Source: Thalassotalea sp. HSM 43 | GTDB lineage: Bacteria; Pseudomonadota; Gammaproteobacteria; Enterobacterales; Alteromonadaceae | Length of the DNA: 64,000 bases | Assembly (NCBI RefSeq): GCF_004752005.1 | Contig: NZ_CP038493.1 | Span: forward strand, 1,450,302-1,514,301 | Reading direction: 5' to 3' | In this document: one piece after another, positions 1 through 64,000 of the stretch | How the letters are laid out: the number at the start of each line of letters is the position of its first letter | How positions within the stretch are numbered: the stretch's first letter is position 1 | Notes under the pieces: generated by a model | Told to the model about the DNA's origin: nothing | Seen by the model: only the letters and a program-made list of their open reading frames with translations | The model's database searches: none | Program-made: the position numbers and the translations under genes

Positions 1-361
1 AAACTTCTACCGCGTTACCTTCAAATGCTGCTGCTTTAAGTTCTAAGTTTTCGTTTTCTTTAGCGAAATCTGAGAACAAACGAGCTGCTGCACCTGGGTG
101 TTCGTTAGAGAATGCAATTAAAGATGGACCAACTAAAGAATCTTTAACAGATTCAAAATCAGTACCTTCTAAAGCGCGACGTGCTAACGTGTTACGAACG
201 ACTTTCATCCATACACCGTTTTCACGTGCTTGCTTACGTAAAACTGTAATTGCATCAACTGTAACACCGCGTGAATCTGCGATTACAACTGATTGAGCGC
301 CAGCAGCTGCTTCTTGAACTTCAGCAACAATTGCTTTTTTATCATCAAGATTGATAGCCAT
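1..361 (-). CDS. rplJ: 50S ribosomal protein L10 (partial, 3' end outside window)
   Basis: L10 forms the base of the ribosomal stalk and anchors the L7/L12 dimers. The reverse strand reads [12 protein letters not shown] then [11 protein letters not shown] and [12 protein letters not shown], which is the typical N-terminal two thirds of L10. About 120 codons are present and the C-terminus runs off the left edge. The start is the ATG at 361, preceded on the minus strand by a CAGGAGTTAA ribosome-binding site. It follows rplA after a roughly 300-nt gap that holds the regulatory leader, as in the usual rplKA-rplJL arrangement. The identification is secure from sequence and context. Confidence 0.97.
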
Positions 362-419
362 CGGCTTTAACTCCTGGTTTACCGGCTAACCGGTATTTAA
401 ATCTCTTAAGCTAATCATT

Positions 420-560
420 AGCTTAAGCCTTTACGGCGAGATCCAGAATTCTTAGGAAAAATATCTGGGTAACACCATCTACGTAGGGAATTAAGTGGTT
501 AGCGCCACACTCATAAAGTGCTTAAGGGTTTAACAACACCTACGGTCTTGGACGGGAGCT
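420..560 (-). promoter_or_regulatory. Ribosomal L10 leader (autoregulatory mRNA structure)
   Basis: The rplA-rplJ gap contains, on the minus strand, the segments AAGACCGTAGGTG and CCCTACGTAGATGGTG. These correspond to conserved parts of the L10 leader of enterobacteria, where the L10-L7/L12 complex binds the mRNA and represses translation of rplJL. The boundaries are approximate because the fold was not computed. The assignment rests on remembered motifs plus position. Confidence 0.75.
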
Positions 561-665
561 TGAAAATCTACAATTTACCCTAAGGTTAGAATCATAGTGA
601 CAAGCACCTACCAAATTTTTAGGGGCGAAATTATATGCTAATTCTCACCCCTTGTAAACGGTCAA

Positions 666-1364
666 TTAAGCTTCAGTTAAAGAACCTTGAGCAACGGCAA
701 TACCGGCACCCATAGTAGTCGATAAACTGATTTTCTTAATGTAAGCGCCTTTCGCTTGTGCTGGCTTCACTTTCTTAAGTGCAGTTAGCAAAGCAACAAG
801 GTTCGCTTCGATTTGATCGCTTTCAAAGTCAACCTTACCGATTGTAGAATGGATGATACCATTCTTGTCGTTACGGTAACGGATTTGACCAGCTTTTGCG
901 TTTTTAACAGCAGTAGCTACGTCTGGAGTCACGGTACCAACTTTCGGGTTAGGCATTAGACCACGTGGACCTAATACTTGACCTAGTTGACCTACAACAC
1001 GCATTGCGTCTGGAGTAGCGATAACAACGTCAAAGTTCATTTCGCCAGCCTTAACTTGTTCAGCTAAGTCTTCCATACCAATGATGTCAGCACCAGCTTC
1101 TTGAGCTTTCTCAACGTTTGCACCTTGAGTGAATACTGCAACGCGTACGTCACGACCTGTACCATGTGGAAGTACAGTTGCGCCACGAACGTTTTGATCT
1201 GATTTACGAGCATCGATACCAAGTTTGATAGCAACGTCAACACTCTCACGGAATTTAGCAGTAGCTAATTCTTTAAGAAGAGCAACGGCTTCGTTGATTT
1301 CATACTCTTTTAATACGTCTACTTTTTCACGTGCAAGACGAGCGCGTTTTGATAATTTAGCCAT
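666..1364 (-). CDS. rplA: 50S ribosomal protein L1
   Basis: L1 binds 23S rRNA at the mobile stalk near the E site and in many bacteria represses its own operon by binding the L11-L1 mRNA. The 232-residue product has the normal length and carries hallmark stretches such as [27 protein letters not shown] and the C-terminal STTMGAG. The ATG at 1364 lies 3 nt after the rplK stop, so the two genes are almost certainly co-transcribed and translationally coupled. The downstream gene is rplJ, behind the L10 leader. Confidence 0.98.
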
Positions 1365-1367
1365 TGA

Positions 1368-1796
1368 TTAGTCCTCTACCACTAAACCCATTGAACGAGC
1401 AGAACCCGCAATGGTACGCACTGATGCTTCTAATGAACCGCCAGTTAGGTCTGGTTCTTTCATCTTAACGATCTCTTCAAGTTGTGCAGTTGTAACTGTA
1501 CCAACTTTCTCAGTGTTAGGACGACCTGAACCACTCTTGATACCAGCAGCTTTCTTAAGCAAGTAAGAAGCAGGTGGAGTTTTCGTTTCAAACGTGAATG
1601 AGCGATCGTTGTATACAGTAATTACTACTGGAACTGGAGCGCCTTTATCAAGAGAATCTGTTTTTGCGTTGAACGCTTTACAGAATTCCATGATGTTTAC
1701 ACCGTGTTGACCTAGTGCAGGACCAACTGGTGGTGACGGGTTAGCTGCACCAGCAGCAACCTGTAGCTTGATTAAAGCTTGGACTTTCTTAGCCAT
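1368..1796 (-). CDS. rplK: 50S ribosomal protein L11
   Basis: L11 shapes the GTPase-associated centre of the 50S subunit and is needed for RelA activation. The 142-residue protein shows the proline-rich N-terminal signature ([18 protein letters not shown]) and the C-terminal rRNA-binding domain ending in [10 protein letters not shown], both standard. It is the first gene of the rplKAJ transcript here. Normally nusG sits immediately upstream, but here a TauE-like gene and a terminator separate them, and rplK has its own promoter. Confidence 0.98.
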
Positions 1797-1860
1797 TGTT
1801 TAATACCTTTAGTTTGGGTAGATAACGCTGAAACAATTCAGCTCCCCGGTTAAATAAAAA

Positions 1861-1889
1861 CGATTTTATCGGTTCCCCAAATAAAATCG
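1861..1889 (-). other. Leader hairpin of the rplK transcript
   Basis: The arms CGATTTTAT (1861-1869) and ATAAAATCG (1881-1889) are perfectly complementary around an 11-nt loop. They lie downstream of the predicted rplK promoter and about 65 nt before the start codon. The position suggests an mRNA leader structure, but no function is shown by sequence alone. Confidence 0.45.
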
Positions 1890-1896
1890 GCAGCGG

Positions 1897-1926
1897 ATTA
1901 TATATTAATCAGCGGTCATTTAGCAA
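1897..1926 (-). promoter_or_regulatory. Predicted sigma-70 promoter for rplK-rplA
   Basis: On the minus strand a perfect -10 TATAAT (1897-1902) lies 18 nt from a -35 TTGCTA (1921-1926). This gives an untranslated leader of roughly 95 nt before rplK. It fits rplK being cut off from nusG by an inserted gene and a terminator. Confidence 0.6.
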
Positions 1927-2076
1927 GCACTTAACCGTTAGATTGTTTAAAAAAGGGGCATTTAAAGGCTAACGCCCTGAAATGCGTTAATTTGCTAATC
2001 AAGATAAAGCTGCAAAGCGATATCAAAGAATCGTCATTTCGAACCAAAGAAGGGATTTTAAGATGAAAAAATTGCT

Positions 2077-2970
2077 TTAAAGGATACCGAGAATACCGAC
2101 CAGTAAGATCCAGCTACCTAAAAACATTTTTAGCTTTTGCGCACCGAGCCATAAGGCTAAATAGCGCGCAACAAACGCACCGACAATAGCACCGGGTGCG
2201 GCGAATATCAGCACCTCGGTATTAATCAGTTGTAGGTTTATAAAATAGGCAATGCCACTGATAACCGATAATGCCGAAACAATAACGCCAGCGGCGACAG
2301 AGAACATTACCGAAAAACCGCGCAGCAATAAAATAACCGCTAAAATTTCGCCAACGCCCACAGAAATCCAGGCGGTGATGATACCACCGACCAAACTACT
2401 TATAGCAATTAACGCAATCTCGCCTTTGGTCAATGTTTTAACGCCACGATGGGTCGAGCGTTTACCAAGATAGACACAGTGATATAGGACAATAACGCCA
2501 AACACCAAGGAAAAGATACTGAAGATGAGGTGTATTGAGGCAACAGGCTGAATAGGCAAGTACTGCACCAAATAAATACCGATGATCGAAAACGGTAAAC
2601 TGGCTGACAATGCTTGATATAACAAGTTAACCCGTTCTATTTTTTGCTCGCTTTTACCATGAAAGAACACCAGCCATGACAAGCTGCCCATGGTCATGCC
2701 AAAACATTGGATAGCGAAACTGGTACCGATGACTTCATTGATTTGCATGCCTAGGGCATCAAAGGAAGGAACAAACACCACACCGCCACCAGCTCCGGTA
2801 GAGTTTGCTGCGATGGCACCACCGATGCCCAAAAAGAAGAAACCAAAATATTCACTGATTAATGCCAATGTGTCAGATTGCATCAACAACACTGTCGCCC
2901 AAATGGCAATGAACACCATGGCGGCAAGTGCAAGTGAGCGATTGCGATTATCTGTAATACGGGAGTTCAT
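2077..2970 (-). CDS. TauE/SafE-type membrane permease
   Basis: A 297-residue polytopic inner-membrane protein in the TauE/SafE style (putative sulfite or organosulfonate exporters). It has a glycine-rich early segment (FFFLGIGGAIAANSTGAGGGVVFVP) and at least seven hydrophobic helices in two halves. A longer reading frame begins at 3066, but it runs through the nusG terminator and hydrophilic cysteine-rich residues, so the internal ATG at 2970 (MNSRITDNRN) is preferred. The Shine-Dalgarno is weak. The gene sits between nusG and rplK, which are usually adjacent. Substrate is not deducible. Confidence 0.75.
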   Translation of the reverse strand: MNSRITDNRNRSLALAAMVFIAIWATVLLMQSDTLALISEYFGFFFLGIGGAIAANSTGAGGGVVFVPSFDALGMQINEVIGTSFAIQCFGMTMGSLSWLVFFHGKSEQKIERVNLLYQALSASLPFSIIGIYLVQYLPIQPVASIHLIFSIFSLVFGVIVLYHCVYLGKRSTHRGVKTLTKGEIALIAISSLVGGIITAWISVGVGEILAVILLLRGFSVMFSVAAGVIVSALSVISGIAYFINLQLINTEVLIFAAPGAIVGAFVARYLALWLGAQKLKMFLGSWILLVGILGIL

Positions 2971-3066
2971 CAACAATAAATAACGACATTTTGGCTTACA
3001 TCTATCTCTTGATAGTATTAAAACTAGCGCACAGGTGCAATTGCTATTAGCGGCAAATGGGCACAA

Positions 3067-3091
3067 AAAAGCCGCGACTAGCGCGGCTTTT
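3067..3091 (-). terminator. Rho-independent terminator of secE-nusG
   Basis: A perfect 10-bp stem (AAAAGCCGCG / CGCGGCTTTT) encloses a 5-nt loop, starting 15 nt after the nusG stop. On the minus strand it ends in a T run. It separates nusG from the downstream TauE-like gene. Confidence 0.85.
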
Positions 3092-3105
3092 AGAATATAT
3101 CTGAA

Positions 3106-3651
3106 TTAGGTTTTTTCGACTTGAACGAATTCTAATTCTACTGGCGTTGAACGACCGAAGATTGAAACAGATACCTTGATACGGCTCTTTTCATAATCCA
3201 GCTCTTCAACAACACCGTTAAAGTCAGCAAATGGACCGTCAACAACGCGAACCACTTCACCTGGTTCGAACAATGTTTTAGGACGCGGCGCATCTGTAGA
3301 TTCATCAAGACGTTGTAAAATACGATCCGCTTCAGCTTGGGTGATAGGTGCAGGACGATCTGATGTACCGCCAATGAAACCTAATACACGTGGCACGCTT
3401 TTCACTAAGTGCCATGCTTCTTCATCCATTGCCATTTCTACTAGAACATAACCTGGGAAGAATTTACGAGCACTTTTACGCTTTTGACCAGCGCGCATTT
3501 CAACTACTTCTTCGGTAGGTACTAAAACCTGACCAAACTTGTCTTCCATGCTGTGAATTTTGATGTGCTCTAAAAGCGTTTTTTGTACGCGAGCTTCATA
3601 GCCTGAAAAGGCCTGAACAACGTACCATCTTAATTTAATTTCTTCAGACAT
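3106..3651 (-). CDS. nusG: Transcription termination/antitermination factor NusG
   Basis: NusG binds RNA polymerase, suppresses pausing and links it to Rho or ribosomal S10. The 181-residue protein has the NGN domain ([13 protein letters not shown], then FPGYVLVEM around residues 65-75) and a C-terminal KOW domain ([21 protein letters not shown]). Length and motifs are standard. It lies 3 nt after secE in a two-gene operon that begins with tRNA-Trp and ends at the terminator at 3067-3091. Confidence 0.98.
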
Positions 3652-3654
3652 TGA

Positions 3655-4035
3655 TTACACCTGTAGCGAAGTAATGAAGCTTACAATTTCATATAATAGA
3701 CTATCTAGTCCCCAAAGAATCAAAGACATAACCAATGTCGCAACAATTACGATACCAGTAGTTTGCATAGATTCTTGTTTCGTAGGCCATACAACTTTGC
3801 GTACTTCGGTGCGAGATTCTTTAGCAAACGTGAAAAAGTTTCGACCTTTATCTGTTTGCAAAGCAATAACGCCGGCGACGATAACGGCACCAACAACACC
3901 AAGCGCACGGAAAAGCGCTGATTCTTCACCAAAGTAATAGTTACCGTAAACGGCACCACCTAAAAGTAGAAATACGACAATCCACTTTACTGTATCAAGA
4001 GAACCACCTTGTGGGGTTTCTGTACTTGCATTCAT
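3655..4035 (-). CDS. secE: Preprotein translocase subunit SecE
   Basis: SecE clamps SecY in the inner-membrane SecYEG channel. The 126-residue protein has three hydrophobic segments (around residues 18-33, 42-60 and 94-122), as in the three-helix enterobacterial form. The conserved cytoplasmic stretch (ESRTEVRKVVWPTKQE) precedes the essential last helix. It follows tRNA-Trp and precedes nusG by 3 nt, which is the classical arrangement. Confidence 0.97.
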   Translation of the reverse strand: MNASTETPQGGSLDTVKWIVVFLLLGGAVYGNYYFGEESALFRALGVVGAVIVAGVIALQTDKGRNFFTFAKESRTEVRKVVWPTKQESMQTTGIVIVATLVMSLILWGLDSLLYEIVSFITSLQV

Positions 4036-4102
4036 AACTTCTGACCTGTTCCTGTCAATATCAAGACAAACGCACCCCGCTTAATAGCGAGGTTGGAAAA
4101 TT

Positions 4103-4179
4103 TGGCAGGGGTGGAGAGACTCGAACTCCCAACCGTCGGTTTTGGAGACCGCCGTTCTACCAATTGGAACTACACCCCT
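4103..4179 (-). tRNA. tRNA-Trp (anticodon CCA)
   Basis: The minus strand folds into a cloverleaf with acceptor AGGGGTG / CACCCCT, D-arm, anticodon loop CTCCAAA, and a T-arm with GTTCGAGTC. The anticodon is CCA (plus-strand 4143-4145). The 3' CCA is encoded. It is the first element of the tRNA-Trp-secE-nusG transcript. Confidence 0.95.
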
Positions 4180-4274
4180 ATATATCAAAGTATCACCGTG
4201 ATACCGATACACTAATCATGTGATTTCTGTCGTTTCGAAGGGAAAATTAAGAATTACATGAGAAGTGAACGGCT

Positions 4275-4302
4275 ATTATACTGCCTTGTCGCAATTACTC
4301 AA
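4275..4302 (-). promoter_or_regulatory. Predicted sigma-70 promoter for tRNA-Trp-secE-nusG
   Basis: On the minus strand a perfect -10 TATAAT (4275-4280) lies 16 nt from a -35 TTGAGT (4297-4302). It is about 95 nt upstream of tRNA-Trp and is the only good promoter-like match in the 4180-4393 gap. Confidence 0.6.
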
Positions 4303-4393
4303 GATTTAATTGGCGTTCTGTACAGCGAAAGCGTGATTTTTTTGTAAAGCATAATTAACTGCCTTTTATCACTATATAATAGCCTTAGGGGCA

Positions 4394-6235
4394 TTAATGC
4401 ATGTTTAAAATACTGTCTTCGCATTCAAAGTCGACCATGAATTCTGGCTCATGGGGGTACAAATCAGGATGGCGCTCATACAAATAGTCAAAGGCCTGCT
4501 TATTTTTGTATTTCAACGACGCCATTAAATTGATATGCGCATCATCGACTTGTGACCGATCAACCAACATATCGAGCAGCTGCAGGCTCGATTCCTCAGC
4601 TTGGTAATCTCGACCTTCTGATGCCTGCATCCTTGCCTTTATTTGTTGCAAATAAGCCAATAATGGATCAGGGCTTTGACTGTCTCTTTTTAGTGGCAGC
4701 CCTTGATTAATCAAATCGATAATAAGTTCGTTTTGATTCGTCCAATTACTTTTAATCAAGTTATAGATCAAGGTTCTGCCATCGGCTCCGTAAGGTGCAA
4801 GGTCTTGCGCGTGACGTTCAAGTATTTGTCGTTGCTCATCAGCTTTGTGAGACGCTATTGCTAAGAACATCGAAAAATTTGGGTCTTTAGCAAATAACTT
4901 TTCTTGTTCCATTTGTTGGACAAATTCCTTCTTCACCGAGTGGTTTGCTAACTCATACAACGCCAAATAGGCATAAGGCTTAATATCATCTGGCGCCGAC
5001 TCTATTTTCGCTTTATAACTGGCAATTTCTGACGCGGATAATAATGTCTCTCGACGACTGATATCGGTAATACTGATGTTTAAATAAGATGCGGCAAACA
5101 ACATATTGGTTTCATCAGCAAAAACGCGACATTCTTGTTGGTAAGCTTGTTGCCACAGTCCTTCACCAATTTGCGATGCATTGACCTTTTTAATCGCGAC
5201 ATCGCTCACCGGTTGATCAGCTAAGACACACAGCTCTTCGACACTGGGTTGCTTTGCAAGATCCGGGTTTTCTTGTTCCAACTCGACAAAGAGTTGTTCA
5301 ACAGTGGTATCCATCGAAAATTCTGGGGCCGTAACCACCGCTAGTTCTCTGCTCGTTGATAGCTTGTATATCTTAGCGATTTTCGCATAGGTTTGGTTCA
5401 AGCCATGAACAAAAACAGCGTCGTCACTTTCAAAAGGCAAGAACTCATCAATCGCATCAAGCATTGTATGCAGCTGCTGTTGATTCAGTATGCCAAGAAA
5501 TTCACGAATTTTATGAAACGAGGCATAGACAACCATTTTACGATATTCATAACTGCTGCCATTAAATTTATCTAAAGCAAGCGCACCAAACTCATCATTA
5601 TTTAACATCACACTTAAGAAGAAGGCGCCAAACCAATCCATCGCTTCCATTTGCGGATTTAACTGCGCTCGTCTTTCAATGTCAGAAATATATTGCTCCG
5701 CAAATTCATCTTGATCCGGGGAAACATTGGAATAAGATTGCTTAAAATATAAACCACTGTTGTTCTGTGGCTCGGTCGATAAGGTGTATTGCAGAGTATC
5801 AATTTTAGTGAGTACATCAATGTTCTCTTGGGCCGTCATGTCGATATTCATCACGCGATCAAGCCAGCGATAGGCTACATCACTATCATAACGATTAAAC
5901 AGCACGGAAAATATCGCTTCGACTTGTTCACCTTCAAGAAACAACCGCGTCGCATGCAACTCTAAAAAACGACTTTTATTACGACTAACAACTCGGTCAA
6001 AGTTTTTATAATCTGGACAGTATTTATCGCTTTTGATCTCATCAATAAGTAAAGGTTTTGCCGCTTGTGGCAACTCAGTTGACTGTGCCGCCGTAGTGAT
6101 TGGCATTTCAATTGTTGATTGTTCAACATCTTGCGACAATTGATGTGACTGTGGATTTTGATTAGTCAGATACAAAACAGTGGCAAATACGACAATGATC
6201 AGTGTCGCAAATATTGACAGTAGAGGTTTAGACAT
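4394..6235 (-). CDS. Large hypothetical protein with N-terminal membrane anchor
   Basis: Not recognised. The 613-residue product begins with a short basic segment and one hydrophobic helix (residues about 4-24), then a polar, acidic, mostly helical body. A signal anchor with the bulk in the periplasm is likely. There is no lipobox and no catalytic motif I can name. Scattered leucine/alanine-rich helical segments could form TPR-like repeats, but they are not clear. The ATG at 6235 is supported by an AAGGAA ribosome-binding site 5 nt upstream. It starts the accessory block between tRNA-Trp and tufB. Function unknown. Confidence 0.7.
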   Translation of the reverse strand: MSKPLLSIFATLIIVVFATVLYLTNQNPQSHQLSQDVEQSTIEMPITTAAQSTELPQAAKPLLIDEIKSDKYCPDYKNFDRVVSRNKSRFLELHATRLFLEGEQVEAIFSVLFNRYDSDVAYRWLDRVMNIDMTAQENIDVLTKIDTLQYTLSTEPQNNSGLYFKQSYSNVSPDQDEFAEQYISDIERRAQLNPQMEAMDWFGAFFLSVMLNNDEFGALALDKFNGSSYEYRKMVVYASFHKIREFLGILNQQQLHTMLDAIDEFLPFESDDAVFVHGLNQTYAKIAKIYKLSTSRELAVVTAPEFSMDTTVEQLFVELEQENPDLAKQPSVEELCVLADQPVSDVAIKKVNASQIGEGLWQQAYQQECRVFADETNMLFAASYLNISITDISRRETLLSASEIASYKAKIESAPDDIKPYAYLALYELANHSVKKEFVQQMEQEKLFAKDPNFSMFLAIASHKADEQRQILERHAQDLAPYGADGRTLIYNLIKSNWTNQNELIIDLINQGLPLKRDSQSPDPLLAYLQQIKARMQASEGRDYQAEESSLQLLDMLVDRSQVDDAHINLMASLKYKNKQAFDYLYERHPDLYPHEPEFMVDFECEDSILNMH

Positions 6236-6572
6236 TTCGTTCCTTGAAAGTAAATAGGCTTTAGCTATCTTAGAGTTAGCTTAAAAAGATGTAAAGTAAG
6301 CTTTGTTCTGGGTATACCTCTAGATACACAAATAGAATGTATATCCAATTTATTTAGTTAGCGGCAACACAATAGTAGAAAAACACCCCCTCACAAATAT
6401 ACAACCTTCATCCATGAAGCTATTTGCATTAGCACATCCTGTGCGTCATTGTGGCAACGACGCAAACTCCATCAGGACGAAGAGACTTTAGAGGGCTGCC
6501 TTGTGCCAAAGGAGACTAAATAATATCGGATAAAAAGCACCAAAGAACCCACACAATGCCAAAGAAAAAGCG
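6236..6572. other. Intergenic stretch without a recognisable gene
   Basis: This roughly 340-nt segment holds no convincing reading frame on either strand and no clear promoter or terminator. It separates the large hypothetical gene from the first of the two palindromic repeats around the GIY-YIG gene. Confidence 0.5.
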
Positions 6573-6604
6573 CCGTCATCCCACCGTGTTTTTGGGTGGG
6601 ATCT
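6573..6604 (+). repeat. Left palindromic repeat flanking the GIY-YIG gene
   Basis: A 32-bp sequence contains a perfect 8-bp stem, ATCCCACC (6578-6585) / GGTGGGAT (6595-6602), around a 9-nt loop. The reverse complement of 7008-7039 matches it at 31 of 32 positions. The pair forms inverted repeats around one small nuclease gene, in a REP-like style. Confidence 0.85.
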
Positions 6605-6688
6605 TTATCAGTTTTAAGGTAACTAAAAATACTCACCTTTATACTTCAGCTATAGTTTTTGTTTCAAACATTGAAAAGGACTTCAATT

Positions 6689-6976
6689 ATGAAACAGCCA
6701 GCCATATACATTCTTTCGAACGATACGAATAAAGTTATTTATGTTGGAGTAACCAGCAACCTGATACAACGAATATATCAGCATAAACAAAAGCTGGATA
6801 AAGGTTTTAGTAAACGGTACAACCTAGATAAACTGGTTTACTTCGAGATTTATGACGATATGGAAAGTGCACTCTACAGAGAGAAAAGATTAAAAAGATG
6901 GCAACGAAATTGGAAAGAACGACTTATTAGAAAAGTGAATCCTGAATGGAAAGATTTATATCAAGAATTACTATAA
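6689..6976 (+). CDS. Small GIY-YIG nuclease-like protein
   Basis: A 95-residue single-domain GIY-YIG protein. It reads AIYILSN, then VIYVGVTSNLIQRIYQHK (the YIG half and the catalytic arginine), and ALYREKRLKRW with the glutamate expected to bind metal. Family members cut or nick DNA. Stand-alone versions of this size are common in marine Gammaproteobacteria, but their role is unknown. The ATG at 6689 is chosen over an upstream TTG because of an AAAAGGA ribosome-binding site 8 nt before it. It is the only gene between two inverted palindromes (6573-6604, 7008-7039), which suggests a mobile or repeat-processing unit. Confidence 0.85.
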   Translation: MKQPAIYILSNDTNKVIYVGVTSNLIQRIYQHKQKLDKGFSKRYNLDKLVYFEIYDDMESALYREKRLKRWQRNWKERLIRKVNPEWKDLYQELL

Positions 6977-7007
6977 ATGAAATTTCATAGTCTCCTTATG
7001 CGTCGAG

Positions 7008-7039
7008 AGATCCCACCCAAAAGCACGGTGGGATGACGG
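7008..7039 (-). repeat. Right palindromic repeat flanking the GIY-YIG gene
   Basis: Inverted copy of 6573-6604, differing at a single loop base (C for T). The same hairpin (stems 7010-7017 and 7027-7034) lies 31 nt past the GIY-YIG stop. It lacks a T run, so it does not look like a normal terminator. Confidence 0.85.
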
Positions 7040-7123
7040 TGCAACTTTTCTAATTATGTGCGTACATCTTTGGTGATTTTTAATATGTCTTGTGACCATC
7101 TCTGAATGGCATAAAGCAGCCCT

Positions 7124-7173
7124 TGCTTCAAGGGGTCAGATCACTTGAAACTAATTATTTCCGCTTTGTGCCA
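7124..7173 (+). repeat. 50-bp dispersed repeat, copy 1
   Basis: These 50 bp are identical (50/50) to the reverse complement of 62623-62672, about 55 kb away. The right end overlaps a hairpin CCGCTTT / AAAGCGG (7161-7167, 7174-7180). An imperfect inverted repeat, TGGCATAAAGCA around 7108-7119 and CGCTTTGTGCCA at 7162-7173, suggests the ends of a short palindromic element. It has no coding capacity. Confidence 0.85.
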
Positions 7174-7181
7174 AAAGCGGT

Positions 7182-7532
7182 CTATCCATGAATCCCTAAA
7201 GTGTTGGCATCTGACTTTCTCGAATCTTTTCTTAAAGCACTTGTGTCTTTTTCTTCAGTGTGTACAAAGTTGATTTTTTTACCCATATCATCAGCATTAT
7301 ATAACTCGCCAATTGATTGATTATAACGTTCAAAGTCTTCAGGGGTCATATAAATGTATAATGCAAATTCAATGTATTTAACGTATTGCGGGTACATGGT
7401 GGCAACAATAAAAGCGATTTGTTCTTTGGTATAATATTTTCTTTTTCCATATTCAGCACAAAGTCGCTTATCCAAGAAATTCTTGAATTGCAAAACTGCT
7501 TTAGTCTTTTTAGACCATAGAATAGATAACAT
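7182..7532 (-). CDS. Hypothetical protein
   Basis: Not recognised. The 116-residue product is basic at its N-terminus (ILWSKKTKAVLQFKNFLDKRL), has a middle rich in aromatic residues (KYYTKEQIAFIVATMYPQYVKYIEFALYIYM), and ends in a polar, likely disordered tail. No signal peptide or membrane helix is clear. The ATG at 7532 has a good AAGGGA site 6 nt upstream. Its stop codon lies 1 nt from the hairpin of the 50-bp repeat, so its 3' end may have been replaced when that element arrived. Probably a real gene, perhaps truncated. Confidence 0.55.
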   Translation of the reverse strand: MLSILWSKKTKAVLQFKNFLDKRLCAEYGKRKYYTKEQIAFIVATMYPQYVKYIEFALYIYMTPEDFERYNQSIGELYNADDMGKKINFVHTEEKDTSALRKDSRKSDANTLGIHG

Positions 7533-7627
7533 GATAATCCCTTAATGAATATAGAATGTTCCGCTTATCGCTCTAACCAGACATTAACCTTTTCAATTAG
7601 TTAACGTCAAATATGTATTAAACGCGT

Positions 7628-7660
7628 AAAACAAAAAGAGCGCCGAAGCGCCCTTTTTTA
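7628..7660 (-). terminator. Terminator-like hairpin (stack member 1)
   Basis: AAAAAGAGCGC and GCGCCCTTTTTT around a short loop form an imperfect stem with A and T runs on either side. Its 5' half (AAAACAAAAAGAGCGCC) is repeated at 7897-7913. It lies just beyond the leftover tuf 3' end at 7691-7717 in the minus direction, as expected of a former tuf terminator. Confidence 0.6.
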
Positions 7661-7690
7661 AGGTTTGGTTTGTAACCAAATCAATCGATA

Positions 7691-7717
7691 TTAGTCGATG
7701 ATTTTAGATAAACCACC
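7691..7717 (-). pseudogene. Leftover 3' end of a second tuf copy
   Basis: On the minus strand this short stretch reads a leucine-Ser-Lys-Ile-Ile-Asp stop, matching the VSKIID stop of the intact tuf at 8111. Most differences are third-codon changes (AAA for AAG, ATC for ATT). About 21 of 27 bases align. It is followed by a terminator-like hairpin, as a real tuf end would be. It is probably the scar of a lost or recombined elongation factor Tu copy, although a stretch this short could arise by chance. Confidence 0.45.
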
Positions 7718-8057
7718 ATGGATGGTGGGAATGCAGATAATGCAGGAATCAAATCCCAATTGGCGACAATTATATTCTGAGATTATTTAATGCCGTTTTT
7801 AAAGAGTCACTGCTTGCATCAGGAGGTTGCGGCTTTCGCCGCAATGACGGTGCTTATTTTCGAGTAGGTTTTGGTCCCCAGTTCGGTCTGGCCCCAAAAA
7901 CAAAAAGAGCGCCGAAGCACTCTTTTTTGGCTGTATTGTACGGCTCTAACGTCGGGCCAGAGGCCCTCGTCCTCACTCACTAAAAACAGTCCAATAGGAC
8001 TGTTTTCTTAACGCGTTCGGTCATCACGGAACACCGTGAAGCTGGCCTTATAGGTAT
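7718..8057. other. Gene-free area of stacked hairpins
   Basis: No coding frame is convincing. Visible structures are a GCGGC-TTTC-GCCGC hairpin near 7830-7844, a TTTTGG / CCAAAA hairpin near 7869-7899, a terminator-like hairpin at 7902-7928 (AAAAAGAG / CTCTTTTTT), and a perfect 10-bp stem at 7983-8006 (AAAACAGTCC / GGACTGTTTT). The words after the 7902-7928 hairpin, TTTTTTGGCTGTATTGTA, recur after the true tufB terminator, which points to local duplication. Confidence 0.6.
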
Positions 8058-8088
8058 AAAAAAAGGCCGCTCAAAGCGACCTTTTTTT
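8058..8088 (-). terminator. tufB rho-independent terminator
   Basis: The stem AAAAAAAGG-CGCT / AGCG-CCTTTTTTT has one internal mismatch and a CAA loop. On the minus strand it ends in seven Ts and lies about 22 nt past the tuf stop. Confidence 0.85.
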
Positions 8089-8110
8089 GGCTGTATTGTA
8101 TTACAAATTA

Positions 8111-9295
8111 TTAGTCAATAATCTTAGATACAACACCAGCACCTACTGTACGGCCACCTTCACGGATAGCGAAGCGTAAACCTTCGTCCATCGCGATTGG
8201 GTTGATAAGCTCAACAACAAACTTCAAGTTGTCGCCTGGCATTACCATTTCTACACCTTCTGGAAGCTCTACTGCACCAGTGATGTCTGTCGTACGGAAG
8301 TAAAACTGTGGACGGTAACCTTTAAAGAATGGTGTGTGACGACCACCTTCATCTTTGGTTAGTACGTATACTTCTGATTCGAACTTCGTGTGAGGCTTGA
8401 TTGAACCAGGCTTACATAATACTTGACCACGTTGAACTTCTTCACGCTTAGTACCACGTAGAAGAACACCACAGTTCTCACCAGCACGACCTTCGTCTAG
8501 AAGCTTACGGAACATCTCTACACCAGTACAAGTTGTAGTAGTCGTCTCTTTAATACCAACGATTTCTACTTCTTCACCAACTTTGATGATACCGCGCTCA
8601 ACACGACCAGTAACAACAGTACCACGACCTTGGATTGAGAATACATCTTCGATTGGAAGAATGAAGTCACCGTCAATCGCACGCTCTGGCTCTGGAATGT
8701 AAGTGTCTAGTGCTTCTGCAAGTTCTAGTACTTTCGCTTCCCAATTCGCTTCACCGTTCAATGCACCTAGTGCTGAACCTTGGATAACTGGTAGGTCATC
8801 ACCTGGGAAGTCATATTCTGAAAGAAGTTCACGAACTTCCATCTCTACTAGCTCAAGTAGCTCTTCGTCATCAACCATGTCACATTTGTTCATGAATACG
8901 ATGATGAAAGGTACACCAACCTGACGTGAAAGAAGGATGTGCTCACGTGTTTGTGGCATTGGACCATCTGTCGCTGCAACTACTAGAATCGCGCCGTCCA
9001 TTTGTGCCGCACCTGTGATCATGTTTTTAACGTAATCGGCGTGACCAGGACAGTCTACGTGTGCGTAGTGACGAGTCTCTGTATCGTACTCAATGTGAGA
9101 AGTGTTGATTGTGATACCACGCTCACGCTCTTCTGGAGCGTTATCGATTTGAGCGAAATCACGTACTTCACCACCGTGAGTTTTAGTTAAAACTGCAGAA
9201 ATCGCAGCAGTTAGAGTTGTCTTGCCGTGGTCAACGTGGCCGATAGTACCAACGTTAACGTGCGGTTTCGAACGTTCAAATTTTTCTTTTGCCAT
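8111..9295 (-). CDS. tufB: Elongation factor Tu
   Basis: EF-Tu carries aminoacyl-tRNA to the ribosomal A site and hydrolyses GTP. The 394-residue product has G1 [10 protein letters not shown]2 [10 protein letters not shown]3 DCPGHADY and G4 NKCDMVDD, followed by the two beta-barrel domains ending in SKIID. The ATG at 9295 is preferred over a TTG two codons upstream because an AAAGG site sits 9 nt before it. It lies downstream of four tRNAs in the classical thrU-tyrU-glyT-thrT-tufB order, hence the tufB label. It is transcribed from the promoter at 9937-9965. Confidence 0.98.
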
Positions 9296-9521
9296 TTTCA
9301 ATTACCTTTAAGTACAAAACAGTATTTTGCAGAGCGTGTGATATTTTTACACCATTTTTGCAGGTCGAAAATTCACGCCGATTTATATATTCAGGTCTGC
9401 ACTGATCAGCAGATACAATGCAGCATGCTACACGATCTAAGAATCAACAGATCCTAAAAATTCACGATGAAAATAAATGGTAGACGGAGAAGGAAGGTTC
9501 TTCATTAGGGATAATCAGGAG

Positions 9522-9597
9522 TGGTGCTAATGGGGAGATTCGAACTCCCGACCTCACCCTTACCAAGGGTGCGCTCTACCAACTGAGCTACATCAGC
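9522..9597 (-). tRNA. tRNA-Thr (anticodon GGT)
   Basis: Acceptor GCTGATG / CATTAGC, anticodon loop CTTGGTAA, T-loop GTTCGAATC and an encoded 3' CCA. The last tRNA before tufB in the cluster. Confidence 0.95.
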
Positions 9598-9612
9598 ATC
9601 CTGATATCCAAA

Positions 9613-9687
9613 TGGAGCGGGTGACGGGAATCGAACCCGTTTCTCTAGCTTGGAAGGCTAGGGTAATAGCCAGTATACGACACCCGC
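9613..9687 (-). tRNA. tRNA-Gly (anticodon TCC)
   Basis: Acceptor GCGGGTG / CACCCGC, anticodon stem CTAGC / GCTAG with anticodon TCC, T-loop GTTCGATTC and an encoded CCA. Confidence 0.95.
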
Positions 9688-9714
9688 GCGTCTCACAGCT
9701 ATTTCAGCGAAAAT

Positions 9715-9799
9715 TGGTGGAGGGAGGTGGATTCGAACCACCGAAGGCGGAGCCGTCAGATTTACAGTCTGATCCCTTTGGCCACTCGGGAACCCCTCC
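9715..9799 (-). tRNA. tRNA-Tyr (anticodon GTA)
   Basis: An 85-nt class II tRNA with a long variable arm, acceptor GGAGGGG / TCCCTCC, anticodon GTA in the loop CTGTAAA, and an encoded CCA. Confidence 0.95.
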
Positions 9800-9841
9800 A
9801 AAAAATTCTTTTTTTACCACTACTTAACGAAGTGGAATTAA

Positions 9842-9917
<76 letters not shown>

Positions 9918-9936
9918 ACTGCATTAAGTGGAGCGA

Positions 9937-9965
9937 ATTCTAGAGTAATGTTTTGCGCCTTGCAA
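9937..9965 (-). promoter_or_regulatory. Promoter of the tRNA-tufB operon
   Basis: On the minus strand, -35 TTGCAA (9960-9965) and -10 TAGAAT (9937-9942) are separated by exactly 17 nt, about 20 nt upstream of tRNA-Thr(TGT). A GC-rich stretch right after the -10 (GCTCC) resembles the discriminator of stringently controlled stable-RNA promoters. Confidence 0.75.
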
Positions 9966-10072
9966 CCGAAAATTAAAAAAAAATTCCACTTTTTTATCGA
10001 TTGTCGTTTTTTCAGTCAAAATTGTTAGAAATTCATTGCCAATGATGGTTTTTATAATCAATTTTTAACATC

Positions 10073-10798
10073 TTAACTGCCATCTATAAAACGCGCGATT
10101 CCCTGAAACACAAGATCTTCAACGGTTTCACCATTAAATTTCCCTGCCTTTTTAAGACTATCGCCATAACCACCGGTAAATACCAAAATAACGTCATCCA
10201 ATTGCTGCTGTTTGCATAAACTAATGGCCTGATTAACCAAGCCAATGTTAATCGCCCAAACGCCCATATTGACGTTATCTGGCGTGCTGCGACCAAATTG
10301 CAATTGCTCTATCGCACTTACCTCACCAAATACTTTATCGGTGTTGCTAAATAAGCTGTTCGCCATCAAGTCGATACCCGGTACGATCCAGCCACCTTGA
10401 TGTTGTTTGTCTGCAGATAACACATCAATGGTGGTCGCCGTTCCAGAATCAATTACGATTAGATTACGATTCGGATAGAGCTGCTCTGCAGCAATCACCG
10501 CAAGCCAGCGGTCAATGCCCATAGTGTGGTAATTTGCATAACTGTTTTTGATGGCAAACGACTCAGCTTGGGTCATAAGATGCTGACAGACGATGTTGTT
10601 GTCTTTGGCCCACTGACAAATACTGTCGGCAAAGGTATCGTTAGCCACGCTGGCCACTAATATTTGTTGTACATTCTCAAAGCTAGGCAATAACTGCAAA
10701 AATCGCTCATTCGAGGTGCGCTCAATTAAGCCCATCTCCCCTTGGTGCGACTGCATATATTTAACTTGGGTATTTCCCGTATCAATCAACAAATACAT
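10073..10798 (-). CDS. coaX: Type III pantothenate kinase
   Basis: CoaX phosphorylates pantothenate, the first step of coenzyme A synthesis. The 241-residue product begins MYLLIDTGNTQVKY (the phosphate-binding DxGNT motif) and has MGIDRWLAV and DSGTATTID, all standard for the ASKHA-fold type III enzyme. The long upstream frame overlaps birA; the ATG at 10798 matches the family start and lies 4 nt after the birA stop. It is the last gene of murB-birA-coaX. A type III kinase here takes the place of the coaA found near birA in enterobacteria. Confidence 0.93.
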   Translation of the reverse strand: MYLLIDTGNTQVKYMQSHQGEMGLIERTSNERFLQLLPSFENVQQILVASVANDTFADSICQWAKDNNIVCQHLMTQAESFAIKNSYANYHTMGIDRWLAVIAAEQLYPNRNLIVIDSGTATTIDVLSADKQHQGGWIVPGIDLMANSLFSNTDKVFGEVSAIEQLQFGRSTPDNVNMGVWAINIGLVNQAISLCKQQQLDDVILVFTGGYGDSLKKAGKFNGETVEDLVFQGIARFIDGS

Positions 10799-10802
10799 AA
10801 TA

Positions 10803-11777
10803 TTATCCGGCCCGTAAGCTGACTTCACCGCCATATACTGGCTGTAATTTACCATCAACTTCCAATAATAGTGCACCGCTTTGGTTAATGCCTTTGCAAA
10901 TACCCCGCGTGGTTTTATCGCCGGCTAGCAACAACACATTTTGATTATAAAAGTAATCTTGTTTTTGCCAATCGTCTAACATCGGCGCTAAACCAAATTG
11001 ATGGTGCTGCTGCAATCTCTTACTGATTTGTGCGATCAATTGTGCGGTTAATAAATTACGGTCAATATTTTCGGTCAATTCACGACTGAGATCAGTCCAA
11101 GATTGGTCGATTTCTGCGGCGCTGTTGTCTGGCATTTGTACATTTAAGCCAAGGCCAATAACACAATGACCGGGGCCAATGCTTTGCCCTTCTAATTCAA
11201 CTAAAATACCAGCAAGCTTGGCGCCATCAACGTATATATCGTTCGGCCACTTTAATTGCACAGGTAAGTCATAAATACCTTTGAGTACATCGGCTACGGC
11301 AATACCAACAACAATAGAAATGCCCATCGCTGCCGCCATACCTTGTTCTAAATACCAATACATCGACATATATAGATGAGAGCCTAATGGCGACTGCCAT
11401 TGTTTACCGCGACGACCGCGACCTGCCGATTGATATTCAGAGATACATACTTGGCCGTGAGTGACCTGATTCGGTAAGCGACGCATCAAATACGAATTGG
11501 TTGAATCAATGATGGTGTGCACTTCGACGTTATTTTGTGCGCCCAAAGTCTGTAGATGTTGGCTTATTTTCTCCTGCTCTAACAGTTGCATTGGGTGGGC
11601 AAGTTTATAACCTTTGCCTTGTACCGAGAAGATATCTAATCCCATCTCGCCGAGCGCTTTAACATGTTTGGAAATCGCAGCTCGGGAAACCCCTAAATGC
11701 TCAGCCAGAAACTGCCCAGAGACAAATTGTCCTGATGCTAACTGCCTGATAAGTTCTTCGCGTACTACTTTTGCCAA
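10803..11777 (-). CDS. birA: Biotin-protein ligase / biotin operon repressor
   Basis: BirA activates biotin to biotinyl-AMP, attaches it to the acetyl-CoA carboxylase carrier protein, and in its bifunctional form represses the biotin operon. The 324-residue product has an N-terminal winged helix (QFLAEHLGVSRAAISKHVKAL, residues about 18-40), so it is the bifunctional type. The ligase domain shows GRGRRGKQWQSP and KWPNDIYVDGAKLAGIL. It lies 12 nt after murB and 4 nt before coaX. Confidence 0.96.
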   Translation of the reverse strand: MAKVVREELIRQLASGQFVSGQFLAEHLGVSRAAISKHVKALGEMGLDIFSVQGKGYKLAHPMQLLEQEKISQHLQTLGAQNNVEVHTIIDSTNSYLMRRLPNQVTHGQVCISEYQSAGRGRRGKQWQSPLGSHLYMSMYWYLEQGMAAAMGISIVVGIAVADVLKGIYDLPVQLKWPNDIYVDGAKLAGILVELEGQSIGPGHCVIGLGLNVQMPDNSAAEIDQSWTDLSRELTENIDRNLLTAQLIAQISKRLQQHHQFGLAPMLDDWQKQDYFYNQNVLLLAGDKTTRGICKGINQSGALLLEVDGKLQPVYGGEVSLRAG

Positions 11778-11789
11778 TGTGCTATCTCT

Positions 11790-12812
11790 CTATACAAATT
11801 GCTCTAAGGTCATCTCGCCTTGTTGGCCGATAAACCGAACTTCTGGCTGCAATTGAATCGCAAATTTATTAGCCACCATTTGCTGTACGTACTTGGCCAG
11901 CTCGATAATATCGCGACCTGTCGCGTTATCTTTATTGATAAGCACTAACGCTTGCTTGACATGCACTGCCGCACCACCTATTTGATGCCCTTTTAACTGA
12001 CATTGGTCGATTAACCAACCTGCGGCAATCTTTACCGAGCCATCGGCTTGTGGGTAAGCCGGCATATCTTGAAACTGAGCCTGTAATCTTTGGTATGTAT
12101 TGTTATCAACAACAGGGTTTTTGAAAAAGCTACCGGTATTTGGGGTTTGCGCAGGATCAGGAAGTTTACTCTGACGAATTCGTACTACAGCATCAAACAC
12201 CTGGTGTGCCGTTGCGTCACTGCCAAGCTCTTTTAGACCAGCGTAAGCAATCTTCGCTTGCCAAGCTTTGCTTAATTTAAGACCGATGGCGGTGATAATA
12301 CCTTTGCCCTTTAATGGACCTTTAAAAATACTATTACGATAACCAAATTGGCATGCATCAACCGACATTCTGACCACTTCAGCTTTGGCAAAATCATACC
12401 AGTCAACGTAGTCACAGACATCGCTTAACTCGACACCATAAGCACCGATATTTTGAATCGGAGCCGCGCCACAGTTACCGGGAATAAGGGCCAAATTTTC
12501 CAGGCCATACATACCTTGCGCTAAGCAATGCTCAACAAGCTGATGCCAATTTTCGCCACTACCTACATGCAAATGAAAATGCTCAGCGGTTGTGGTTACC
12601 TCAATGCCTTTTAATTCAGGGCATATTAGTGCGCCAGCATAATCCTCAACAAAAATGGTATTGCTGCCGCCGCCAAGAATATAAAACGACTCAGGTAAAT
12701 TGTTTGCAAGCGCCTGAACATCTGCCAAAGATTGCAAATGAATAACGTTTTCACCAAAGTTCTCGATGGCAAAGGTAGACAGTGTTTTCAATGATTGAGT
12801 CAAAGTTTGCAT
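11790..12812 (-). CDS. murB: UDP-N-acetylenolpyruvoylglucosamine reductase
   Basis: MurB uses FAD and NADPH to reduce UDP-GlcNAc-enolpyruvate to UDP-MurNAc in peptidoglycan synthesis. The 340-residue type I enzyme contains LGGGSNTIF, GIPG-like LALIPGNCGAAPIQNIGAYG, the catalytic-serine region (TGSFFKNPVV) and the C-terminal QPEVRFIG. It is the first gene of murB-birA-coaX, a widespread gammaproteobacterial order. The start ATG at 12812 lies just downstream of the hemE terminator. Confidence 0.96.
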   Translation of the reverse strand: MQTLTQSLKTLSTFAIENFGENVIHLQSLADVQALANNLPESFYILGGGSNTIFVEDYAGALICPELKGIEVTTTAEHFHLHVGSGENWHQLVEHCLAQGMYGLENLALIPGNCGAAPIQNIGAYGVELSDVCDYVDWYDFAKAEVVRMSVDACQFGYRNSIFKGPLKGKGIITAIGLKLSKAWQAKIAYAGLKELGSDATAHQVFDAVVRIRQSKLPDPAQTPNTGSFFKNPVVDNNTYQRLQAQFQDMPAYPQADGSVKIAAGWLIDQCQLKGHQIGGAAVHVKQALVLINKDNATGRDIIELAKYVQQMVANKFAIQLQPEVRFIGQQGEMTLEQFV

Positions 12813-12870
12813 GGTACGGAGATTATTTTATTAATGGCAGGTATTAAACCGCATTTATGGGCAACAAACA

Positions 12871-12894
12871 ATAAAGGGGCATCTGCCCCTTTAT
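12871..12894 (-). terminator. hemE terminator
   Basis: A perfect 11-bp stem, ATAAAGGGGCA / TGCCCCTTTAT, encloses a 2-nt loop. It lies about 20 nt after the hemE stop and separates hemE from murB. Confidence 0.75.
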
Positions 12895-12914
12895 TTTATG
12901 TCGTTGTACGCTGC

Positions 12915-13982
12915 TTATCGATGATATTGTTTACTGTACTTGTGCACTGCATCGATAAAGTAACCTGCATGTTCTGGGTTCACATCTGGGTGAATACCAT
13001 GACCTAGGTTAAATACGTGACCTGTGCCCTTGTGACCAAAGCCATTAAGAATGCGTTGTACTTCATCTTCAATACGCTCTTTTGGTGCATATAACATTGA
13101 TGGATCCATATTACCTTGCAAGGCAACTTTATCACCAACACGAGCAACCGCATCTTCAATATTAATGGTCCAATCAAGACCAACCGCATCACAACCTGTT
13201 GCAGCGATTGATTCTAACCACATACCACCGTTCTTAGTGAACAAGGTTACTGGCACTTTACGGCCTTCGTTCTCACGATTTAGACCATCAACGATTTTCG
13301 CCATGTATTGCAAAGAAAACTCTTTGTACATGCCTGGGCTAAGTACCCCACCCCAGGTATCAAATACCATGACCGATTGTGCACCAGCGGCAATTTGCGC
13401 ATTCAAGTATGAAATGACTGAGTCAGCCAACTTGTCTAATAACAAGTGCAAAGTTTGCGGCTCAGCAAACATCATTTTTTTGATTTTAGTAAAGGCTTTA
13501 GAGCTGCCGCCTTCAACCATATAAGTTGCTAATGTCCATGGGCTACCAGAAAAACCAATTAATGGTACTTTGCCATCAAGTTCTTTACGAATTGAACGAA
13601 CCGCATTCATAACGTATTGCAATTCACCTTCTGGATCTGGATGACCGATTTTTTGCACATCGGCGGCACAGGTAATTGGACGTTCAAATTTTGGACCTTC
13701 ACCGGTTTCAAAATATAAACCTAAACCCATGGCATCCGGAATGGTTAGAATGTCACTGAATAAAATAGCGGCATCCAAATCAAAACGACGTAAAGGCTGA
13801 ATGGTCACCTCTGTTGCTAATTCGGTATTGCGACACAACGACATAAAGTCACCGGCGTCTTTACGGGTTTCTTTATACTCAGGTAAATAGCGTCCAGCTT
13901 GGCGCATCATCCATACAGGAGTGTAATCAACCGGCTCACCTAATAGAGCACGAAGGTAGGTATCATTTTTTAATTCGGTCAT
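12915..13982 (-). CDS. hemE: Uroporphyrinogen decarboxylase
   Basis: HemE removes four carboxyl groups from uroporphyrinogen III to give coproporphyrinogen III in heme synthesis. The 355-residue product carries the N-terminal signature [12 protein letters not shown] and the [15 protein letters not shown] segment with its catalytic aspartate. It also has [13 protein letters not shown] and the C-terminal [14 protein letters not shown]. An upstream in-frame TTG at 14060 would add 26 residues foreign to the family, so the ATG at 13982 is chosen. It is transcribed alone and ends at the hairpin at 12871-12894. Confidence 0.96.
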
Positions 13983-14137
13983 CGTCTTTTGTAGCCCTGG
14001 AAAAAATTGCCGACATTCTACCCAAAACGCACCACAGATACTATGTTTTAAGGCAAACAAAACTCAAATTACTGACAAAAAACTGCATAACATTCCGACA
14101 ATTGTGATAAAAAGTGAAATAAATTTGTAAAAAAATG

Positions 14138-14166
14138 TTGCGTAATCGCCAATGCTTTGTTATAAA
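14138..14166 (+). promoter_or_regulatory. Promoter of the candidate small RNA
   Basis: The plus strand has -35 TTGCGT (14138-14143) and -10 TATAAA (14161-14166) with a 17-nt spacer. No open reading frame follows before a strong terminator. Confidence 0.6.
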
Positions 14167-14171
14167 ATTTA

Positions 14172-14258
14172 CCAAGCTTAAGAATAACTAATAAGAAGCT
14201 AGTTTAACTAGACCATACAGCGAGCATTTCAGGCCTTAACTTTGTTAAGGCCTTTTTA
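14172..14258 (+). ncRNA. Candidate small RNA upstream of hemE
   Basis: An 87-nt unit lies between a well-spaced promoter and a strong rho-independent terminator: AGGCCTTAAC / GTTAAGGCCT, loop TTT, then a T-rich tail (14231-14258). Inside is a second palindrome, CTAGTT-T-AACTAG (14199-14211), and a single-stranded A-rich stretch between. There is no start codon with a ribosome-binding site. It is divergent from hemE and about 220 nt from the next plus-strand gene. It does not resemble a small RNA I recognise. An alternative reading is a terminated leader of the nuclease gene. Confidence 0.5.
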
Positions 14259-14481
14259 TTTTGTGCTATCCCTGCACAAACCCTTCGGGTAGCTTCGCTA
14301 AAGAAAATTTGCTCCTGACAAATTTTTATTTTGTGCTCTCTGTTATCAACCTACACAATCCATTCGGGTGCTTCTCCATCGTCATAGACATACATAACGC
14401 CATAGCAGCAGCTTCGACATTGCTATTTTCAATGGCTATGTAACACTTTGAATGGTTAATATTGTTTTGAGTTCATCATAT
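14259..14481. other. Intergenic stretch before the nuclease gene
   Basis: About 220 nt without a convincing gene. A short word, TTTTTATTTTGTGCT, occurs near 14253 and again near 14322, each followed by a CTTCGGGT/CATTCGGGT segment, so this looks like an old imperfect tandem duplication. Confidence 0.4.
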
Positions 14482-15333
14482 ATGCGTCAGCTGTTTGCAT
14501 TGCTACTGATTAGTCTATCGTTCAACACCTTAGCTTTAGGTAAAGACGGCCATGTATTGGTATGCGAATCGACTTGGCAGCAGCTTGCTCAAGACGACAA
14601 ACAAAAAATACGCGCGATCCTAAAGACTGTCCCCAGCAAAGAAAAACAACGCATAAATCGCTACCTTAATTTACCAAACCAACAAGCTCTTACTTTTGCC
14701 AATGGCTGTAATTGGCCAGACGCGATAAAGCGTGACAAGCTTTATGACCAATACAAACCATGGCATTACATGAACGTAAAACGCAATCAAACACGCGTTA
14801 GCAAAGATAGCTGCTCGGCCAACAAGCCTTGTATTACCTATGCCATACATACCCACTTGCAACAGTTAAAAACAGCACTGAATGAGCAACAAACATGGCA
14901 AGCATTATTCTTTCTCGGTCATTGGTTAGGTGATATTCACCAACCGATGCATGTTAGTTTTTCTTCTGATAGGGGTGGCAACCAAGTAAAAACATCAAGT
15001 TTCTACCGCCATTGCGATAATCTGCATGCGGTGTGGGATTACTGTTTACTCGATGGCAAAAGCAATAAAAAATGGCTGCAGATCATGCAGCAAAAAATGC
15101 CCGACTATAGCACCGAACAAGCCATTGATATTACACGCTGGGCGAATGAATCGTTGCAAATTAGTCGCTTGCCAACTACTGGCTATTGCCAATTAAAAGG
15201 TGAATTGTGTCAGTCACTTAGCCATCCAACGATGATTGACCCACTCTATGTAAAGACCAATCAACAGATTCTGCTGCAGCAAATGAGTAAGGCTGCACAA
15301 CGATTAAAAATAATCCTCAAAAAATACTTGTAA
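14482..15333 (+). CDS. Secreted S1/P1-type nuclease
   Basis: S1/P1 nucleases are zinc-dependent enzymes that cut single-stranded DNA and RNA outside the cytoplasm. The 283-residue product starts with a signal peptide (MRQLFALLLISLSFNTLALG). It shows the zinc-ligand pattern: GKDGH near the mature N-terminus, then FLGHWLGDIHQPMHVS with GGNQ, and NLHAVWDYCLL. Several cysteines (CNW, SCSANKPC, YC) suggest disulfides. The ATG at 14482 is preferred over one at 14452 because it begins the signal peptide. The gene stands alone; phosphate or nucleotide scavenging is the likely role. Confidence 0.88.
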   Translation: MRQLFALLLISLSFNTLALGKDGHVLVCESTWQQLAQDDKQKIRAILKTVPSKEKQRINRYLNLPNQQALTFANGCNWPDAIKRDKLYDQYKPWHYMNVKRNQTRVSKDSCSANKPCITYAIHTHLQQLKTALNEQQTWQALFFLGHWLGDIHQPMHVSFSSDRGGNQVKTSSFYRHCDNLHAVWDYCLLDGKSNKKWLQIMQQKMPDYSTEQAIDITRWANESLQISRLPTTGYCQLKGELCQSLSHPTMIDPLYVKTNQQILLQQMSKAAQRLKIILKKYL

Positions 15334-15498
15334 TTACTGTCCTAGGACTATACTTAATTTAATCGATTGCTGCTTCCCAACAGACAAAATCGAATTCTCA
15401 ATAACTTATAATCAAGCATAAAAAAGTGTTGCATTTGTGTTAGAAATTCAGTCTTATATAGAGTATCTCACAAGCATCACACTAATGATGGAGGGAAC

Positions 15499-15966
15499 AT
15501 GCTTACACGTTTAGAACAAGCACAGCAACAATGGGGCGGTTCACATACCGCGATTGATAATTGGCTGGCTGAACGACAGGCTGTTCTAGTGGGATACTGC
15601 CAACTGGCAGGCTTACCGCCTTATGATCAAGCTGACCGAGCTTTACCAACAAAAACCGAACTTCAATCGTTTTGCCAATTGCTAATGGATTACATATCCG
15701 CAGGCCACTTTGAGGTATTCGACCAACTCGTTGCCCAATGTAAGAAAAACGGTCCTGATTCTGTTGCCCTTGCCGCCCGCATCTACCCTGAAATCGCTAA
15801 ATCAACGGATGTCGCTCTTAACTTCAATGACAAATACGCTGAAGTGGCAGAAGACGACAGCTTAGAAGGGTTCGATATTAATTTATCTGCCTTAGGGCAA
15901 TTATTGGAAGAGCGTTTCGAGATGGAAGATATTCTTATTGAAGAGCTATTTACCAAGCATAGGTAA
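15499..15966 (+). CDS. rsd: Regulator of sigma D, Rsd/AlgQ family
   Basis: Rsd binds the housekeeping sigma-70 in stationary phase and shifts RNA polymerase toward other sigma factors. The 155-residue, all-helical product aligns by eye with enterobacterial Rsd: a LTRLEQAQQQWGG start, WLAERQAVLVGY, the LMDYISAGHFEVFDQ motif, and a C-terminal helix ending LEERFEMEDILIEEL. A strong GGAGGGA site precedes the ATG at 15499. It is monocistronic, with a bidirectional terminator 28 nt downstream. Confidence 0.92.
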   Translation: MLTRLEQAQQQWGGSHTAIDNWLAERQAVLVGYCQLAGLPPYDQADRALPTKTELQSFCQLLMDYISAGHFEVFDQLVAQCKKNGPDSVALAARIYPEIAKSTDVALNFNDKYAEVAEDDSLEGFDINLSALGQLLEERFEMEDILIEELFTKHR

Positions 15967-15993
15967 AGCGCTTTTTAACCGTCTTATACAAAC

Positions 15994-16022
15994 AAAAACG
16001 CCGGACAGTGTCCGGCGTTTTT
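15994..16022. terminator. Bidirectional terminator between rsd and fkpA
   Basis: A perfect 13-bp stem, AAAAACGCCGGAC / GTCCGGCGTTTTT, has a 3-nt loop. The A and T runs let it serve both convergent genes. Confidence 0.92.
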
Positions 16023-16045
16023 CATATTAATTATCAGACCAAGAA

Positions 16046-16798
16046 TTAAGACGCAGTCTCTTCATCTGTTGCTGGCTTGACGATTTCAATAAGCTCTACT
16101 TCGAAAACCAAAGTTGCATTGCCCGGAATTGGACCTGTACCTTGTTCACCGTAAGCAAGCTCTGATGGGATAACAAATTTGTAATGAGAACCTGGGCTCA
16201 TTAATTGTACACCTTCAGTCCAACCTTTGATTACACGGTTAAGTGGGAATTCAATTGGTTGGTTACGCTTGTATGAGCTATCAAATTCAGTACCGTCGAT
16301 TAAAGTACCTTTATAGTGAACTTTAACGGTATCAGTCGCAGCTGGCTTGTCACCTTCGCCTTCTTTAATAACTTGGTATTGAAGACCAGACTCGGTTACG
16401 ACAACACCTTCAAGTTTTGCATTTTCAGTCAAGAAAGCTTGACCGTCTGCAAGTGCTTTTTCACGATCAGCGTTTGCTAATGCATCACGCTTTTCACGAA
16501 CACGTTGGTCAAGAGCCATCAGCATTTCTTGCATTTTTTGCTCGTCAAACTGACCTTCACCGTTAAGGGTTTCTTGGAAACCAGCTAAAATCAATTCTTT
16601 GTCTAAGTTGATTTCAAGCTTTTCATTTTCAGTTAGGTTGTTGCTCATGTAGTTACCGATAGAAGCACCTAAAGCATACGCTTGCTTTTGATCATCAGTT
16701 TCAAGAGTAGCGGCTTTCTTCTCAGTTTGAGGTTCGTTACAACCAATAAGAGCCAATACGGCTACGGCAACCATGGTTGGCTTTGTAATAAATTTCAT
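16046..16798 (-). CDS. fkpA: FKBP-type peptidyl-prolyl isomerase, lipoprotein
   Basis: A periplasmic foldase of the FkpA/Mip type. The start at 16798 gives a 250-residue protein with a lipoprotein signal (VLALIGC, residues about 16-22), so it is probably lipid-anchored. An N-terminal helical dimerisation domain (residues about 35-125) is followed by the FKBP domain: VKVHYKGTLIDGTEFDSSY, then VIKGWTEGVQLM and IPSELAYGEQGTGPIPGNATLVFEVELI. A TTG four codons upstream is less likely because the GGAG site lies over it. It is divergent from slyX, as in E. coli. Confidence 0.93.
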   Translation of the reverse strand: MKFITKPTMVAVAVLALIGCNEPQTEKKAATLETDDQKQAYALGASIGNYMSNNLTENEKLEINLDKELILAGFQETLNGEGQFDEQKMQEMLMALDQRVREKRDALANADREKALADGQAFLTENAKLEGVVVTESGLQYQVIKEGEGDKPAATDTVKVHYKGTLIDGTEFDSSYKRNQPIEFPLNRVIKGWTEGVQLMSPGSHYKFVIPSELAYGEQGTGPIPGNATLVFEVELIEIVKPATDEETAS

Positions 16799-17043
16799 CT
16801 CTTTCTCCAAAACATCGTATATAAGAAAAGCACCTCATATACAGTGTTTAATTTTTTAATTTCACCCAATACTAGCTATAAAAACTCGTAATGCATAGGC
16901 TTTATTTGTTGTTTTATTCAACAAAAGTGTTGATAAATGCAGATATGGGGTCAAAAAGCGCTTTTTAAACCCTAGTATTAATAAAAGGTTTACTTCAAGC
17001 GCGCTTTGGCGATAATGAGCAAAATTTATTACAGGTTAGTCCA

Positions 17044-17277
17044 ATGACTGAGAACACTTTACTCATTGAGCAATTACAAGACCGCATTGACAACCTAGAA
17101 GCCAAAATTGCTTTTCAGGACGATGTGATCGAACAGCTCAACATCGAAATCACCGCGCATCAAGAAGGCATCAGCCATTTAAAAGATCAGCTGAACTTGG
17201 TTGTCGACAAGGTAAAAAGCATGAACGCTTCGCAAATTGCGAACCCAGAAGATGAAGCGCCGCCTCCACATTACTAA
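17044..17277 (+). CDS. slyX: SlyX family protein
   Basis: A 77-residue coiled-coil protein (LLIEQLQDRIDNLEAKIAFQDDVIEQLN) ending in the conserved PPPHY. This is the SlyX signature. Its function is not known, although the gene commonly lies beside fkpA, as here. The ATG at 17044 follows an AGGTTAGTCC stretch, a weak ribosome-binding site. Confidence 0.93.
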   Translation: MTENTLLIEQLQDRIDNLEAKIAFQDDVIEQLNIEITAHQEGISHLKDQLNLVVDKVKSMNASQIANPEDEAPPPHY

Positions 17278-17344
17278 GCAGCAGTGAGCTATAACGCTGA
17301 AAGAGTTAGTGGCCTTCGTGAGATCTTAAGCAGACTCTGAAGAG

Positions 17345-17536
17345 TTAAGGCTTGAATACGCCAATTACGGTTTCGTCACCACGTACTTCAGGCGCTACCT
17401 TCTCGTCCGGTTGGGTCATTAACATGCCACAGGCAACACAGGTTACTTTTTCGACGCCGTCTTCTTTATATAAGGCTAAGGTATCCATAGCATTGCATTC
17501 TGGACATTTGGCACCGGCGATAAATCGTTTTTTCAT
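17345..17536 (-). CDS. yheV: YheV family putative zinc-ribbon protein
   Basis: A 63-residue protein with two CxxC knuckles, KCPECNAMD and CVACGMLM, about 20 residues apart, which should bind zinc. The basic start MKKRFIAGAKC and the end VIGVFKP match the YheV/DUF2387 family of gammaproteobacteria. The family role is unknown. It lies between slyX and yheS, as in E. coli, though the K+ efflux genes that often follow it are absent. Confidence 0.88.
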   Translation of the reverse strand: MKKRFIAGAKCPECNAMDTLALYKEDGVEKVTCVACGMLMTQPDEKVAPEVRGDETVIGVFKP

Positions 17537-17610
17537 AATAAAAACAGCTAAAATTGCTCAATTAGGGCGTTATTTTATCGCGTTTCCCTACAGAGAAAAA
17601 GGAAAGAAGT

Positions 17611-19518
17611 TTGATTAAAGCATCGCAAATCACTTTAGATAGGGGCTTAAAGACCCTTATTGAAGACTCTAGCTTCACCATTTACCCAGGCCACAAAGTT
17701 GGTTTGGTCGGTAAAAATGGTTGTGGTAAGTCGTCTCTTTTTGCAGCGCTGTTAGGGCAATTACAAATCGATAAAGGCAATTTAGATATGCCGCGCAACT
17801 GGGATATCGCCACGGTAAAACAAGAAACCCCAGCACTCACTAAAAGTGCACTTGAATACGTCATCGACGGCGACCGTCAGTTCCGCCAATTAGAGCAACA
17901 ACTGCAAGTTGCCCGAGATAACGACAATGGTAATGAAGAAGCCAACATTCTCGATCAAATTGATGCCATCAATGGCTACTCATTGCCAGCCAGAGCCGGT
18001 GAACTATTGCACGGCTTGGGCTTTAGTCAACAGCAACTGAGCTTAAGCGTTGGCAGCTTTTCTGGTGGTTGGCGCATGCGCTTAAACCTCGCACAAGCAT
18101 TAATCAGTCGTGCTGATTTGATGCTACTCGATGAGCCAACCAACCATTTAGACTTAGACGCGGTGTTATGGCTACAACGTTGGTTAAAACGATACACCGG
18201 CACCTTAGTGTTGATTTCCCACGATAGAGATTTTCTCGATGACGTCATCGATGAAATTTTGCATATTGAACAGGGTAAGGCCAAGCTCTACAGTGGCAAC
18301 TACTCCTCGTTTGAGCGTCAACGCGCCGAGCATTTAGCGCAACAAGAAGCAATGTTTCAAAAGCAACAAAAAGAGGTCAAACACCTGACGTCTTTTGTTG
18401 ATCGATTTCGCGCTAAAGCGTCGAAAGCAAAACAAGCCCAAAGCCGCTTAAAACGACTTGAAAAACTACCGGACTTGATGCCGGCGCATGTAGATAGTCA
18501 ATTCAGTTTTGAATTCAGCAACCCAGAGCATATGCCCTACCCATTACTGTCTGTGCAAGCGAGTGACTGTGGCTACGGTGAAGACGCCAAAATTCTTAGC
18601 CAAGTGAATATGGATTTGGTACCTGGCAGTCGCATTGGTTTATTGGGTCGCAACGGCGCTGGTAAATCTACGCTGATAAAATCTTTGGCTGGCGAATTGG
18701 CGCTTATGTCAGGTGAGCGATTTAGTGCTCAAGAACTGAATATTGGCTATTTCTCTCAGCACCAACTTGAACAGTTGCGAATGGATGATACCGCTTTGAA
18801 TCAGGTGCTATTAGCGCACCCGGAATTTACCGAGCTGCAAGGCCGTAATCACCTTGGTCGCTTTGGCTTTAGTGGTGATCAAGCCTTGAATGTCATCAAT
18901 ACTATGTCAGGTGGTGAAAAAGCCCGTTTGGTGTTAGCGCTTATCGTGCTGCAAAAGCCGCAATTGTTGTTACTCGATGAACCGACTAACCATCTCGATT
19001 TAGAAATGCGCCAAGCACTGGTTATGGCATTGCAAAACTTTGAAGGGGCGATCATCCTGATTGCCCATGACCGCTATTTGCTGGAGTCTTGTGTAGACGA
19101 GTTTTATCTTGTCGGCCAAGGTCACGTCACAGAATTTAAAGGCGATATTGATGACTATCAAAAGTGGCTAGACGACGATAAAAAAGCCGCGAGTAAAGCC
19201 GCAAATACCAACGACTCGCAAAGTAGCGAAAAAGTCGATAAAAAAGAGCAACGCCGTGCGCAAGCAGAGCTTCGCAAAAAAGCCGCGCCATTAAAAAAAC
19301 AGGCTGACAAGCTCGGGCAGCAAATTGAAAAATGGCAAGCTACACTCGATGATGTCGAACAACAAATGGCCGACCCTGCAACGTATGAAGAGCAAAATAA
19401 AGCCAAGTTAAATGAATTGCTATCAGCGCAATCTGATCTCAAACCTAAGTTGGAAGACGCTGAAGAGCAGTGGATGATGTTGCTAGAACAAATAGAAGAG
19501 ATTATGGCGGCAGAATAA
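17611..19518 (+). CDS. yheS: ABC-F family ATPase YheS
   Basis: ABC-F proteins are soluble twin-ATPase factors that act on ribosomes. YheS-type members help rescue certain stalled nascent chains. The 635-residue protein has two ATPase domains. The first has Walker A GKNGCGKSS, signature FSGGWRMRL and Walker B LMLLDEPTNHLD. The second has GRNGAGKST, MSGGEKARL and LLLLDEPTNHLD. Between them is the helical P-site linker (residues about 240-300), and a coiled C-terminal extension follows residue 530. The start is a TTG at 17611 with an AAGGA site; no ATG fits the conserved N-terminus. Confidence 0.95.
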   Translation: MIKASQITLDRGLKTLIEDSSFTIYPGHKVGLVGKNGCGKSSLFAALLGQLQIDKGNLDMPRNWDIATVKQETPALTKSALEYVIDGDRQFRQLEQQLQVARDNDNGNEEANILDQIDAINGYSLPARAGELLHGLGFSQQQLSLSVGSFSGGWRMRLNLAQALISRADLMLLDEPTNHLDLDAVLWLQRWLKRYTGTLVLISHDRDFLDDVIDEILHIEQGKAKLYSGNYSSFERQRAEHLAQQEAMFQKQQKEVKHLTSFVDRFRAKASKAKQAQSRLKRLEKLPDLMPAHVDSQFSFEFSNPEHMPYPLLSVQASDCGYGEDAKILSQVNMDLVPGSRIGLLGRNGAGKSTLIKSLAGELALMSGERFSAQELNIGYFSQHQLEQLRMDDTALNQVLLAHPEFTELQGRNHLGRFGFSGDQALNVINTMSGGEKARLVLALIVLQKPQLLLLDEPTNHLDLEMRQALVMALQNFEGAIILIAHDRYLLESCVDEFYLVGQGHVTEFKGDIDDYQKWLDDDKKAASKAANTNDSQSSEKVDKKEQRRAQAELRKKAAPLKKQADKLGQQIEKWQATLDDVEQQMADPATYEEQNKAKLNELLSAQSDLKPKLEDAEEQWMMLLEQIEEIMAAE

Positions 19519-19545
19519 CCCGACGAGACATCGCTGACTTCTATA

Positions 19546-19580
19546 AAAAGGGCGCTACTTTACTAAAGTAGCGCCCTTTT
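19546..19580 (+). terminator. yheS terminator
   Basis: A long stem, AAAAGGGCGCTACTT / AAGTAGCGCCCTTTT, encloses a short loop about 30 nt after the yheS stop. It could also act on the convergent phnA. Confidence 0.9.
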
Positions 19581-19629
19581 CAATTCATCTGTATCAACAA
19601 TGAAACATATAACAGCGAATGGTTTGGTA

Positions 19630-20205
19630 TTACATCTTCTTAGTGTAAGCCGCAATAATGACGATGCGGGTACCGTTTACGCGACCTTCAATATGTAACG
19701 GGTTGGAGCTAAGTGAGATACCACGTACCGCCGTACCGCGCTTGGCGGTGAAGTTTGCGCCTTTAACGACTAAATCTTTTACTAGCACAACATTATCACC
19801 CGCTTGCAAGTGAGCACCATTGACATCAAGGGTTGGATCTTCTGCTTCCGGCGCATCGCCAGCAGCCGAGTCTGCCCACTGTTTGACGTCGTCATCCATA
19901 TACATCATATCGAGTAGGTCTTGTGCCCAACCTTCAGAGTCAAGGCGCTTTAACATACGATATGCCATAACTTGCACTGCCGGTACTTGCGACCACATAC
20001 TGTCGTTAAGGCAGCGCCAGTGATTGGTGTCATAATCACTGTCAGTTTGGTTTATCTGCGCGCTACAATGCGCACATAATAAAACGCTCTTATCTGAGTT
20101 TGGCTCGGCGACCGGCGGAACTTCATAGACAGTTAAGTTGTCTGTAGCACTACATAGTTCACATTTGTTTTCACTGCGGTCGCGCAACGTTTGTTCGATT
20201 GACAT
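19630..20205 (-). CDS. phnA: PhnA/YjdM-type zinc-ribbon protein (long form)
   Basis: The 191-residue product has two CxxC pairs near its N-terminus (CELCSATDN and LCAHCSAQ) and the C-terminal PhnA domain (DVNGAHLQAGDNVVLVKDLVVKGAN, then AVRGISL and IEGRVNGTRIVI). It is longer than the roughly 110-residue E. coli YjdM because of a tryptophan-rich central segment. Despite the old name, the family is not clearly required for phosphonate use. It stands alone, divergent from the META-domain gene. The role is unknown. Confidence 0.85.
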   Translation of the reverse strand: MSIEQTLRDRSENKCELCSATDNLTVYEVPPVAEPNSDKSVLLCAHCSAQINQTDSDYDTNHWRCLNDSMWSQVPAVQVMAYRMLKRLDSEGWAQDLLDMMYMDDDVKQWADSAAGDAPEAEDPTLDVNGAHLQAGDNVVLVKDLVVKGANFTAKRGTAVRGISLSSNPLHIEGRVNGTRIVIIAAYTKKM

Positions 20206-20345
20206 GGTGTATTCTCAATAGATAAGCAAATTAACATCGATTATATCAGAGCGTTGTTCGCTTCGCTCGAATTGCACCGTAATTAGCTCGGCATTTATGG
20301 CGCAAAACATCTATCCTTAAAACACAGTTCTTATGGAGTGCAATA

Positions 20346-20801
20346 ATGAAAAAAATACTCACTATCATCTTACCTGCGATATTTATCGGTCTTGCTGGCT
20401 GCCAGTCTGCGCCACAAACAGATACCCCAGATGTCACCGTTGATTTGCTTGGTCAGCCATGGAACCTGACCATGCTCGCAGGTAAAAAGGTCACCTTAGG
20501 TGAGAATCAAAAGGCCATTTTTATTCAATTTTCACAAGACCCGCAAAACTTTACGGGCTTTGCCGGTTGCAATAACTACTCTGGTCGTTTTGAAATGACC
20601 GAAACCACCTTAGAGTTAGGCCCAGCAATGGCGACCCGCAAAATGTGTCAAGCAGGCATGCAACAAGAGCAAGGCCTGTTTAAAGCCTTTAGTGAAACCG
20701 ATTTATATCAAATCGACGCCAACACGCTCACCCTAATGGATGACGCCAATCAACCATTAGCAACATTTGTCGCCGTTACCAAAAAGAGCAGTAAAAAATA
20801 G
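20346..20801 (+). CDS. META-domain lipoprotein (HslJ-like)
   Basis: A 151-residue lipoprotein: signal MKKILTIILPAIFIGLAGC with the lipid-acceptor cysteine at about residue 19, then one META domain. The domain shows the typical W-L (PWNLTMLAGKK) start, GFAGCNNYSGRFE and a late TRKMC. E. coli HslJ, of the same domain, is an outer-membrane-associated heat-inducible protein linked to novobiocin resistance. A GGAGTGC site precedes the ATG. No terminator is obvious, and yheT follows after 94 nt. Confidence 0.85.
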   Translation: MKKILTIILPAIFIGLAGCQSAPQTDTPDVTVDLLGQPWNLTMLAGKKVTLGENQKAIFIQFSQDPQNFTGFAGCNNYSGRFEMTETTLELGPAMATRKMCQAGMQQEQGLFKAFSETDLYQIDANTLTLMDDANQPLATFVAVTKKSSKK

Positions 20802-20895
20802 GCCTTGGTTAAAATTTGTCAAAGGGAATGTTTAAGCAACACAAATAGCGCTATAATCGCCGTGATTTAAGGAATAATTAGCGCACTAACTTGCA

Positions 20896-21867
20896 ATGAT
20901 AATAAACAGTAACTTCCGACCAGCCTGGTGGATTAGCAACTGCCATTTACAAACAATGGCGGGTAAGCTTCTTCGTAAAAACCTACAACTCGACATCATT
21001 ACCGAGACCGTTGAAATACCGGATGGTGATTTTGTTGATCTTGCTTGGACCGAAGACCCTGCTGCCGCACCAGACAAACCTATCGTCTTTGTCTTACATG
21101 GTTTAGAAGGGTCGATTGATAGCCATTACGCCAAGGGCATGATGATGGCCATCAAACAGCGTGGTTGGATTGGTCTATTGATGCACTTTAGAGGCTGCTC
21201 AGGCAAGCCCAATCGCCATGGCCCGAGTTACCACAGTGGTGATACCTTTGATATTCATTATTGTGTCGAGCATCTCAAGCAACAGTTTGCTAATCGTAAG
21301 CTTGCCATACTGGGTTTTTCGCTAGGCGGTAATGTATTGGCAAACTACCTAGTGGAAGATAAAAACCACCCATTTGCTGCGGCAGCAATCATTTGTGCAC
21401 CTTTGCATTTAAGCAGCTGCAGTCAGCGCATCTCCCAAGGTTTTTCGCGTATATATCAAAAATACCTAGTGGATATGCTAAAAGACAGCACTCAGCAAAA
21501 GATGGATTTGGGTTTAATTGACCATATAGAAAAGAGTGAGCTTAGCGCTATTCGAGAGCTGTGGCAGTTTGACGATAAGATCACCGCACCTATCAATGGC
21601 TTTGATAATGCTAGCGACTATTATGAAAAAGTCAGTGGTCTCTATCAGCTAGAGCACATCACCACATCGACGCTGGTATTGCATGCGCTGGACGATCCGT
21701 TTTTATGCCATAAATTTATCGAGCAACTGCCCAACAATGATAAGCTGACCTATGAACTGAGCCAGCACGGCGGACATGTTGGCTTTATTGGCGGTAGTAA
21801 TCCATTCAAACCTGAATACTTTATTGAGCAACGGGTGTTGGATTATTTTTCTGAGGTTTGGCGTTAA
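20896..21867 (+). CDS. yheT: YheT family alpha/beta hydrolase
   Basis: A 323-residue alpha/beta-hydrolase of the YheT (ABHD1/3-like) group. It has the N-terminal NCHLQTMAG, the oxyanion region VLHGLEGS, the nucleophile elbow GFSLGGN and a late [10 protein letters not shown] carrying the catalytic histidine. DDPFL fits the acid residue. The substrate is unknown, though a lipid ester is usually assumed. It lies upstream of yheU, the same order as in E. coli, with about 29 nt between them. Confidence 0.92.
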
Positions 21868-21896
21868 CCAGTAGTGTTATCGACAACAGGTTTATT

Positions 21897-22136
21897 ATGA
21901 TCATTCCATTACAACAACTTAACAGTGATGTGCTCGACAACATTATCGAATCATTCGTTTTGCGCGAGGGTACCGATTATGGCTTTGAAGAGATCTCGCT
22001 AGACGATAAAAAACAGCAAGTTAAAGACAAACTGTTGTGTGGAGAATGGGTCATCGTTTATTCAGAGTTGCACGAAACCGTCAACATCATGGAACGACAC
22101 TTATTCGAACAAGGTGAGCAACCGTCTAGCGACTAA
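21897..22136 (+). CDS. yheU: YheU family (UPF0270) protein
   Basis: A 79-residue acidic protein starting [25 protein letters not shown] with a later [13 protein letters not shown], the UPF0270 signature. An earlier ATG-like start would overlap yheT and add unrelated residues, so 21897 is chosen. It is co-transcribed with yheT and ends before a bidirectional terminator. Function unknown. Confidence 0.9.
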
Positions 22137-22180
22137 GCTTGATATTTGCTGGGTAACACCCTAGTTATTAATTTATAAAC

Positions 22181-22213
22181 AAAAAAGCCAGACTCTATGA
22201 GACTGGCTTTTTT
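22181..22213. terminator. Bidirectional terminator between yheU and yceI
   Basis: The stem AAAAAAGCCAG-CTC / GAG-CTGGCTTTTTT has one A/A mismatch and a TAT loop. Flanking A and T runs suit both convergent genes. Confidence 0.88.
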
Positions 22214-22228
22214 TCGCGTCGTTAATAC

Positions 22229-22810
22229 TTATTTACGGGTAAAGGTAAGGACGAACGATACCGGCACGGCCTTTGAAATACTTGGCAGACCCGCAACCTC
22301 TGTCAATTTAGCGATTCCTTCATCAAAACCAAAATCACTGGCATTGATAATCACTGGGTGGATACTTGAGATAAGAATGTTGTCTTTATCGTAGCTGATG
22401 ATGGTTGTTGCAACATGAAAGCTTTTGGTTACGCCATGCATCTCAATGCTACCTTGGATGGTTTTAGGATACGGCTTACCCTGCTCCATTTCCATCATAA
22501 ACATACGGCCAACATCAACGTTAATGATGGCTTTACCAAATCGTTCGGTTTCAAACAGTATTTCTTTCATACGCGTATCACGCACTTCAATACCGGTATT
22601 AACGCTTGCCAAATCAATCACAACCTCACCTCGACCATGCTCAATCAGTCGGCCTTTAAGATTAGCAAAACGATGCAACTCGGCAATATCCTGTTTTTTA
22701 ATGCTTACGAAGTTGATACTCGATTGGTTATTATTCAGTATCCATTCTGCCGTCGCATTAAAGCTACAACAGGTTAATATCACACTCAGTAGGGTTAAAA
22801 CGCGTTTCAT
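22229..22810 (-). CDS. YceI-like periplasmic protein
   Basis: YceI-family proteins have a lipocalin-like barrel that binds isoprenoid-type lipids. The 193-residue product starts with a signal peptide (MKRVLTLLSVILTCCSFNATA). It then shows the family pattern WILNNNQSSINFVSIKK, GEVVIDLASVNTGIEVRDTRMKE and IQGSIEMHGVTK. The ATG at 22810 is preferred because it starts the signal and has a GAGGA site. It is the last gene of nudE-cysQ-yceI, 11 nt after cysQ. The ligand is unknown. Confidence 0.9.
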   Translation of the reverse strand: MKRVLTLLSVILTCCSFNATAEWILNNNQSSINFVSIKKQDIAELHRFANLKGRLIEHGRGEVVIDLASVNTGIEVRDTRMKEILFETERFGKAIINVDVGRMFMMEMEQGKPYPKTIQGSIEMHGVTKSFHVATTIISYDKDNILISSIHPVIINASDFGFDEGIAKLTEVAGLPSISKAVPVSFVLTFTRK

Positions 22811-22821
22811 AATTAAATCCT

Positions 22822-23646
22822 CTAATAATCTCGGCTGCATCGATGTGGAATAATCACGTGTTGCCAATCAATTTTAGCATTTCCCAAACCGATAAAATCT
22901 GGGTTCATCAAACTTTCACGACGGTTGTAACTTAATTCATTCATCTCACTATCGACAATATTACCACCAGCTTCTTGCAGGATAATTTGGCTGGCGCCAG
23001 TATCCCATTCGCCAGTTGGGCCAATACGCAAATAGCAATCCGTTGAGCCTTCAGCAATTTGACAACTTTTTAGTGAACAACTGCCTAGCGGGATATGTTG
23101 ATAACTATAATCTTTACTTAAATACTGCTCTATCACCGCCACATTTTGTCGACGAGAAACACCAACATTAAGCGCTCTTGAACCATCATAATCAGCAACT
23201 TGAATGGCGTTAACGTGTTTACCATCGTCTTTAAACGCGCCAGCCCCTTTACTTGCGTAATAGGTAACGCCATGTGCTGGTGCATGTATCACGCCAATGA
23301 CTGGCCAATTATTTTCTACTAAGGCAATATTAACGGCAAAGTCGCCACTGCCAGCGATAAACTCGCCAGTACCGTCGATAGGATCGAGTAACCAGTAACG
23401 AGGCCAATTACGTCGTTGTTGAAACTCTATATTGGTACTTTCTTCGGAGATAATTGGAATGTCAGGGGTAAGGCGAGTTAATTCATCGACCAACAGTTTA
23501 TTTGCCGCTAAATCGGCACTGGTTACCGGTGAATCGTCCGCTTTATGATATTCTTCGAAATTACCCTGTTGGTAAAATCGCATAACGTCTTCACCAGCGA
23601 GTTTGGCGAGCTTGATAGCGATTTCTAACAACATCGATTGCTTCAT
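22822..23646 (-). CDS. cysQ: 3'(2'),5'-bisphosphate nucleotidase CysQ
   Basis: CysQ hydrolyses 3'-phosphoadenosine 5'-phosphate left over from sulfate assimilation. The 274-residue member of the inositol-monophosphatase superfamily carries the metal-binding EEST, the LLDPIDGTGEFI core motif and the late GEWDTGASQIILQEAGG. It starts 2 nt after the nudE stop, so it is translationally coupled. The 12 extra N-terminal codons before LEIAIKLAKLAG are plausible. Confidence 0.93.
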   Translation of the reverse strand: MKQSMLLEIAIKLAKLAGEDVMRFYQQGNFEEYHKADDSPVTSADLAANKLLVDELTRLTPDIPIISEESTNIEFQQRRNWPRYWLLDPIDGTGEFIAGSGDFAVNIALVENNWPVIGVIHAPAHGVTYYASKGAGAFKDDGKHVNAIQVADYDGSRALNVGVSRRQNVAVIEQYLSKDYSYQHIPLGSCSLKSCQIAEGSTDCYLRIGPTGEWDTGASQIILQEAGGNIVDSEMNELSYNRRESLMNPDFIGLGNAKIDWQHVIIPHRCSRDY

Positions 23647-23648
23647 TA

Positions 23649-24206
23649 TTAGCCTTTTATTCTATCTAAAAGTAGCATCAACGCAGTGATACTGCGTGCT
23701 TCGGTGAAATCTGGTTGTGCCAGTAATTGTTGATAATCTTTCAGTTTCCAATGCACCACTTGCAATGGCTCAGGTTCATCACCTTCTAAACGACTTTCGT
23801 ACAACCCTCGGGCGACAAATAGCTCCATAGTGGCATTAAAAAACGCCGGCGCTAGGCTTACCTTATGAATATAGTCGATTTCGGTCGCCGCAAAGCCTAT
23901 TTCTTCTTGCAACTCACGATTTGCCGCTTCACTGGCTTGCTCGCCTGGATCAATCAGGCCTTTAGGAAAGCCCAGTTGATATGAGTGGGTTCCTGCGCAA
24001 TATTCGCGTATCAAAATAATCGTTTCATCATCGAGCATAGGCACAATCAGTACCGCCCCTCGACCCGCGCCTTTAATTTTTTCGTAAGTGCGTAATTCAC
24101 CGTTACTGAACTTGAGGTCAATCGCCTCGACCGTCACCAAGCGGCTTTTAGCTACATCCTGACTTTTCAGGATTTCAGGCAAAACCAGTTTTGTATCGTT
24201 ATCCAT
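23649..24206 (-). CDS. nudE: ADP compounds hydrolase NudE
   Basis: NudE is a Nudix hydrolase acting on ADP-ribose, Ap3A and NADH. The 185-residue protein has a complete Nudix box (GFPKGLIDPGEQASEAANRE followed by LQEEIGF, residues about 81-107) and the N-terminal EAIDLKFSNGELRTYE. Length is as in E. coli. It is the first gene of nudE-cysQ-yceI and divergent from yrfG across a 153-nt gap. Confidence 0.95.
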   Translation of the reverse strand: MDNDTKLVLPEILKSQDVAKSRLVTVEAIDLKFSNGELRTYEKIKGAGRGAVLIVPMLDDETIILIREYCAGTHSYQLGFPKGLIDPGEQASEAANRELQEEIGFAATEIDYIHKVSLAPAFFNATMELFVARGLYESRLEGDEPEPLQVVHWKLKDYQQLLAQPDFTEARSITALMLLLDRIKG

Positions 24207-24359
24207 GGAACTTCAACGTGTCAGTGCATTTGAGGAATGAGGTCAAACAACATACTTGCCTGAATAATATAACCAAGTTAATGTCTAATTAAGCATAGCA
24301 AATCGTTGCCAATTTCTTAATAATATACTTAATTGGTTAACGTATTGATAGGATTAATA

Positions 24360-25031
24360 ATGCTGGACTGGGCAAATATCAACACCGTTCTACTGGATAT
24401 GGATGGAACCATTCTTGATTTGCATTTTGATAACTATTTTTGGCAACAACATTTGCCCAAAAGGTATGCGCAATCACAAGGAATTAGCGTCAGTGCCGCA
24501 CAAGATTTTCTGGCGCAAAAATATCGTGATGTAGAAGGCACCATTTCTTGGTACTGTCTCGATTACTGGGCCGAGCAAATTAATATGCCGATCACCGACA
24601 TAAAACGGGAGGTTGACCATTTAATACGCCTTCGAGATGATGCTCATGACTTTATGCAAGCACTAAGACAATCGGGTCGACGCGTTATATTAGTCACCAA
24701 TGCACACCCAGGTAGCTTGAGTCTGAAAGTCGAAAAAACCGCCCTTGATAAATACTTTGATAGATTAATCTCCTGTCACCAATATGGTGTCAGTAAAGAA
24801 TCGCAAAGTTTATGGCAACAGTTGCAACAAGACGTCGGCTTTGACAAGCAACACACCCTTTTTGTCGACGACAGCATACCAATTCTTGATGCTGCAAAAA
24901 CCTTTGGCATAGGTCATTTATTGGCTGTCGCTAACCCGGATAGTAAGCAAGCAAGTAGGCAAATCGATGATTACCCCTTTATCACCGACTACCGAGTATT
25001 GCTCGACGATATATTGCAGTCCCACGCGTAA
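24360..25031 (+). CDS. yrfG: HAD-family GMP/IMP nucleotidase YrfG
   Basis: A 223-residue haloacid dehalogenase-like hydrolase. It has motif I LLDMDGTILDL (the nucleophile and second aspartate), motif II VILVTNA and motif IV LFVDDSIPILDAA. The segment HFDNYFWQQHLPKRYA is typical of YrfG, which dephosphorylates purine mononucleotides. The ATG at 24360 has a TAGGA site; the earlier frame start is not conserved. It is divergent from nudE, and in E. coli these two genes are also neighbours. Confidence 0.9.
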   Translation: MLDWANINTVLLDMDGTILDLHFDNYFWQQHLPKRYAQSQGISVSAAQDFLAQKYRDVEGTISWYCLDYWAEQINMPITDIKREVDHLIRLRDDAHDFMQALRQSGRRVILVTNAHPGSLSLKVEKTALDKYFDRLISCHQYGVSKESQSLWQQLQQDVGFDKQHTLFVDDSIPILDAAKTFGIGHLLAVANPDSKQASRQIDDYPFITDYRVLLDDILQSHA

Positions 25032-25043
25032 TTTCACGCAATA

Positions 25044-25071
25044 AAAAAGCCACTGTGTAGTGGCTTTTTTA
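25044..25071. terminator. Bidirectional terminator between yrfG and pepD
   Basis: A perfect 11-bp stem, AAAAAAGCCAC / GTGGCTTTTTT, has a 6-nt loop between the convergent genes. Confidence 0.92.
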
Positions 25072-25089
25072 GTTACTCTTCGGCGTTAT

Positions 25090-26547
25090 TTAGGCTTCTG
25101 GAATATTCGCCAATACTGCGGTTAACAACTGCCAGTATTCACCAACGGTCTTAACTTCCACTTTTTCATCTGGAGAATGCGGGAATTTAATTGTTGGACC
25201 AATCGATACCATATCAAGATGTGGGTATTCGGTTTTAAACAAGCCACACTCTAAGCCTGCATGGATGACCATGATCTCCGGCGTTTTATCGAAGTTATCT
25301 TGGTAAGTTTCACGCACTAAATTCATGATCTGTGAATCGGTACTTGGTTTCCAACCTGGGTAGGCACCAGTAAACTCAACCTTAGCGCCCGCTAGTGAAA
25401 ATACTGACTCAATCATTTCTTCGGTTTCTATACGACCATCGTCATGCAAAGAACGAATTAAATTAAGCGCAACAAATTTAGGCCCTTTGCAGCGTAACAC
25501 CCCCATATTGATCGAGGTTTCAACAACCCCTTCAATATCATCACTCATGCGCAATACACCATTAGGTGCACCATTAAGCGCCGCTAGAATGTTGCTTTGA
25601 CAAGCACGTGACCACATTAGGTCAAATTCTTCCGGCTGAATCAGCATCATAGAAAGATCCGGTTCAACCACATGCAGGTTTTGTTTGATTTGCGCTAAGT
25701 AATCGTTAAATGCCGTTGTTAATGCCGCAATGTGCTGTTTGGCAACAACAAAACTTGCATTGGCTTCACGAGGAATGGCATTGCGCAGGCTACCACCATT
25801 AAGCTCGGTTAGTTGAATAGCAAATTGCTTGCTCGCTTGTAATAAAAAGCGCACTAGAAGCTTATTGGCATTGCCACGGCCTAAGTGAATATCAACACCA
25901 GAGTGACCACCTTTTAAGCCAGAAATGGAAATATTAAACGATTCCCAATCTTGTGGTACCGCTTCAGTTTCAAGCATAAACGTCGCAGTCGCATCAACAC
26001 CACCAGCGCAGCCCATGTAGACTTCACCTTCTTGCTCAGAATCGGTGTTAATTAAAATATCACCATCTAACCAACCCGGCTTAAGGCCAAACGCACCACT
26101 CATGCCAGCTTCTTCATCGATAGTAACTAGCACTTCTAATGGACCATGAGCAACATCATCACTCGCTAACACCGCCATCGCTGAGGCTAAGCCAATACCA
26201 TTATCCGCACCTAACGTGGTGCCATCTGCGGTGACCCACTCGCCATCAATGTATGGACGAATCGGATCGGTCAAAAAGTCATGGTCTGTACCACTATTTT
26301 TTTGCGGCACCATATCCATATGCGCTTGCAGAATAACACCTTTACGGTTTTCCATGCCTGCTGTTGCCGGCTTCTTCAAAAATAGGTTACCAACTTCATC
26401 TTCTTTGCATTCAATGCCAAGATCCGCTGCCCATTGTTGTATCCATGCTGAGATTTTTTGTTCGTGTTTTGATGGATGCGGAATCGCACAGATATTGGCG
26501 AAAATAGACCACAATGAGGATGGATGTAATTGATTTAATTCATTCAT
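25090..26547 (-). CDS. pepD: Aminoacyl-histidine dipeptidase (M20 family)
   Basis: PepD is a cytoplasmic zinc dipeptidase (carnosinase-like) active on Xaa-His and other dipeptides. The 485-residue length equals E. coli PepD. Motifs are QAHMDMVPQK (zinc histidine and aspartate), LGADNGIG and the catalytic EEAGMSGAFGL. Later come GGHSGVDIHLGRGNA from the dimerisation domain and HAGLECG near the C-terminus. The ATG at 26547 is chosen over an earlier alternative start because it begins the conserved N-terminus. It is monocistronic. Confidence 0.96.
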   Translation of the reverse strand: MNELNQLHPSSLWSIFANICAIPHPSKHEQKISAWIQQWAADLGIECKEDEVGNLFLKKPATAGMENRKGVILQAHMDMVPQKNSGTDHDFLTDPIRPYIDGEWVTADGTTLGADNGIGLASAMAVLASDDVAHGPLEVLVTIDEEAGMSGAFGLKPGWLDGDILINTDSEQEGEVYMGCAGGVDATATFMLETEAVPQDWESFNISISGLKGGHSGVDIHLGRGNANKLLVRFLLQASKQFAIQLTELNGGSLRNAIPREANASFVVAKQHIAALTTAFNDYLAQIKQNLHVVEPDLSMMLIQPEEFDLMWSRACQSNILAALNGAPNGVLRMSDDIEGVVETSINMGVLRCKGPKFVALNLIRSLHDDGRIETEEMIESVFSLAGAKVEFTGAYPGWKPSTDSQIMNLVRETYQDNFDKTPEIMVIHAGLECGLFKTEYPHLDMVSIGPTIKFPHSPDEKVEVKTVGEYWQLLTAVLANIPEA

Positions 26548-26642
26548 AATAGGCTCTTTTAGATATAGGAAAGCCAGCAATGGTCTACACCTTCACTGGC
26601 TGAACTGTTTTATGTCATTAAATATGGGGGCGATTTAAGCGC

Positions 26643-27227
26643 TTAACAAGCCGCGGTAATAAATTGCCATTGTTCAGTAAAGCTTTCACTTGGCTTTTTA
26701 CTAAAACCAGAGCGCACATAAGCACCTATTTTACCTTCACAGTAACTTAGTAAGGTATTAGCCAATGCACCCTCAGCGATAGGAAAACCTTTACCTTCGC
26801 GCAATTTGCGTTCCCGTAGAATTTGTTTGTATTGGGTTTCAAGCTTTTCGAATAATTGATGCACTCTGGCTCTTAGACGCTCGTTTTCACCAACTAACGC
26901 ATCACCAGCAAGAATTCGACACATACCCGGATTGCGTTCAGCGAACATCAAAATAACATGGGTAATATGGTGACAACGCACCATGGTTTCTTTTTGATCT
27001 GCCAAAATCATATTGATGCGTGAAAACAACGCCTCTTCGATATATTCAATCAGACCTTCAAACATGCGGGCTTTTGATGGGAAGTGGCGGTACAAAGCCG
27101 CTTCAGAGAAACCGACTTCTGCAGCTAACTTTGCGGTTGTTATGCGCTGCCCAGGACTGGTTTCCAGCATATGAGCTAAGCATTCCAGTATTTGCTGTCG
27201 TCTATTTGGTTTTTGATTTTCAGACAT
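26643..27227 (-). CDS. slmA: Nucleoid occlusion factor SlmA
   Basis: SlmA is a TetR-type DNA-binding protein that, bound to sites spread over the chromosome, blocks FtsZ ring assembly over the nucleoid. The 194-residue product has the N-terminal start [14 protein letters not shown], the helix-turn-helix [31 protein letters not shown] (residues about 25-55) and the C-terminal SFTEQWQFI. It lies 85 nt after coaBC. In enterobacteria dut sits between them; here it does not. Confidence 0.95.
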
Positions 27228-27312
27228 GTAATTATTCTTCTTTATTCTACTTCTTTATATTGCCGCAAATAGCTTTGCTTAATACACCACAAAGCTAATT
27301 GGCACGATACGA

Positions 27313-28527
27313 TTATTCATTGGACATGCGTTGTTTAACTAACAACACCAGCTGCCTTGCCAAAGATTGTTTATCCATTAATGGCAGTTGCTGATCACCA
27401 CCTTGCCAAAATACACTAAGCGCGTTGTCATCACTATTAAAGCCTTGGCCTTGTTTTGACACATCATTGGCGGCGATCATATCTAGATTCTTGCGCTGCA
27501 ATTTTGCTTTGGCGTAGCTTTCAACATCTTGGGTTTCAGCCGCAAATCCCACAGTAAAGGGCTTGTCTGGTTGTGCCGCAACACTGGCGACAATATCAGG
27601 GTTTTTCACCAGCTCTATCGCCATCTGTTGATTATCACTGGTTTTCTTGATTTTTTGATCGCTAACCTTCGCGACCTTATAATCGGCAACCGCTGCACAG
27701 GCAACAAACACGTCAGTTTGCTCAACGCTGTTCATGACCGCTTGATACATATCATCAGCGCTTTGTACACAGACGCACTGACACCCTTCTGGTACGGGCA
27801 AGTTTACTGGACCGGAAACCAATGTGACTTTTGCGCCAAGTTGGCGCGCAGCATCGGCAATGGCATAGCCCATTTTTCCAGATGAATGATTGGAAATATA
27901 ACGCACAGGATCAATCGCTTCTCGCGTCGGGCCTGCGGTAATAAGCCAGTGCTGTCCCTGTAATCCTTGGCTTTGTTCTAGCGCACTAAAGTGCTCTAGG
28001 GTGTGTTGAACCAACTGATCAGGCTCTAACATACGGCCATAACCGACGTCACCACAGGCTTGTTCACCTGCTGCTGGACCCCAGATTTTGACGCCGCGTG
28101 ATATTAATGTCGAAAGGTTTTGTTGGCTTGCTGCTGCTGCCCACATTTGCTGATTCATCGCCGGCGCAATGGCAATCGGCGCTGCCGTTGCCAATACAAT
28201 GGTCATGAGCAAATCATCGGCCATACCGGCAGACATGCGCGCTAACGTATTTGCAGATGCTGGAGCAATCAACACTAAGTCAGCCCATTTGGCTAACTCA
28301 ATATGTCCCATTGCCGCTTCAGCGGCAGGGTCTAGTAGACTGTCAGCGACTGGATTACCAGAAACCGCTTGTAAGGTAAGAGGGGTAATAAAGGCTTTGC
28401 CGCCATTGGTCATCACCACGCGAATATTGGCGCCATGATCTTTTAAACGGCGAACCAGTTCGGCGCATTTATAAGCAGCAATACCGCCGGTTACGCCCAA
28501 AACGATATTTTTATTCTGTAAAAACAT
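27313..28527 (-). CDS. coaBC: Bifunctional phosphopantothenoylcysteine synthetase/decarboxylase
   Basis: This enzyme adds cysteine to 4'-phosphopantothenate and then decarboxylates the product, steps two and three of coenzyme A synthesis. The 404-residue protein has an N-terminal flavoprotein half ([38 protein letters not shown]; the PAMNQQMW motif). The C-terminal synthetase half follows ([37 protein letters not shown]). It is divergent from radC. With coaX and coaD in the same window, most of the CoA pathway is encoded here. Confidence 0.97.
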
Positions 28528-28699
28528 CTCGTCCTGCTAAAATTAGTGACACAGATTACGTACTGTGTATAACAATTGTGGCGATAAGATAACATGTATT
28601 TAAATGGATATTAAATAGTTATCTTCAGATTAGTAAGTATTCACATTCAGCTAATTGACCGTAATACGCCAACAATACATTAAAGCAAGGAATGCAAAT

Positions 28700-29371
28700 A
28701 TGTTATTAGATTGGCCTGCAAGCGAGCGCCCTCGCGAAAAATTACTCAACCTAGGGGTACAAAACCTCAGTGATGCCGAATTATTGGCGATCTTTTTACG
28801 AACCGGCATTAAAGGTCTTGATGCTGTGGCTCTAGGTCGACTGCTATTGCAACGTTTTGGCAATTTGCATAATCTCTGCACCGCCGATCTCGAAACCTTT
28901 TGTCAGCAGCCCGGTCTTGGCCAAGCCAAGTTTGTGCAACTGCAAGCGTGTTTAGAAATGTCACGCCGTTTTCTTGCCGCCAAACTGGAATCCGGTGTTA
29001 ACTTAACCTCGTCGCATCAAACTCGACAATATTTAATCAGTCAATTAAAGCATGAACCGCATGAAGTGTTTGCGGTGTTATTTCTTGATAACCAACACAA
29101 GGTTATTTGCTACAAAAAAATGTTCTTTGGCACCATAGATGCCGCCACCGTCTATCCACGCGTTGTCGTAGAGGCAGCTTTGAAGTATCGCGCCGCAGCG
29201 ATTATTTTATCGCACAACCACCCGTCAGGGATTGCCGAACCTAGCCTTGCTGACAAACAAATAACTCAGAAATTAATCAAGGCGCTGGCACTTATTGATA
29301 TAAGGGTGCTTGATCACATTATCATCGCCGGTCATTTAACCTGTTCGTTAGCCGAACGCGGCGACATGTGA
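28700..29371 (+). CDS. radC: RadC family JAB-domain protein
   Basis: A 223-residue protein with an N-terminal helix-hairpin-helix region (SDAELLAIFLRTGIKGLDAVALGR) and the JAB1/MPN metalloprotein motif SHNHPSGIAEPSLADKQIT, whose His-x-His and Asp would bind zinc. Despite its name it is not firmly linked to DNA repair. An earlier TTG frame start at 28655 is rejected in favour of the ATG at 28700, which has an AAGGAA site and begins the conserved LLDWPASERPREKLL. It is divergent from coaBC. Confidence 0.94.
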   Translation: MLLDWPASERPREKLLNLGVQNLSDAELLAIFLRTGIKGLDAVALGRLLLQRFGNLHNLCTADLETFCQQPGLGQAKFVQLQACLEMSRRFLAAKLESGVNLTSSHQTRQYLISQLKHEPHEVFAVLFLDNQHKVICYKKMFFGTIDAATVYPRVVVEAALKYRAAAIILSHNHPSGIAEPSLADKQITQKLIKALALIDIRVLDHIIIAGHLTCSLAERGDM

Positions 29372-29382
29372 TCATGCGGCGT

Positions 29383-30279
29383 CTATAAGTTGGCACCGCC
29401 AAAGGTATTGCATTGCAAATAGTCGCCACTATCAAAGCCGCGACGGAACCAACTTACCCGCTGCTCTGAACTGCCATGGGTGAAACTATCCGGCGTCACA
29501 CGCCCTTGTGCCTGTTTTTGTAGTCTGTCATCGCCAATAGCCGCCGCGGCGGTTAGCGCTTCTTCTAAATCGCCAGCTTCTAGCATGTCGCGCTCGTTAT
29601 GAGCATAGTAACCCCACACTCCGGCATAGCAATCCGCCTGCAATTCTAATTTCACCGACAATTTATTGGCTTCGGTTTTACTCACCCCTTGTTGCGCCTG
29701 TCGAACTTTGGTTGTTGTACCGAGCACTTTTTGTAAATGATGACCCACTTCATGGGCGATGACATAGGCTTGGGCAAAATCACCAGGCGCGCCATGACGG
29801 GTTTTCAAATCTTCATAAAATGACAAATCTATATAGAGTTGTTCATCACCTGGGCAATAAAATGGTCCCACCGCAGAACTTGCTGTGCCACACGCTGACT
29901 GCACCGCCTGCGTAAATAACACCAATACCGGTTCGCGATAGCTTTTCTGCTGTTGTTGTAGCAATTTGTGCCAAGTATCTTCGGTGTCCGCTAAAATCAC
30001 CGCGACAAACTCTCCTAATTGCTGTTGCTGCTCGGTTAATTGCGTATTTGCCGGGATCTGTTGCTCTGAACTTTGCTGCGGTGCGATATTCACGCCCAGC
30101 ATTTGTGCGCCAAAATAACCGACAACACCAATAACAAGTAATATGCGGCCTATTTTGGTTTGCAGTAAAAAAGGCAGAAAACGCATTAATAAAGTGGCAA
30201 TTCCGCCACCACCAGCCGACACTCTCTGGCCGCGGCGGTCTTCGACATTCGAGCTTCTTCGTTTACCTTGCCAACGCAT
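29383..30279 (-). CDS. ypfJ: YpfJ-type putative neutral zinc metallopeptidase
   Basis: The 298-residue product starts with the YpfJ signature MRWQGKRRSSNVEDRRG and has one transmembrane segment (IGRILLVIGVVGYFGAQML, residues about 42-60). The large extracytoplasmic domain has the zinc motif AHEVGHHLQKVLG, followed by ELQADCYAGVWGYYA, whose glutamate is the likely third ligand. The family is often called neutral zinc metallopeptidase, but substrates are unknown. It is convergent with radC, 11 nt apart. Confidence 0.9.
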   Translation of the reverse strand: MRWQGKRRSSNVEDRRGQRVSAGGGGIATLLMRFLPFLLQTKIGRILLVIGVVGYFGAQMLGVNIAPQQSSEQQIPANTQLTEQQQQLGEFVAVILADTEDTWHKLLQQQQKSYREPVLVLFTQAVQSACGTASSAVGPFYCPGDEQLYIDLSFYEDLKTRHGAPGDFAQAYVIAHEVGHHLQKVLGTTTKVRQAQQGVSKTEANKLSVKLELQADCYAGVWGYYAHNERDMLEAGDLEEALTAAAAIGDDRLQKQAQGRVTPDSFTHGSSEQRVSWFRRGFDSGDYLQCNTFGGANL

Positions 30280-30526
30280 AACCCACCTCGTATTGCTTAC
30301 TATCCATAAAATTTAGCAGCGATCGGCGTTGAATCCCAATTTGCCGCGGCTAATGGAGGATAAAAATACTTACCGCTTGAAAACCTTTGATTAACAGAAC
30401 CGTACTATTTTTATACATATGTCGTAATAAAAGCGATTTTGGCGGTAATTTCTGTTGGGTTTTTCAGCAAATACACGTATAATCGCGCCCATTAAGAACA
30501 TCAGCTTAATTAGTAGCCGATAAAGC
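30280..30526. other. Intergenic region upstream of rpmB
   Basis: No gene is seen. Together with the promoter and leader that follow, this makes a 418-nt gap between the divergent ypfJ and rpmB. Any ypfJ promoter would lie in its left part. Confidence 0.4.
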
Positions 30527-30555
30527 TTGATCATTTAAAAGGACGTCTATATAAT
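30527..30555 (+). promoter_or_regulatory. Promoter of rpmB-rpmG
   Basis: The plus strand has -35 TTGATC (30527-30532) and a perfect -10 TATAAT (30550-30555) with a 17-nt spacer. The leader to rpmB is about 135 nt and contains the arms TCAGGC and GCCTGA (30569-30594), which would form a hairpin. A second TATAAT at 30651 lacks a good -35. Confidence 0.65.
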
Positions 30556-30697
30556 TTGCGACCTTTTTCAGGCTCCTATGGGCGACGGCCTGAGGAGTTG
30601 ATATCGAATCAATCGTCAATGCGCACCTGTGTGCTTTGCTACTGAATCGATATAATAAACAAGCTCGAGCTGAAAATTATTTATTGGAGTGACTCAC

Positions 30698-30934
30698 ATG
30701 TCTAAAGTTTGCCAAGTTACAGGCAAAAAACCGATGGTAGGTAACAACCGTTCACACGCGTTGAATGCTACCCGTCGTCGTTTTTTACCAAACCTTCAAA
30801 CACACCGTTTTTGGGTTGAAAGCGAAAATCGTTTCGTTAAATTACGTACTACTCCTAAGGGAATGCGTATCATCGACAAGAAAGGTATTGATGCTGTATT
30901 AACAGACATCCGTGCCCGTGGCGAAAAAGTCTAA
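30698..30934 (+). CDS. rpmB: 50S ribosomal protein L28
   Basis: The 78-residue protein begins [21 protein letters not shown] and continues [25 protein letters not shown], typical L28, with the standard length. A TTGGAGT site lies before the ATG at 30698; three extra upstream codons in the frame are not conserved. rpmG follows 11 nt later. Confidence 0.98.
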
Positions 30935-30945
30935 GGAATTGAACA

Positions 30946-31101
30946 ATGCGTGATAAAATTCGTTTAGTTTCATCTGCTGGTACTGGTCATTTTTATACTA
31001 CTGACAAGAATAAAAAGACCATGCCTGAAAAGATGGAAATCAAAAAGTTTGATCCGAAAGCTCGCAAGCACGTGATCTACAAAGAAGCTAAAATCAAGTA
31101 A
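30946..31101 (+). CDS. rpmG: 50S ribosomal protein L33
   Basis: A 51-residue protein reading [22 protein letters not shown] to the end VIYKEAKIK, a normal L33. It lacks the CxxC zinc motifs, so it is the zinc-free form. It has an AAGGAATTG site and follows rpmB by 11 nt; a terminator follows 20 nt later. The short length makes it easy to overlook. Confidence 0.97.
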
Positions 31102-31120
31102 TTGGTTTACTGCTTTCTTA

Positions 31121-31145
31121 AAAAACCCGGTTTATCCGGGTTTTT
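31121..31145 (+). terminator. rpmB-rpmG terminator
   Basis: A stem, AAAAACCCGG / CCGGGTTTTT, encloses a 5-nt loop and runs into a seven-T tract. Confidence 0.92.
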
Positions 31146-31302
31146 TTATGCCTAAAATTCCCTTGCCGTGATTATTGCCCCAATCATTGCCCCTTATTTT
31201 CATCGAATTTCGCCTTATCTAGAAACATTTACTCCTTGCAGCTAACCAAAGCAACCGATACATTAAGGGCATTGCAACATAAATTTAACACTAGGAGCGC
31301 CT

Positions 31303-31902
31303 GTGAGTATCACTACAATCGTATTTTGGGTTGTTGTTTTTATTGCTATTTTTTACGTTATTGGCATTTATAACCAACTCGTTGCCTTAAAGAATCGCTA
31401 TAAAAATGCCTTTGCTCAAATTGAAGTTCAACTAAAGCGTCGTTATGACTTAATACCGAACTTGGTTGAAACCGCTAAAGCTTATATGAGCCACGAGCGA
31501 GAAACATTGGAAGCGGTAATCAGTGCGCGTAACAGCGCTGCCAAAGGCTTAGAAGCTGCCGCGGCACAACCTGGCAATGCGCAAGCGATGCAATCGTTAA
31601 TGGGCGCGGAAGGTGCTTTGGTTGGCGCCTTGGATAAACTTAATTTTGTTATGGAAGATTATCCAGAGCTGAAAGCCAATGAAAACATGATGCAGCTTAA
31701 TGAAGAGCTGGTCAGTACCGAGAACCGTGTCAGTTTTGCGCGTCAAGCGTTTAACGATCAGGTCATGGCGTACAACACCTATAAACAGAGCTTTCCACAA
31801 ACTGTATTTGCCGGTGCATTCGGTCATGGTCCAGATGCTAGCCTACTTGAGTTTGAGGATTCTCAACAAATCCAGCAAGCACCAAAAGTATCTTTTAAAT
31901 AA
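31303..31902 (+). CDS. lemA: LemA family membrane protein
   Basis: A 199-residue protein with one N-terminal transmembrane helix (TIVFWVVVFIAIFYVIGIYN) and a helical-bundle domain starting NRYKNAFAQIEVQLKRRYDLIPNLVETAKAYM, the LemA signature. A later segment, AENRV-like STENRVSFARQAFNDQVMAYNTY, is also conserved. The GTG start at 31303 is supported by a TAGGAG site. It precedes an M48 peptidase by 23 nt, a recurrent LemA/HtpX-like pairing. Its role is unclear; a scaffold for the peptidase is one guess. Confidence 0.92.
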   Translation: MSITTIVFWVVVFIAIFYVIGIYNQLVALKNRYKNAFAQIEVQLKRRYDLIPNLVETAKAYMSHERETLEAVISARNSAAKGLEAAAAQPGNAQAMQSLMGAEGALVGALDKLNFVMEDYPELKANENMMQLNEELVSTENRVSFARQAFNDQVMAYNTYKQSFPQTVFAGAFGHGPDASLLEFEDSQQIQQAPKVSFK

Positions 31903-31925
31903 GCGCTATTTAAGGCTTTCAATTA

Positions 31926-33851
31926 ATGGATTTTTTTCAGGCCCAACAAAACGCCAGACGCAACACCTGGCGTTTAGGCGTTTTATTTTTAGCGGCTGTA
32001 TTTAGTCTTATCGCCATGACCTACCTTCTGGTTATGGCACTACAAACGTACTTGGCACTCGATGCAGACCAAGCATTGAGCATGTCCTTGATGACGCAGC
32101 AATTTGAATGGCGAACCGCCATTTTTGTTGCCTGTATCGTCGCCGTGGTTATCTTCTCAGGCAGTGCCTATAAAAGTATTAGTTTGGGCTCCGGTGGTAA
32201 AAAAATAGCCGAGCTGCTCGGGGGCCAACGCGTCACCCATGACAGCAAAGACGCCAATGAAAAAATGCTGCTTAATGTCGTTGAGGAAATGGCCATTGCC
32301 TCAGGCACGCCGGTGCCTGGTGTTTACATACTTGCGCATGAGCCTGCAATTAATGCCTTTGCCGCCGGCTATAACAGCTCGGACGCTGTCATTGGTGTCA
32401 CTCGTGGTTGCATTGAGCGCTTGTCACGAGAAGAACTGCAAGGGGTTGTCGCCCACGAATTTAGTCATTTGCTAAACGGTGATACACGCTTAAATATGCG
32501 CTTGATTGGCGTTTTGCACGGCATCCTGATTATCGGTTATATCGGTTACTATATTTTACGCACGGTACGCGGTAACAATAAAAATACCGGAGCGTTCTTA
32601 GCATTAGGTTTAGGGTTAATCGTCATTGGCTTTAGTGGTAACTTTTTTGGCGGTTTGATCAAAGCTGGGGTCAGTCGACAGCGGGAATATTTGGCCGATG
32701 CCAGCGCCGTCCAGTTTACCCGTAGCAAAGAAGGTATTGCCGGTGCCTTGTATAAAATAGGTCACTCAGATCATGGCTCGCTATTAGATACACCTTTGGC
32801 GCCGCAAATGAGTCACGCCTATTTTAGCTCTGGCGTAAGTTCTTTTGTCGAATCGATGTTTGCCACCCATCCGCCATTAGATAAGCGCATTGAACGTATA
32901 TCGCCGCACTTTAAATTGCAGCGCAAAATCAATGAACAACAACGTGAAGATGAACTAAAGAAACAACAACGCCAACAAGCGAAAGAGCAAAAACAAGCCA
33001 AGAAAGAGCAGTTTGCAAAAACCTTAACGTCTGCGGTTGTGGCGCAAAAAGCCATTGAAAGTGTCGGTAAAATCAGTGACAACAACATCGATTATGCGCA
33101 ACAATTATTGCTTGAGATGCCCGTTAATGTGATTGATGCGGTCCGCACCCCACATGGTGCCCAAGCGTTTGTGTATGCCTTATTACTCGAAGCTGATGAA
33201 TCCTTATTAAAGGCACAACTGAGCCACTTAAAAGAGCATTGCCCAACCGATGTGCTCGATAACGTGTTCGCATTACGCATTACCGTTGGCAAGTTACAAA
33301 GTCGCTTCCGCCTGCCATTAATTGACATGAGCGTACCGCTTCTACAATCCATGGATGAATCTCAATATAAGCAATTTAGCGATAATATTCAGGTGCTTAT
33401 TGATATTGACCAGCACATCAGTTTGTTCGAATGGATATTGCAAAAAATCATCACCCGACATGTTGGCTCATCATTTTCTCGTGCCAACAAACTGCACAAA
33501 CAACGTCGCCTTCAGCAATGCTATGCCGCTGCCGAAGTTTTGTTTAGCACTTTATTACACCAACTGGTCAGCGATGACGATGAGAAACAACGCTTACTGC
33601 CATTAGTTAGACAAGCCAGTGAGATGAGCGAGTTACGTTTATTGTCTGAAGATAAGTGTCAATTTAGTGATCTAGACGGCGCGCTACAAACGTTAGTCGA
33701 GTTGCAGGTAAAAGAGAAACCTAGGATACTTAGGGCCTGTTTATTAATTGCAACCGGTGACAAGAGCTTTACGCACCAAGAAATGGAGTTAGTGCGGGCG
33801 ATTGCCGATACGCTGGACTGCCCAATGCCACCTAACCTTGTTGCAAGCTAA
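31926..33851 (+). CDS. M48 family membrane metallopeptidase
   Basis: A 641-residue membrane protease. Two transmembrane helices precede the catalytic domain (residues about 17-42 and 63-80). The zinc motif VAHEFSHLLNGD places the first histidine near residue 177. Further helices follow (LIGVLHGILIIGYIGYYIL; FLALGLGLIVIGF), then REYLADASAVQFTRS, where the glutamate is the third ligand. A Gln/Lys-rich linker (residues about 340-365) leads to a long C-terminal helical domain with no recognised family. It is coupled to lemA; membrane quality control is likely by analogy with HtpX. Confidence 0.9.
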   Translation: MDFFQAQQNARRNTWRLGVLFLAAVFSLIAMTYLLVMALQTYLALDADQALSMSLMTQQFEWRTAIFVACIVAVVIFSGSAYKSISLGSGGKKIAELLGGQRVTHDSKDANEKMLLNVVEEMAIASGTPVPGVYILAHEPAINAFAAGYNSSDAVIGVTRGCIERLSREELQGVVAHEFSHLLNGDTRLNMRLIGVLHGILIIGYIGYYILRTVRGNNKNTGAFLALGLGLIVIGFSGNFFGGLIKAGVSRQREYLADASAVQFTRSKEGIAGALYKIGHSDHGSLLDTPLAPQMSHAYFSSGVSSFVESMFATHPPLDKRIERISPHFKLQRKINEQQREDELKKQQRQQAKEQKQAKKEQFAKTLTSAVVAQKAIESVGKISDNNIDYAQQLLLEMPVNVIDAVRTPHGAQAFVYALLLEADESLLKAQLSHLKEHCPTDVLDNVFALRITVGKLQSRFRLPLIDMSVPLLQSMDESQYKQFSDNIQVLIDIDQHISLFEWILQKIITRHVGSSFSRANKLHKQRRLQQCYAAAEVLFSTLLHQLVSDDDEKQRLLPLVRQASEMSELRLLSEDKCQFSDLDGALQTLVELQVKEKPRILRACLLIATGDKSFTHQEMELVRAIADTLDCPMPPNLVAS

Positions 33852-33889
33852 CTTAGTTGCCAACCACTACAGCCTGTTAATGAATTATC

Positions 33890-34705
33890 ATGCCTGAATT
33901 ACCTGAAGTAGAAACATGCCGACGCGGCATAACACCACATATCGTTAATCACACTGTCAAAGAAGTTGTGGTTCGAAATGCCAATATGCGCTGGCCCATT
34001 ACCGATACCATTGATGATATCCAAGGCCAAGTGATAGACAGCGTTACTCGACGCGCGAAATACCTGTTGCTAAAAACCGATAAAGGCACCTTGTTATTGC
34101 ATTTAGGCATGTCTGGGACGCTACGGGTTATCCCTGAACATACCGAAGTCAGTAAGCACGATCATTTTGATTTGGTGTTTGATAACGGCCTCACTTTGCG
34201 CCTTAATGATCCTAGACGATTTGGTGCGGTATTGTGGCTTACCGGTGACGTCTACCAACATCCGCTGTTAGCAAGCCAAGGGCCAGAACCCTTATCCGAG
34301 CAATTTGATGGTCAGTATTTATATGAAAAATCTCGCAATAAAACCGTGGCGATAAAAACCTTCATTATGAATAATCATATCGTGGTTGGGGTGGGTAACA
34401 TTTACGCTAATGAAAGCCTATTCCAAGCCGGTATCAATCCCACAAAAGCCGCGGGCAAGATTTCGAAGAAACGCTTTATCGATTTAGCAAAGAGAATTAA
34501 AAAGGTATTACAACAAGCCATAGAACAAGGCGGGACCACCCTAAAAGACTTTACGCAAGCCGATGGTCGACCGGGTTATTTCGCCCAATCATTGATGGTT
34601 TATGGTCGCAAAGATCAGCCCTGTTTTCTCTGTGAAACGCCGTTAAAAGAAATTAAACAAGGTGGACGGGCGACAACATTTTGCCCTCGTTGCCAAAAAA
34701 ATTAA
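33890..34705 (+). CDS. mutM: Formamidopyrimidine-DNA glycosylase
   Basis: MutM (Fpg) removes 8-oxoguanine and ring-opened purines and cuts the abasic site. The 271-residue protein has the catalytic N-terminus PELPEVETCRRGI (Pro2, Glu3), the helix-two-turn-helix VGVGNIYANESLF, and a C-terminal four-cysteine zinc finger (CFLCETPLKEI then FCPRCQ). It lies 38 nt after the M48 peptidase and convergent with coaD, a common mutM-coaD neighbourhood. Confidence 0.97.
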   Translation: MPELPEVETCRRGITPHIVNHTVKEVVVRNANMRWPITDTIDDIQGQVIDSVTRRAKYLLLKTDKGTLLLHLGMSGTLRVIPEHTEVSKHDHFDLVFDNGLTLRLNDPRRFGAVLWLTGDVYQHPLLASQGPEPLSEQFDGQYLYEKSRNKTVAIKTFIMNNHIVVGVGNIYANESLFQAGINPTKAAGKISKKRFIDLAKRIKKVLQQAIEQGGTTLKDFTQADGRPGYFAQSLMVYGRKDQPCFLCETPLKEIKQGGRATTFCPRCQKN

Positions 34706-34763
34706 CCGCATCGAACGCGGTACATTAGCTCTGTAGCGTGTATAAATAACGGATTTAAAAACT

Positions 34764-34789
34764 AAAAAGCTGGCATAAGCCAGCTTTTT
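34764..34789. terminator. Bidirectional terminator between mutM and coaD
   Basis: A perfect 11-bp stem, AAAAAGCTGGC / GCCAGCTTTTT, has a 4-nt ATAA loop. Confidence 0.93.
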
Positions 34790-34814
34790 TAATTTGCCTT
34801 GATGGGCTGGCCAA

Positions 34815-35318
<504 letters not shown>

Positions 35319-35514
35319 CTATTAACAAATCATTTTCTGCCATTTTAGCTTGTGCTGCACACAAAGCAAATACGGCGTGCTCATTAGCCATCTAAAGTAA
35401 ATACTCAAAAAACTTCCTTTTTCAGTTAATTTGATAGTATGATGTGAGTAATATCTACATTACCTGGATAAATATGCTTATCGGGCCAGGCATTAAATAA
35501 GAGTTTCGGAAGAA

Positions 35515-36180
35515 ATGAAAACAAGAGATAAGATCATTCACGCCAGCATAGAGCTGTTTAATGAAAAAGGTGAGCGCAATATCACCACTAACCATATTGC
35601 CGCACACTTGGGTATTAGCCCTGGTAACCTGTATTACCATTTTCGCAATAAAGAAGACATCATCAATACCATATACAGTGAATATGCGGATGATTTGATT
35701 TCTGAATTTCAACACTTACGGGAAACTGAAGACCCACTAGACAGCATTTTGTTGTATATGGATATCGTCTTTCAGCTTATTTCCAAATTCCGTTTTTTCT
35801 ATTCCAACTTACCGGTGCTGTTAGCGAAAAACCCGGCATTGAAAAAACGTTACAGTGAAATTCAACGACAAATTAAACAGCGTGTATTACACATGCTGCA
35901 CTCGTTAAGCGATGCTGGCATTCTATCCATTCAGGATGATGAGTATGAAGATTTAACCTGTTTGTTGCGCCTAACCACGACCTTTTGGTTGAGCTACTTG
36001 CAGACACAGGTTGATGAAGAGCCAGATATTAATGATGAAAGTATTTACGATGGTCTATTAAAGATTTTCGCATTGCTAAGCCCTTACGTTACCAGCGATG
36101 CTAGAGATGCATTTGAAACCGCTCGTGACAAATACAAGACGCTACAGCAACAAGCTATGACCGAGACTGCCGAAGCGTAA
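35515..36180 (+). CDS. TetR/AcrR family transcriptional regulator
   Basis: The 221-residue protein has an N-terminal TetR helix-turn-helix (KIIHASIELFNEKGERNITTNHIAAHLGISPGNLYYHFRNKEDII, residues about 5-50) and a helical ligand-binding domain with no recognised subfamily. An AAGAA site precedes the ATG at 35515. The targets are unknown; it is divergent from coaD and convergent with kdkA, 4 nt apart. It may regulate itself from the 202-nt gap upstream. Confidence 0.88.
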   Translation: MKTRDKIIHASIELFNEKGERNITTNHIAAHLGISPGNLYYHFRNKEDIINTIYSEYADDLISEFQHLRETEDPLDSILLYMDIVFQLISKFRFFYSNLPVLLAKNPALKKRYSEIQRQIKQRVLHMLHSLSDAGILSIQDDEYEDLTCLLRLTTTFWLSYLQTQVDEEPDINDESIYDGLLKIFALLSPYVTSDARDAFETARDKYKTLQQQAMTETAEA

Positions 36181-36184
36181 CCCG

Positions 36185-36925
36185 TTAGCTCGAATAGCCT
36201 TGTAATAATGATTGCCAGTTTTCCTCACTATAATGGAACACTGGCATTTTTTTTTGCTCTTTTAAAAATGAGCGTTGCAGACGTTGCAAATTTTGTTGCT
36301 GCCATGGCCCTTCGCTGGCCATTTGTTTACCTTGGTCAAAATCAATTAGCCAAATTTTATTGTCGCTATCCAACATAATGTTATGGGCGTTAAGATCATG
36401 ATGATAGATGCGCTGCTGATGAAAGGCTTTTATGCAAGCACCTATCTGCTGCCAGCTTTGCTCTGGCAATTCAGTTTGCGTCAATAACGCCACCAAATCA
36501 TTTGCGCCTGGAATAAGCTCAATTAAAATATCGGCGTTATAGGTCAATCCTTGACGCTCAATTTTAAGGGCGACAGGTTTTGGTGCAGGTAATCCCATCT
36601 GTTGCATGTCCGCCAACAGAATAAATTCTTTCGCGGCGCGCGTATTCATAAAACCGGTATAGAAATAACTGTCATTGATCAGCTTGCCAATCAAGCCGCC
36701 ACGATAATAATGACGCAGCACCATTTTCACTTGAGGGTGTTGTACAAACCATGCAGTGCCGCGGCCAGTAGAGGAACCCAATACCGCGTTTTGTTGTTGC
36801 CAGTAGCTCGAATCAAACATTTCAACACTAAAATCATTGAGCAGATCGGCATCATATAAACAACGAATATTGCCTTCTTGAAAAAGATTTATGTTTGAAT
36901 GTTTTACAAATCTCGATAGGTTCAA
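36185..36925 (-). CDS. kdkA: 3-deoxy-D-manno-octulosonic acid kinase
   Basis: KdkA phosphorylates the Kdo residue of lipid A in bacteria whose core has a single phosphorylated Kdo. The 246-residue protein has a Ser/Thr-kinase-like fold, with GTAWFVQHP and YRGGLIGKLINDSYFY near the N-terminus, catalytic HHDLNAHNIMLD and the metal-binding LIDFDQG. These match the Kdo kinase group. It is divergent from the GT9 gene, and waaA lies 8 kb away, so it belongs to the lipopolysaccharide core locus. Confidence 0.9.
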   Translation of the reverse strand: MNLSRFVKHSNINLFQEGNIRCLYDADLLNDFSVEMFDSSYWQQQNAVLGSSTGRGTAWFVQHPQVKMVLRHYYRGGLIGKLINDSYFYTGFMNTRAAKEFILLADMQQMGLPAPKPVALKIERQGLTYNADILIELIPGANDLVALLTQTELPEQSWQQIGACIKAFHQQRIYHHDLNAHNIMLDSDNKIWLIDFDQGKQMASEGPWQQQNLQRLQRSFLKEQKKMPVFHYSEENWQSLLQGYSS

Positions 36926-37033
36926 GATAATAAGCCTTTATATAGGGGCTATTGATAACGTCACGGCAAACAATGTTGGCGGCGATTGCATCAATTAGCA
37001 CATGGTTATAACTATTATTGTGGTGAATCCTTT

Positions 37034-38071
37034 ATGCCGGGTCAAACCTCTCTTGAGCCAAAATCTCTTTGTATTTTAAGACTTTCAGCTATAGGCGATG
37101 TTTGCCACGCGGTAGCCATGGTACAACAAATCCAAAAGCAATATCCACAAACAAAGATCACTTGGGTCATTGGCAAAGTCGAACACATGTTGCTCAAAGG
37201 CTTGCCTGGTGTTGAATTTGTGGTGTTTGATAAGTCTTTAGGCTGGCAAGGCTACATGCAATTACGTCAACATATGAAAGGACGTGACTTTGATGTTCTA
37301 TTACATATGCAAGTTGCCTTAAGAGCCAGTATTGCCAGTTTATTTATTCCCGCTAAAGTCAAAGTTGGTTTCGACAAGCAACGTGCCAAAGAAGGCCAAT
37401 GGTTGTTTACCAATAAAAAAATTGCCCCACAAGCGGAGCCACATGTGCTCGACGGTTTCATGAATTTCGCCAAAGCCATTGGCGTTAATATCGACGCGCC
37501 AAGCTGGTTGATGCCGTTCGGTCAACAAGAACGAGACTGGGCTCACGACAATATTGAGCAAAGCAAACTGTATTGCGTTATCTCAGCTGCCGCCAGTAAA
37601 GCCGAGCGCAATTGGCATGCTAAAGGCTATGCTGAGGTTGCTGAACACCTAACCGCCAAGGGATATCAGGTGGTGTTATGCGGTGGCCCTGCGCAATTGG
37701 AAGTCAATCTTGCCAATGACATTGAAAAGCACGCTAACTGTGCTCTGACCAATCTGGTTGGTAAAACCAATTTAAAACAAATGTTGGCGGTGCTTGAGTC
37801 AGCTAAATTAGTAATCGCCCCAGATACCGGCCCTGCCCATATGGCAACCACAGTATCGACGCCAGTTGTCGGTCTTTATGCCCATTCAAATCCGCAGCGC
37901 ACAGGCCCATACAAAAGCCTAGATTTTGTCGTCAGTGTTTACCCCCAATGTGTATTAGAGCAACACGGTAAAGAGGTTGCGCAGTTGCCTTGGGGCACGC
38001 GGGCTAAAGGCGAATTAATGGATCGCATTAGTGTTGCTATGGTCACCAACAGTATTGATAAGATCCTATAA
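37034..38071 (+). CDS. Glycosyltransferase family 9 (heptosyltransferase-like)
   Basis: A 345-residue GT9 enzyme of the ADP-heptose:LPS heptosyltransferase group. It has the start LCILRLSAIGDVCHAVAMVQQIQKQYP, ISAAASKAERNWHAKGYAEVAEHL and VIAPDTGPAHMATTVSTPVVGLYAHSNPQRTGPY, the donor-site motifs. An upstream TTG start at 36986 is less likely than the ATG at 37034, since the extra residues are not family-like. It probably adds a core heptose or related sugar; exact acceptor unknown. Confidence 0.87.
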   Translation: MPGQTSLEPKSLCILRLSAIGDVCHAVAMVQQIQKQYPQTKITWVIGKVEHMLLKGLPGVEFVVFDKSLGWQGYMQLRQHMKGRDFDVLLHMQVALRASIASLFIPAKVKVGFDKQRAKEGQWLFTNKKIAPQAEPHVLDGFMNFAKAIGVNIDAPSWLMPFGQQERDWAHDNIEQSKLYCVISAAASKAERNWHAKGYAEVAEHLTAKGYQVVLCGGPAQLEVNLANDIEKHANCALTNLVGKTNLKQMLAVLESAKLVIAPDTGPAHMATTVSTPVVGLYAHSNPQRTGPYKSLDFVVSVYPQCVLEQHGKEVAQLPWGTRAKGELMDRISVAMVTNSIDKIL

Positions 38072-38188
38072 GCCCATTGTGCTACTTTATTGACCAACCA
38101 CGCGCTGTTGGTTATCATGCTATTTGCTATATTACATGGAAGTAATGCTTGTTAGTGATCGCTTACTTCCCCAAAAAGCGAGATAATA

Positions 38189-38815
38189 ATGAGAAATAAC
38201 ATTCTGCTTTTGGCCATACTTTCTATTGGCTTATTGACTTCCTGTGCCACCAAAGTCTCTAGCATCAAAGACGATATTGACAATAAACTCGACAAAGAAG
38301 AGGGCTACTTATTACTCGCCGTCGATACTAACCGTCCATTACGGGAAATTCTTATCAGTGGCACCAAGCTGATCAAGCTGACATCAGATGATCTGCAAAA
38401 AGGTAGTAACTATATTCTCATCAATTTACCCGCGGGTGATTACACCATCGACAAAGTCAAAATCAATTTCAATGCGCACATTCGCGGATTCGAAGATGAG
38501 CTTTGGCAGTTTTCTGTTGAAAAAGACAAAATCAGTTACGTAGGTCACCTCAATGCCACGACCTTCACATACTGGTACTACGCCGGTGGCCGATTTGAAT
38601 TACTTAATAAATCATCGGTTGCCCTTGAATATATGGAACAGAACTTTCCACAAATTCTTGCCGGTCGTGACATGGTATATCACGGTGTCGGCGAAGATTC
38701 GTTTTTTGAATTGGTGGCAGGAACTCAACGCAAGGAGCAACAGCAAAAGCAAGAGCAACCGCAAACACCGTTTATTGCAGAGTCAGCAGACAAGGAGACC
38801 GTCAATGCCAAATAA
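38189..38815 (+). CDS. Cassette 1: small lipoprotein
   Basis: Not assigned to a named family. The 208-residue product has a lipoprotein signal (LLAILSIGLLTSC, lipid cysteine near residue 19) followed by ATKVSSIKDD. A beta-rich domain follows: GYLLLAVDTN, SNYILINLPAGDYTIDKVK, then KDKISYVGHL and SSVALEYMEQNFPQI. The tail is rich in Gln, Glu and Pro. It is a clear paralogue of the gene at 41923. Its last 11 nt overlap the peptidase start (ATG at 38805), so translation is coupled. A membrane-anchored partner of the peptidase is the natural guess. Confidence 0.85.
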   Translation: MRNNILLLAILSIGLLTSCATKVSSIKDDIDNKLDKEEGYLLLAVDTNRPLREILISGTKLIKLTSDDLQKGSNYILINLPAGDYTIDKVKINFNAHIRGFEDELWQFSVEKDKISYVGHLNATTFTYWYYAGGRFELLNKSSVALEYMEQNFPQILAGRDMVYHGVGEDSFFELVAGTQRKEQQQKQEQPQTPFIAESADKETVNAK

Positions 38816-41753
38816 GTTAATCATCAGTTGTCTTTTCGCACTGGTCAGCTTTAGCAGCACTGCCGGCGAACCATTACATGCAGAAGAGCTCTATAAAAAT
38901 TCCGATCATTACAAAATTGCTATGCGCCCTGACGGTAAATACATTGTCTCTTATGACAGAGATGATGATTATGACGTGATTGAATTGATTGATCCTAACA
39001 AGGAAACCAGCAGCAAATTAATTGAAGTTGAACACAATTCAAAAACTCGTATTTCCGATTTAAATTGGATAGACAACCAAAGTATTTTTGTCTCCTTTGC
39101 CTCGCGTCGCAACGGTATTATTAAAATTGATTATAGTGACGGCAAGAGCAAAGCCAAATGGCGCTTATTAGAACCAGAGGGTAGGCTTGTTGACAGCCTG
39201 CCGAACATTGAAGGCGAGGTGTTGTTTGCCCATAAAGGCGACGCACGAAGTGATGATTTAACCGTTTATAAAATTAATATCAAAGACTTATATGCAGGTA
39301 ATTTTGATAGTAATTTTGAGTTTGTCGAGCCGTTGGACGACGCTCTATATTATCGTTACGACAGACAATTCAATGCCATGTTTTCAGCGACCTTTGATGA
39401 TGATGAAGTCATGCAATGGTATTTTAAACTTGATGATAAAGACGGCGAATGGATTGATTACAACAGCTATGAATTAGGCGAAAAGTTCACACCAGCTATT
39501 GGCTTTATCTCTGACAGTAAAATTGCGGTATTAAGCAACGAGACCACTGATTTAGTGTCGTTAGTGGAGTTTGACTTACACAGCCAAGAATTTGGCGAGG
39601 TGTTATTTCAGCATAACCGCTATGATCTCACCGATGCCGGCCTTAACCCTGACGGCTCTATCGCGTACGTCACCTACTTCTCTCATGGTTTACCGACCAA
39701 CCAGTATTTCCATTCTGAGCACATTCGTCTTAATAAATCATTGAAAAAGTCTTTTCCTGAACAGTCGGTTTCGGTGGTGCAAGCAAGTCTAGATGACAAT
39801 GCTTTATTGGTATCGGTCAGAGGCTCAGACAACCCAGGCCAGTTTTATTATTTTGATGTGAGTGCGAAAAAACTCACCTTGGTACGCAATCGCTACGAAG
39901 TGCAACAGGATGTGGTCTACGCACGGGCAAAATCCTTTGACGTTAAAATTGATGACGACACCTATATTGAAGCAATTCTTACTTTACCAACAAGTAATGA
40001 CAATGGCGTGCTAATTGTTAACCCACACGGTGGCCCGGTCGGTGTTCGTGACTATGCGGTATTTAATCGCAACAATCAGTACCTTGCCAGTCGAGGTTAC
40101 GCAGTATTAAATGTTAACTTTCGTGGCTCTTCAGGCTTTGGTAAAGAGTTTTTGCAACGCGGTAAAGAGCAGTTTGGCCAACTCATTGAGCAAGACATCT
40201 CAGCGGTTGTGAGCAAAGTGGAGCAAGAGCACAATTTTGAACGCATGTGTTCAATGGGCTCCAGTTATGGTGGTTATTCGGCAATGATGTTAGCCATCTA
40301 TCATCCAGACAAATACGAATGCGTTATCTCCAATTTCGGGATTTACGATTTACCCCATTTATTTAATGCCAGTAACTTAAAAACCCAGCCAGAATTTCAA
40401 GAAAAAGTTGCTGAAATTGTTGGTGATTTTGACGAATCATTAAAGGATGTTTCACCCATATTCTTTGCCGAAAAATTGCAAGCGCCAGTCTTGTTGATGG
40501 CCGGTGAAAAAGACACCATTGCCGACTTTGAACAAGCGAATCGCATGAAATATCGCTTAAAACAGCTCGGCAAAGATATGGAATATTTGTTCTATGCCAA
40601 TACCGGGCATGGCCACAAATATTGGAGTGGCGACCGCCACGAAATCGCTTATATCGATGACTTTATTCGCCGTAAGCTGGATTTACCTCTACCAGAGGCA
40701 TCTAAGGACAATGACGCATTGGCCTATGACAAAGTTGTCATCGCCGATGCGTTTGAGTTTGATGACAATGTTGCCAATGATGAGCACAAAGCTGCTAAAT
40801 ACTATCAACAAGCGGCGGATTTAGGACATGCCAGAGCAATGTTCAATATTGGCAGTTATTATCACCGTGGTATTGTTTATCAAGAAGACATAGAACAAGC
40901 CGTGCATTGGTACCAAAAGTCATCTGATGCCGGTCGTGCCAGCGCTTCTATTCGCCTTGGCGATATTTATCAGCAAGGCCAATATGTCGAGACAGATTAC
41001 GATAAGTCCTATCAATACTACCAACAGGCTCAACAACAAGAGACTCACTATGGCCAACTCTATATAGCGCAAGCGCAATGTTTAGGACAAGGGGTCGAGT
41101 TTGACTTTGAGCAATGTATGGCAAAATTGTTCTACCAAGATCTGCCGGAACATGAGCGCCGTTGGGTAGAGAAAAAATACCTAGGTACTCAGCGTTCGGT
41201 GATCAGCACCATCCTTTGGCAGGCTCAATTTGATGACGAGCAGCTAGCGAAAATACAACAGACGATGAAAGAAAAGTACAAATTGGACATCATCGATGTT
41301 GCTGTCGATGAAGTTGAGTCAGGTGTTTTTAAACCGGAGTATTATCGTGGCGATTACCAATACTCAAAAATCGAAGATGGCACAACACGCTTCACTGTCG
41401 AAAAAGATGTCCGTTTTGGTACCACCATAACCCTCGAAGCCAATGAAGATTTGAAGAGCAAATATAAGAGCAATACCATGCTCGTCGTGCACTGGTTACC
41501 ACCTAAAGAAATCAATGAGTATGAAAGCTTATATTTGGTCAATACCGATTTGCAAAGGCGCTTACACCTAGATAAAAAGCTGAGCAAAGAGGAACTACTA
41601 ATACCTGGTGATTGGACCTTAGAAGTAAGAAGTTTAACCGGCACCGTACTGCATACTCAGACATTTAATCTGACCGCTGATGAAGAGAGTCAAATAAACC
41701 AGCAGATAAGCAGCGACGAGAATACCGCTACAGAAAAAGTGGTGAGCGAATAA
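38805..41753 (+). CDS. Cassette 1: secreted S9-family peptidase with Sel1-like repeats
   Basis: A 982-residue exported prolyl-oligopeptidase-like enzyme. A signal peptide (MPNKLIISCLFALVSFSSTAG) precedes a beta-propeller-like region (residues about 30-400). The alpha/beta-hydrolase domain follows: HGGPVGVRD; NFRGSSGFG; nucleophile GSSYGG with serine near residue 487; AGEKDTIADFEQ; GHGHKYW. From about 660 come Sel1-like repeats (AAKYYQQAADLGHARAMFNIG; AVHWYQKSSDAGRASASIRLG), then a beta-rich C-terminal domain (residues about 830-950). The ATG at 38805 has an AAGGAG site; the longer frame from 38553 lies inside the lipoprotein gene. Substrate unknown. Confidence 0.88.
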   Translation: MPNKLIISCLFALVSFSSTAGEPLHAEELYKNSDHYKIAMRPDGKYIVSYDRDDDYDVIELIDPNKETSSKLIEVEHNSKTRISDLNWIDNQSIFVSFASRRNGIIKIDYSDGKSKAKWRLLEPEGRLVDSLPNIEGEVLFAHKGDARSDDLTVYKINIKDLYAGNFDSNFEFVEPLDDALYYRYDRQFNAMFSATFDDDEVMQWYFKLDDKDGEWIDYNSYELGEKFTPAIGFISDSKIAVLSNETTDLVSLVEFDLHSQEFGEVLFQHNRYDLTDAGLNPDGSIAYVTYFSHGLPTNQYFHSEHIRLNKSLKKSFPEQSVSVVQASLDDNALLVSVRGSDNPGQFYYFDVSAKKLTLVRNRYEVQQDVVYARAKSFDVKIDDDTYIEAILTLPTSNDNGVLIVNPHGGPVGVRDYAVFNRNNQYLASRGYAVLNVNFRGSSGFGKEFLQRGKEQFGQLIEQDISAVVSKVEQEHNFERMCSMGSSYGGYSAMMLAIYHPDKYECVISNFGIYDLPHLFNASNLKTQPEFQEKVAEIVGDFDESLKDVSPIFFAEKLQAPVLLMAGEKDTIADFEQANRMKYRLKQLGKDMEYLFYANTGHGHKYWSGDRHEIAYIDDFIRRKLDLPLPEASKDNDALAYDKVVIADAFEFDDNVANDEHKAAKYYQQAADLGHARAMFNIGSYYHRGIVYQEDIEQAVHWYQKSSDAGRASASIRLGDIYQQGQYVETDYDKSYQYYQQAQQQETHYGQLYIAQAQCLGQGVEFDFEQCMAKLFYQDLPEHERRWVEKKYLGTQRSVISTILWQAQFDDEQLAKIQQTMKEKYKLDIIDVAVDEVESGVFKPEYYRGDYQYSKIEDGTTRFTVEKDVRFGTTITLEANEDLKSKYKSNTMLVVHWLPPKEINEYESLYLVNTDLQRRLHLDKKLSKEELLIPGDWTLEVRSLTGTVLHTQTFNLTADEESQINQQISSDENTATEKVVSE

Positions 41754-41769
41754 ACGCTACTTTACTCAC

Positions 41770-41795
41770 AAAAAGACGACTTTGATCGTCTTTTT
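41770..41795 (+). terminator. Terminator between the two cassettes
   Basis: A perfect 10-bp stem, AAAAAGACGA / TCGTCTTTTT, has a 6-nt loop. It ends cassette 1 so cassette 2 needs its own promoter. Confidence 0.9.
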
Positions 41796-41922
41796 GTTAT
41801 CTAGCTTTACCAATACTCATTAATTGACCACTTTTAAGTCATTGGTTAGTATGAAAATAAATACATGGAAGTGTTATGTTTATGATACATAACGTCCGCT
41901 ACCGCTTAGCGAGTGAGCCACA

Positions 41923-42489
41923 GTGAATAACAATAAAAAGAGCATCTCCATCGCCTTAGTCATTTGTGTTTTTGTTTGGGGCTGTGCCACGAAAGTCAGT
42001 AGCATCAAAAAAGACCAAGTCACTGGCCTCAAACAAAATGATGGCTATTTTTTACTTGCAGTCGATACCAATCAAAAAATAGAAGAAATTGTCATTTCTG
42101 GCCCAACCTCTATTGCCTTGGGACAAGCCGATTTGCAACGTGGCAATAATTACATATTGCTTGCCTTACCCGAAGGCGAGTACAGCTTAAGCAAAGTCCA
42201 ATTTTCTAAATACGCCAAACGCAATGACTTCGATAACGAGTTGTGGAGCTTTGCGGTCAAAAAGAACACCATCAGCTATGTTGGTCACCTGAACATGGAA
42301 GTGTATTTGTTTTTTGGTGCCGCTTATTCTCAACTAAAACTGCTCAATAACTCGTCCATTGCTTTGGAATATATGGAAAAAAACTTTGCCGATGTGATCG
42401 ACAATAAAGCGATGATATACACCGGCCCCGGTGAAGATAAATTTTTTGATGTTGTTAGGCCACAAACCAACCAGCAACAGGGAGAGTAA
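41923..42489 (+). CDS. Cassette 2: small lipoprotein
   Basis: Paralogue of the gene at 38189. The 188-residue product starts at a GTG (41923) and has a lipoprotein signal ending VFVWGC, followed by the same ATKVSSIK segment, GYFLLAVDTNQKIEEI, NNYILLALPEGEYSLSKVQ, NTISYVGHL and SSIALEYMEKNFADV. It stops 2 nt before the next peptidase start. No family name is recognised. The conserved pairing suggests it works with the neighbouring peptidase. Confidence 0.85.
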   Translation: MNNNKKSISIALVICVFVWGCATKVSSIKKDQVTGLKQNDGYFLLAVDTNQKIEEIVISGPTSIALGQADLQRGNNYILLALPEGEYSLSKVQFSKYAKRNDFDNELWSFAVKKNTISYVGHLNMEVYLFFGAAYSQLKLLNNSSIALEYMEKNFADVIDNKAMIYTGPGEDKFFDVVRPQTNQQQGE

Positions 42490-42491
42490 CA

Positions 42492-44576
42492 ATGAAAGCA
42501 TGGATATTGGCGTTTGTGACTCTTGCATTCAGTAATAATGCGTTAGCAGGCATGCTGATTCCCGTGGACGATATTTTTCGTGATGATTCAATATTCAGTA
42601 TGAAACTTAGCCCGGATGGCAAACACGTTTTTGCATACGAAAATAATGTTCTAACAAAACGCAATTTAATGAGTGTATTCGACCCAGTCAAGGAGACCAA
42701 AACAGCAATTCACAATGATCTTGTTATCGACTACGAGTGGATAGACAACGACACGGTATACGTTGAAACAAACAGCCATAGGGGTTTTATTGAACTCGAT
42801 TTCAGTCAACAAGAGCCTGTAGGGAAATGGCAAGTTATCGGCACGTCAGGTTATGTTATCTCAGCCCTTCCTGATGTAGAGAACACCATGATTTACGTGC
42901 ATACACCAGGCAGTATTGACGAGAAACATTTAATCTACAAAATCACCGTTGAGCAACTGATGACACGAAATTTTGCGCAAGCGGAATTACTCGACAGCGG
43001 CCTCGACGACGCATTGTTATATTACTACGATAATAACAACGCCACGATAATGGCGGTGAGCGGTGACAGAAAACGCAAAGAGCTGAAGTTTTGGTATAAA
43101 AGAACCAATAAGTGGCGGCTTTTTTGGAAAACCGACCAAAACATTGAATTTATTCCTGTCGGTTTTCTGAATAGCAAAGAGTTGGCCGTTTTATCCAACA
43201 AAGACCACGATCATGTCGCACTCGTCAAGTTTGATATAAAAACTCAAACACTTGGTGACGTTATCTATAAACACCCTATGTATGATTTAGCGTCTGCGCA
43301 ATTAAACCCAATGGGGCAAGGTGTTCATTCTGTCACATATTTAGAGCATGGAATCGCCAAGACTGAATACTTCTCCACTGACGACATCACCCTCAATGAG
43401 CGTCTTAATAAAAACTTCGACAAGCAACACGTATCGATTATTGGCGAAAGCTTAGATAAGAAAACCAAACTATTGGCGACGTCTGGCTCTGATAACCCAG
43501 GCCAATATTTTTATTTGCCCGCAGAGCAAGGACAGGCGAAAAAAATTGCCGCACGCTTTCCAAGCATGGACTTGTTTAACTTGAACCCATCAAAAACCTT
43601 CAAAGTAGAAGTTGAAAAAGACACCTTCGTTGAAGCGATATTTACCCAACCACAAGATTACGACAATAAGGTTTTGTTAGTGTATCCGCACGGCGGTCCA
43701 GTAGGTGTTCGTGATATCGCCACCTTCAATCGTGACGTGCAGTTTTTAACCAATCGTGGCTACAGTGTTCTGCAAGTAAACTTCCGTGGTTCCGCAGGCT
43801 TTGGTAAAAAGTTTACCGAGGCTGGTAAAGGTCAATTTGGTAAATTAATCGAACATGATATCAGCTTGGCAGTAGAACAAATCAGACAGCAATATCAGTT
43901 TGATCATATGTGTTCAATTGGCAGTAGTTATGGTGGCTATTCAGCGGTTATGTTGGCCATTAAAAAACCCGAACAATATCAATGTATCGTGTCAATGTAC
44001 GGCATCTATGACTTGATGCACTTATTTAATGCCAGCAATTATAAAACCACACAACAATTTCGTGACATGGTCAGCGAAGTGGTTGGAGACTTCAATGATG
44101 ATTTACAAGCTGTATCACCATTTTACTTCGCTGAAAAAGTACAAGCACCGATCCTACTCATTGCCGGTAAAAAAGACGAAATAGCCGATTTTGAGCAAGC
44201 TAATCGCATGAAATACCGACTGAAACAATTAAACAAAGATGTGGAAACAGTGTTCTATAACGATGTTGCTCACGGCCATCACAATTGGCATGGTGACAGA
44301 CATCAGTTTGCCTACATAGATAACTTTATACGGCGCAAATTAAACCTGCCATACGCAACTGGCGCAAACGCGAGCATGCTAGAATCTCAGGAACGAAATA
44401 TCTTATTAAAAGGTTACAATCTAGACGATGATAGCAACGCATTTCGACAACGATTCGACGCTCAATTCGACGACGATCTAGATGCGCAAATTAAGGCCTT
44501 AGAAGAGCAGGATCGAATCGATGCTGAACGAGAAGCACAAGCCCAGAAAGAGATTCAAGAATTACTCAATCGATAG
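42492..44576 (+). CDS. Cassette 2: secreted S9-family peptidase
   Basis: A 694-residue exported S9 peptidase, paralogous to cassette 1 across the propeller and catalytic domain but without Sel1 repeats. It has a signal peptide (MKAWILAFVTLAFSNNALAG) and HGGPVGVRDIATFNRD, then NFRGSAGFGKKF. The nucleophile GSSYGG puts the serine near residue 479, and the acid lies in AGKKDEIADFEQANRMKYRL, with AHGHHNWHGDRH carrying the histidine. The C-terminus is a short charged coiled tail rich in Glu, Gln and Ala. Substrate unknown. Confidence 0.9.
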   Translation: MKAWILAFVTLAFSNNALAGMLIPVDDIFRDDSIFSMKLSPDGKHVFAYENNVLTKRNLMSVFDPVKETKTAIHNDLVIDYEWIDNDTVYVETNSHRGFIELDFSQQEPVGKWQVIGTSGYVISALPDVENTMIYVHTPGSIDEKHLIYKITVEQLMTRNFAQAELLDSGLDDALLYYYDNNNATIMAVSGDRKRKELKFWYKRTNKWRLFWKTDQNIEFIPVGFLNSKELAVLSNKDHDHVALVKFDIKTQTLGDVIYKHPMYDLASAQLNPMGQGVHSVTYLEHGIAKTEYFSTDDITLNERLNKNFDKQHVSIIGESLDKKTKLLATSGSDNPGQYFYLPAEQGQAKKIAARFPSMDLFNLNPSKTFKVEVEKDTFVEAIFTQPQDYDNKVLLVYPHGGPVGVRDIATFNRDVQFLTNRGYSVLQVNFRGSAGFGKKFTEAGKGQFGKLIEHDISLAVEQIRQQYQFDHMCSIGSSYGGYSAVMLAIKKPEQYQCIVSMYGIYDLMHLFNASNYKTTQQFRDMVSEVVGDFNDDLQAVSPFYFAEKVQAPILLIAGKKDEIADFEQANRMKYRLKQLNKDVETVFYNDVAHGHHNWHGDRHQFAYIDNFIRRKLNLPYATGANASMLESQERNILLKGYNLDDDSNAFRQRFDAQFDDDLDAQIKALEEQDRIDAEREAQAQKEIQELLNR

Positions 44577-44625
44577 CATGTGTGAATTGGCCTGCGTAGT
44601 AATGTGTTTTAACGGCATGAAACCG

Positions 44626-45954
44626 TTAACGCATCATATACCGCGCTAATGTGTCTATGCTTTGCGCGGTTGCGCCCTGATTTTCAAGAATCACCTGCTC
44701 TGCATTTTTACCAACATCACTGATTAGCTGCTCATCGAGTAGCAAGTTAAACAGGGTGTTAGACAATTCTTCGTTGTGATCTAGCTGAATAATACCGCGG
44801 CCATCAACAAGCTTTTGGTTCATGTCTTTAAAGTTTGCCATATTAGGGCCAACCACAATCGGCTTGGCAAACAACGCCGCTTCTAATGGGTTATGACCAC
44901 CAACATCAGAAAAGCTACCGGCGATGATACTGATATCACTGACAGCATAACAGGCGACCAATTCACCTAAACTATCAATAAGCCAAACATCATCATCGGT
45001 TGTTACTGGTTTAGATTCGCTGCGACGAACCAAGTTTAATTGTTGTTTTCGTACCAATTGTGCAACGCTATCAAACCGCTCTGGATGGCGCGGTACGATA
45101 ATCAGTAGCAAATCATTAAACCTTTCTTTCAATGTTCGATACGCTGCCAATGCGAGGTCTTCTTCACCTTGGTGGCTGCTGCCTAGCACCAATACTTTGC
45201 GTTGTTTTGTCTCAACAAATTGCCTTAACTCAGCAATTTTATCACGCAACGAATCGGTAATATCAATGTCATATTTTAAGTTTCCACTGACGGAAACTTT
45301 GTCACTATTGGCGCCTAAGCGCATAAAGTGCTCGGCGTTATCTTGGCTTTGACACATGATCGCCGAAAACTTATTTAACGCCGGAGTAATCAACCAAGTT
45401 AGTTTTTGATAATGCGCTAACGACTTTTCAGATAGGCGTGCATTAATGAGCAGTAAAGGAATGTTGGATTTATAACAACGTTGAATAATGGTTGGCCAAA
45501 TTTCAGTTTCCATGAGCACCATCGCTTGTGGTCGCATTAATTTATAAAATAAATGCACACAAAACGAGATATCAAGCGGTAAGTAACAATGCTGAACTCT
45601 ATTTTGAAACGACTTAACCACTTGCGCTGAGCCCGTTGGCGTGAACGTGGTAACCGTTATCGGCTGATCAGGAAAACGCAGCAATAGGCCTTCTACAAAC
45701 GGTTTAATGGCAATGACCTCACCAACACTGGCGGCATGCACTATGATGCCACCGGGTTGCATGTTGCTGCTGACCCAGCCAAAACGCTCGCGCATTCGTT
45801 GTCGATACTCTTTATGGTTAATCGAACGCAACAAAAATACCAGTACCAACAAAGGTGTGAGCAGTAGAATCAACACTTGGTACAGGCGCAAACTTAGCTT
45901 GTATCGGTTCAAATTTGAGACCCGTTTATAAAACAATGGCTTAAGTATACCCAT
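44626..45954 (-). CDS. waaA: 3-deoxy-D-manno-octulosonic acid transferase
   Basis: WaaA (KdtA) adds Kdo to the lipid A precursor at the inner face of the cytoplasmic membrane. The 442-residue GT30 enzyme has an N-terminal membrane anchor (LYQVLILLLTPLLVLVFLL, residues about 24-42), then HAASVGEVIA, TFTPTGSAQV, VLMETEIWPTII and the C-terminal GGHNPLEAALFAKPIVVGPN. Its single-Kdo or double-Kdo mode cannot be read here, but the nearby kdkA suggests a single phosphorylated Kdo. It is convergent with cassette 2. Confidence 0.95.
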   Translation of the reverse strand: MGILKPLFYKRVSNLNRYKLSLRLYQVLILLLTPLLVLVFLLRSINHKEYRQRMRERFGWVSSNMQPGGIIVHAASVGEVIAIKPFVEGLLLRFPDQPITVTTFTPTGSAQVVKSFQNRVQHCYLPLDISFCVHLFYKLMRPQAMVLMETEIWPTIIQRCYKSNIPLLLINARLSEKSLAHYQKLTWLITPALNKFSAIMCQSQDNAEHFMRLGANSDKVSVSGNLKYDIDITDSLRDKIAELRQFVETKQRKVLVLGSSHQGEEDLALAAYRTLKERFNDLLLIIVPRHPERFDSVAQLVRKQQLNLVRRSESKPVTTDDDVWLIDSLGELVACYAVSDISIIAGSFSDVGGHNPLEAALFAKPIVVGPNMANFKDMNQKLVDGRGIIQLDHNEELSNTLFNLLLDEQLISDVGKNAEQVILENQGATAQSIDTLARYMMR

Positions 45955-46079
45955 CAGTCCGTCATTTTTAAATTAGCAATTACAACTCAAGCACAAACCA
46001 CCGATGTCATAAGCCTTGTTTTAACTCTGGTCTATAATCATCCTATTCCCCAGCCAACAGCAGCTCTAGGCCTAGCCGT

Positions 46080-46148
46080 AAACTGGAATATAAACTTGCC
46101 AGTTTTCCCCTGCCTAGCTTTTGTTAACAAGTGCAAATTGGGCTAGGC
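46080..46148. promoter_or_regulatory. Hairpins and palindromes upstream of kbl
   Basis: The 287-nt waaA-kbl gap contains a hairpin AAACTGG / CCAGTTT (46080-46105), a perfect palindrome TTGTTAACAA (46121-46130) and flanking arms GCCTAGC (46112-46118) / GCTAGGC (46142-46148). This symmetry suggests a regulator-binding site or leader structure for kbl-tdh. No regulator can be named. Confidence 0.35.
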
Positions 46149-46241
46149 ACTGATGGTTTAAAAGCGTACAATGGCGCGCAAAATTAACAGGGTACGAAAT
46201 CACAATTCGCACCGTTATTACAACAACTTACTGAGGTTGAT

Positions 46242-47435
46242 ATGTCAGCAAATTTCCTCAACCACCTGCAACAACAAATCGAGCAGGTTAAAGAAGAAGG
46301 TCTATACAAATCTGAGCGTGTTATTACCACGGCGCAAAAAGCCGATATTGCGGTAAATACTGGTGAAGAAGTTATTAATTTTTGTGCGAACAATTATTTG
46401 GGTCTGGCGAATCACCCAGAACTGATCAAGGCCGCTAAAGCCGGTTTAGATGATCATGGTTTTGGTATGGCATCAGTACGCTTTATTTGTGGTACCCAAG
46501 ACATCCATAAAACACTAGAGAATAAACTAAGTGCCTTTTTGGGTATGGAAGATACCATTCTTTATTCGTCATGTTTCGATGCCAACGCCGGTTTGTTCGA
46601 AACCATTCTTGGTCCAGAAGATGCAATCATCTCTGATGCCTTGAACCACGCTTCAATTATTGATGGTGTGCGCCTTTGTAAAGCGAAACGTTTTCGTTAT
46701 GCCAACAACAACATGGAAGACTTAGAAGCGCAGCTTATTGCGGCCACAGAAGCCGGTGCTCGCTTTAAGTTAATTGCTACCGATGGCGTATTCTCGATGG
46801 ACGGCGTTATTGCCAACCTTAAAGGTGTTTGTGATTTAGCTGATAAATACGATGCGATGGTCATGGTTGATGACTCACACGCCGTCGGTTTTGTTGGTGA
46901 AGATGGTCGTGGTTCGCACGAATACTGCGAAGTAATGGATCGTGTTGATATCATTACCGGTACCCTAGGTAAAGCCATGGGTGGTGCATCAGGTGGTTAC
47001 ACATCTGGTAAAAAAGAGATTGTCGAATGGTTGCGTCAGCGTTCTCGTCCATATTTGTTCTCGAACTCTTTAGCTCCGGCTATTGTTAGCGCCTCAATCC
47101 GCGTTATTGATATGCTTGCTGATGGTGGCGAATTACGTACAACGTTAAAAGATAATGCCGCTTACTTCCGCAATAAAATGGAAGCTGCAGGCTTTACCTG
47201 TGCCGGTGCAGACCACGCTATCGTACCTGTGATGTTAGGCGATGCGAAAATTGCAGCTGAAATGGCCGACCGCTTATTAGCACAAGGGATTTACGTTATT
47301 GGTTTCTCTTTCCCAGTCGTACCGAAAGGCCAAGCACGTATTCGTACACAAATTTCTGCAGCGCATAGTAAAGCGCAATTGGACAAAGCCATCGATGCGT
47401 TCATTCGTATCGGTAAAGAAATGGGCGTGATCTAA
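46242..47435 (+). CDS. kbl: 2-amino-3-ketobutyrate coenzyme A ligase
   Basis: Kbl (glycine C-acetyltransferase) converts 2-amino-3-ketobutyrate and CoA to glycine and acetyl-CoA in threonine degradation. The 397-residue PLP enzyme has [14 protein letters not shown], the cofactor-binding VDDSHAVGF and the Schiff-base lysine near residue 244 in [15 protein letters not shown], the same number as in E. coli. It lies 14 nt before tdh in the usual kbl-tdh operon. Confidence 0.97.
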
Positions 47436-47449
47436 TTTAAGGCGAGAGT

Positions 47450-48475
47450 ATGAAATCTTTAGCAAAATTAAAACCAGAAACCGGCATTTGGATGACAGAC
47501 TCACCAATGCCAGAAGTAGGTCCAAATGATCTACTGATTAAAATTAAGAAAACCGCTATTTGTGGTACTGACATTCACATTTACAACTGGGATGAATGGT
47601 CACAAAAGACCGTTCCAGTGCCTATGGTTGTTGGTCATGAATACGCCGGTGTCGTGATTGGTATGGGCAGTGAAGTAAAAGGCTTTGCTGAAGGTGATCG
47701 CGTTTCTGGCGAAGGTCATATTACCTGTGGGCATTGTCGTAACTGTCGTGCTGGTCGTACCCACTTATGTAACAACACCATAGGTGTTGGTGTCGATCGC
47801 ACCGGTTGTTTTGCCGAGTACTTGGTGATTCCAGCCTTTAATGCCTTTAAATTACCGGACGAAGTGCCAGATGAATTGGCGTCAATTTTTGACCCATTTG
47901 GTAACGCCGTACATACTGCGTTGTCATTTGATTTGGTCGGCGAAGATGTGTTGATCACAGGCGCAGGCCCAATCGGTATTATGGCAGCAGCGGTTGCCAA
48001 ACACGTTGGTGCACGCCATGTCGTGATCACCGACATCAATGAATACCGTCTAGATTTGGCCCGTAAAATGGGCGCAACACGCGCCGTAAATGTTGCCAAT
48101 GAAAACTTGCCAGATGTTATGAAAGAACTCGGCATGACCGAAGGCTTTGATGTTGCATTAGAAATGTCTGGTGTGCCATCAGCATTTCACGCCATGCTCG
48201 ATAGCATGAACAATGGCGGTAAGATTGCCATGCTCGGTATTCCGGGTCAGGATATGGCTATCGACTGGGCGAAAGTGATATTCAAAGGTTTGGTTATCAA
48301 AGGCATTTACGGTCGTGAAATGTTTGAAACCTGGTACAAAATGGCGAGCTTGATCCAATCTGGTTTGGACATCAGCCCTATCATTACCCACGAGTTTGGC
48401 ATTGACGAATTCCAGCAAGGCTTTGATGCCATGCTGTCGGGTAATTCCGGTAAGGTTATTCTTAACTGGGATTAA
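47450..48475 (+). CDS. tdh: L-threonine 3-dehydrogenase
   Basis: Tdh oxidises threonine to 2-amino-3-ketobutyrate with NAD, feeding Kbl. The 341-residue medium-chain zinc dehydrogenase has the catalytic zinc ligands in [10 protein letters not shown] and GHEYAG, the structural four-cysteine loop [15 protein letters not shown] and the NAD-binding [10 protein letters not shown]. Length equals E. coli Tdh. A terminator follows 29 nt downstream. Confidence 0.98.
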
Positions 48476-48504
48476 ACCCTCAGCGTATTAAACGCATATA
48501 ATAC

Positions 48505-48532
48505 AAGGTCGAAACCATCATGTTTCGGCCTT
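48505..48532 (+). terminator. kbl-tdh terminator
   Basis: The stem AAGG-CGAAAC / GTTTCG-CCTT has one mismatched pair and a 6-nt loop, followed by six Ts. Confidence 0.85.
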
Positions 48533-48655
48533 TTTTACTTTTATAAACCGTTATCGATTGTGGATCTACGAGGCTTTATACAGAGTTTTGTTAGGTTGTT
48601 TCAACACAGCCAAGCTATGATACAATCGACACAAATGTTCTAAAGGAAATCAACC

Positions 48656-48988
48656 GTGCACGGCGAACAAAGCAGTTTTAAACATTTGCATATCGATGAT
48701 GTCTATAACACCTTAGACACAGACAAATTTGTCATTGTCGATATCCGCGACCCACAGTCATTTACCAATGGTCGCATCCCCGGTGCTATCCAATTAAGTA
48801 ATGAAAATCTTGGTGATTTTTTACGTGATGCAGATTTTGATGCGCCAACCGTTGTCTGTTGCTACCATGGCATTTCCAGCCAACAAGCAGCACAATTTTT
48901 AATTGGCCACGATTTCAGTGACGTGTATTCATTAGATGGTGGCTTTGATTTATGGTCACGTAGCTACCCAGATAAAGTTGAGCGCTAA
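48656..48988 (+). CDS. glpE: Thiosulfate sulfurtransferase GlpE
   Basis: GlpE is a single-domain rhodanese that moves sulfur from thiosulfate to cyanide or thioredoxin. The 110-residue protein has [17 protein letters not shown]-like RIPGAIQL and the active-site loop CCYHGISS with the catalytic cysteine near residue 69. The start is a GTG at 48656 with an AAAGGAA site. It precedes glpG by 9 nt, as in enterobacteria. Confidence 0.95.
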
Positions 48989-48997
48989 ATAATATCA

Positions 48998-49858
48998 ATG
49001 CAGCCGTTTGTTAATATCAATCATCAAGCCATGGCAAAAATATTTGCCAGCTACCTAAATAGCATAGGCATTGCCACGCGCGTCACCGATGCGCAAGACG
49101 ATAATGGCCAACGTGATGGTTATACCCTGTGGTGTGAAGAGCAGCACATGGCGCAAGCGCGCATTGAGTTTGAACAATTCAGACAAAATCCTGGGGCCAG
49201 TAAATACCAATCATCGGCTTGGAATAGCGGCGCCTCGGTATCATTGCCATCAAGTGGTAGCTGGCTAACACTCAAAAACAGTTTTATTGCCAACGCCGGC
49301 CCGCTCACCTTGATTATTTTTGCCATCTGTTGGTTGGTATATCTTGCCACCTTCGTCGTTTTTGGTGACAGCCTGTATCAACTGGTGCTATTCAATCAGT
49401 TCGGTGATATTGAGCAAACGATTTCTCAGCCTTGGCGGTTTATCACCCCTGCGCTGTTTCACTACGGCTTATTGCATATTGCTTTTAACACCATGTGGTG
49501 GTGGCAACTTGGCGGTCAAATTGAAAAACAACTGGGCAGTAGCTGGTTAATGGCGATTTTTATGATCTCCGCCATCGTTTCTAACGTCAGTCAATTTTAT
49601 GTCTCCGGCCCTAATTTTGGCGGCTTATCGGGTGTGGTTTATGCCGTATTTGGTTTTGTCTGGTGGTTTGGTTACTTAAATCCAGGGCGCGGCATCGGTA
49701 TATCTCAGTCGCTGATTGGCTTTATGCTATTTTGGCTGGTGCTTGGTTTTACCGATTTCATGCCAATTAATGTTGCTAATACAGCGCACCTAATGGGCTT
49801 GATCAGTGGCTCATTACTGGCCTTTGTATATAACTACCAAGACTCTAAAGCGAGATAA
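48998..49858 (+). CDS. glpG: Rhomboid intramembrane protease GlpG
   Basis: GlpG cleaves transmembrane segments in the inner membrane. The 286-residue protein has the cytoplasmic N-terminal domain (residues about 1-85) and then six hydrophobic helices. The catalytic dyad is visible: serine near residue 211 in GLSGVVYAV and histidine near 264 in NTAHLMGLISG. HIAFNTMWWWQLGGQIE is the conserved stretch before the active site. It is co-transcribed with glpE, and ubiC follows after 3 nt. Confidence 0.95.
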   Translation: MQPFVNINHQAMAKIFASYLNSIGIATRVTDAQDDNGQRDGYTLWCEEQHMAQARIEFEQFRQNPGASKYQSSAWNSGASVSLPSSGSWLTLKNSFIANAGPLTLIIFAICWLVYLATFVVFGDSLYQLVLFNQFGDIEQTISQPWRFITPALFHYGLLHIAFNTMWWWQLGGQIEKQLGSSWLMAIFMISAIVSNVSQFYVSGPNFGGLSGVVYAVFGFVWWFGYLNPGRGIGISQSLIGFMLFWLVLGFTDFMPINVANTAHLMGLISGSLLAFVYNYQDSKAR

Positions 49859-49861
49859 TCT

Positions 49862-50428
49862 ATGCAGCGTTTAAAGCAAGAGTTTCCGATAGGTCTGGAT
49901 GTCAACTGGGTCAGTGCTGAACATGCACCAACAACCGCCAGACTTAATGATTGGTTGCTTGACCCAACCTCATTAACCGCTCGCCTTAAAGCACAATGTG
50001 TTGATTTTAAAGTAGAATTATTGGGTCAACGAATAGAAGCTTGCCAGCCCCATGAGGCCAATGCCGATATTGAGCAAGGTGAACAAGTGCTGGTGCGTGA
50101 AGTGGTGTTGTTTTGCGATGCCGTGCCCCACGTATTTGCCCGCAGCCTATTGCCACTTAAAAGCTTAACCGGCGATCAACAGCAATTAGCCAACCTTGGT
50201 GAGCAACCGCTGGGTCAAGTCTTGTTCAACAATCCCAAATTACATCGCGAAGTGGTTCAAGTCGCAGAAATAGCCCCGAGTCTGCGGGTATGTGAACTCG
50301 CCAACATGCTCGATTTACGCGTCGACCATAACCTTTGGGGACGCAGAAGTTTATTCTATATCGAGCAAAAGCCGTTAATGGTTGCCGAAGTATTCCTACC
50401 CGGCGCTAGAGCCTATAAAAAAGCTTAA
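49862..50428 (+). CDS. ubiC: Chorismate lyase
   Basis: UbiC splits chorismate into 4-hydroxybenzoate and pyruvate, the first step of ubiquinone synthesis. The 188-residue product has the family's RLNDWLLDPTSLTARLK, VLVREVVLFCD, PVHVFARSLLP-like AVPHVFARSLLP, and LWGRRSLFYI with the conserved arginine. It lies 3 nt after glpG. The next step's ubiA is 2.2 kb downstream, separated by a DUF3718-like gene and a MATE exporter. Confidence 0.92.
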   Translation: MQRLKQEFPIGLDVNWVSAEHAPTTARLNDWLLDPTSLTARLKAQCVDFKVELLGQRIEACQPHEANADIEQGEQVLVREVVLFCDAVPHVFARSLLPLKSLTGDQQQLANLGEQPLGQVLFNNPKLHREVVQVAEIAPSLRVCELANMLDLRVDHNLWGRRSLFYIEQKPLMVAEVFLPGARAYKKA

Positions 50429-50576
50429 CAAAAGCTAATGATGAACTGAGCAAAAGCCAAATATCCAATTGATTTTAAAGCGAAATAAAAGCGATAGCTT
50501 TTAATCGGCTATTCCTTACATCGCCCCCTTCACTCCTACCTATAATGTTACGTGACGGAATCGGCTGGAGAAAATC

Positions 50577-50981
50577 ATGAAGATTACACCCCTAACTCTT
50601 GGCTCACTGCTTACAACCTCTTTATTTTGCCTCAACAGCATGGCTGCAAATGTAACCTTCGTTGCGAAAGACAATTCAATCGCGACCAAGTTATGTGTTC
50701 ATGCGGTATCTAACAATCTAAGCGCAACAAAAACCTATTTGCGCCGAGTTGCTGGAAACGTGGTACGTGATCAAGGCGCACAAGTGCACCTCGCGACAGA
50801 GCAAATAAAGTGCAACAACACCAACTTGGTTGAATTCACCGCGCAATACGGTGCAGATAATACCTTTAACTATCTCAACCGACGAGCAAGCTCTAAATAT
50901 CGAATTGACAATAATGTGGAAATCATTGATTTGAGTAAAACATTGGCGCCAAATACTGTGATCGTGGTTAGTGCCAACTAA
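50577..50981 (+). CDS. DUF3718-like secreted protein
   Basis: A 134-residue exported protein with a signal peptide ending near SMAAN (residue about 24). The mature part reads TFVAKDNSIATKLCVHAVSNNL, with a later IKCNNTNLVEFTAQYGA; the two cysteines may pair. The pattern resembles the DUF3718 family of Alteromonadales, recalled rather than searched. A GGAGAAAATC site precedes the ATG at 50577. It is monocistronic. Function unknown. Confidence 0.75.
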   Translation: MKITPLTLGSLLTTSLFCLNSMAANVTFVAKDNSIATKLCVHAVSNNLSATKTYLRRVAGNVVRDQGAQVHLATEQIKCNNTNLVEFTAQYGADNTFNYLNRRASSKYRIDNNVEIIDLSKTLAPNTVIVVSAN

Positions 50982-51117
50982 AACGGTTCACTAGCTAAAA
51001 GGAGTATCTACTTTTTACAAGCACTCTTCACAAGTACTCTTAACAAGTACTGAAAGTAAGCAGTGAAAGTACGTAGTTAAAATACGTAAGTAAATTAAGT
51101 AAGTTTATAAACTTACC

Positions 51118-51153
51118 AAAAAATGGCTAAGTCAGATTTCTTAGCCATTTTTT
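51118..51153. terminator. Bidirectional terminator overlapping the MATE gene end
   Basis: A perfect 14-bp stem, AAAAAATGGCTAAG / CTTAGCCATTTTTT, has an 8-nt loop. The MATE stop codon (51127-51129) lies within the left arm, so the last nine codons of that gene form part of the structure. Confidence 0.9.
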
Positions 51154-52476
51154 CTGGATGGTGCGCCAGCCAAACAGCAATAACTTGCACACCTCTTCTG
51201 AATAAGCCGCCAGTGCCACATAAAACATTGGTAGTTGCCAGTAAAACGCCACCAGCATTGTCAGCGGAATACTGATTAACCACATGCCAATCGTATCAAT
51301 ATACAAACAGGCTTTGGTTTCACCGCCGGCACGTAACACCCCCATCGCTAGGGTCATATTGCTGATTTTTATCCATGCGCCGAGAGCAATCAACACAAAA
51401 ATATTTGACGCCAAAGCCAAGGTGCTTTCAGGCATATCATTAAATGGCAGGAAAATAATAGGTTCAAGAATCAACATCACGATCCCCAAAATAAGGGCGA
51501 CCACAGGGGCTAAGGTGATAAATGAGCGAGCTATCGACCAAGCCTGGTCAAATTGATTGGCGCCCAGTCGCTGTCCGACCATAATCGCACAAGCTGACGC
51601 GAAGCCAAAAAACACCGAAATGAACATACCTTCAACCGGTGCCAATAAGCTGATTACCGCCAACTCAGCTGTGCCCATTCGGCCGTAGATCACCTGATAA
51701 ACAAAGGTTCCCAGCGACCAAACACCAAAACTAAACATCAATGGCAAAACCAACAGCACCAGTTTTTTCCAGGGCTGAAACTGATTAAGGCTTTTTATAT
51801 CGGCGCTTGATGGTCGAAGAAAATGGCGGATATGTATTAGTACCGCAATCAACAGCAGCATATGGAATAAACGACTCACCGTAGTGGCAATTGCGGCGCC
51901 ATCGACGCCCAACGCAGCTACACCGAGCCCACCATTGATTAACCAATAGTTAAGCACGATATTAAGGACAATCGCGACCACACTGAGCAACATCGGCAGT
52001 TTTACTTCGTTGGTACTGCGCAATGCATTTTCAAATACCATGCTCACCGTAACGAACAATAAGCTGGGCATGGTGATCCACAAATAGCGTTCACCAATGG
52101 CGATAACATCCGCATCTTTACTGCCAATTGCCATAATACCGTCGGCATAGATCACACTGGCAATTATGATCGGGCTCAGCGCGACAATGCCAAGCACAAT
52201 ACCCATCAAGATAGAGCGACGTATTTTTTGCTGATTGCCCGCGCCATAGTATTGCGCCGCTAAAATGCCTACGCCCCAAGACAGGCCAGTAACCAAAATC
52301 AATATAACGAATTGAATGCGATTACCTAAGCCAACAGCGGCAACCGAGGCATTCCCTAAATGACTCACCATCATGACATCGATCATGCTTAGCATGGTCA
52401 CCAATGTATTTTGCAGGGATATCGGCCAAGCCAGCTTAAAACTGGACTTCAGCGCCGGTTTATTTAAAAAGGTCAT
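51127..52476 (-). CDS. MATE family multidrug efflux protein
   Basis: MATE transporters export cationic drugs and metabolites using sodium or proton gradients. The 449-residue protein has about twelve hydrophobic helices in two homologous halves, with FKLAWPISLQNTLVTMLSMIDVMMVSHLG at the N-terminus and LRAGGETKACLYIDTIGMW in the C-terminal half, both family hallmarks. It resembles the NorM/YeeO-like type; substrate and coupling ion cannot be told. It is divergent from ubiA across about 170 nt. Confidence 0.9.
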   Translation of the reverse strand: MTFLNKPALKSSFKLAWPISLQNTLVTMLSMIDVMMVSHLGNASVAAVGLGNRIQFVILILVTGLSWGVGILAAQYYGAGNQQKIRRSILMGIVLGIVALSPIIIASVIYADGIMAIGSKDADVIAIGERYLWITMPSLLFVTVSMVFENALRSTNEVKLPMLLSVVAIVLNIVLNYWLINGGLGVAALGVDGAAIATTVSRLFHMLLLIAVLIHIRHFLRPSSADIKSLNQFQPWKKLVLLVLPLMFSFGVWSLGTFVYQVIYGRMGTAELAVISLLAPVEGMFISVFFGFASACAIMVGQRLGANQFDQAWSIARSFITLAPVVALILGIVMLILEPIIFLPFNDMPESTLALASNIFVLIALGAWIKISNMTLAMGVLRAGGETKACLYIDTIGMWLISIPLTMLVAFYWQLPMFYVALAAYSEEVCKLLLFGWRTIQKKWLRNLT

Positions 52477-52649
52477 CTGGGTTTATTCGCAATACGGGTT
52501 ACGTTAATATAGGTAAAAATTTATGGTAAATCAGGGTACATTTTACCTGTTGCAGCTGTGGTGCACTTAGTGAATACGTATGTAGACTAAGCAGATTCAA
52601 GCCATATTTATAATGACAATAATAATGATTCTCTGAATCCTAGATATAT

Positions 52650-53513
52650 ATGACAGATTTGACACAAAAATGGCAGGCAGTGAAGCTCATAACTCGCATG
52701 GATAAGCCAATTGGCACCTACTTATTGTTGTGGCCGACGTTTTGGGCGTTGCTGGTTGCTGCAGATGGTTTCCCTGGCTGGCATTTAACCTTAGTCTTTG
52801 CAGCCGGTGTTTTTATCATGCGCAGTGCCGGTTGTGTGATCAATGATTTTGCTGACAGAAACGTTGATGGCCATGTAAAACGCACCGCGCAGCGGCCGTT
52901 AGTCAGTGGCCTTATTACCGAAAAACAAGCCATTGCATTGTTTATTGGATTATTGCTCATCGCCTTGATGTTGGTACTTACCTTGTCTTGGCAAACCATT
53001 CAATTGTCATTCGTTGCGCTATTGCTTGCCGCCAGTTACCCCTACATGAAACGCTTCACTCACCTACCGCAGGTGGTCCTTGGTGCGGCATTTAGTTGGG
53101 GCATGATCATGGCATTTAGTGAAATTAACGGCTCAGTCCCGACTGTTGCTTGGTTACTTTTTTTCGCCAACTTATTTTGGACCGTTGCATACGATACCAT
53201 GTACGCGATGGTGGACAGAGACGACGATAAAAAAATCGGGGTCAAATCGACCGCCATTTTATTTGGTCGATTCGACAAAATGGCGATTGCTTTTCTACAG
53301 CTTTTAACCCTGACTTTGTTGTTTAAAGTTGGGCAACTTCAACAGTTTAATGCATTTTACTATTTGGCACTGATATACGTCACTTTAAGCTTTGCCTACC
53401 AGCATCACTTGATTCAGCGTAGAGAGCGTGACAACTGCTTTAAAGCATTTTTAAATAATCACTATGGATTACTGGTGGTTTTATTTGGCATCATCTGTCA
53501 GTTTGTGTTTTAA
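52650..53513 (+). CDS. ubiA: 4-hydroxybenzoate octaprenyltransferase
   Basis: UbiA attaches the polyprenyl tail to 4-hydroxybenzoate in the inner membrane. The 287-residue polytopic protein starts KLITRMDKPIGTYLLLWPTFWAL and has both Asp-rich motifs, NDFADRNVDGHVKRTAQRPL and YDTMYAMVDRDDDKKIG, which bind the prenyl diphosphate via magnesium. Length is standard. It is transcribed on its own here; ubiC is upstream but not adjacent. Confidence 0.96.
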   Translation: MTDLTQKWQAVKLITRMDKPIGTYLLLWPTFWALLVAADGFPGWHLTLVFAAGVFIMRSAGCVINDFADRNVDGHVKRTAQRPLVSGLITEKQAIALFIGLLLIALMLVLTLSWQTIQLSFVALLLAASYPYMKRFTHLPQVVLGAAFSWGMIMAFSEINGSVPTVAWLLFFANLFWTVAYDTMYAMVDRDDDKKIGVKSTAILFGRFDKMAIAFLQLLTLTLLFKVGQLQQFNAFYYLALIYVTLSFAYQHHLIQRRERDNCFKAFLNNHYGLLVVLFGIICQFVF

Positions 53514-53587
53514 CCCTTTTTAAAATTCTCTGCTAGGCTAATAAATAATCACTTATATGTAATAACAATAATAGGGATTGTTGGAAC

Positions 53588-55915
53588 ATGGCCAAAGCAA
53601 AAATAATTTGCCCTTTTCTCTATCTAATACTCGTCTCAACGTTAACTGCCTGTGGCGGTGGCGGCGGTGGCGGCGGTGGAGGCGGCGGCGGTAACAGTAA
53701 CACTGCTAATTTAAGTATTGCTAACGATTCAATAACCGGTATTCCTGGTCGAAAGGGTGCAAACAGTCTTAGTATCATTGGTAACGATACGCTTGATAGT
53801 AAAGATTTATCGCTTGACGATGTCACAGTGACAGTGAGTTCGGCACAAGCGCCCTTATCCTTAAACAGTAATGCCACCTTAAACGTTAAACCAATGACCT
53901 CCGCTGGTGAATATCAGATGGTGTATGAGGTTTGCCTGAAAAGCGACAGCAGTAAATGCGCGCGTGGCGTGGTTACGGTTGAAGTTATCCCCGCGGTGTT
54001 TAGTTTAAATTCCGATCAGGCAGAAGATCTTGATGGTGCCTACCCTATTGATAACGTCGTTGATTTGCTCGCCAATGATCAAATCGACGGTGACACCATT
54101 GACCCTAATGAAGTAAGCATGAATCTGGTTGTTCCAGATTTTGACGAATTCTTTCAAATACAATCGAACGGTCGGTTGAACTCCCTAGGCGATGTGCCAT
54201 TAGGCAACCTTGATGTTCGCTATCAAGTTTGTGAAGTCATGAACCCTGAAAATTGTGCCGCAGATAGTGCATTGTTAGGTTTTAACAAAGGCATCTTTAT
54301 GGATGGCAATGTTGAAGGTATTTGTTACGAAAAATCAAATGGTGAAACCGGTTGTATCGATGGTACCGGACGCTTTACCTGCGAACCGGGCGAAACCATT
54401 GCCTTTTTCATTGGTTCAGTGCAGCTTGGCGATAGCATTCCTTGTGAAGGTCGAATTAGCCCTTATGACATAGCCCCTGAATCGTTTTTACCGGTTAGCC
54501 TTGTTGAAGTAAGACGCTTTTGGAACGGTTATGCCAACGACAGTTTTCCAGGTCGTGGCTTTAACATTGCGTCAGTTATCTATTCAGTCGATTCTGATCA
54601 AAACCCAGAAAACGGTGTCCTTATAACACCCGCGACACACACCAGTTGGCAAAATGTCAGCCTTGATTTATTCAAACCGATGGAAAACTTTTATCGTGAC
54701 AATGCTTGGCAAAATGCCCGCAACAAGTTAGTTGAAGACAACATCCTAGCCAATGCCAGCGTGGTTCATTACATGCGCTCTGTTGATATTCTCTTAGACA
54801 GTGAATCAGAACAAAGCAGCAATTTTGTTGCGACGCAGGTTGAGCAAGATAATGATGGCGATAACACCGTCGATTCACGAGTTTCATTTGATATTAATAA
54901 CAGCGGTAAATTTGTCGGCCTTTCCGTACAAACCTTAGAAAGTGGCAGCGTCACAGAGCAAGATACCGAAACGGTGAATTTTGATAACAATGGTAATTTA
55001 TTGGCCGCTACTTATACCAATCTAGACGCTGGCGGTACGATATTGGAAGAGATCCAATCTAACTTTAATGCCGACGGCAATCTAACCCGCTTTGTTAAAA
55101 AAGAAAGTGGCGTCACCTTTACCAAAAGGTACACATATAACGCAAAAGGCTATTTAACTAGAGCGATAGAAGACGTTAACACTGACGGTGAAGACGATTA
55201 TCAGGAAATCTACAATCGTGACAGTTTTGGTAATGAGTTATCGGTTACAGCAGAATTCATCGATCCTGGTACGAATACCGTCGACTATGTCAAAACCTCG
55301 ACTTTCGACAACAATAATCGTCTGACAAAGGAAGTGTTTGATCACAAGTTCTTAGCGTTTAGAGACTACACCTCAGAGTACAGTTATAACAACCTAGGAT
55401 TGGTTACCGCATATAGCTTTGATCAACTCAGCGATGGTGTTATTGACGACTCTCGTGCTCAAATCCGCTACGACAGTCAACGCCGTATTGTCGAAGAGTT
55501 GCAAACTCATACCGACCCGCAAATACGCATTGCCTATAACTACGTAGGTAATCTGTTAGCGTCAATTCAGGAAGACTTTAATGACGACGGTTCCATAGAA
55601 CTAGATACCCAGTTTAGTTACGATGACAATGGCTTCATCAGTGGCTTTAGATCATTTGATAATGGTAATTTGGTGAGTTTAGCCAATTATATTAACGATG
55701 AATTTGGTAATGCGATTACCGCTGATTTGGATATCCAAGGTGATGGCGTGCTCGATAGACGCTCAACCACGGTAAACGAGAGAGGCTTAGTCAGTAAAAC
55801 CGAAATAGACTTTAATGCCAACGATGTTATCGATATGAGCATTATGTCGAGCTATGACAATGTCAGCTTTATGACCCGTTACTTAATGGCAACCTATGAG
55901 TCGCTATCTAACTAA
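53588..55915 (+). CDS. Large lipoprotein with poly-glycine linker and YD-like repeats
   Basis: Not recognised as a named protein. The 775-residue product has a lipoprotein signal (LILVSTLTAC), then 13 consecutive glycines (53654-53692). Next come two or three tandem all-beta, cadherin/Ig-like modules of about 90 residues (AGEYQMVYEVCLKSDSSKCARG and LDVRYQVCEVMNPENC are matching ends). The C-terminal part (residues about 410-770) repeats Asn/Asp-rich units such as TYNAKGYLTRA, SYNNLGLVTAY and SYDDNGFISGF, like YD/RHS repeats. Placed at the outer membrane or surface by its signal. No catalytic motif is seen. Confidence 0.8.
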   Translation: MAKAKIICPFLYLILVSTLTACGGGGGGGGGGGGGNSNTANLSIANDSITGIPGRKGANSLSIIGNDTLDSKDLSLDDVTVTVSSAQAPLSLNSNATLNVKPMTSAGEYQMVYEVCLKSDSSKCARGVVTVEVIPAVFSLNSDQAEDLDGAYPIDNVVDLLANDQIDGDTIDPNEVSMNLVVPDFDEFFQIQSNGRLNSLGDVPLGNLDVRYQVCEVMNPENCAADSALLGFNKGIFMDGNVEGICYEKSNGETGCIDGTGRFTCEPGETIAFFIGSVQLGDSIPCEGRISPYDIAPESFLPVSLVEVRRFWNGYANDSFPGRGFNIASVIYSVDSDQNPENGVLITPATHTSWQNVSLDLFKPMENFYRDNAWQNARNKLVEDNILANASVVHYMRSVDILLDSESEQSSNFVATQVEQDNDGDNTVDSRVSFDINNSGKFVGLSVQTLESGSVTEQDTETVNFDNNGNLLAATYTNLDAGGTILEEIQSNFNADGNLTRFVKKESGVTFTKRYTYNAKGYLTRAIEDVNTDGEDDYQEIYNRDSFGNELSVTAEFIDPGTNTVDYVKTSTFDNNNRLTKEVFDHKFLAFRDYTSEYSYNNLGLVTAYSFDQLSDGVIDDSRAQIRYDSQRRIVEELQTHTDPQIRIAYNYVGNLLASIQEDFNDDGSIELDTQFSYDDNGFISGFRSFDNGNLVSLANYINDEFGNAITADLDIQGDGVLDRRSTTVNERGLVSKTEIDFNANDVIDMSIMSSYDNVSFMTRYLMATYESLSN

Positions 55916-55926
55916 AGGTAACAAAC

Positions 55927-55951
55927 AACATCAGCGTTAAGCGCTGATGTT
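55927..55951. terminator. Bidirectional terminator overlapping the recQ stop
   Basis: A perfect 10-bp stem, AACATCAGCG / CGCTGATGTT, encloses a 5-nt loop that contains the recQ stop codon (55937-55939). It lies between convergent genes. Confidence 0.75.
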
Positions 55952-57757
55952 TTCCTCGATCAATTGCATAAATGGCCTGCCATAGCGGGCCAATTTTGTT
56001 TCCCCAACGCCACTAATCGATAAAAATGCAGTGCTATTGGTAGGTTTGTACTTGGCCATTTCAATCAAGGTTGCGTCATTGAAAACGATAAACGGCGCAA
56101 TGTCTTCGGCATCGGCAATCTCTTTGCGCAATGTACGAAGCTTTTTAAATAAGCTTTTATCGTAGCTGACTTTCGCTTTACTTTGCTGCCAATAACTCTG
56201 ACTTTGCAATCGCGGTCTGGCCATCATCAGTGCTGTTTCGCCTTTCAATATCGACCGTGATGCGTTGGTCAATTGCAGCGCTGATTGTTTTTCAATATCC
56301 TGCTGCAACATACCGAGGTGGATAAGTTGGCGGATGACATTAAACCAATAACCACGGGTTTTATCTTTACCAATACCAAACGTTGATACTTGATGATGTT
56401 TATTGTTGCTCACTTTGTCATTATCGCGACCACGTAGCACATCAATAAGATAATGAATGTCACCGCTTTGCCCTATACGATAGACACAAGACAACACCTT
56501 TTGTGCATCGACCGTGCCGTCATAGGTACTTGGCGGGTCAAGGCAAATGTCACAATTACCGCAAGCTTGTTCGGTATATTCCGCAAAATAATTTAATAAC
56601 ACCTGACGACGACAAGTCTGAGCTTCGGCAAAACCAGCCATCGAGGCAAAGCGTTGCAACTCAACATTGACTCTGTGGTCATTGTCATTCTGCATAATGC
56701 GCTTTTTCACTTTATCGATATCTTGATTATCAAAAAGAAACAACGCTTCTGCCGGCAAACCATCACGTCCGGCACGACCCGTTTCTTGATAAAAAGCTTC
56801 TAAGGTACGCGGTGTATCGTAGTGAATCACAAAGCGCACATTAGGCTTATTAATACCTAGACCAAAGGCAACGGTTGCCACCACAACCCGAATGTTATCT
56901 TTGGTGAAACCATCTTGAATAACATGTCGAACCTCAGTTTCCATGCCCGCATGATATCCGGCACAGTTAACCCCTTGTTGCGCTAGCTTTTTGCACAAAT
57001 TGTCGACTTGCCAACGACTCGAGCAATAAATAATGCCGCTGTCATCTGGATTTTGGTTTAAGTATTCGAGAATCTGGCGCTCGCCATTGTAACGTTCGGT
57101 TAGGGTGTAGCGAATGTTGGGACGGTCAAAACTGTCTAAATGCACATAAGGGTTTTGTAAGCGTAACTGGGTAAGGATATCCTTACGGGTAGTCACATCC
57201 GCGGTCGCCGTTAGCGCAATGACAGGGGTATAAGGGAAATGCTCTTTAATGCGACCTAATTGGGTATAGGATGGCCTAAAGTCGTGTCCCCACTGAGAAA
57301 TACAATGCGCCTCGTCAATGGCAAAAAAAGCGATGTGCATGCTTGCCAATGCTTGTAAAAAATAATGGCTAAGCAATCGTTCCGGTGCCACATACAAAGT
57401 CTTAATCTCACCACTGGCAATACGCTGCATGGTGTTATTAATTTCTTGTTGTGATAACGAAGAATTGATGTACGCTGCACCGATACCTTGGCGCACTAGG
57501 CCATCGACCTGATCTTTCATCAACGCAATCAGTGGTGACACCACCACCGTAAGACCCGGCAATATCGCGGCGGGTAATTGATAACACAGCGACTTACCAC
57601 CGCCGGTCGGCATCAACACCAAACAATCTCTCCCACTGATTAATTGTTCAATTACCTGTTGCTGACCCACACGAAAACTGTCGAAGCCAAAATACTGGCT
57701 TAACATGCTTTGCAGGTCTATTTCATTGTACTGAGTTGATGATGACTGTGGAATCAA
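55937..57757 (-). CDS. recQ: ATP-dependent DNA helicase RecQ
   Basis: RecQ unwinds DNA 3' to 5' in recombinational repair. The 606-residue protein has motif [13 protein letters not shown], motif [17 protein letters not shown], motif III ALTATA and motif [12 protein letters not shown]. The zinc-binding cysteines follow ([21 protein letters not shown]), then the winged-helix region and a C-terminal HRDC domain ([26 protein letters not shown], residues about 525-600). Length matches E. coli. It is divergent from yigI; recQ-yigI-rarD lie close together in enterobacteria too. Confidence 0.97.
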
Positions 57758-57865
57758 AGGAGCATTATTGTTATTGCTTGTATCGCTATTTTACTTAACT
57801 GATAGATGCTAAGGTAGGCTTTTTTGAAGTTTATTTTTTTACCTTTTGTATTAACGAGTTAGCCA

Positions 57866-58324
57866 ATGCAATTAACAGATATTTTTAACGAAGTCACCGC
57901 CATCTGGAACCAACATATTGCCTTTAATCGCTTGCTTGGCTTTAACATTGTCGCCATGCGTGAAGATTACGCCGAGATCCACTTTGATTGGGACGACAAG
58001 CTTATGGGCAATCCGGTGCAAAAAATTCTCCATGGTGGCGTTACCGCATCAGTGCTGGATATGGTCGGTGGCGTTGTTGTCGCGGCGAACTTAATCAGCA
58101 ATATAAAACAACCGAGTAAAGAAAAAATTCACGACAAATTGACGCGTATGGCAACCATTGATTTACGTACCGATTATTTGCGTCCCGGTCGTGGTAAATC
58201 CTTTATCGCCACCGCACGTATTATCCGCCATGGCAGTGAAGTCGCCGTAGCCCGAATGGAGCTGCACAATGAGCGTAATGAGCACATCGCTTTCGGTACC
58301 GGTACCGGTACTTACATGGTTTAA
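57866..58324 (+). CDS. yigI: YigI family hotdog-fold thioesterase
   Basis: A 152-residue hotdog-fold protein with NPVQKILHGGVTASVLDMVGG, typical of PaaI/YigI acyl-CoA thioesterases; the aspartate in this stretch is the likely catalytic residue. The neighbourhood (recQ, yigI, rarD) is the same as in E. coli, which supports the name. The likely substrates are acyl-CoA esters. rarD follows after 75 nt. Confidence 0.9.
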   Translation: MQLTDIFNEVTAIWNQHIAFNRLLGFNIVAMREDYAEIHFDWDDKLMGNPVQKILHGGVTASVLDMVGGVVVAANLISNIKQPSKEKIHDKLTRMATIDLRTDYLRPGRGKSFIATARIIRHGSEVAVARMELHNERNEHIAFGTGTGTYMV

Positions 58325-58399
58325 ACTATTATTGGTGGTTATACAGCCACTCATGCTACACTTCGCGCCCCTTAAAAACACGCACATGGCAATGCACTA

Positions 58400-59305
58400 A
58401 TGCAAGCAGCAAACGAAACCAAAAAAGGTGTGATAAACGCCTTATGCGCCTACACCCTTTGGGGTATAGCGCCTATTTATTTCAAACTATTATCTATGGT
58501 ACCTGCCATGGAAATTTTGGTGCACCGAATCGTTTGGTCATTTGTGTTATTGGTCGCTATTGTCCTGCTCATGGGCAATTGGTCTAAAGTCAGAGCGATT
58601 TATCGAGATCGTAAAAAGCTCGCTTGGCTTTTTTTCACCAGTCTTATTTTAGCGGCCAATTGGTTGTTGTTTATTTGGGCGGTGAATAACGACTACATAC
58701 TAGAAGCCAGTCTGGGCTACTATATCAACCCACTATTTAGCGTTGCCTTGGCCATGCTGTTTCTCGGCGAGCGACTCAGCCGATGGCAGCTAGTTGCGGT
58801 CGCATTGGCCATGGTTGGTGTATTGATTCAACTGATCAGTTTAGGCAGCGTACCTTATGTTGCTCTCGGTTTAGCCACATCGTTTGGTGTTTACGGCTTA
58901 TTGCGCAAAAAAATGCCGGTTGATTCCTTACCAGGGTTATTAATAGAATCGTTCTGGATGTTACCGCTGGGTCTATTGTATTGGGCATTTTTTGCCGAAT
59001 CAGCGACGTCCAATATGATGCTCAATGACATGTCGTTAAACGTCACCCTTATCGCCGCTGGCTTGGTAACAACAGCACCCTTGCTGTTTTTTACCGCCGC
59101 AGCCAAACGCTTGCCATTAACCACCATGGGCTTTTTCCAATACGTCGGCCCGAGTATCATGTTCGTATTGGCAATCACTGTCTATAACGAGCAACTCATT
59201 TTCGAGAAAATGCTAACCTTCGCGTTTATCTGGAGCGCCTTGGTAATCTATAGCATCGACTCATTAAAAAAACGCCGTCAACGCAAGCGTCAAGCCAACA
59301 GTTAA
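58400..59305 (+). CDS. rarD: EamA-family transporter RarD
   Basis: A 301-residue inner-membrane protein with ten hydrophobic helices, in the two-repeat EamA/DMT layout. The N-terminus reads KGVINALCAYTLWGIAPIYFKLLS, and GFFQYVGPSIMFVLAIT lies late, as in RarD. It was first described as a chloramphenicol-sensitivity gene; the transported substrate is unknown. The last 142 bp (from 59164) are duplicated at 62673-62814. The intact copy ends QANS, the fragment QAHS. Confidence 0.93.
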   Translation: MQAANETKKGVINALCAYTLWGIAPIYFKLLSMVPAMEILVHRIVWSFVLLVAIVLLMGNWSKVRAIYRDRKKLAWLFFTSLILAANWLLFIWAVNNDYILEASLGYYINPLFSVALAMLFLGERLSRWQLVAVALAMVGVLIQLISLGSVPYVALGLATSFGVYGLLRKKMPVDSLPGLLIESFWMLPLGLLYWAFFAESATSNMMLNDMSLNVTLIAAGLVTTAPLLFFTAAAKRLPLTTMGFFQYVGPSIMFVLAITVYNEQLIFEKMLTFAFIWSALVIYSIDSLKKRRQRKRQANS

Positions 59306-59425
59306 GGTGACACACGGTTAGGTCATACCCTGTGTTATCTAGCTCATTCAATCGCATATCGGTACGCCGAGTTAACGATTTAATGTCTTTATTCTGGCAT
59401 AAAAAACGCTCCTGTTTAAAGGAGC
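59164..59425 (+). repeat. rarD-end duplication, copy A
   Basis: 262 bp covering the last part of rarD and its downstream terminator region. It is 97-98% identical (6 differences, no gaps) to 62673-62934. In this copy the terminator is damaged: GGAGC is followed by CGATTACC instead of a T run. It forms the left border of the inserted segment. Confidence 0.93.
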
Positions 59426-59634
59426 CGATTACCTAACATGAATGAATATTCATTAGAGTATTAGTTACGAAGGCGGAAAACTTCCGCTTAGAGCGAATTT
59501 CGGCCGTACACACTTTCTATAAAGCTATCAGAAAGAAATTGACCGCTAAAGTTATCCGGTTAGTCAAATGTACGATTAGTAGTTTTTTCTACTTCCCCCT
59601 TGTAAGTAGATACAACTGGCACCAAATAGATGTT
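59426..59634. other. Left junction of the inserted segment
   Basis: No gene is seen. It contains a perfect 14-bp palindrome AATGAATATTCATT (59441-59454) 16 nt past the duplication edge, a hairpin GCGGAA / TTCCGC (59473-59487) and a 12-nt word AAAACTTCCGCT (59477-59488) that recurs at 62564-62575 near the right end. Confidence 0.5.
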
Positions 59635-59979
59635 ATGTCAAAAACAAATTTGAAATACCTGTGGTTAATTCTCCTGTCAGTCGTATGGCTAGCAGGTGCT
59701 TTTCCGTCTATTGAAAAGTCATCAACCACTCATTCAGTTTCTTACGCAGAAGTTTCTGAGTCGACTGAAACCAGTGTTTTTGATATCAAACAAAATCCAA
59801 CTCTATACATTTATCCAACTCATTTATTCTGGCTTTCTTTACTGATAGACAACTTTTTTGATAATTCTGACTATCAAATTCCACCTTGGCCAGAACAAAG
59901 TCTATTTAGTACATTTATTAAAATCATCTCCTATCAACAAAACATAGCTTCGCTTCGCCTTATTTTCTTTATCAATTAA
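59635..59979 (+). CDS. Small hypothetical membrane or exported protein
   Basis: Not recognised. From the ATG at 59635 the product has 114 residues: an N-terminal hydrophobic segment (YLWLILLSVVWLAGAF) followed by a Ser/Thr-rich polar stretch, a second hydrophobic segment (PTHLFWLSLLIDNFF) and a hydrophobic end (LRLIFFIN). The ribosome-binding site is poor and the frame start upstream would add 32 residues. It directly precedes another small membrane protein. Both lie in the insert next to rarD. Confidence 0.5.
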   Translation: MSKTNLKYLWLILLSVVWLAGAFPSIEKSSTTHSVSYAEVSESTETSVFDIKQNPTLYIYPTHLFWLSLLIDNFFDNSDYQIPPWPEQSLFSTFIKIISYQQNIASLRLIFFIN

Positions 59980-60027
59980 TTGTTTCTCCCAGCACTTCTG
60001 CTGGCCACACTTATTGGAAGGAAAATA

Positions 60028-60276
60028 ATGGAACTTTCTTTTAACGCTTATTCGCAAATATTTATTTGGTTAGGTTTTTTATTTCTCGTTTATCTTTTTC
60101 GAGTTTTTTATAAATTAGCCAAGAAACAGAAAGGTGTTGCATTAGCGGCAGGCTTGTTTTTACAAATGTTCTTACCTGACCCAAAAGTACAACACACTAT
60201 TGAATTTATCGCTGAGAAAAAAGAAACATCAGGGAAAGCTCAATCTGACAAAAGATCAAAAACAGAAGGCGACTAA
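60028..60276 (+). CDS. Small hypothetical membrane protein
   Basis: Not recognised. The 82-residue product starts at the ATG at 60028, backed by a strong GGAAGGA site. It has one clear transmembrane helix (IFIWLGFLFLVYLFRVFYKL), a second weak hydrophobic stretch (VALAAGLFLQMFL) and a charged Lys/Ser/Glu tail. It follows the preceding small gene by 48 nt and is probably co-transcribed. Function unknown. Confidence 0.65.
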   Translation: MELSFNAYSQIFIWLGFLFLVYLFRVFYKLAKKQKGVALAAGLFLQMFLPDPKVQHTIEFIAEKKETSGKAQSDKRSKTEGD

Positions 60277-60383
60277 CCCCTCAAAAGTCACCTTGTTCAC
60301 CCCAGAAAACATCAATTATATCTCTAGCCTACTGACGCCTAAGATAACGGGCCGCAGTGCAAGTCTAGCCCTTGGTAATCACA

Positions 60384-62138
60384 CTAATTCAAACCATTAG
60401 CAGTAGCGCTGAGCATAGTATCCTCTTTGGATAATACTGATCCGCTTATTTGGATCTCAGCATGCTTCCATGCGGCCTCAAATCGACGTTCCACACTCTT
60501 TGCTTCTTCAGTTTTACCTTGCAAAATTAACGCTTCTGAAAGTCCGCGAAGGGCCCAGCCATTTTCTACCATTATCTCTAGGTCTCGTTGATAGGTTGCC
60601 TCCGCGGCGGCAAATTCACCGGCATCAATTTGTGCAGCACCCAATGCATGTCTCACCGGAAAGTACCACTCTGGTGGTTCCGTATAGGGCAACGAATCTT
60701 CCATCTCTACAGCTGTCTTGTATACGGATATTGCAGTTTGCAGATCCCCTGCGTTTTCAGCAATCGAGGCTGTTAACACCGTCTCAGCAATTTCCAAAAG
60801 AATTGGTGCACCCTCGCGATTAAAAAAACGAAGTGTTTGAATGTCCGGCATACTTCGCAGGTCAGCTAATTTTGCTAGTTCTTGTTTTGCCATTACTTTA
60901 TCATTCATCCCAACAAACGCTTGTCCTCTTGCGTAGTGCCAAATTCCGCGAGCGTAAAGTAAATCCTCTGCGGGTTCAACTGTGTCGAGGATCCCTTGCC
61001 AATCAGCAAATCTAACTTTTGCATACAATGGCTGCGAATAATAATGTTGTGCTACCGCCATGCCTGGGGCACGAAGCAATTCTTCAGTTAAAGCAGCGGC
61101 TGTGCCATCAGCTAATTCATAGGCTTTGCTTTTCCAACCACTAATGGCGGCTGTAACCCAACCAAAGTGCCAATTGTGCGGAATGTAACCAGCGAGATAT
61201 ATTGGACTATTCGATCTACAATTCTGAATAAACTCATCATCTGCTGCTGTAGCCAACATGTTATTCAAAGTCGCGTCATGGTAACGCCCTACTCTCATAT
61301 ATATATGAGCAGGCATATGAACTAGATGCCCAGCTGCTGGGGCAAGTTTTGCGAGCGTATCTGCATAGGGTTCTGCACGCTCTGGGCTTGTCGATTGCTC
61401 CACCGCATGAATATATAAGTGAATCGCGCCAATATGATTTTTATCCAGCGCTAAAGCAGTTTCTATTGTATCGGTAATTTCTTTGGTCCAAGGTCGTGTT
61501 ATACCTTCTGCATCCCAATAATCCCAAGGGTGTACATCCATCATCGACTCGGCTGCAAGCGCAGCAATATGGGCATCTTTCGGAAAGGCGTTCATTACTG
61601 AGCGCATGCCATCTGCGTATGCTTCATTGAGTGAGTTTCTATCGTCCGGCTCTACTTCTAAATAGCGTAGCTGCAGCGCTTCGATGAGCATTTTTTCCTT
61701 GGCACTCACGTTTGCACTCAGTTCTTTAGCCTTTTTAGCCAAAGCAAAAGCGCCAGGAGCATTGGAGGCTGCCATATCAGCATTCACATTTGGCCCTAAT
61801 ACTAACGCACTGCCCCAATAACACATGGCACATTCTGGGTCGTAGATAGATGCTTCGTTGAACGCAAAATCAGCTGCTGCGTGATTAAACGCATAAGATA
61901 ATGCAAGTCCTTGATTAAAATACTGTTGTGAAACCGGAGATTTGGTTGTAATCGGAAAGTTCACATCACCTAAACCACTAAACAATGGTTGACGCCAATT
62001 GTCTTCAGCAAGTTCTAAATCTGTTTTCTTTTCTGCAACGTTTTCAATACCATTGCTGTCAACACTACTATCACAGCCGACCAACACAATTAGCGCGAAA
62101 AACGCCAGTTTCAATCGGAATTCAAATAATATTCGCAT
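60384..62138 (-). CDS. TPR-rich lipoprotein
   Basis: A 584-residue lipoprotein: signal ALIVLVGCDSS with the lipid cysteine near residue 22, then a long tetratricopeptide region. Repeats visible include FNQGLALSYAFNHAAADFAFNEASIYDPECAMCYWGSALVLG and, near the end, AGEFAAAEATYQRDLEIMVENGWALRGLSEAL. The CAMC pair in the first repeat is a recurrent feature of this type. Histidine-rich segments in the middle (HMPAHIYMRVGRYHDA) could bind metal. The ATG at 62138 has an AAAGGAC site. It lies inside the inserted segment. Confidence 0.85.
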   Translation of the reverse strand: MRILFEFRLKLAFFALIVLVGCDSSVDSNGIENVAEKKTDLELAEDNWRQPLFSGLGDVNFPITTKSPVSQQYFNQGLALSYAFNHAAADFAFNEASIYDPECAMCYWGSALVLGPNVNADMAASNAPGAFALAKKAKELSANVSAKEKMLIEALQLRYLEVEPDDRNSLNEAYADGMRSVMNAFPKDAHIAALAAESMMDVHPWDYWDAEGITRPWTKEITDTIETALALDKNHIGAIHLYIHAVEQSTSPERAEPYADTLAKLAPAAGHLVHMPAHIYMRVGRYHDATLNNMLATAADDEFIQNCRSNSPIYLAGYIPHNWHFGWVTAAISGWKSKAYELADGTAAALTEELLRAPGMAVAQHYYSQPLYAKVRFADWQGILDTVEPAEDLLYARGIWHYARGQAFVGMNDKVMAKQELAKLADLRSMPDIQTLRFFNREGAPILLEIAETVLTASIAENAGDLQTAISVYKTAVEMEDSLPYTEPPEWYFPVRHALGAAQIDAGEFAAAEATYQRDLEIMVENGWALRGLSEALILQGKTEEAKSVERRFEAAWKHAEIQISGSVLSKEDTMLSATANGLN

Positions 62139-62521
62139 AATTTTAGTCCTTTTATATTTGAGTCATCTTTCGCATCAAGCTGCTAACATTTGCGAATCCA
62201 TAACTCGCTTACTTAGTCGAAATGTTATGAATACAATCGGAATTATTGCCCCACCCCAACTGTTCAATTATTGACCAGACATCTATTAATGTAAATATTA
62301 ATGACTCTAAACTTCATTGGGTACCTAACAATTTAATAGTGCGCGATTTGCGCATTTTCCTGAATATAGGGGAAACTTGTTTCAGTTGTATGTTTGTACA
62401 GTTTCTATTGAAAATAATTATTTGAAATGTAAATTCTTGGTTTTAAGGGGACTATCGATACTTCTCAGTAACATGACTCGAATAATTTAGTAGAAAATAT
62501 ATGGGAAAAAATTTTAAATTA
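62139..62521. other. AT-rich gene-free stretch
   Basis: About 380 nt without a convincing gene on either strand. It is noticeably AT-rich compared with the surrounding genes, consistent with acquired DNA. It contains the promoter side of the TPR lipoprotein. Confidence 0.5.
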
Positions 62522-62639
62522 ATTTCCGCTTTGCGTATAGACAAGTAATAAAAACGAAATAGTAAAACTTCCGCTATCGTATCATTGCTGTCTTAATCGC
62601 TAAGTCTCTCAAGGTCTGCTTCTGGCACAAAGCGGAAAT
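62522..62639. repeat. Short element with 12-bp inverted ends
   Basis: ATTTCCGCTTTG (62522-62533) and its exact complement CAAAGCGGAAAT (62628-62639) bound a 118-bp segment. The right end overlaps the 50-bp dispersed repeat. No coding capacity. Confidence 0.55.
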
Positions 62640-62672
62640 AATTAGTTTCAAGTGATCTGACCCCTTGAAGCA
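62623..62672 (-). repeat. 50-bp dispersed repeat, copy 2
   Basis: Exact inverted copy of 7124-7173 (50/50). It abuts rarD-duplication copy B directly: the repeat ends at 62672 and the duplication begins at 62673. Confidence 0.92.
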
Positions 62673-62934
62673 CGTATTGGCAATCACCGTCTATAACGAG
62701 CAACTCATTTTCGAGAAAATGCTAACCTTCGCGTTTATCTGGAGCGCCTTGGTAATCTATAGCATCGACTCATTAAAAAAACGCCGTCAACGCAAGCGTC
62801 AAGCCCACAGTTAAGGTGACACACGGTTAGGTCATACCCTGTGTTATCTAGCTCATTCAATCGCATATCGGTACGCTGAGTTAGCGATTTAATGTATTTA
62901 TTCTGGCATAAAAAAAGCTCCTGTTTAAAGGAGC
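62673..62934 (+). pseudogene. rarD-end duplication, copy B (gene fragment)
   Basis: The last 47 codons of rarD without a start, plus downstream sequence, 97-98% identical to 59164-59425. It keeps an intact terminator (62912-62939), so it looks like the original rarD 3' end, now cut off from its gene. Confidence 0.92.
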
Positions 62935-62939
62935 TTTTT
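62912..62939. terminator. Bidirectional terminator next to the S8 peptidase gene
   Basis: A perfect 10-bp stem, AAAAAGCTCC / GGAGCTTTTT, has an 8-nt loop. It serves the minus-strand peptidase and presumably once served rarD. Confidence 0.92.
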
Positions 62940-62958
62940 ACTATGTAGAAATCGGATG

Positions 62959-64000
62959 CTAGTGAGGTGAGACAACACGGCCAGCACCGTGAACGTCATC
63001 ATTGCCTGGCTTACCAAGATCGTCCGCTAAACGACGCATTTCTTTCTCAACGTCATTTGGCGACATATCACCACCATTTGCACTGATGATAAGAGCTGCA
63101 ACACCAGCGGCGTGAGGCGATGCCATTGACGTACCGACAGACCAGTACCATGAACCATTACCGCCGGTGCTAAACACGAAGTCAAACACATAACAAGGAC
63201 GGGTAATAAAACCAACAGTACAATCATCAAAACCACCTGGCATAAACGCACTGCTGTAATCGCCGCCTGGAGCAGAGAAATCAACCAATGATTGACCATA
63301 GTTGGTGTAAATCGCTTTGTGATCCAAGTTGGTGTATGAATCCATTGCCCACATCATAGGGCCTGTTGCCGAGATGCTTAATACCGCAGGAAGCTCTGCC
63401 GGTAGTGCAATCAACGAGTCAGCATGGTCATAATCAACACCATCATTACCCGCGGCAGCAATTAAGATAACACCGTTGTTACGAGCGTATTTTGCCGCTT
63501 TGCCGTATGCGTTCTTAAATTGGGCAATACCGTCTTTACCACCTGGTGCAAAACGGATGTCATCACTGATGTCTTCTGGCGTGCCTTCAACATCGTAATA
63601 ACCATTTTTACGGATACTCAAACCCAAACTCATGTTAATAACATCAACATCGTTTTGCGCTGCGTAAACCATTGCCGCCATGGTGCCATAACTGTCACCT
63701 GAGCCAGTGTATGCTGATAATACTTTTAAAATCACCAATTCAGCTTCCGGTGCAACACCTATGGTACCAAAACCATTATCAGCGGCAGCGATCGTACCTG
63801 CAACGTGGGTACCGTGGTTACCGACTTCACCGGCGTAATCAAACCAGTCTTCATCGGCAATAAATGAACGGCTAAGGCTGTAATTGATATTCGGTGATAA
63901 ATCTGGGTGAGACGCGTCAGCGCCAGAATCTAGAACCGCAACTCGTACGCCTTGACCTCGGTGACCCGCTGCCCAAGCTTGTTGAGCCGACACCGCATCA
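62959..64000 (-). CDS. S8 family (subtilisin-like) serine peptidase (partial, 5' end outside window)
   Basis: The visible 347 codons contain a subtilisin catalytic triad: aspartate in VAVLDSGADASHPDL, histidine in NHGTHVAGTIA and serine in GTSMASPHAAGVAAL. The oxyanion asparagine lies in AAAGNDGVDY. A disulfide is possible between the cysteines in FDDCTVGFITRPCYV. The frame is open to the right edge (the first residues before SAQQAW continue past 64000), so the signal and propeptide lie outside. It is probably a secreted protease. It ends at the terminator at 62912-62939. Confidence 0.92.
   Translation of the reverse strand, partial: DAVSAQQAWAAGHRGQGVRVAVLDSGADASHPDLSPNINYSLSRSFIADEDWFDYAGEVGNHGTHVAGTIAAADNGFGTIGVAPEAELVILKVLSAYTGSGDSYGTMAAMVYAAQNDVDVINMSLGLSIRKNGYYDVEGTPEDISDDIRFAPGGKDGIAQFKNAYGKAAKYARNNGVILIAAAGNDGVDYDHADSLIALPAELPAVLSISATGPMMWAMDSYTNLDHKAIYTNYGQSLVDFSAPGGDYSSAFMPGGFDDCTVGFITRPCYVFDFVFSTGGNGSWYWSVGTSMASPHAAGVAALIISANGGDMSPNDVEKEMRRLADDLGKPGNDDVHGAGRVVSPH

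Follow-up and report, generated by a model that had tools for sequence, protein, structure and literature searches.

Structure of the rarD locus

The 64,000-nucleotide stretch of the Thalassotalea sp. HSM 43 genome analyzed here (the window) carries toward its end an intact EamA transporter gene, rarD (58400–59305, plus strand; Pfam EamA, E = 2.5e-19), followed on the opposite strand by an S8 (subtilase) peptidase gene (62959–63999, minus strand) that leaves the window and encodes 466 amino acids in the genome. The 3′ end of rarD is present twice. Copy A (59164–59425, plus strand) comprises the end of the intact gene and downstream sequence up to a terminator stem lacking the plus-strand T run, copy B (62673–62934, plus strand) is a displaced 3′ end with a whole terminator hairpin, and the two are separated by an insert of 3,247 bp (59426–62672). 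Alignment of the copies gave a direct repeat of 262 bp with 97.7% identity and 6 mismatches (E about 1e-125), in agreement with the first-pass annotation. The first base of copy B is the third base of rarD codon 255, and the copy holds the final 142 bases through the stop codon and 120 bases beyond it. The mismatches (copy A positions 59179, 59297, 59368, 59375, 59387 and 59407) are distributed as two in the 142 coding bases and four in the 120 noncoding bases; examined for polarity, they did not distinguish which copy is foreign. Since the copies differ, an assembly artefact arising from identical repeats is unlikely. No third match to the repeat (E ≤ 0.001) was found in the 4.01-Mb single-contig genome. 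A further direct repeat in the window (39928–40675 and 43591–44338; 67% identity over 756 bp) perhaps represents paralogous genes.

Folding confirmed the earlier statement that the plus-strand terminator is whole at copy B and broken at copy A. The copy B terminator stretch folds to −19.0 kcal/mol on the plus strand and −17.4 kcal/mol on the minus strand, and its hairpin was not listed by a simple terminator pattern scan because the T run is paired within the stem. At copy A a 6-bp stem is left (−10.5 kcal/mol), and the plus-strand T run is replaced by insert DNA. The pattern scan does list a minus-strand terminator site at copy A (59425–59408), so this copy may still stop transcription coming from the other side. 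Tail B probably serves only the S8 side, as a terminator. Two Rfam hits on the copy B terminator fell far under their gathering scores and were taken as chance.

Gene content of the insert

The DNA between the copies is AT-rich (29–36% G+C vs 43% for the window) and, as had been described from the sequence alone, contains two small genes and a TPR gene. The two small genes, orfA (59635–59979, plus strand; 114 amino acids, no Pfam match) and orfB (60028–60276, plus strand; 82 amino acids), encode proteins that appear by eye to be membrane-spanning. The TPR gene (60384–62138, minus strand) encodes a 584-amino acid protein whose start resembles that of a lipoprotein. Neither the ORF list nor Pfam and NCBIfam analysis of the three genes revealed an integrase or transposase in the insert, which also contains no tRNA.

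Relatives of these genes lie in other genera. The orfA product is 59% identical to that of an ORF in G491, a genome of a different genus in which the orfA-orfB module is 80% identical at the DNA level over 691 bp. Among 294 other genomes of the family, 38 have a match to orfB; none of 14 genus relatives does. The TPR protein is 86% identical to one encoded in G023, of another genus, where the gene adjoins tRNA-Phe and has neither orfA nor orfB beside it; the remaining matches among 96 relatives reached at most 43% identity. Since the rarD of G023 is only 55% identical to that of the present genome, the TPR gene has very probably been exchanged horizontally. Separately, in the G023 locus (L066, 7650–8000), the tRNA-Phe 3′ end and its terminator are repeated close behind, beside the TPR gene.

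A short stretch between the TPR gene and the right border (62323–62402, minus strand) resembles an integron attI site and P_int promoter, with a GTTAGGT core on the minus strand. It matches a Pseudoalteromonas xiamenensis plasmid (81% over 70 bp and 85% over 41 bp) at DNA that sits before an integron integrase fragment (TIGR02249, E = 3.9e-29, 102 bits, under the family cut-off). In a plasmid search with a limit of E = 1, pieces of the stretch were 80–90% identical in seven Alteromonadales plasmid records (E from 3e-8 for the best to 0.4 for the weakest). Six of these seven records were opened, and in four the match lies at most 25 bases from the leading gene in a row of small genes oriented away from it. 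The motif TATTAAATTG^TTA is common to the insert and the plasmid stretches at this place, which we read as a likely attI position, attI being annotated in none of the records. The region also bears what we take to be a resemblance to a LexA box. Set beside an integron platform, the stretch resembles DNA that precedes rows of small genes in Alteromonadales plasmids, and the insert has no intI (by the ORF list and by reading the three forward frames of 62139–62680) and no clear attC, none being recognized by eye behind the TPR gene.

The modules of the insert have different relatives: orfA-orfB in G491, the TPR gene in G023, and the attI-like stretch in plasmids of Pseudoalteromonas, Paraglaciecola and Glaciecola. 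The insert is a composite in which genes occurring in other genera are combined with a fragment resembling part of an integron. For the insert in its entirety, an origin in a plasmid or phage was considered and rejected, with a single 69-bp plasmid match (E = 1e-5) and no phage matches.

The right border and its repeat family

The insert ends on the right in a terminus whose fold comprises a hairpin and, after it, a REP-like palindrome (62614–62672, plus strand). The last 50 bp (62623–62672) occur in six exact genome copies that share an identical last base and then run into different DNA: the insert itself, positions 7124–7178 of the window (minus strand), and genome positions 251240, 1435477, 1554949 and 2610426. 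At the first of these genome positions (L110), the 22 bases after the terminus repeat the REP. With as many as 3 mismatches allowed, the 42-base terminus core was absent from all 394 other genomes of the family, which leaves the present genome as the only one of 395 to have it, and an exact scan for the terminus in a named genome collection, which perhaps leaves out near relatives, returned no match. Six copies with one last base, and a core found in no other genome of those scanned, make copy B look, most simply, like a rarD tail beside a landed repeat end.

The small ORFs upstream of the termini differ (218, 116 and 202 amino acids, and a GIY-YIG gene at L108 and L109). The GIY-YIG unit of 590 bp is 97.6% identical at its two sites and ends at the same terminus base, so something ending at this base has moved or been copied within the genome. 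The second terminus copy in the window lies behind the 116-amino acid ORF downstream of a tuf gene, in a unit running from 7124–7178 to about 7577 (minus strand) with a left hairpin, the ORF and the terminus; the ORF has a weak DUF6559 match below the cut-off. At the other tuf gene (L109), a GIY-YIG unit occupies the matching place.

The REP palindrome is not confined to the termini. Of 15 further loci opened (L111–L125), 11 carry it as inverted pairs, and at L113 it flanks a Y1 transposase ORF on both sides (5992–6738, minus strand; Pfam Y1_Tnp, E = 2.3e-16; NCBIfam REP_Tyr_transpos, E = 3e-17, 62.9 bits, below the cut-off of 80), with two REPs at or inside the 3′ end of that ORF. The inverted doublet is not the unit at the termini, where a single REP is present at five and a tandem two at L110. 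As with REP/REPIN sequences and REP-associated tyrosine transposases (PMC3116915; PMC8266576), the palindrome family flanks a Y1 transposase and forms inverted pairs. The termini differ from such elements in that they combine a single REP with another hairpin, end cargo-bearing DNA and are identical at six places, and in that no GTAG tag was seen by eye beside the palindrome.

The layout of an ORF followed by a hairpin, together with two full IntI genes in the genome, raised the idea that the six units are integron cassettes. This was rejected because the termini are, by eye, unlike the attC-like sites of both of the genome's own arrays. The two integron integrases (G000:C1:1935566-1936513 and 2757889-2758830) score above the family cut-off and are accompanied by cassette-like arrays in which ORFs are seemingly repeated (2757274/2756888 and 2753880/2753446), one ORF seemingly being common to both arrays. 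A search of the literature on hairpin-bounded cassettes and passenger-carrying REP transposases, in which few subscription journals were represented, returned no cargo units with such a terminus.

The left border

The left border of the insert breaks the plus-strand terminator at copy A and has no recognizable terminus. A left-end hairpin of the AATGTCTGGTTAGAGCGATAAGCGGACATT type is present at L106, L107, L109 (shortened) and L110 and in G011, whereas the best candidate in the insert was not significant (score 10 against a null 95% value of 10, and 19 for the L106 control). No significant copy of insert positions 59433–60276 was found elsewhere in the genome. A stricter pattern for a palindrome of the AATGTCTGGTTAGAGCGATAAGCGGACATT type matched in 6 of 369 class genomes and not in the present genome; those in the class genomes are apparently other dispersed palindromes. 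Dispersed palindromes of the type AATGTCCGCTT...AAGCGGACATT were noted in G107, G140, G190, G259, G368 and G420, with 11 forward and 12 reverse matches in G107 and none in its control.

Gene-end duplications elsewhere in the genome

A second gene-end duplication was found at one of the other terminus sites (L108, G000:C1:1548000-1562000). There, a 149-bp repeat that includes a terminator (6158–6305 and 7799–7947; 88% identity) lies at the 3′ end of a gene of 674 amino acids and again 1.6 kb away at the end of a facing gene, and 32 bp of the 674-amino acid gene's end lie near the displaced copy. The GIY-YIG unit with the 50-bp terminus sits between both repeat copies, the terminus being about 630 bp from the displaced one. 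This second duplication is taken to be older than that of rarD. No empty site could be read at this locus because no homologue of the facing gene (580 amino acids) was found behind the 674-amino acid gene in 14 genus relatives, two of which offered stretches of less than 4.5 kb.

At the remaining four of the five other terminus sites (L106, L107, L109 and L110) no gene-end duplication was found when the 1.5 kb behind each terminus was compared with the roughly 7 kb preceding it. By eye, the tuf terminator is present in duplicate at L109. A 400-kb sample of the genome showed no gene-end duplication of this layout; like the scan that yielded the L108 repeat, it covered direct repeats of at least 60 bp lying within 9 kb. 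The sole repeat at a gene end in the sample, at L168, consisted of 56-bp units in tandem following a single gene, and its other repeats lay within genes, were tandem, or adjoined the end of no ORF of at least 100 amino acids.

The rarD locus in related genomes

A rarD match (E ≤ 0.001), in some cases weak, was obtained in 89 of 96 relatives, the nearest of which is 76% identical. The rarD stretches of 19 relatives contain no TPR gene, orfA or orfB, and the earlier claims that an insert arrived here and that the rarD end is doubled are supported. The same 19 stretches contain no S8 homologue (E ≤ 1e-8), and in G014 and G005 the neighbor of rarD is homologous to a gene located, in the present genome, beyond the S8 and aconitase-X genes. 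The adjacency of rarD to S8 is therefore not shown to be old, and the ancestral order of rarD, terminator and S8 peptidase proposed at first pass was not confirmed.

Doubled rarD ends were sought at 60 rarD loci, namely that of the present genome and those of 59 of the 89 relatives with a match; four of the relatives had less than 7 kb downstream, and for G003 only the rarD end was available. A doubled rarD end was found at two, the present locus and that of G027, with different borders and contents. The G027 duplication (L048, 4256–4601 and 8762–9105) comprises about 250 identical bases beginning 72 bases before the stop codon, sits in a region named by eye as Rhs-like, and runs into a repeat that resembles an IS21-type end and has a third copy close by. 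G027 belongs to another genus, and its duplication was judged to be apparently independent. By hand calculation, the chance that one random gene-end duplication among about 300 genes in the stretches of the relatives hits one of 19 rarD genes is about 6%.

Origin of the insert

The insert looks like the product of a recombination accident and not like a self-moving element. The explanation that fits best, and to which we would give roughly even chances, is that a mosaic insert was acquired through one homologous exchange and one illegitimate junction, with the duplication as a by-product. In a first step, which is strongly indicated, a sequence ending in the 50-bp terminus would have landed in some copy of rarD between ATGTT and CGTATT, severing the final 142 bases of the gene, stop codon included, and copy B would be the resulting tail. 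In a second step, DNA consisting of insert, terminus and rarD tail would have entered a cell with an intact rarD, by transformation or some other route. A homologous exchange in the rarD tail, combined with an illegitimate junction just behind the terminator stem, possibly by end-joining into a circle and a subsequent single crossover, would then have produced the order rarD, tail, insert, tail, leaving rarD intact and the terminator broken at A and whole at B. Counting against this explanation, neither a donor nor an empty site of the species was seen in the family genomes or the named genome collection scanned, and the L108 duplication could point to another mechanism.

Events of this kind have been described for insertion-duplication, or homology-facilitated illegitimate recombination, in E. 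coli. Of 60 clones obtained there with DNA from which illegitimate events at lacZ were expected, 56 showed a partial lacZ duplication by PCR (PMC3240628). The 14 duplications sequenced there span 109–950 bp, and three of four illegitimate joints lacked homology. The authors (PMC3240628) favor degradation followed by re-circularization, giving a circle that lacks part of the homology, and then a single crossover. In those clones as at the present locus, foreign DNA lies between two direct copies of part of the recipient gene with which it shares homology, and the 262 bp found here fall within the range given there (PMC3240628). The length of the tail, the position of the junction at the terminator and the 2.3% divergence all fit. 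The present case differs in being a natural event, its history read back from a single genome, and in having a right border that is the end of a repeat family. The repeat, the foreign relatives of the genes, the exact terminus on the right and the lack of a recombinase gene are direct findings; the donor rarD with its landed terminus, the circle or one-sided exchange, the illegitimate junction and the route of entry are inferred.

A rather unlikely alternative is a duplication within the lineage, in which the rarD end was first doubled in tandem and a mobile sequence bearing the terminus then either inserted itself or deleted neighboring sequence as far as codon 255 in the second copy. Element-adjacent deletions begin exactly at element ends, and one here would produce the exact right border. 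However, this route requires more steps, leaves the position of the left border in the terminator unexplained, and calls on a doubling found among the 60 loci only here and in G027.

Somewhat further from what we would expect, and decidedly doubtful, is movement of the insert as a one-ended unit, with the hairpin-REP terminus fixed at the right and a variable left end that sometimes copies a neighboring gene end, moved by the REP-associated transposase of the genome. Consistent with it are the six termini with one fixed last base behind different ORFs, the occurrence of the same GIY-YIG gene at two of them, the location of two of the six termini within gene-end duplications, the doubled tuf terminator (by eye) beside another, and the Y1 transposase gene flanked by these REPs on either side. 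The L108 duplication is the main evidence here; it could mean a shared mechanism rather than two accidents. However, four of the five other terminus copies have no gene-end duplication, copy B of L108 starts about 630 bp from its terminus, and the terminus may have spread alone. To our knowledge, no REP transposase moves one-ended units that copy gene ends. The broader proposal, that the six termini mark new non-autonomous cargo units with one fixed and one open end, moved by a REP transposase and carrying or copying the neighboring 3′ end and terminator so that the target gene stays whole, has a slim chance of being correct.

Some integrative elements at gene 3′ ends bring replacement ends, and the first-pass annotation proposed entry of this kind, which here would require a site-specific recombinase acting on rarD. 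The locus shares the layout of such elements, with a whole gene upstream, cargo in the middle, and a displaced tail with its terminator downstream. The proposal is nonetheless improbable, as the insert has neither a recombinase gene nor a tRNA, rarD is not a recurrent target (no doubled end in the examined stretch of 58 of the 60 loci), and its one precise border consists of a terminus that also closes five other sequences, each at a site other than rarD, four of these sites being free of gene-end duplication. The duplication that had been offered in passing as a second possibility is closer to the evidence. A very long target-site duplication of about 262 bp made by the insertion itself fits the geometry but is highly improbable, no such repeat being present at L106, L107, L109 or L110.

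Acquisition of a mosaic insert with a by-product duplication, the favored reading, is a known kind of event; its border here is unusual and well marked. By this route a core gene can gain a foreign neighbor without loss, at the cost of a duplicated tail and with no need of an integrase, and the doubling of a gene end does not by itself prove that an integrative element was involved. Should cargo turn out to be carried by the terminus family, REP-type repeats would contribute to gene gain as well as to their own spread. The exact right junction also exposes a small repeat family of this genome.
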